A DNA stretch of 20,828 nucleotides from positions 1 to 20,828 of IMG/VR virus record IMGVR_UViG_3300022204_000019. The stretch is one strand, 5' to 3'. The notes under the pieces were generated by a model that was not told the DNA's origin, ran no database searches, and saw nothing but the letters and a program-made list of their open reading frames with translations. The position numbers and the translations under genes are program-made. Positions 1 to 20,828 of this stretch are shown in pieces (within the stretch, counting starts at the first letter, position 1; every line of letters begins with the position of its first letter). This stretch comes from a virus.

Positions 1-2874
1 CAGGTGCGCCCGGTTGACGTTCTTCTGCCGGCCTTGGCCCGCGGCTTCCACCTGCATCGAGACCGGCAGCGACTCCACGTCGCAGGTGAACGGCAGCCCG
101 ACGTGCGCCACCGTCGCGTAGTCGGACAGCGAGATGGACCCGCCGGTGACGGTCAGGGGCTCGATGGTCGGATGCTTGCTCGAGCTGTTCGACCAGACGG
201 CTGTCACCGTCTCCCCCTCCAGGTATCCGAGACCCGTGATCACCCGAGCCCCCCAAGCCCACGGGGACTGCGCTGTGTGCAGCATGCTCGAAGGGATGTC
301 GGTTTCCAGTCGTGCGGTCAGCTGCGTCGGCGAGACGAAGGCTGTCACGCGCATGCGGTAGTCGACGCCGCCGGACGTGACGAACAGCACGCCGCCCACG
401 TCGAGCGCAGAGAACGCGATGCTGCTCGCGGTGACGGTGACGGTGCTACCTTTGGTCGTCTTGCCGATCAGGTTGAGCGTGATGCCAGCCGCGGGGGCCG
501 CCCCGTCGTAGCTGTCGCTTGCGTCCACCCTCTTCGCATCGAGGATCGAGTCGTAGTCGATGCGCCCCAGGCGCTCGATGGTTCGCAGTGTCGAGCCGTT
601 GACCTGGCGCTCGACCGCGATGTAGACGCGGTCCTCGTCGTCCTCTGGCAGGACACAGACCGACGTGATCGGAGACACTCCTGCCAGCGTCGCGGTCGAG
701 TGCTGTGCCCACGCGCCCACCTGCTCCTCCGGCACGTAGGTGAACGACAGCAGCTTGCTGCTCGAGGAAGGGAACCAGCACACCGGCACGGGCGCCTTCT
801 GGTAGGCAAGGTCGAGTAGTTCGTAGGTGTCGAACAGGTGAGCGGCGCGCAGCGACACGTCACCGGTCGAATAGCTCTGCTGCTGCCACTGGAACCCGAG
901 CTCGCGAACGCGTCCACCGCGGGCGGCGCAGTAGATCAGGCTGCTGTTGATGATCGCCGGCTGCACCATCGATGCGCCGACGTAGCTCTGAGGCCGAATC
1001 GAGATCGTCGACGGAGTGATGGCGTCGCTGTTGATGCTCGTCGCACGCCACTCACCCGACGCAGTCAGGATCAGCAACTCGCCAAGCGTGACGACGTGCC
1101 GGATCGTGTGGGCCTGCGTCGATGCGAAGGTGAACCGGATGCGGTCGTCGTCGACCGCGGGGATGCGGTAGCTGAAGTCGTAGTCCCTCGAGCTGCGCGA
1201 CATCCACACTGTCTGCGGCTTGAGCAGCGTGCCGGCCAGCACGAGCCGCTGCTCGAACTGCGCGATCGCCCGCGGCTTGAACGTGGCCGCCACGTCGGAG
1301 TCCTGCAGAGGCGGCGTAGCCTTGAAGTCGGGACCGATGTTGTCATCGGTGAACGTCAGGTCTTCGGTCTCGCCGATGAAGCCGTAGAGCCCGTTCTCCT
1401 CGCGGTAGATGAAGTAGCGCACCGCGCCCGATACGGCGTCCCAGGTCAGCACGTTCTCCGCGCCACGCGCCTCGAGCACGTTGTCCGCGACCACCTCGCC
1501 GGATGCCGGACCCTCGATGTCGTCCTCGTCGACGGCCGAGACCTTGTAGGTCTGCTGGCGGCGTGCGCCGGGTGAGGCGCGGTAGAGGTTGGCCACAGAT
1601 GATACGCCGGGTGATGGGCCAGCAGCTGACGCCACGTCCGCCCAGCCACCGGGGCCGAACTCACGCTTCAGAGTGAAGTTCTGGGCCGTGTTGTAGAGCC
1701 CGGTCACGACGTAGTAGTTGTCGGCAATCAGGGGGCCGCTGGTAGCCGACTCGCAATAGAGACCGTCCCCGACAGCGAAGGGGCAGTCGGACGCCAACTT
1801 GAAGACCGCCTGGTTTGTGCCTGTCCCGGTCAGAACAGCGCCGCTGTAGACCGTGCGGGTCTGGAACTGCTCGCCGCGGTTCTCGGCGACGGCAAGGTTG
1901 GTCGGAGCCGTCAAGTCAGAGCCGAACGACGCCGGCTGGAACGTCCACCGCGTGGCGCCGAGCCTGCTCAACTCGTAGAGGACGTGGTCCTCGTGCGCGA
2001 CCTTCATCACGTCGGCCTTCTGACCCGTGTGTAGATCCGGCAGCTGCGCCGCGGTGTAAGGCGTCGGGATCGTCAGCACGCCGTCGCCGGTCTGCAGATA
2101 CCACTTGTTGGCGCCGTTGCCGTTGTTGGGGAATGTGTCCCCGACACCCTGCGTGTGCGCCTCTTTGCAGTAGTAGACGCCAGGGTTGACGCCGATCCAG
2201 TAGACCAGGTCTCCCGGCACATACGAGTCGGTGTTGCCTGCCTGCCACTCGGTTGTCGAGGCCGCGATATCGTCCTGCAGCAGCACCCGCAGGTAGCCGG
2301 TGTTCTGGCTGGTGATGGCGATAGCGTTGGCGACGAGACCGGTCGCAGCCAGCTCGAGATAGATCGATCTGCTGTCCTTGACGATGGCGTAGTAGGTCGT
2401 GGCCCGTGCGAGATTGCCGGGCAGATTGGCGCCGGTTCCAGTCAGCCTGATCGCCGTCCCAGTCGCGATGCCGTGCCGGTAGCCGAACGTCAGCCACGCG
2501 CTGCCGCCGGCGATGCCAACGACCACCGCATCGCTCGCCTGCTCGCCGACATCGTAGACGCGGGAGTAGAGCAGCGTGCCGCCCAACGCGTGCAGACGGA
2601 CGTAGCCAGTCGACTGCGCGATGCTGTAGCCGAACTCTGCACAGTAGGACTGCCCCGTCGAGTAGACGAATGGCAGCAGGTTGGGGTTGACCTCACCGAA
2701 CACGCGCTGCGTGTATTCGGTGCCCGGTCGGGTGATCAGCGGCCCCTGCGGCGTCGGCAACCAGTTGGCGATCCTCGCGGCGCCGTTCGCATAAGGCCGT
2801 GCGTCAACGCGTGCGCTCATCTCTGGGGAGATCTCCCCACCGTTGAACGCGACCTGGATCGTCCTCTGGAGCAT
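1..2874 (-). CDS. Tail nozzle (tail tubular B-like) protein, partial
   Basis: 958 codons are visible and the gene runs off the left edge without a stop. The N-terminus F-N-G-G-E-I-S-P-E-M-S-A-R-V-D, A-N-W-L-P-T-P-Q-G-P and R-P-G-T-E-Y is the classic opening of podovirus nozzle proteins. These extend the tail tube below the adaptor. Later marks are S-G-E-W-R-A-T-S (606-613), I-T-P-S-T-I-S-I-R-P-Q-S-Y-V-G-A (619-634) and A-A-R-G-G-R-V-R-E-L-G (650-660). Insertions include two beta modules (about 114-193 and 345-420), a CBM5/12-like stretch (210-260) and an Fn3-like domain (about 440-525). GGAGG 10 nt upstream selects the ATG at 2874, 3 nt after the fusion gene's stop. It already exceeds T7 gp12 (794 residues), consistent with the extra domains. 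Confidence 0.9.
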   Translation of the reverse strand, partial: MLQRTIQVAFNGGEISPEMSARVDARPYANGAARIANWLPTPQGPLITRPGTEYTQRVFGEVNPNLLPFVYSTGQSYCAEFGYSIAQSTGYVRLHALGGTLLYSRVYDVGEQASDAVVVGIAGGSAWLTFGYRHGIATGTAIRLTGTGANLPGNLARATTYYAIVKDSRSIYLELAATGLVANAIAITSQNTGYLRVLLQDDIAASTTEWQAGNTDSYVPGDLVYWIGVNPGVYYCKEAHTQGVGDTFPNNGNGANKWYLQTGDGVLTIPTPYTAAQLPDLHTGQKADVMKVAHEDHVLYELSRLGATRWTFQPASFGSDLTAPTNLAVAENRGEQFQTRTVYSGAVLTGTGTNQAVFKLASDCPFAVGDGLYCESATSGPLIADNYYVVTGLYNTAQNFTLKREFGPGGWADVASAAGPSPGVSSVANLYRASPGARRQQTYKVSAVDEDDIEGPASGEVVADNVLEARGAENVLTWDAVSGAVRYFIYREENGLYGFIGETEDLTFTDDNIGPDFKATPPLQDSDVAATFKPRAIAQFEQRLVLAGTLLKPQTVWMSRSSRDYDFSYRIPAVDDDRIRFTFASTQAHTIRHVVTLGELLILTASGEWRATSINSDAITPSTISIRPQSYVGASMVQPAIINSSLIYCAARGGRVRELGFQWQQQSYSTGDVSLRAAHLFDTYELLDLAYQKAPVPVCWFPSSSSKLLSFTYVPEEQVGAWAQHSTATLAGVSPITSVCVLPEDDEDRVYIAVERQVNGSTLRTIERLGRIDYDSILDAKRVDASDSYDGAAPAAGITLNLIGKTTKGSTVTVTASSIAFSALDVGGVLFVTSGGVDYRMRVTAFVSPTQLTARLETDIPSSMLHTAQSPWAWGARVITGLGYLEGETVTAVWSNSSSKHPTIEPLTVTGGSISLSDYATVAHVGLPFTCDVESLPVSMQVEAAGQGRQKNVNRAHL

Positions 2875-2877
2875 GGC

Positions 2878-5800
2878 TTAGCGCCTCCACGGGTAGTCGT
2901 CGCGTCGCTCCTGCTTGCGCTTCGTCTTGGCGTCGTGCTTGCTGGCAACGCCCAAGGCTGCGCGCATCCGGTTCTCGGCGATCTGCGCCTGCCGGCTACC
3001 CTCTTCGCCCTTGATCAGCGGGCCGGCGAGCATCGAAGCCAGATACCACGACAGCGCCTTGACGAACGATGCCGAGAACTTCGTCGTGTCCACCACCCGC
3101 GTCGTGTAGCGCATCGAGGCGTTGGCCTCGTTGCTGAGCAGCACGCGGTCGCCCTGGCTGTCGAGCTCGATCGCATACGGCACCGGCTGCCGCGTGGTGC
3201 CCTCCCAGTAGTCGTCCGGCGCGTTTGGCGGCAGGATCGAGATCGTGTCGAGCCAGTCATCCGGCAGGAGGTAGGCATAGTCCCACTGCGTGACCGTGTC
3301 TTCCTTGGTCGTGGTCTCGAGCGTGATGCGTCGCGTGGCCCACTCCCATCGGTGCATCTCGAGCAGACCGTCGCGGGCAAGGTCGTAGTATTGCCGGCAC
3401 AGTTCTGCCTGACGCGTGTCGTCGTCCAGCGTGACCAGACGGGCGGTGTCCCCGAGGTGCGCCAGAGCGAGGTTGCAGATGTCCACTTCGTCACGACCGA
3501 CGCGCACGATCCGCTCCCATGCATCGAAGATGCGGTTGCCGAGGATGTTCATGGCGCGGCCCGTGTAGTGGACCGTGTCCTCGTCGAAGCCGTAGAGCTC
3601 TGCCTTCTGCTCCAGACCGTCGCCGGCCTCGACCCAGCGAGCGTATGGATCGGCTTCGTGCTCCGCCTTGATCGCCTCGCGCACGGTCGTCGCGTAGTTG
3701 CCGAATGACTCGAGCGGGATCGGCTGCACCCACGGGATCTTTGAGGCGTCCCCAGGCCACAGACCACGATCCTTGATCGCCTGCCGCACGGCAGCCTTGA
3801 ACTGCTTCAGGTTGCGCCCGTAGCTGTTGGCCAGCTCCTCGTAGGTCGCGTCCTCTTCGCCCTGGATCCAGGTCACCAGTTCCACCTTGCCGGTGTTGCC
3901 CTCGCGCTTCAGCGTCAGCACCAGAGCGTCGAGGAAGTCGAGGAACACGGCGAAGCACCCAGCCGGGTCCGACTCGGACCAGCTGATCTGCTGCTTCAGG
4001 TCGAGCCAGCCGAAACCGTTCACATCGGCGATGCCGGTGGCGCTGCCGTCGATCACGCCGCCTGGGATCACTTCCTTGTGGCCAAGAGACGTGCCGCCGA
4101 ACGCGAGGTTCAGGACGTAGACCGGCGTGCCGAGGTAGTCGTGCATGCGCACGCTGGTCGACAGCACGCTGGACGCTCCACCTCTGCCGGCGATCGATGG
4201 GCCGAAGAACGGCTGGTAGCGACCGGGCAGGTTGACCTGATTCGCGTAGTTGAAGCCGGGTGGGTAGGGGTTGCCGTATCCGCTGCTGGTCGTGGCCACG
4301 GCGTAGACCGTCGACGACGAGCCGGGGAAGAACATCGCCGCATCGAGCGTGGCACCTCCGGCAGGCGCCGAGATGTCGATCGCCGACCCGCCACGCGAAG
4401 CCGCCAGCTGGTAGCGGAACCCGTCGCCGAGAGGTCGCACGTAGTAGGTCGTGCCCGCCGTCAGACCCGATGGCAGCGTGTCGCGCAGCAGGATCGGGTA
4501 GTCCTTCTCGAGGTTGGTTGCAGACGACGTCACGATGAAGTCGACCACGTCGGTCATGGTGTGCGTGCCGGATCCAGTGTCGGCCGCAACGATCGCGGCG
4601 CCGCCGCGTGTGTAGCTCAGCTGCACGGTGGTGGGCGTGCGGTTGACGACCCAGTAGGTCTTGCCAGTCACGAACGGCGACGGCAGGGTTCCGGTGGTCG
4701 TCAGCTGGACCGGGTCGTTGGATGCGAGCGGGGTCGCACCGCTGGACATGGTGAGCGTTGCGCTGCTGCCGGCGGCCGTGAAGTCGTCGTTGACGGCGGG
4801 GCCGTAGCTGGCAGAGAGCACGTCCACCTGCGGCGAGTCGACGTTGGTGCCGTCGTAGGTCTCGCTGAAGTAGATGGCGCCGCCGGCGTTCTGCGTCACG
4901 TAGTAGTCCTTCCCGATTTCCAGTCGGTGCGGAAGGATCGCATACGGGTCGCGACTGAACAGCTGGAACGAACTGCCGATCGGCGCGTTCAAGTTCAGGG
5001 CAATGCCAACTTCGCCCAGGCTGTTCGGCGTGTTGGGGCCGATGTTCACGACGTTGGCCACATGGCCAGACGGGTGCGCACGACCCTCAAGCGGCGACCA
5101 CGGCAGGCACTCTGCAAACTTCTCGAACGGCACCGGCGTGCCGTCGTCGAGTGGAGGTGGCTCGATGACGAACACGTCGCCGTCTTGCGGAACGGTTGGC
5201 CACTCTCCTTCGTGATGCACAAGCATCTTGTCCTGCGCGTTGGTGCTGTCGCTCAGGTATTCGCAGTGCGCCAGGTCGACGGTCTTGCCCACGTTCGCGC
5301 TGTTGCTCGCGCTGATGCACCGCGCACGCAGGCCGCTCAGGCTGCCTTCGATGCGCTCGCGGCGCCTGATGTAGGACGTGTAGAACACGTCTGTGCTGGT
5401 GGTCGACGACACCTCCTCGCCGCCAGGAGACGTGCTCACGTAGAACGAGAACGGATCCTCGATGCGCTCGAAGTCGATGCTTGTGCCACCGGTGAGAGTC
5501 AGCAGCGGCCCTTCGTGCGTCTCGGACAGCTGCAGCTGCGTCATGGACCCACTCGCCGTTCGCCGTGCGAAGTAGACCACGCCCGCCCGGATCTCAGCAG
5601 GAAGATCGCCTCCGGTGACCAGGATGCGCTCGTTGTCGCCGAGGCCGTGCTCGATGGCCACGGTGAGCACGCTCGATAACACACTGGCCGACAGAGTCTG
5701 GGATACTCCGCGCTCGACCTCGGCTCGCCGAGTGACGTAGTAGACCGTGCCTCGAGCATCGAAGACTTCGGGGAGGTAGCTGGTGACCGCGAACAGGTCG

Positions 5801-7380
5801 AATGCCGGGTCAACGACAACGGCAGATCCACCCTTGGTCTCCGATACCGTCAGCACACCACCGCCCAACGTCAGCACGTAGTATGGCTGGTTCGCCACGA
5901 GTGGCGATGGCAGCGGCTGACTCGGCAGCAGAGGCTTGAACGTCACCCGATCTCCGGGTAGCCACTCGGCTGCGCCGACAAAGATCAGGTTCGACGATGC
6001 GGTTGGCACAGTAGCGACAACCAGCGGCTGAAACGCTGCCACGGTTGGGACCGACGCTGTGGCATCGGTGAAGCTGACGATCTGCCCGACCTCGAACAGC
6101 ATGCCGGGGCATGTGATCTTGACGGGGCGCGACGAGCTCGAGGTGCCCGTCATGCGGATGCGGCAGTTGCCGGCAGTCCCCTCGCCGACATCGGCCAGCC
6201 CACCGAACCAGGTGCGGAACAACATCGGTCCAGTCGTGCTCGCAGTGAAGCCAGGAACGACAGCACCGTCGCCGGCCACGACCGGGTAGTCGAACTGCTC
6301 TCCGACGGATGGCGCCGGATTCAGGAACGGCGGGTGGACACTCAGCGACAGCTTGCCGCCACCCGTGCTACCAGGAACGCCGTACGCCGCACGGTGCGTG
6401 GTGCCCGTTCGACGGCGCGTGATGGTGCCGAGCTCGCATCGCTCGAGCAGGAACGGTTCCGACGACGACGCGAACGACACAGCCGCTCGAGCAACCTGCG
6501 CGGTCTGAGGCCACGCCTGCAGCTGCAGCGTCGAGCCGGACACGTTGACCACCAGCCACACCTGAGCGTTGTCCTCGACCTCGGCCGGCAAGTCGGGGAT
6601 GGGCTTCACGATGTCGAACGAGATCGACCCGCTGCTGACCAAGTCGATGACGGCGCCGCTGCTCTCCTCGCGCACACGCAGCTCGGTCGTGCTCACGAAC
6701 TCGGCCCAGTAGTTGGTCTCGCTCTCGATGCCCAGGGCGCCAGGGATCGTCGGGCCGTCGATCGTGAACACGTCGTTGGTCACCAGCCCGTGCGGCGTCG
6801 CTGTCGTGATCGTTTCCGTCGCGTAGTCGATGCTTGAGACGGCGATGCGGTCGTTGACGCGCAGCTTGCGTGCGACCACCAGGTCGACGCCGTCGACGAA
6901 CGAGGTCGCCGAATCCATCGTGACGGTCTGCCCCGCGACGCTTGCCACGCGCTCCCGCAGCTGGCCGCCGTTGGCTTGGTGGTTGGTCACGAACCGCCAT
7001 GGCAGAGGGCGGGACTGCGCCGTGATCTCTGCTCGACCTGGGTAGCAGGTGGCGAACGTGTCGAACGTGTTGAAGCTGGGCGTCGGGTTGTAGAGCGTCA
7101 GGAAGCGAGTGCCGCTGATCGCCCGGCCTCGAATGTCGACCTCTTGGAACGATCCGGCCACATACGAACCGCGCTCGTCGATCGTCGGGCCACCGGCGAA
7201 CTTGCTGCTCAGCCGGAACTTCTCCTCCTTCGACCCCTGCGAGTAGCCAGGAGTGAAGCCACGATTCGTTGCCGCAGACCCGATCGCAAGCCACGGGTGA
7301 ACGTCCTGCCACGACTTGAGATCACCGATCGGGCTCGCGTTCGACTGGCCGATCTGGATGACGATGCTGCGCTGTGCCAT
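2878..7380 (-). CDS. SGNH/sialate-O-acetylesterase-like enzyme fused to a gp11-like tail adaptor
   Basis: The 1500-residue product joins two functions. The N-terminus has IQIGQSN with the nucleophile Ser13 (block I of SASA-type SGNH hydrolases). The remaining blocks come a thousand residues later: AFGGTS (1093-1098), WIQGEED (1171-1177) and D1268-T-V-H1271. This family removes O-acetyl groups from glycans. About 900 residues lie between the first two blocks and include roughly six related beta modules (near residues 178, 470, 568, 791, 874 and 944). Residues about 1292-1500 match the T7 gp11/P22 gp4-type adaptor that forms a ring under the portal: D-I-C-N-L-A-L-A-H-L-G-D, then A-E-L-C-R-Q-Y-Y-D-L-A-R-D-G-L-L-E-M-H-R-W-E-W-A-T. 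No stop or frame break is seen at the join. The next gene starts 3 nt beyond the stop. Confidence 0.88.
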   Translation of the reverse strand: MAQRSIVIQIGQSNASPIGDLKSWQDVHPWLAIGSAATNRGFTPGYSQGSKEEKFRLSSKFAGGPTIDERGSYVAGSFQEVDIRGRAISGTRFLTLYNPTPSFNTFDTFATCYPGRAEITAQSRPLPWRFVTNHQANGGQLRERVASVAGQTVTMDSATSFVDGVDLVVARKLRVNDRIAVSSIDYATETITTATPHGLVTNDVFTIDGPTIPGALGIESETNYWAEFVSTTELRVREESSGAVIDLVSSGSISFDIVKPIPDLPAEVEDNAQVWLVVNVSGSTLQLQAWPQTAQVARAAVSFASSSEPFLLERCELGTITRRRTGTTHRAAYGVPGSTGGGKLSLSVHPPFLNPAPSVGEQFDYPVVAGDGAVVPGFTASTTGPMLFRTWFGGLADVGEGTAGNCRIRMTGTSSSSRPVKITCPGMLFEVGQIVSFTDATASVPTVAAFQPLVVATVPTASSNLIFVGAAEWLPGDRVTFKPLLPSQPLPSPLVANQPYYVLTLGGGVLTVSETKGGSAVVVDPAFDLFAVTSYLPEVFDARGTVYYVTRRAEVERGVSQTLSASVLSSVLTVAIEHGLGDNERILVTGGDLPAEIRAGVVYFARRTASGSMTQLQLSETHEGPLLTLTGGTSIDFERIEDPFSFYVSTSPGGEEVSSTTSTDVFYTSYIRRRERIEGSLSGLRARCISASNSANVGKTVDLAHCEYLSDSTNAQDKMLVHHEGEWPTVPQDGDVFVIEPPPLDDGTPVPFEKFAECLPWSPLEGRAHPSGHVANVVNIGPNTPNSLGEVGIALNLNAPIGSSFQLFSRDPYAILPHRLEIGKDYYVTQNAGGAIYFSETYDGTNVDSPQVDVLSASYGPAVNDDFTAAGSSATLTMSSGATPLASNDPVQLTTTGTLPSPFVTGKTYWVVNRTPTTVQLSYTRGGAAIVAADTGSGTHTMTDVVDFIVTSSATNLEKDYPILLRDTLPSGLTAGTTYYVRPLGDGFRYQLAASRGGSAIDISAPAGGATLDAAMFFPGSSSTVYAVATTSSGYGNPYPPGFNYANQVNLPGRYQPFFGPSIAGRGGASSVLSTSVRMHDYLGTPVYVLNLAFGGTSLGHKEVIPGGVIDGSATGIADVNGFGWLDLKQQISWSESDPAGCFAVFLDFLDALVLTLKREGNTGKVELVTWIQGEEDATYEELANSYGRNLKQFKAAVRQAIKDRGLWPGDASKIPWVQPIPLESFGNYATTVREAIKAEHEADPYARWVEAGDGLEQKAELYGFDEDTVHYTGRAMNILGNRIFDAWERIVRVGRDEVDICNLALAHLGDTARLVTLDDDTRQAELCRQYYDLARDGLLEMHRWEWATRRITLETTTKEDTVTQWDYAYLLPDDWLDTISILPPNAPDDYWEGTTRQPVPYAIELDSQGDRVLLSNEANASMRYTTRVVDTTKFSASFVKALSWYLASMLAGPLIKGEEGSRQAQIAENRMRAALGVASKHDAKTKRKQERRDDYPWRR
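3505..3518 (-). promoter_or_regulatory. Candidate internal translation start for a free adaptor
   Basis: The minus strand carries GGGAG, six bases, then GTG (first base 3507), in frame with the fusion gene. It lies exactly where the esterase ends and the adaptor begins, 20 codons after the catalytic His1271. A product from here would be 209 residues, close to T7 gp11 (196). This would allow both a fused and a free adaptor to be made. GGAG followed by GTG can occur by chance in GC-rich DNA. Confidence 0.4.
4345..6850 (-). repeat. Diverged tandem beta modules in the esterase insert
   Basis: About six copies of a 60-80-residue protein module lie in the insert between SGNH blocks I and II. The copies are near 6600-6850, 5775-5975, 5455-5680, 4815-5010, 4555-4760 and 4345-4550. 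The clearest copy reads D-P-V-Q-L-T-T-T-G-T-L-P-S-P-F-V-T-G-K-T, then Y-W-V-V-N-R, V-Q-L-S and G-G-A-A-I. The shared marks are an L-P turn, a G-x-x-Y-[YW]-V strand, an L-S strand and G-G-x-A-[IV]. DNA identity between copies is low, so the expansion is old. Boundaries are approximate. Confidence 0.6.
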
Positions 7381-7396
7381 GTTGAGTCTCGGAACG

Positions 7397-7435
7397 AAAA
7401 ACGCGCCGCCCCACGCAGGGCGAGGGACGACGCGT
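7397..7435 (-). terminator. Rho-independent terminator between capsid and tail genes
   Basis: On the minus strand ACGCGTCGTCCC pairs with GGGGCGGCGCGT, a 12-bp stem with two G-U pairs, across an 11-base loop. It is followed directly by TTTT. It fills the 83-bp gap between the 86-residue protein and the esterase-adaptor gene. No new promoter motif is seen between it and the next ATG (16 nt), so the tail genes must depend on read-through. T7 places its late terminator in the same position, after the capsid gene and before the adaptor gene. Confidence 0.8.
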
Positions 7436-7463
7436 AGGACACAAAGTCACCCTCGCGGGTGGA

Positions 7464-7724
7464 TCACTCGGATGCTTGCTGCTTCGGTTCGTGCGTGCCC
7501 GTCTTCTGGTGGGTTTCCAGAGGCACGCCCTTGACGAGTTTGTCGAGCAAGTCCTGCGGGGCCGGCACCGTTCCAGGGGCAACCTCCTCGAGAACGTCGC
7601 CGAGCGGTCCGTCGTGGACGAACACACTGCCGGGTTCCCGAAGAACGTCGCCGATGTAGCAGATCGCCTTCGCCCGCACGTTGCGTGGCTTGCGAGGAGT
7701 GCTTTGTGCAGGTTGCTTCGCCAT
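7464..7724 (-). CDS. Small hypothetical protein at the end of the capsid block
   Basis: The protein has 86 residues. The N-terminus is basic and Pro-rich (PRKPRNVRAKA), followed by a small beta segment I-C-Y-I-G-D-V-L-R-E-P-G-S-V-F-V-H-D-G. This resembles the short phage proteins with a 'Y-x-x-x-x-R-x-P-G-D-x-F' core found between capsid and tail-adaptor genes. The Gly/Pro/Ala linker and acidic/Gln-rich end are probably disordered. AGAGG just upstream gives a good ribosome-binding site, and nine bases separate it from the cement gene. It is the last gene before a strong terminator. The function is unknown; a head-completion role is only suggested by position. Confidence 0.7.
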   Translation of the reverse strand: MAKQPAQSTPRKPRNVRAKAICYIGDVLREPGSVFVHDGPLGDVLEEVAPGTVPAPQDLLDKLVKGVPLETHQKTGTHEPKQQASE

Positions 7725-7733
7725 GTCTTACCT

Positions 7734-8276
7734 CTACGGGTTCCACGCCGACAGGCCGCCCGTCGACGCTGGGTAGTGGATCACCTCGGAGCGAGATGCC
7801 ACCGTCAGTCTGGCGCTGATCTTACCGGCCGTGAACACCGAACCCTCGACGAGGTAGACGAGGTTGAGGTATGGGAAGCCGGCAGCCGTCACGACCGCGA
7901 GCCGCGGCGCGAACGGCGAGACAGCGATCGAGAACCGCGTGCCCTGCGTCGTGCCGGTGCCGCCGGTCTCCGCGGTCAGCTTCGAAGCCGCATGCGGACC
8001 CGACGCGCCGAGGTAGACCTGGTTGGCCACGGGTGCCGCCAACTCTCCAGGGAGAGAAGGCGACATCACCACGAACACGGTCAGGTTTCCGCCGCCGGCG
8101 AACGTCTCCGTGACGTTCACATCGACGATCAGCTTGTTGCCCATGCCGAGCTCGCGCAGCTCGGATGCGGCAGGTGAGAGCGGGATGCTCTTCGTTGAGG
8201 TGTAGCTTCCGACCGGAGTCAACGAACCGATGTCGTCGTCCGCGGCGAGGAAGCCCAGTGCGTCGGCCATGACCAT
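7734..8276 (-). CDS. Second cement-like capsid protein (paralogue)
   Basis: The 180-residue protein looks like a plain version of a BPP-1-type cement or decoration protein. A strand-rich N-terminus (A-L-G-F-L-A-A-D-D-D-I-G) leads to the central L-G-M-G-N-K-L-I-V-D-V-N-V-T-E-T-F. A Gly/Thr-rich loop region and the pair L-A-V-V-T-A-A-G-F-P-Y-L-N-L-V-Y-L-V-E and A-G-K-I-S-A-R-L-T follow. It ends in SAWNP, like PAWNP in the preceding gene, and both have V-I-H-Y/V-H-H a few residues earlier. This supports duplication. AAGGAG 8 nt upstream selects the ATG at 8276. One of the two may have become a surface decoration while the other holds the lattice; this division is inference. Confidence 0.75.
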   Translation of the reverse strand: MVMADALGFLAADDDIGSLTPVGSYTSTKSIPLSPAASELRELGMGNKLIVDVNVTETFAGGGNLTVFVVMSPSLPGELAAPVANQVYLGASGPHAASKLTAETGGTGTTQGTRFSIAVSPFAPRLAVVTAAGFPYLNLVYLVEGSVFTAGKISARLTVASRSEVIHYPASTGGLSAWNP

Positions 8277-8288
8277 GTTCGTGTCTCC

Positions 8289-9017
8289 TTACGGGTTCCA
8301 GGCCGGCATGGGGGCGCCGGTCGCGTGATGGACCTTGCCGCCGGCACCGCCATCGGCCGAGATCCAAGCCTTGACCACACCGCCGTCGAGGGTCGCGCTC
8401 GGAGCGAAGCCGGCGACGTAGTAGCGCGGGGTCGGGATGGCCGACTGGAACTGCGGCGGGTTGATCGCCACGGTAACAGTCGAGCCGACGCTGAAGCAGG
8501 CGTGCGGGAGGTAGCCTGACGATCCGATGACGATCGGAGCCACGGTGAACGTCACCGACGAATCGCCGGTTACGGGAGCGGCGGAGCCACCGTTACTGGT
8601 GCTCAGCTGGAACGTGTTCGCGGTCTTGTTGATCACGAAGTAGTCCTCGGCAGTCAAGTAGCCCGACGTGCCGGCGGTCGTGATCTTGATCCACTGACCG
8701 TTCTGCAGACCGTGGTTGGTGAGAGTGACCACATCGCCGGCGTTCGCGGCCGAGCCGACGATGCCGGCGTTCTCGCCCGGTGCATATCCGTCGGCATAGC
8801 CAAGAACGCGAACTTCCATGGTCGCTCCGACCGTCGCCGAGCTGACCGCGGTCGTGATCTCGCCGACATGCACGAACAGCTGCTTGCCACCCTGCAGCAT
8901 GCTTCCAGCCAGACGGTCGATGTAGTCGTCCGTCAGGGTGAGCGCGCTGATGGTGTCGAGGTCCTGCCCGAGGCCGTCCTGGCCCGTGAGCAGGTTGAAC
9001 TTGTCCAAGAGAGTCAT
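8289..9017 (-). CDS. Cement/decoration-like capsid protein with inserted beta module
   Basis: The protein has 242 residues. It follows the capsid gene, where BPP-1-type phages encode a small beta cement protein that stabilises the shell from outside. Residues 30-75 and 160-242 look like the split cement fold, ending in the motif AWNP shared with the next gene. Between them (about 87-160) lies a module with T-L-T-N-H-G-L-Q-N-G, I-T-T-A-G-T-S-G-Y-L-T-A-E-D-Y-F-V-I-N and T-F-Q-L-S. This type is otherwise seen in tail proteins and appears in the next two large genes. The ATG at 9017 has AAGGAG 7 nt upstream. The insert would stick out from the capsid surface if the fold assignment is right. Confidence 0.75.
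   Translation of the reverse strand: MTLLDKFNLLTGQDGLGQDLDTISALTLTDDYIDRLAGSMLQGGKQLFVHVGEITTAVSSATVGATMEVRVLGYADGYAPGENAGIVGSAANAGDVVTLTNHGLQNGQWIKITTAGTSGYLTAEDYFVINKTANTFQLSTSNGGSAAPVTGDSSVTFTVAPIVIGSSGYLPHACFSVGSTVTVAINPPQFQSAIPTPRYYVAGFAPSATLDGGVVKAWISADGGAGGKVHHATGAPMPAWNP
8538..8759 (-). other. Inserted beta module inside the cement-like gene
   Basis: This stretch encodes roughly residues 87-160 of the cement-like protein. It carries the signature H-G-L-x-x-G, a T-T-x-G turn, L-T-A-x-x-x-Y-F-V-I-N, N-T-F-Q-L-S and G-G-S-A. The neighbouring paralogue lacks it, so it appears to be an insertion in the cement fold. Related modules occur six times in the esterase-adaptor gene and twice in the nozzle gene. 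Confidence 0.6.
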
Positions 9018-9049
9018 GTGTGTGCTCCTTGTGTGGAGAGGGGCGCCGC

Positions 9050-10108
9050 TTACGCGACGACGGCCTCGGTGTTGACGATGGCGTCGCTGCGGTAGCAGGG
9101 AATGCCGTTGATCTTCATGAACCGCTTCGGGGTGCCGAACTGGGTCACACCCTGCTCGAAGGTCACAGCCGAGCTGTGCGTCTCGAGGCCGATTCGGTTG
9201 AGGGCGCTGTGGACCGTGCGGTTGCAGTAGATCGCCGCGTTGACCATGCCGAGGTCTTGGATGCGGTAGGTTGCGTCCGTGGCCGAGTGCAGCAGGTTGG
9301 CGTAGGTCGTGATCGACGCGTTGCTGCCGGGCAGCTGCGCGCCGGTCAGACCGGAAAGCTCGGCCACGTCGATGTTGCAGACGCGCACGACGTAGCGCCA
9401 GTCCTTGACGACCAGACCCATCGACCACTTGAAGTGGTCCTGGTAGGCCATCATCTTGCCGGTGTAGTTGCCGGACGCGTCGAACACGTCGACGATCCCC
9501 TTGCCCAGATCGTTCTGCACGAGGCCGGCGCTGCTGCCCTTCGGGAAGGTGCCGAACACGGTCTCGTCACCCCAGCCGACGATCCAGAGCGAGGTTTGCG
9601 CGTTGGAAGTCTCGGCGCCGGACGCCTTGACGATGTTCTGCCCGTTCGCGGCGCTCGAGTCGCTGAAGCGCGAGCTGAGCCCCATGAACTTGTTCGAGTT
9701 GACTGCGCTGTTGGCGTAGAAGATCGACGACGCCATCTGGTTGTTCATCGCCGACAGACGCAGGCGCGCCTGACCGAGACGGAACACGCCGAGGTCGTTC
9801 TGCAGTTCCGCCAGGTCCGAGTCGACCTCGCTGAACGTCTGCAGCATGCCGATGTCCTCGGTGATCTGCGCGGTCGTGCCCTTCGAAGGCATCACGCCCT
9901 CGTTGAACGACCGCCAGTAGACGGCCGGCAGACCGGTCGCAACCGTGCAGGTGTGCGAGGTCGCGTCGTTGGCCTCGACGAACGTCATGTTCTCGAGAAT
10001 GTCGTTTTGCTGGGAGAGCAGGTTGGCGATCGCCGCCGCGCTGCCATCGGGATCACGGGTCTTGGCCCAATCGGCCAGGGTCAGGTTGGTGTCTGGAACT
10101 GCTGCCAC
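9050..10108 (-). CDS. Major capsid protein, BPP-1 Bbp17-like
   Basis: The 352-residue shell protein matches the BPP-1-type capsid family. The N-terminus L-T-L-A-D-W-A-K-T-R-D-P-D-G is followed by T-G-L-P-A-V-Y-W-R, G-V-M-P-S-K-G-T-T-A-Q-I-T-E, S-E-V-D-S-D-L-A-E-L and F-R-L-G-Q-A-R. Further on are W-G-D-E-T-V-F-G-T-F-P-K-G and D-W-R-Y-V-V-R-V-C-N-I-D. It starts with GTG: an in-frame TAG lies two codons upstream, leaving no other start. Only a weak AGG stands about 10 nt before it, which is surprising for the most abundant virion protein. Translational coupling to the scaffold may help. Two cement-like proteins follow. Confidence 0.95.
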   Translation of the reverse strand: MAAVPDTNLTLADWAKTRDPDGSAAAIANLLSQQNDILENMTFVEANDATSHTCTVATGLPAVYWRSFNEGVMPSKGTTAQITEDIGMLQTFSEVDSDLAELQNDLGVFRLGQARLRLSAMNNQMASSIFYANSAVNSNKFMGLSSRFSDSSAANGQNIVKASGAETSNAQTSLWIVGWGDETVFGTFPKGSSAGLVQNDLGKGIVDVFDASGNYTGKMMAYQDHFKWSMGLVVKDWRYVVRVCNIDVAELSGLTGAQLPGSNASITTYANLLHSATDATYRIQDLGMVNAAIYCNRTVHSALNRIGLETHSSAVTFEQGVTQFGTPKRFMKINGIPCYRSDAIVNTEAVVA

Positions 10109-10126
10109 GGGTGTCTACCTATTGGG

Positions 10127-10855
10127 CTACTTCGAGCCCTTCTTGCCGTAGAAGATCTCTGCGACCTGCTTCGGCTGCCTCATCACGCTGCCCTTCAGAT
10201 GCTTCCTTGCACCTGGGGCACTGCCCGCGACGAACGTGTCGTCGGACAGTCTGTCTCCGACCCACTTCCACGCCTTGATGAAGTCGGGGTGGTTGCCGAT
10301 GCCGGAGGTCTTGACCAGTTCCTTGAGCTCGGGCGAAGCGGCTGCGTTGAAGGCTTTCTCGGCGATGGCCACGCTCGCGTTGAGCTTGTCGCCGCCGATG
10401 TCGGGGTCGGTGACGCATTCGTTCACCCACTCCTTCACGATCGCGGTGTGACGCTCGGTCTGATCCTTCTGGATCGCCGGCGCCACCTGCGCGAGCACCT
10501 TCTGGGCTTGCTCCTGTGACAGGTTGCTCGCCTTCATCGCTGCGCGGAACGCATCGCTGGTCTCCTTGCCGATCGTGGTGCCCTCGGGCATCTCGAAGTC
10601 GGCATAGGTTTCCGGCGCCCCTTGCGCCTCTTCGGTCGACTCCTCGGCCTCGCTTTCGGTCGTGCCATCTGGCTCGGCCTTGGTGTTGGCTTCGGTCGTC
10701 TGCTCGACCTCTTCGGTCTGGTCTGCGGAATCCGCCTCTGGCTTGCCCTCCAAGGGCTGGGCCGTCAGCAGGCTCCCCGTCGTGGTGGCGGCTTCGTTTG
10801 TCTGTTCAGCGGCGCCAGCCGTGGTCTGTTCTTCGGTCGTCATGGTGTCCTTCAT
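10127..10855 (-). CDS. Capsid scaffolding protein
   Basis: This 242-residue protein is very acidic in its first 100 residues (runs of E, T, A, D and Q), followed by a helical, more mixed second half. It ends in a basic, conserved-looking tail (Q-P-K-Q-V-A-E-I-F-Y-G-K-K-G-S-K). An acidic disordered N-terminus, a helical middle and a basic C-terminus directly upstream of the major capsid gene are classic for podovirus scaffolds. These guide procapsid assembly and then leave. The ATG at 10855 overlaps the previous stop. A second in-frame ATG at 10843 has AAGG five bases upstream and may be the main start (238 residues). The stop is 18 nt from the capsid GTG. Confidence 0.88.
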   Translation of the reverse strand: MKDTMTTEEQTTAGAAEQTNEAATTTGSLLTAQPLEGKPEADSADQTEEVEQTTEANTKAEPDGTTESEAEESTEEAQGAPETYADFEMPEGTTIGKETSDAFRAAMKASNLSQEQAQKVLAQVAPAIQKDQTERHTAIVKEWVNECVTDPDIGGDKLNASVAIAEKAFNAAASPELKELVKTSGIGNHPDFIKAWKWVGDRLSDDTFVAGSAPGARKHLKGSVMRQPKQVAEIFYGKKGSK

Positions 10856-11172
10856 GCCGTCGTCAGGTGTTCGTTGATGATGAGGAGAAGCCGATCGCGG
10901 CATGCCTCCTCGAGATCGGCCCACAGCGACGCCGCGGCGTCATGCTGCCCGACGTTCCTCGCCAGGATCAGGCCGTTGCTGTCGTGCAGCCGGCAGAACA
11001 TGGGCCGCAGCATCTGCCACAGCAGAGCGCGGCCAGACTCGGTGCCGGCCACGTCCTTCAGGTGAGACCTGGTGGCAGCCGCGGCGGCAGCTCGAGCGTC
11101 CTCGCGCTCGGCTTCGCGACGAGCTCGGACCTTGACGTTCGTCGGGTCCGTATGCATCGGGGCTGCTGACAT
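10852..11172 (-). CDS. Bbp19-like phage protein
   Basis: The 106-residue protein resembles the short family named after BPP-1 Bbp19 that sits just before scaffold and capsid genes. It has an Arg/Ala-rich helical N-terminus, then T-E-S-G-R-A-L-L-W-Q-M-L, a central R-N-V-G segment and a helical end with D-L-E-E-A-C-R-D-R. The family signature is a helix like 'G-R-x-L-L-W-x-L-L' followed by 'R-N-V-G'. The molecular role is not established. The ATG at 11172 is chosen because it is 29 nt from the promoter motif, matching the other copy. An ATG five codons downstream is an alternative, and neither has a clear ribosome-binding site. The stop overlaps the scaffold ATG (ATGA). Confidence 0.75.
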   Translation of the reverse strand: MSAAPMHTDPTNVKVRARREAEREDARAAAAAATRSHLKDVAGTESGRALLWQMLRPMFCRLHDSNGLILARNVGQHDAAASLWADLEEACRDRLLLIINEHLTTA

Positions 11173-11201
11173 CGGCCGCGAATCTAGACGACCGACGTGC
11201 G

Positions 11202-11214
11202 CGTTATGTATACG
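11202..11214 (-). promoter_or_regulatory. Candidate phage promoter, copy 2 (upstream of capsid block)
   Basis: This is the second exact copy of CGTATACATAACG on the minus strand, in the only real gap (11173-11240) between the lipoprotein and capsid genes. It stands 29 nt before the ATG of the Bbp19-like gene, the same distance as at copy 1. A weak TTGCGG lies 14-16 nt upstream and might serve as a -35 box, though it is a poor match. No terminator hairpin is seen in the gap, so read-through from the upstream block probably adds to transcription. Confidence 0.6.
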
Positions 11215-11240
11215 CCGCGCCCGACACCGCAACGGGGATG

Positions 11241-11657
11241 CTACACGTTGACCGCCGGCGGCGTCTGGCGGCGGCCGGTCTTCTCGTCCTTCTTCATGCT
11301 GAAGTAGCGGCTGGCCCCGAGCGCCACCGCGCCAGCTGCGGTCGAGATGCCTGCCACAGCTTCGGTGCTGACGCCGCTGCTCTTGGCCTCGGCCGACTGC
11401 TGCACCGCCTGCTGCGCCGCCTGCGCCACGCTGCCCATCGCGATCTGCACCGCGTTCAACACGCCCTGTGCCTGCGTCATCGACTGGACCACCTGCGCCT
11501 GCTTGTCGGCTGGCAAGTAGGGCAAGATCGCCTCGCTCAAGGCCACCAGCACGCCGGCACCGGCTGCGGTTGCGCCGCTGACCTCCGCAGCGGTCATGCC
11601 GGCGCAGGCGGTGCAGAGAATCGCCACGAAGGCGAACAGGATGTAGCGGGTCGTCAT
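11241..11657 (-). CDS. Probable phage lipoprotein
   Basis: The 138-residue product starts MTTRYILFAFVAILCTACAG, a basic start, a hydrophobic stretch and a cysteine at residue 18 preceded by T-A. This looks like a type II (lipoprotein) signal, though Cys rather than Leu stands at the -3 position, so the lipobox is imperfect. The mature part is Ala/Gln/Ser-rich and helical (about 55-95), with a second mildly hydrophobic Gly/Ala stretch (about 103-118) and a basic tail KKDEKTGRRQTPPAVNV. GAGGA 8 nt upstream and the ATGA overlap with the preceding membrane-protein gene fix the start. A spanin-like envelope role is conceivable from the pairing, but it is longer than usual outer spanins and lacks their typical Pro-richness. 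Confidence 0.65.
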   Translation of the reverse strand: MTTRYILFAFVAILCTACAGMTAAEVSGATAAGAGVLVALSEAILPYLPADKQAQVVQSMTQAQGVLNAVQIAMGSVAQAAQQAVQQSAEAKSSGVSTEAVAGISTAAGAVALGASRYFSMKKDEKTGRRQTPPAVNV

Positions 11658-11980
11658 GGGTTCTTTCCTCGGCCGCGTGCGTTGGCTTCGTCGATCGCCG
11701 TCTTCATGGCGACCATGTTGTCGTTGAGGGCCTGCATGCCGGTCAGCATTGCGTGATGTGACTCGGCCTCGGCAAGCTCGAACTTGCGGAAGCTGTCGAC
11801 CGCGATGACCAGCGTCGCGATGGACTGCTCCAACTGTTTGTCCCGCGACTCCATCAGCCGGTCGCTGCGCGACATCAAGGCTTTGACGGTCCATATGCCG
11901 GCACTGACCAGCGCCGCAAGCAGTGCCAGGAGAGCTGCTTCCAGGTTGCCAGGGCCAGCCTGCATCGCGTCGAGGATCAC
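11654..11980 (-). CDS. Single-span membrane protein with coiled coil (holin-like candidate)
   Basis: The 108-residue protein has one strong membrane segment (about residues 12-34, N-L-E-A-A-L-L-A-L-L-A-A-L-V-S-A-G-I-W). A Lys/Arg-rich turn and a long amphipathic helix (about 40-100) follow. The charges (acidic N-terminus, basic just after the span) favour N-out/C-in by the positive-inside rule. That fits some small holin-type or membrane-anchor phage proteins better than an inner-membrane spanin. The GTG start overlaps the fibre-gene stop (GTGA), and GGAG lies 6 nt upstream; an ATG five codons further in is possible. Its own TGA overlaps the lipoprotein ATG, so the two are likely coupled. A lysis role is possible but unproven. 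Confidence 0.65.
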   Translation of the reverse strand: MILDAMQAGPGNLEAALLALLAALVSAGIWTVKALMSRSDRLMESRDKQLEQSIATLVIAVDSFRKFELAEAESHHAMLTGMQALNDNMVAMKTAIDEANARGRGKNP

Positions 11981-14900
11981 TGCGGTCTCCAGTTCAGGGT
12001 GACGACTGCCTTCGGGTTCGTGGCAGCGGGGCCGGTCAGCACAATACGGTATTCGTCCCCGGCGGCGAACGCCACGTCAGCGGACCATGTGCCGGCGGTG
12101 ACCACCGCCAGGATGCCGGTCGCGCCCGTCGCGCCCATGGTCGGCAGCGGCAGCACCCAGGCCGACGTGCCGATGTAGGTGATCGCGCCGGCGCTCGACA
12201 TCGTCGGCAGCGGCAGCGTGAACGCAGCGGTGCCGGTGTGCGTGCCACTCGGGGTTGTCGCCGTGCCGCTCGAAGCCATCGTCGGCACCGGCAGCGACAT
12301 CGCGCTGGTGCCGGGGTGCGCGGCAACGCCGGCAGCGGTGCTGACCGGCAGCGGCAGCGTCCAGGCGGACGTTCCCGTGTAGGTCAGGTGACCGACGGCG
12401 GTGCTGGTGGGGAGCGGCAGCGTGAACGCTGACGTGCCAGTCGGAGGCCCGACATCCGGCATCCAGGGCAGCGTCGCCGCCCCGTATTCGTATGCGCCAG
12501 CATCCGGCGTCGACACGTCTCGCAGGTAGCCGTCAGCATCCACGCCGATCTGCGCCGGCAGCGGGATACCGCCAGCAGCTTGCGGACCTGTGCCAGCCGA
12601 CATGCGCAGGTTCATGTTGGCCTGCACAGCCACGCCGTTGTTGACGAAGTCCATCGTCGTCGTCGGCGTCATGCTGCTAACCGTGTCCAGCCCGGTCGTG
12701 GCCGCGACCCATGCCGCTAGCTCGTCGTTGGCGGTCGAGTTGCCTACCCAGTAGACGGTCTCGGCGTTTACGCAGCCGACGTGGTTGTAGTCGGCCGAGA
12801 GGAACTTGGCCTCGATCTGCGCTCTCGTCAGCGAGAGTGCGGAGATCCAGTAGACGGAATCGACGCGGCCGACGGTCGGGAAATACCCGACGCAGGCGTC
12901 GATCTGGAAGCCGGAGTCGTCGAAACGCGTTGCCGTGCCGGCGAAGGTCATCGCCAGCGTGCCACCCTGATAGCCGGTGACGTTCGCGAACATGCACTCG
13001 CGCAGCCGCACGCTGTGGAAGTCGCCTCCCGTTTCGTTGGTCGACGCCGCCATGTAGACGGACTGCGACATGACGCAGTTGATGAGGTCGAGCCTCGTCA
13101 CGTCGACCGTGTTGTTGCCGTTCTCCGCTACCGTCTTGCCAGCGTCAGCTTGGATCGTTACGCCACCGCCACGGAACTCGCAGTTGATGAAGCGCAGATC
13201 CTGCACCCACGCGATTCCGTTTGACGCCGCGTCGGCTGCGATACGAATGCCGAATCCACCGTCCGCCGTGCTCGTCTTGTCGACGTTGACCCAGGTTCCG
13301 TAGCGGAACGCTCCAGCGATCGTCGCCGCCGGGTCCATCTCGATGCGGCAGACCTCGACGTTATCGACACTCGTGCTGGTGAGACCGTAGACGTAGTGGT
13401 CGCCCCAGTTGTAGACGCGCATCCCCCGGTTCGAGTTGGTCGTCGGGAACGACACGTTGAGCAGCAGGATGTGCCGGCAGTATTTCATGCCGATCATCAC
13501 CCAGAACTCCGGGTCGGTGATCGCGCAGCCGACTAGCGCGATGAAGTCGCCGACCCCATCGTCTCGGTTGGCTGACGTGCTCGTGTCGTCGTCGCCACCG
13601 ATCGGGTCGTTCCACCCGTCGATCTCACAGTCGATCGCGGCTAGGTTCATCGCGGAACGCTGCCCACGCGTGCCGCCACCGCGTGCCGTGTTGATGCAAC
13701 GGTTGTTGGCGCTGCTGCCGCCTTGCAGACGCAGGCCCACGAGATGGCAGCCGCCGAAGTAGTTGCTGGTGCCGCTGTTGACGGCGTCGCTAGTATCAAG
13801 CCACGACAGGATCGGAATCGTGCTGACGGAGCCCCATCGCACGATGCGGACCATGCGGTCGGTCGTGCTGCCGCAGTCCCACGCTGACGCCGACGCCATC
13901 GCGTGTGTCTGGCCTTCCTTCACGAAGATGACGCCCACCTGCCCGGTGGTTACGTTCGTCTCCATGTAGGTCTTCGCCTCGGCCATGGTCGCGAACGGGT
14001 CTCCCTCCGTCCCGGCCGCGCCGCCGCCGGCCGTGTTGTCGACATAGCGAACGTGGTCGGCTGCCGTGTTCGCGGTGACGCTCCAGGTGTAGGTGACCTC
14101 GTTGCCGATGTTGCCGCCGCTGTCGATGAAGCGCACGGTGAGCTGGTCCCCATCCAGCCCCATCCACTCGAAGTTCATCGCGCCGTCGACAGAATGGATG
14201 ACGCCCTGGCCGGGCCGCACGATGCGCCACTGCCCGCCTGCGTCGCGGTCGGTGACGGCACCGCTGACAGGCGTCGAGCTTCGCAGATGGAAGCCGACTT
14301 GCTGGTGGCCGACGGCGTAGGTGCTCGCGGTCGTCGTCAGGCTTGTGATAACGCCGGCTGCTGTAGCTGTGCCGCTGGCTGTGCTGGTCGGGATAGGCAA
14401 CGTCCAGGCGGACGTTCCCGTGTAGGTCAGGTGACCGGCGGCGCTGCTGGTGGGTAGCGGCAGGGTCCATGCGCTCGCGCCGACGTAGGTCAGGTGCCCT
14501 GACGAAGCGACCGCCGGCAGTGGCAGCGTGAATGCACCCGATCCGGTGTGGCTTGCGCCGGGCGTCGTGGCCGTGCCGCTGGACGCCATCGTCGGCATCG
14601 GGAGCGTGATCGCGCTCGTGCCGGTGTAGGTCAGGCTGCCGCTCGCCGCGCTCGTCGGAACCGGCAGTGTGAACGCAGACGCGCCCGTGTGCGCGGCGAC
14701 GCCGGCTGAACTGCTGGTCGGCACCGGCAGGGTGAACGCCGACGCGCCGACGTAGGTCAGGTGGCCGGTTGCCGACGAGGTCGGGACTGGCAGTGTGAAT
14801 GCAGACGTGCCGGCCTTCGCCGCGACGCCAGTAGCCGCGCTCGTCGGGACCGGAAGCGTCCATGCGCTCGTGCCGGTATGCGCCGCGACGCCGGTCGCTG

Positions 14901-16686
14901 CGGATGTCGGAACCGGCAGCGTGATGGCTGACGTGCCGGTGTAGGTGAGGTGACCGCTCGCCGCGCTCGCAGGCAGCGGCAGCGTCATCGCAGACGTGCC
15001 GACGTAGGTCAGGCTGCCGGTTGCGCTGCTGGTCGGCAGCGGCAAGGTGATGGCACTCGTGCCCGTCTTCGTGGCGTTCGCCGCCGTGCCGGTCGCTGAC
15101 GAGGTCGGCAGCGGCAGGGTGAACGTGCCCAGACCCCAGGTGATCTGCGGCAGGCCCGCAGGCACCTCGAACAGAACCTTCTCGACGACGAGCGCCCTCG
15201 CCGGCCCGCCGCCACTGCCGGTGCCGAACAGCTGAAGGTTGAGGTCGCTGTAGTCGGTGATCGCGTTCGCTTCGCCCGCACTAAGCGTGTAGGTGCTTTC
15301 GGTCTCGGTCGTGCCCGTCAGCGTCGCGGTGAGCCGACCTATCTCGGTGGTGCCCTGGCGCAGTGCCAGGACGGCGTCCATGTTCCGGGCAGCATCCACC
15401 CGCCACCGAGCAGTCAGGACGTGCCCGGTCGCCACCTCGGGGTCGGTCAGCGTCGGCAAGTCGAACGTGGCTGTCGTGGTCGTCGAGCCGTTGCCGACGC
15501 TGTCGCTCGTTATCTCGACGCCGTCACCGAGCGCCTCGGTGTCGTCGATCTTGCTCCATAGCGGCGTCGTCGTCCACGAGCCGGCGGCAGTGTCCGATGT
15601 CGGCTGCGCCTCCTGCGTCGACCCTGGCGTGTAGTCGGTGCCGATGCCGAACAGGCGCGGCAGCGGAAGCGTGAACGCGCTGGTGCCGGTAGCGCCTGTC
15701 GCCGCCGGCACCTCGAACGCGCCAGCGTCCGCAGTGCTGCGCGTCTCGCCGACCATGTCTGCCGCCGGCATTGCGCCGGCAGCCACGAAGTCAATCGGCA
15801 GGTTGTAGGTTGCGTTGTCCTGAAGCGAAAAGTCCTGGTTTGCTCCGTCCGTATACCAGACCCCGCTAGCGTTCGGAGTCCCACTGTCGTTGAACGTGGC
15901 GGCGGCGGATAGGCCAGTGACCGTGTCCCAGTTGGCGTTGTGCGTCGCGCTGCTGTCAGACGTGATGCAGTATTCGCTGTCGGCTACCCACGACCCAGTC
16001 GTTACCGATGTGGTCAAGTCCTCGTTGGTCGAATACGGATCGAACAGGCACCCGCGAGCCAGGACCGTGATGTTCGTATTCGTCGACCCCGTGCCAGACG
16101 ACACGATGCGGCTGTCCGAGAACGTGCATCCGCGGAATGTGACAGCGTCCCGCATCACGACGCTGCCGTAGTCGTTGAATTGCAGGGCGTAGCCGTCCGC
16201 GCCGTTGCCGTCGAACACGCAGTTGTCGACGTTGATGGTGACTAGTGTCGTCGTTCCGTTGAACGAGTTCTCCAGCAGGATCGACGGATTGCTACTCGTC
16301 TGGCCGAGGAAGAAGCACCGCTCGATCGTGACAACCTGAGCGTTGTCCGAGACGTTGTAGCCGTCGTATGCGCTTAGGACTCTCGTCGTCCCCGTCGACA
16401 CGAAAGAGATGTCGCGAAACGTCAGCGACAGCATGTTCTCGGGGCCGGGCCAGTCGATCTGGCTATCTGTTACCCGCGCCCCGGTCGTCGGGTCTCCGTC
16501 CTGTGCAGCGATGCCCTCGATGACAATTGCCGTGGTGGCATTCGTCCAACCGCTGATCGTGCAGCCTGTGTGGACTTGAGACTGTAGCTGCGCCGTCTCG
16601 GTGCCGTCGGACGAACCCTGGCGTGCAGTTTCCCATGCGGCCAAGTTCGCATAGTCGCCAGAACTGCCGACGGTATTGGTTGCCAT
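11977..16686 (-). CDS. Giant beta-helix fibre/tailspike candidate with TLPxP repeats
   Basis: The 1569-residue protein appears modular. Residues 1-330 form a right-handed beta-helix-like region with repeated I-x-x-C-x-F turns, closing in STADAGAFEV. One TLPLP repeat follows at about 334. Residues 350-512 look like a jelly-roll domain. Twelve TLPxP repeats (about 516-780) are followed by an Ig-like stretch and a second beta-helix region (880-1410) closing in DAGAYEY. Five more repeats (1417-1525) lead to a 45-residue beta tail ending NWRPQ. The two closings resemble the end of 'choice-of-anchor Q' beta-helix domains. Beta-helices are typical of tailspikes that bind or cut surface glycans, but I cannot identify catalytic residues. 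Its TGA overlaps the next GTG by 4 nt. Its location between portal and scaffold is unusual for a fibre. Confidence 0.75.
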   Translation of the reverse strand: MATNTVGSSGDYANLAAWETARQGSSDGTETAQLQSQVHTGCTISGWTNATTAIVIEGIAAQDGDPTTGARVTDSQIDWPGPENMLSLTFRDISFVSTGTTRVLSAYDGYNVSDNAQVVTIERCFFLGQTSSNPSILLENSFNGTTTLVTINVDNCVFDGNGADGYALQFNDYGSVVMRDAVTFRGCTFSDSRIVSSGTGSTNTNITVLARGCLFDPYSTNEDLTTSVTTGSWVADSEYCITSDSSATHNANWDTVTGLSAAATFNDSGTPNASGVWYTDGANQDFSLQDNATYNLPIDFVAAGAMPAADMVGETRSTADAGAFEVPAATGATGTSAFTLPLPRLFGIGTDYTPGSTQEAQPTSDTAAGSWTTTPLWSKIDDTEALGDGVEITSDSVGNGSTTTTATFDLPTLTDPEVATGHVLTARWRVDAARNMDAVLALRQGTTEIGRLTATLTGTTETESTYTLSAGEANAITDYSDLNLQLFGTGSGGGPARALVVEKVLFEVPAGLPQITWGLGTFTLPLPTSSATGTAANATKTGTSAITLPLPTSSATGSLTYVGTSAMTLPLPASAASGHLTYTGTSAITLPVPTSAATGVAAHTGTSAWTLPVPTSAATGVAAKAGTSAFTLPVPTSSATGHLTYVGASAFTLPVPTSSSAGVAAHTGASAFTLPVPTSAASGSLTYTGTSAITLPMPTMASSGTATTPGASHTGSGAFTLPLPAVASSGHLTYVGASAWTLPLPTSSAAGHLTYTGTSAWTLPIPTSTASGTATAAGVITSLTTTASTYAVGHQQVGFHLRSSTPVSGAVTDRDAGGQWRIVRPGQGVIHSVDGAMNFEWMGLDGDQLTVRFIDSGGNIGNEVTYTWSVTANTAADHVRYVDNTAGGGAAGTEGDPFATMAEAKTYMETNVTTGQVGVIFVKEGQTHAMASASAWDCGSTTDRMVRIVRWGSVSTIPILSWLDTSDAVNSGTSNYFGGCHLVGLRLQGGSSANNRCINTARGGGTRGQRSAMNLAAIDCEIDGWNDPIGGDDDTSTSANRDDGVGDFIALVGCAITDPEFWVMIGMKYCRHILLLNVSFPTTNSNRGMRVYNWGDHYVYGLTSTSVDNVEVCRIEMDPAATIAGAFRYGTWVNVDKTSTADGGFGIRIAADAASNGIAWVQDLRFINCEFRGGGVTIQADAGKTVAENGNNTVDVTRLDLINCVMSQSVYMAASTNETGGDFHSVRLRECMFANVTGYQGGTLAMTFAGTATRFDDSGFQIDACVGYFPTVGRVDSVYWISALSLTRAQIEAKFLSADYNHVGCVNAETVYWVGNSTANDELAAWVAATTGLDTVSSMTPTTTMDFVNNGVAVQANMNLRMSAGTGPQAAGGIPLPAQIGVDADGYLRDVSTPDAGAYEYGAATLPWMPDVGPPTGTSAFTLPLPTSTAVGHLTYTGTSAWTLPLPVSTAAGVAAHPGTSAMSLPVPTMASSGTATTPSGTHTGTAAFTLPLPTMSSAGAITYIGTSAWVLPLPTMGATGATGILAVVTAGTWSADVAFAAGDEYRIVLTGPAATNPKAVVTLNWRPQ
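12115..12440 (-). repeat. C-terminal TLPxP array: 5 tandem units
   Basis: Five further units of the same 21-residue repeat stand before the last 45 residues of the fibre candidate. They include one with the long TATTPSGTHT linker seen also in the central array. The unit at 12358-12420 is nearly identical in DNA to 14401-14463 in the central array, about 2 kb away. Confidence 0.85.
14350..15135 (-). repeat. Central TLPxP array: 12 tandem units of about 63 bp
   Basis: The coding repeat has the consensus G-T-S-A-[FWIM]-T-L-P-[LVIM]-P-T-S-[SA]-A-[TS]-G plus a five-residue linker that is usually HLTYT, VAAHT or SLTYT. Twelve units run in phase, mostly 21 residues (63 bp) each, with two longer linkers (one is TATTPGASHT). 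Unit-to-unit DNA differences are modest, so the array can recombine or change copy number. The Pro-rich strands probably make a stiff spacer between the jelly-roll and the second beta-helix of the fibre candidate. A single related copy lies apart near 15655-15690. Confidence 0.85.
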
Positions 16687-16696
16687 GGCGCGTCCG

Positions 16697-17215
16697 CTAC
16701 TCCGCTGTGGTCCACTCGGACGGTTCCTGCTCGTTGCGCGTTACCCATGCCCGGATCTTCTCAAGTGTCACACCGTCCTTGAGCATGAGCACCGCCCACA
16801 GTTGCGCGCCGGTCGACGTAACGCGCCCGTCATCGCGTAGGCTGTTGCGTGCGGCGAGAGGCAATTGCGCCGGGTCGATCTTCGCGATCTTCGGCGCGTC
16901 CTTGAGTCGGCGCGGAACGATGGCGAGACCGAGCACCTCCGCTACGCGGTTACCGAACGCCGTGCGCGCCTGCGCAATGGTGACACCGGGGATGTCGACG
17001 ATGTTGAAGTCGGGGCGCGTGCCGGACTGCATCTCGGCCGGCGTGAGAGCACGGCCGAGCGTGGTCGAGTAGTCGGCTGGGTCGCTCCAGGTTGAGCCGG
17101 TGACAACCTTCAGGCCAGGGTGCTGACCATCCTCAAGCATGGCGATGATGTCGCCAACCTGCGCCCCTTCCAGTGTGGGCCTGTTCGCCCCCGCCCACAC
17201 CAGGATCTGCACCAT
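16697..17215 (-). CDS. Hypothetical phage protein (172 aa)
   Basis: The protein has 172 residues and opens MVQILVWAGANRPTLEGAQV, followed by a mixed helix/strand region with D-G-Q-H-P-G-L-K-V-V. The GAGG just upstream of the ATG is a good ribosome-binding site. The middle contains IVDIPGVTIAQARTAFGNRV and a basic stretch (PRRLKDAPKIAKIDP, about 103-117). The C-terminal third is helical (L-W-A-V-L-M-L-K-D-G-V-T-L-E-K-I-R-A-W-V), ending in acidic residues. I recognise no family. It directly precedes the large fibre candidate (10 nt between), so a role in fibre assembly or attachment is possible but not shown. Confidence 0.65.
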   Translation of the reverse strand: MVQILVWAGANRPTLEGAQVGDIIAMLEDGQHPGLKVVTGSTWSDPADYSTTLGRALTPAEMQSGTRPDFNIVDIPGVTIAQARTAFGNRVAEVLGLAIVPRRLKDAPKIAKIDPAQLPLAARNSLRDDGRVTSTGAQLWAVLMLKDGVTLEKIRAWVTRNEQEPSEWTTAE

Positions 17216-17216
17216 G

Positions 17217-17393
17217 CTAGAGCCTCATGCTGCCCACGATGCGACGCGGGCCGGTGATCTTCTTGAGTTCGAGGATCTCGGCCTCGGCGTCTTCGATGGC
17301 GCGTTTTGCCTCGGGCGAGTCGTCGCCGCGATACCTGTCGATGACGGTCTGGACCAGCTCCACGATGCGGGCTTCGGCTTGCTCGGGTGTCAT
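17217..17393 (-). CDS. Small acidic helical protein (58 aa)
   Basis: A 58-codon frame fills the gap between its neighbours exactly, starting 4 nt after one stop and ending 1 nt before the next ATG. It encodes MTPEQAEARIVELVQTVIDR, continues YRGDDSPEAKRAIEDAEAEI and ends GSMRL. The composition (many E, A, L, K and R with heptad-like spacing) predicts two helices, possibly a small coiled coil. No membrane segment is present. The upstream ribosome-binding signal is weak. The tight packing and natural composition argue for a real gene. The function is unknown. Confidence 0.6.
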   Translation of the reverse strand: MTPEQAEARIVELVQTVIDRYRGDDSPEAKRAIEDAEAEILELKKITGPRRIVGSMRL

Positions 17394-17397
17394 GGGA

Positions 17398-17802
17398 TCA
17401 GCTCGCCGGCATGGTGATCGTCATGCTCGTGACCGACACGGTGTCGTTCGTCGAGAAGGCGACGGTATTGAAGTTGATATCGGCGCCACTGGTGCCGACC
17501 GTGCCCAAGAAAAGGATGTTGCCGTCGCAATCTTTGACGCGGCACACGCCTGCCGTGCCGGCGACGGCAGCCGTCTCGTCGGCAAGACCGTTGTCCGAAG
17601 CGACGCCAGCCGACGCAGCGGTGAACGCGTTCGTGGCCTTTGCGGCGAAGTCGAGCGTCGCCAGCAGCGTGCCGAACGCGCCGCCGCCGGCATCGGTGCC
17701 GATCTCAAGGGTGCCGTTGGCGCCCGCGCCTACGTCGATAGCATCGACGAGGGCGTCGCACATGCTGTTTCTGATTCCGACTGCGATGGTGTTGATGGCC
17801 AT
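17398..17802 (-). CDS. Hypothetical phage structural-type protein (134 aa)
   Basis: This 134-residue acidic protein is rich in Ala, Gly and Thr, with very few charged residues after the first third. It begins MAINTIAVGIRNSM, then has a D-A-I-D-V-G-A-G segment and repeated T/V/G strands, ending in TITMPAS. The pattern is that of an all-beta virion protein, and similar short proteins of unknown role occur in phage structural operons. Eight bases separate it from the upstream gene and no strong ribosome-binding site is visible. Four bases separate its stop from the next ATG. No catalytic motif or membrane segment is seen, so the function is unassigned. Confidence 0.65.
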   Translation of the reverse strand: MAINTIAVGIRNSMCDALVDAIDVGAGANGTLEIGTDAGGGAFGTLLATLDFAAKATNAFTAASAGVASDNGLADETAAVAGTAGVCRVKDCDGNILFLGTVGTSGADINFNTVAFSTNDTVSVTSMTITMPAS

Positions 17803-17810
17803 GGATCTGT

Positions 17811-18320
17811 CTATGAAGTGGAAACGGAGAAGGTGGCTACGTCCGAGAAGCCGCCGCCACTCGGCCGCTTCTGCAAGGTCAAGGTCCAGGGACCAGCAGG
17901 CACGTCGTCACTGAGCCACGAAACAGCGACGGTTGCGGTGTGCATTGGCGAGGCCACAGGCACGCCGGGTAGGTCTTCCAGAAGCTGGAAGCCTGCATAC
18001 TCCAGCACGACGCTCGTCACCGAGCCCGTGCCGGTGCCGGCCAGACCGTGGCTGAACGTGTTCGACTTCCAGGTGCCGTCGCCGTCGAGGTATTCGCCGG
18101 TCGTGCCACCGCCTGGGACGAGGCCCGGCAGACCGATGGTGGCGTCGTCGACGCTGTAGATCGGCAAGCCAGATCCACCAGTCGATGTAGCGAGGCTGGT
18201 CCGCGTCGACATCCCGATCTCGGCCAGATACTGGCGCACCTCGGGGTCGCTCGAGCGCGTCTCGTAGGGTCGGCGCTGCCCGTAGCCTGACTTTCCGCGT
18301 TGTGGCGTTCCGCGACTCAC
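17811..18320 (-). CDS. Unknown phage protein with a fibre-type DGDGTW motif
   Basis: The product has 169 residues and starts at a GTG overlapping the portal stop (GTGA). The N-terminus is basic and probably disordered (residues 1-22). Residues 62-86 carry GLPGLVPGGGTTGEYLDGDGT followed by W, a motif seen in many phage tail fibre and collar proteins just before a receptor-binding or trimerisation region. The C-terminal 70 residues are beta-rich and Pro/Gly-punctuated, suggesting a small beta-sandwich. Its place directly after the portal and before the fibre candidate suggests a virion accessory or fibre-attachment role, which is inference. I recognise no family beyond the motif. Confidence 0.7.
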   Translation of the reverse strand: MSRGTPQRGKSGYGQRRPYETRSSDPEVRQYLAEIGMSTRTSLATSTGGSGLPIYSVDDATIGLPGLVPGGGTTGEYLDGDGTWKSNTFSHGLAGTGTGSVTSVVLEYAGFQLLEDLPGVPVASPMHTATVAVSWLSDDVPAGPWTLTLQKRPSGGGFSDVATFSVSTS

Positions 18321-19981
18321 ACCGCCCCCAGACCCGAGAACTGGGTCAGCATGTCACTTGGCGCGTTCGAGGCCGCGGACGAGATGTCCTTGGCGGTGCG
18401 TGCTCCCTGCTCCTGCAGCAGCGCCTGCTCCTTCGCGGCGTTGGCCTTCTCTCGAGCGACGCGCAGATCGGCCACCTCTTGCGGGCTGCGGATCAGATCG
18501 GGGTTCACGCCCAGCATGACGGCGTAGGTGTTGACGACCTCGTCCACGTCCACCAGGTCGAGCGCCTCCGGCTTCATCTGGGCCACGGCTCCCACGGTCG
18601 TAAGCCAGCGGTCGATGCCATTCGCTCCGATCGCCTTCTGCGCCTGGGCCAGCATGCTGACGAACTCGATGTCGAGATCGGCGCCGTTGAGCTCGGGCGG
18701 CGGCGGCGGGATCAGTCCGGCCTCGAGCATGATGTCGAACGTCATGTCGACCAGCGGCTCGAGCAGCTCGTCGTGGACGGATTCGAGCACCGGCCCCAGC
18801 ACGAGCAGACGCTCGCTCGACAACTCGGCCACCTCGGTCGCCGTCATCTCGCGGTCGCGGCCGTAGAGCAGCAGGAAGAGGTCGGCGAAGTAGGTGCGGT
18901 TGATCCGCTCGCGCACGTCTTGGATGTCGGCCAGCAGATGCGACAGGTCCATGCGCGAATCGAACAGGGTGCGCACGCCGCTGTTCTGAGACGGGTTGTC
19001 GACGAACGTCGTGCCGCCGGGCTCGAGGTCGACATCGTCGTCCTTCATGTTCGACGGCGCCTGCAGAGCCGGCTGGCTCTGGTAGTTGATGGCGATCGCC
19101 TTCTGGTGCTGCTCGTGCTGCAGCTGGTTAGTGTCGCCGAGCCCGTCCATGCCAGGGCCGTGGCCGTAGTCGTCACCGGGAACGATCGACCACCGCGGCA
19201 CCAGCGCCGGGAAGCGCCGGTAGCCAGACTCGCGCAGCGCCTTGTCGGCGTCCTGGCTGAGCTCGAAGTAGACGCTTCGGAAGCGCATGTTCTTCTGATC
19301 CAACTTGCCGGGGTGACGATCCTCCCGCGGCTCGATGGCATGGATCACGTTGAACGGCGCGTCGGGGTTCTTGGTCTCGATCGCCCGGCGAACGGTCTCG
19401 CTGCAGTTCTCGATCCCGAACTCCTTGGCCATCTGCGTGGCCGTCATCTCGAACTCGCGGTAGAGGCAGTCGACCACGCCCTTGGCGTTCGAGGCGATCG
19501 CATACTGCCCGACGGTGAGCGGGTAGTGGTGTATGACGTTCTCGTCGTCCGGCAGCACCACGCAGGCCGCGGTGCCGAACGCCGCTAGCTCGCCGTAGAT
19601 CATCGGCAGGGCGCGGTAGGTGTTGCTCTTGGCGAACACCCGCAGCATCCGATCGGTGACCTCGTTGAGCCACAGAGCCACGCTGTGGTTCGTGCGCAGG
19701 TTCGGGTCAGCCGCGGCGAGCCGGAACCACGGCCGCGCCGGCGAGGTCGCACCGGCCATCATGCCGGCACCGAGCGTGCGCAGCGCGGTGGTCGCGGTGT
19801 TGTCGTGGATCAGGTTGTGCTTCTTCTCGCCGCGGTTACGGTCGGTGGTGAAGAAGCGGCTCGAGCGAGGCAGCGTCGACTCGGCGATCTCCTTCCAGTG
19901 GTCGTCCCAGCTGGACCGCTCAGACTGCAGGAACGCCCATCGGTTCTGCAGATCCTTCAACTCCTCCTTGCCGATCGCCAC
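18317..19981 (-). CDS. Portal (head-tail connector) protein, T7 gp8-like
   Basis: The 554-residue product is close in size to T7 gp8 (536). It would form the dodecameric ring at the DNA-packaging vertex to which terminase and later the adaptor bind. Family features include the N-terminal helix with W-x-x-L and the R-S-S-W-D-D-H-W-K-E-I segment (about 14-32), then G-A-G-M-M-A-G-A-T-S-P-A-R-P-W-F-R (about 71-87), which is characteristic of podovirus head-tail connectors. The Y-F-x-D-L-F-L-L-L stretch and a Gln/Met-rich helical C-terminus fit the same family. It starts with GTG, since an in-frame TAG lies only two codons upstream, and a G-run (GGGGGG) ends 7 nt before the start. Its TGA overlaps the next GTG by 4 nt, which suggests translational coupling. 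Confidence 0.95.
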   Translation of the reverse strand: MAIGKEELKDLQNRWAFLQSERSSWDDHWKEIAESTLPRSSRFFTTDRNRGEKKHNLIHDNTATTALRTLGAGMMAGATSPARPWFRLAAADPNLRTNHSVALWLNEVTDRMLRVFAKSNTYRALPMIYGELAAFGTAACVVLPDDENVIHHYPLTVGQYAIASNAKGVVDCLYREFEMTATQMAKEFGIENCSETVRRAIETKNPDAPFNVIHAIEPREDRHPGKLDQKNMRFRSVYFELSQDADKALRESGYRRFPALVPRWSIVPGDDYGHGPGMDGLGDTNQLQHEQHQKAIAINYQSQPALQAPSNMKDDDVDLEPGGTTFVDNPSQNSGVRTLFDSRMDLSHLLADIQDVRERINRTYFADLFLLLYGRDREMTATEVAELSSERLLVLGPVLESVHDELLEPLVDMTFDIMLEAGLIPPPPPELNGADLDIEFVSMLAQAQKAIGANGIDRWLTTVGAVAQMKPEALDLVDVDEVVNTYAVMLGVNPDLIRSPQEVADLRVAREKANAAKEQALLQEQGARTAKDISSAASNAPSDMLTQFSGLGAV

Positions 19982-19984
19982 GCG

Positions 19985-20311
19985 CTAGCCCCCCAGCAGC
20001 GTGCTGCGGCCAAGGTTCAGCCTGTTCGGGTCGATGCCTCCAGCACCGGTCAGCAGACTACCCGCGGCGCCGAGACCTGGTGCCTGCTGATCGCCGAGCA
20101 GCGCGCTGATGTCGGCCGGCTTGCGGTTCTGCTTCCGCATGGCCTCCTCCTCGCTGGTCTGCGCACTCAGCGCCTGCGCCTGGGCGCGGCTCTGGGCATC
20201 GGCTTGGTCGGCTCGAGCACCCTTCTGCGCCTTCTGCGCCTGCTGGTTCTGGACAGCACCCGTGCCTGCGGCGAGTGCGGAAACGATGACTCCTGCGGCG
20301 GTCCAGCCCAT
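19985..20311 (-). CDS. Small Ala/Gln-rich phage protein preceding the portal
   Basis: The protein has 108 residues. Residues 1-20 are hydrophobic (GVIVSALAAGTGAV). A Gln/Ala/Lys-rich, probably coiled-coil stretch follows at about 21-60, and the end is Gly/Leu-rich, closing in GRSTLLGG. Short proteins with a similar arrangement and an RxSLL/RSTLL-type ending are common beside portal genes in podoviruses, where they are annotated as hypothetical or virion-associated. The ATG at 20311 is chosen because GAAGGAG lies just upstream, inside the end of the acetyltransferase gene. A longer upstream reading frame lacks this and would overlap the acetyltransferase deeply. The portal start follows 3 nt after its stop. 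The function is unknown; a minor virion component is possible. Confidence 0.7.
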   Translation of the reverse strand: MGWTAAGVIVSALAAGTGAVQNQQAQKAQKGARADQADAQSRAQAQALSAQTSEEEAMRKQNRKPADISALLGDQQAPGLGAAGSLLTGAGGIDPNRLNLGRSTLLGG

Positions 20312-20313
20312 GG

Positions 20314-20784
20314 CTACAGCTCCTTCGAGTAGATGATGTCGTGCGTTCGGTAGCCGCTGCCGCGGCGGTCGAGGATGCGGTGCAGAGGCGTGTCGACCTT
20401 GGCGTGCCACGTCACCAGGTCCGCGCCGGATCGCTTCGCCGCGGCCTCGGTCTCGCGGATCAACCGCTTGCCGAGGCTCGTGTTGCGGTAGGACGGCGTG
20501 ACGTAGAGCACGTCGTTGTCGGCCGACAGGTTCTGCGAGTAGTGCAGCGGGCGGTGCAGGATGGTCACGCTGTAGGCGACCATCTCGCCGTCGACCCACG
20601 CGGCGAGCGCGATCAGGCTGTGGCTGCGCTCAAGCAGGTGGTATCGCTCCCAGTCCGGCGCCAGCGGGAAGCTGTTCTGGTTCAGCGCGACCTCCTTCCA
20701 GTGCTCCCAGAGCAGCTGGAACGCGTGCTCGCGGAACTCATGCACCGATGACGCCCGGATCTCGGGCTGCGCTGTGGCCACCAT
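20314..20784 (-). CDS. GNAT-family N-acetyltransferase
   Basis: This 156-residue protein has the length and layout of a single-domain GCN5-related N-acetyltransferase, which transfers acetyl from acetyl-CoA to an amine. The central strand LYVTPSYRNTSLGKRLI (about residues 92-108) matches motif A, with the acetyl-CoA pyrophosphate loop R-N-T-S-L-G-K near residues 99-105. An Ala/Lys-rich helix and a GYRTHDIIYSKEL-like C-terminal strand follow. The substrate cannot be read from the sequence. It is the first gene after the candidate promoter and no clear Shine-Dalgarno precedes the ATG. Its stop lies 2 nt from the next start. GNAT genes beside phage portal genes are known, and a role in modifying a host or virion protein is inference. 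Confidence 0.85.
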   Translation of the reverse strand: MVATAQPEIRASSVHEFREHAFQLLWEHWKEVALNQNSFPLAPDWERYHLLERSHSLIALAAWVDGEMVAYSVTILHRPLHYSQNLSADNDVLYVTPSYRNTSLGKRLIRETEAAAKRSGADLVTWHAKVDTPLHRILDRRGSGYRTHDIIYSKEL

Positions 20785-20793
20785 GGAGCGACA

Positions 20794-20812
20794 GGCTAGC
20801 CCGATGCTAGCC
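20794..20812 (-). promoter_or_regulatory. Perfect hairpin in the leader of the acetyltransferase gene
   Basis: The minus strand carries GGCTAGC, a five-base loop ATCGG, then GCTAGCC, which is a perfect 7-bp stem. It starts one base after the candidate promoter motif and ends 9 nt before the ATG. In a transcript it would form a stem-loop at or near the 5' end, which could stabilise the mRNA or act as an operator in the DNA. There is no T-tract, so it is not an intrinsic terminator. Confidence 0.45.
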
Positions 20813-20813
20813 T

Positions 20814-20826
20814 CGTTATGTATACG
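20814..20826 (-). promoter_or_regulatory. Candidate phage promoter, copy 1 (upstream of block 1)
   Basis: Read on the minus strand this is CGTATACATAACG, an AT-rich patch in GC-rich DNA. It ends exactly 29 nt before the ATG of the acetyltransferase gene. The same 13 bases occur at 11202-11214 with the same 29-nt spacing to the next block's first gene. TATACA resembles a bacterial -10 box, or the core could belong to a phage-specific polymerase. Only two bases remain upstream before the window ends, so no -35 region can be examined here. The promoter role is inferred from position and repetition. Confidence 0.6.
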
Positions 20827-20828
20827 GG

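Follow-up and report, generated by a model that had tools for sequence, protein, structure and literature searches.

A SASA-type esterase fused to the portal-ring adaptor of an uncultured short-tailed phage may form an enzymatic or glycan-binding arm at the phage neck

The window analysed here, the whole stretch of DNA under study, comprises the 20,828 bases of an IMG/VR virus record from an uncultured short-tailed phage. It contains, on the minus strand, a gene for a 1500-residue protein in which an N-terminal SASA-type SGNH esterase with an insert of ~1,020 residues is followed, without a linker, by a portal-ring adaptor of the Bbp14/gp11 type (Table 1). The initial annotation had assigned an esterase and an adaptor to one chain of the same extent and left the strand unstated. 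The open reading frame starts with ATG, has no internal stop codons and is open over 1522 codons, with neither a stop nor a frameshift at the join. The SASA family PF03629 matches residues 1156-1287 (E 2.5e-9; 37.5 bits against a curated cut-off of 24.8), and PHROG_394 (tail/adaptor) matches residues 1297-1495 (E 8.5e-41; profile positions 3-181 of 190). The nearest solved chain is 8ck1_E, 'Connector Protein' (Carin 1), over residues 1298-1461 (E 2.9e-17). The open frame and the Pfam, PHROGs and PDB matches confirm that both domains belong to a single chain. Pfam and PHROGs found in this protein no N-terminal attachment domain of the tail-spike or receptor-binding type with a trimeric beta-helix or fibre; unlike in a tail spike, the attachment part is the C-terminal adaptor.

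Table 1 Features of the esterase-adaptor fusion gene and its surroundings in the window
Feature	Position	Strand	Residues and remarks
SASA-adaptor fusion gene	2878..7380	-	1500 aa, stop codon included
Block I, GQSN	7339..7350	-	residues 11-14; predicted nucleophile Ser13; GQS invariant in 6 aligned members
Insert within esterase, between blocks I and II	4297..7305	-	residues about 26-1028
beta-module copy 1	6634..6792	-	residues 197-249
beta-module copy 2	5812..5955	-	residues 476-523
beta-module copy 3	5488..5649	-	residues 578-631
beta-module copy 4, partial	4837..4935	-	residues 816-848
beta-module copy 5	4582..4734	-	residues 883-933
beta-module copy 6	4369..4518	-	residues 955-1004
SASA/SGNH esterase, main part	3511..4296	-	residues 1029-1290; begins near NPYPPGFN motif
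Block II, AFGGTS (oxyanion Gly)	4087..4104	-	residues 1093-1098; alignment
Block III, QGEED	3850..3864	-	residues 1173-1177; alignment
Block V, DTVH	3568..3579	-	residues 1268-1271; predicted Asp1268 and His1271; alignment
Join, one predicted helix	3457..3561	-	residues 1274-1308; last helix of the esterase continues into helix 1 of the adaptor
Possible internal start (GGAG, 6 nt, GTG)	3505..3517	-	codon 1292; not conserved in relatives
Adaptor domain, Bbp14/gp11 type, PHROG_394	2881..3507	-	residues 1292-1500; profile, fold, identity
Nozzle protein, Bbp13-type, PHROG_376	1..2874	-	downstream; cut by contig end; 2 beta-modules
Major capsid protein, Bbp17-like	9050..10108	-	upstream synteny anchor

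The catalytic blocks named in the initial annotation are all present. Aligned with each other, six divergent fusions have invariant blocks I, II, III and V, and a profile comparison matches the window esterase to the SASA-family structure 2apj (E 1.2e-5). The enzyme domain is predicted to remove acetyl groups from bacterial sugars. Block I, with the predicted nucleophile, lies on a separate N-terminal segment outside the Pfam SASA match. While its domain assignments, the fusion and the adaptor as a tether have stood, the initial annotation had missed this splitting of the esterase by the long insert.

The insert ranges from about 500 to 1,020 residues among seven full-length fusions, and the enzyme ends and the adaptor remain constant. 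It contains repeated beta-modules with the consensus HGLAVGDRIRFTSGTLPSGLVAGTDYYVRVVDSTGTIQLSATRGGSAITLTS. The window has six of them, mid-sized relatives have four to five and the shortest relatives scanned have two. The endosialidase beta-barrel profile PF12195 scored 30.9 bits against the insert modules in one relative (L200) and 17.7 in another (P0003), both below the cut-off of 35, and gave no match in the window insert. In an AlphaFold model of a complete fusion of 970 residues (L112), the insert is poorly modelled, with pLDDT mostly below 50; because of this low confidence, glycan binding by the insert is only a guess. The same beta-module was also observed in the nozzle protein and in a capsid-adjoining protein (8289-9017, in the frame 8289-9428), which suggests that these two proteins and the esterase insert may share one surface module in this phage.

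The adaptor domain is 41-45% identical to free adaptors, e.g. Bbp14 of Bordetella phage BPP-1, and open frames do not exceed 249 residues in its 80 nearest viral homologues, which are free adaptors. The gene order of the window follows that of BPP-1: GNAT, portal, scaffold/protease and major capsid protein, then two Bbp16-region proteins, a Bbp15-slot protein, the fusion in the Bbp14 slot and the nozzle Bbp13. The adaptor therefore sits in its normal gene position, and the oddity is what precedes the adaptor domain. The fused contigs whose gene order was compared share the order of major capsid protein, small genes, fusion and nozzle. Seventeen of 18 contigs searched contain a single adaptor gene region, the fused one, which in one of the 17 is frameshifted into two pieces; the eighteenth is a chance pattern match. 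No second PHROG_394 adaptor was found in the fused contigs searched in full, three of which are 42-44 kb long, close to the genome size of BPP-1. The lack of any other adaptor can be stated firmly of the contigs and as probable of the genomes. Because of the shared gene order with BPP-1 and the lack of a second adaptor in the fused contigs, we take the fused chain to be the neck ring, and these observations also support the adaptor as the tether of the esterase.

Elsewhere in the window, a 1569-residue protein (11977-16686) with many GTSAFTLPLPTSSATG-type repeats is encoded between the portal and capsid genes. It has no family match in Pfam or PHROGs, and a homologue was observed upstream of the terminase in another contig (L180, 1349-3046). 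This protein is possibly a tail fibre or decoration.

An AlphaFold2 model of residues 1021-1500 (30 sequences) has a mean pLDDT of 74.8. The last helix of the esterase continues into the first helix of the adaptor, with block means of pLDDT of about 86-98 over residues 1274-1308. Since this high-confidence helix is continuous across the join, the two domains appear to be rigidly joined in the model. Foldseek matches the model to the adaptors 8ck1_E (E 1.6e-12) and T7 gp11 (E 7.8e-5), as well as those of LME-1 and PhiM1, which assigns residues 1292-1500 to the adaptor fold of helix bundle, beta dock and C-terminal helix. The same chain also matches 2apj (E 8.8e-3), and the model of the 970-residue fusion matches both adaptors and the esterases 1zmb and 2apj (E 7.5e-4). 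The join could in principle be cut during maturation, yielding a free adaptor and a separate esterase, and phages of this group encode a head protease (PHROG_458 match in L178). We consider such proteolysis very unlikely, as the predicted continuous helix without a linker is unlike a cleavage loop.

Another way to obtain two products would be translation from codon 1292. A free adaptor made from this internal start would then build the ring, and the long form would be a minor, sub-stoichiometric decoration or not part of the virion. In the window, the in-frame GTG has good Shine-Dalgarno spacing and lies seven codons before the adaptor core, and it is one of only five sites with a start and a Shine-Dalgarno sequence in the 1500-codon frame. 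A similar site is found in one relative (L298), and several relatives keep a methionine where free adaptors start (MGTSEVDIC versus MASEVDIC). However, among 16 fusions, the window included, eight lack any start codon in the 12 codons that precede the adaptor core, a start combined with a Shine-Dalgarno sequence near the join occurs in only two, and the chance of such a site near the join in the window frame, as a simple proportion, is about 4%, which is not negligible. A conserved internal start was therefore rejected as a feature of the family, and we regard the two-product explanation as unlikely. Since half of the fusions lack a start codon at the join, an obligate fusion is the better reading of the family's sequences, with a mixture of fused and free adaptor possible in the window. 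The initial annotation had envisaged up to twelve esterases around the neck; this figure may be an upper bound, because the internal GTG could yield some free adaptor.

The fusion is not confined to the window. Viral contigs were scanned with a DNA pattern that runs from the esterase His block into the beginning of the adaptor. This gave 41 loci, about sixteen of which carry the same fusion, be it complete, truncated at a contig end or frameshifted. Further fused loci came from two profile scans of viral contigs. Homologues with the same fusion, which the initial annotation had proposed to search for, are thus present in many independent viral contigs and form a family that it had not recognized. 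Fusions with both ends are 793 to 1449 residues long, with one further member of 742 residues (L306), compared with 1500 residues in the window. Exact-peptide searches of viral contigs gave no confirmed relatives, whether the query was the entire protein, its adaptor part or the capsid protein. Searches by tblastn with the window esterase and two related esterases gave no matches in 50,697 phage records, and three whole fusions compared with phage records matched by their adaptor ends only, among the matches listed. An adaptor-only profile search in bacterial genomes returned 29 loci, none with an esterase fusion.

It is hardly credible that an assembly or sequencing error has joined two genes. 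Many independent contigs, 31-43% identical to the window, have the same join, and both sides of it are under purifying selection, with dN/dS values of 0.054 for the SASA part and 0.046 for the adaptor between two closely related fusions (P0006 and P0007). Nothing favours an artefact beyond a single frameshift-ridden contig, and we rejected an assembly artefact since the fusion recurs in independent contigs. In the contig concerned (G008, locus L185), nearly every structural gene, the fusion included, is frameshifted, which looks like sequencing error rather than biology. Between P0006 and P0007 the inserts are 71% identical, with a dS of 1.13 versus 0.23-0.45 in neighbouring parts (0.23 in the adaptor); this pattern fits an exchange or a rapid change of the insert. 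Judged from these comparisons, the enzyme and the adaptor are conserved and the insert is fast-varying.

In the adaptor tree, leaving out four adaptors on long branches, which are free or C-extended, unites the fused ones in a single clade (99/97). With those four included, the free adaptor of ctVRi840 falls inside the fused clade on a long branch. In this Manatee Spring phage (L007, 5147-6303), we observed that tblastn similarity extends a few codons upstream of the adaptor start. No Pfam esterase was found in the three upstream genes tested. The free adaptor of ctVRi840 may be a former fusion that has lost its esterase, or its position may reflect long-branch attraction.

The initial annotation had also missed that long-tailed phages have the same esterase on adaptors of other, non-homologous kinds. 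An esterase-only scan gave 49 loci, all of which contain NP[YM]PPG[FW]N by construction of the pattern, so that recall is limited by the motif. A C-terminal connector is present in 48 of the 49 NPxPPGxN loci, and the exception (L311) is cut by a contig end. The partners are a podoviral adaptor in 32 loci (one frameshifted), an Ad1 of the phrog_477 type in 11, a gpW-like domain in four and an unnamed domain in one. The Ad1 partner is a domain of ~180 residues that matches PHROG_477 'head-tail adaptor Ad1' in all six loci scanned and Pfam DnaT_2 in all four scanned. Among the gpW-like partners, that of L234 matches PHROG_2545 'head-tail adaptor Ad1' (E 1.2e-6), and L307 was assigned to the group by BLASTP (E 1e-11). 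In two contigs with an Ad1 fusion (L279 and L275), the order is major capsid protein, small genes, esterase-Ad1, Hc1 and Neck1, with the tail terminator next in L279. A contig with a gpW-like fusion (L251) has the order terminase, esterase-gpW-like, portal, protease and major capsid protein. The unnamed domain (L278, identical to L233) occupies the C-terminal ~160 residues of a gene between the capsid and the Neck1/tail-completion genes. It has no match in phage or plasmid records, and its gene position suggests a fourth type of connector.

In an esterase tree of 30 representatives (18 with the podoviral adaptor, nine with Ad1, two gpW-like and one other, many of the 49 loci being near copies), the four partner labels require six changes. 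The 742-residue member with a podoviral adaptor groups with two Ad1 fusions (99/96). Tail fibre proteins of PHROG_4201 are also similar to the SASA part. The statement that the esterase is always fused to a connector holds only for the motif-defined set of 49 loci. From these data, we give about an even chance to a broader proposal, in which the NPYPPGFN-type SGNH subfamily would be neck enzymes that exist only as N-terminal passengers on a portal-adjoining ring. In both short- and long-tailed phages, these passengers would have moved repeatedly between non-homologous connectors, namely the gp11/Bbp14 adaptor, the DnaT_2 Ad1, the gpW-like Ad1 and one more. Their recognition insert would be swappable, and a lectin branch without catalysis would have been derived from them.

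A non-catalytic branch is indicated by substitutions in the catalytic blocks. Three members (L207-L209) have GQNN in place of GQSN together with a His-to-Tyr change, five others (L214-L217 and L312) have GQNQ, and the glycines of block II are lost in all of them. These Ser-to-Asn members form one derived clade (98/97) of the esterase tree, which retains block III, the fused esterase fold and the adaptor; Asp or His is additionally lost on different branches. The block II glycines are also missing in L308 and L218. On the simplest reading, binding without catalysis is enough for the arm to work in the Ser-to-Asn clade, and some family members probably bind only. Since one clade is catalytically dead by sequence, which had escaped the initial annotation, deacetylation cannot be all that the family does. 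It could be argued more generally that glycan binding or neck stability is what maintains the SGNH fold, so that the arm would be a lectin or a structural spacer with only incidental hydrolysis. The Ser-to-Asn clade, which has lost the oxyanion glycine and kept the fused fold, and the two members lacking block II glycines speak for this explanation, but the window and most of the family retain all catalytic residues across 29-42% identity, and the Ser-to-Asn members are a single derived clade. We therefore consider a purely binding or structural role unlikely.

We favour as likely a neck-displayed polysaccharide O-acetylesterase/lectin arm on the adaptor ring of a BPP-1-like podovirus, for which we infer the display, copy number, substrate, activity and contact of the insert with glycans. 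Adaptors of the gp11 type form a dodecamer below the portal and can dock tail fibres, as in SU10 (PMC9509320) and P-SCSP1u (PMC10575957), and SGNH domains of phage receptor-binding proteins can be active esterases that deacetylate surface polysaccharide (PMC13123978). In the fusion, the C-terminal 209 residues would assemble beneath the portal as Bbp14 and gp11 do. A rigid helix would tie this adaptor to the SGNH (SASA) esterase. The insert breaks the esterase fold shortly after the nucleophile, and this long, modular segment may be the variable, glycan-contacting part. Residues 19, 20 and 24 of the P-SCSP1u adaptor bond with the nozzle (PMC10575957), so the beginning of adaptor helix 1 should face the capsid and not the nozzle, which would place the esterase at the outer neck. 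There, the esterase would strip O-acetyl groups from the host capsule, O-antigen or exopolysaccharide before or during adsorption. Alternatively, the arm may merely bind glycans.

Comparisons with known systems place the window protein among the PHROG_394 adaptors such as Bbp14, T7 gp11 and 8ck1, which it resembles in sequence, fold and its slot between the capsid genes and the nozzle. Unlike the free adaptors of PHROG_394, whose frames reach at most about 300 residues among those read, it has 1,290 extra N-terminal residues. Phage polysaccharide-modifying enzymes are usually regarded as tail spikes or fibres. Tail spikes and fibres with SGNH deacetylase domains, such as G7C gp63.1 and the receptor-binding proteins of Klebsiella prophages (PMC13123978), share with the fusion the presumed removal of acetyl groups from surface polysaccharide, but they are separate, tail-attached proteins, whereas the window enzyme lies within the adaptor chain. 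At the neck, phi29 gp12* forms twelve collar appendages for host recognition (PMC6542822); unlike the fusion, these are separate, non-covalently attached trimers and, as far as known, not homologous to it. The adaptor ring is also the docking site of host-recognition arms in the long tail fibres of SU10 and T7, where the fibre is a separate protein, while the arm of the window is genetically fused (PMC9509320).

Adaptors with added domains or functions have precedents. The tail tubular protein A of Yersinia phage phiYeO3-12, a gp11-type adaptor, was reported to hydrolyse Red-starch, an earlier claim of an enzymatic adaptor; unlike the window protein, it has a single domain and no added esterase (PMC7060351). 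The adaptors of Vibrio phages 69E27.1 (L193, 2989-5241) and VP2 (BFVD Q6RCF4) were observed to carry extra surface-type, Ig-like domains in the same chain. In 69E27.1, the extension differs from that of the window in being C-terminal, with three Ig-like domains and a Gly-rich region, and no enzyme was found in it. We also observed a viral protein with adaptor similarity (A0A6J5LNM8) whose name refers to a ChiA1_BD domain. Carrying surface domains may be a general role of the adaptor.

Two unnamed viral UniProt entries in BFVD match the fusion, A0A516LTA4 over 472 columns at 39% identity and A0A516LMG1 at 35%, and both have the fold. As the first match spans 472 columns, the two-domain fold has already been deposited. 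No description of an esterase fused to an adaptor was found in the open-access literature searched. What appears to be new is that an esterase domain is fused to the adaptor and that one esterase has been used repeatedly by several unrelated rings.

These findings suggest that phages can hold a surface enzyme or a sugar-binding domain at the neck, an arrangement that has received little notice. If the proposal is true, an essential structural ring doubles as an enzyme holder in several unrelated phage types, and genes labelled 'tail tubular protein A' or 'head-tail adaptor' contain host-range enzymes that have escaped notice. With one esterase captured repeatedly by different rings close to the portal, the neck would become a place where host interaction can be tested. 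As the family includes both intact and dead versions, it would also provide a natural experiment that separates binding from catalysis.
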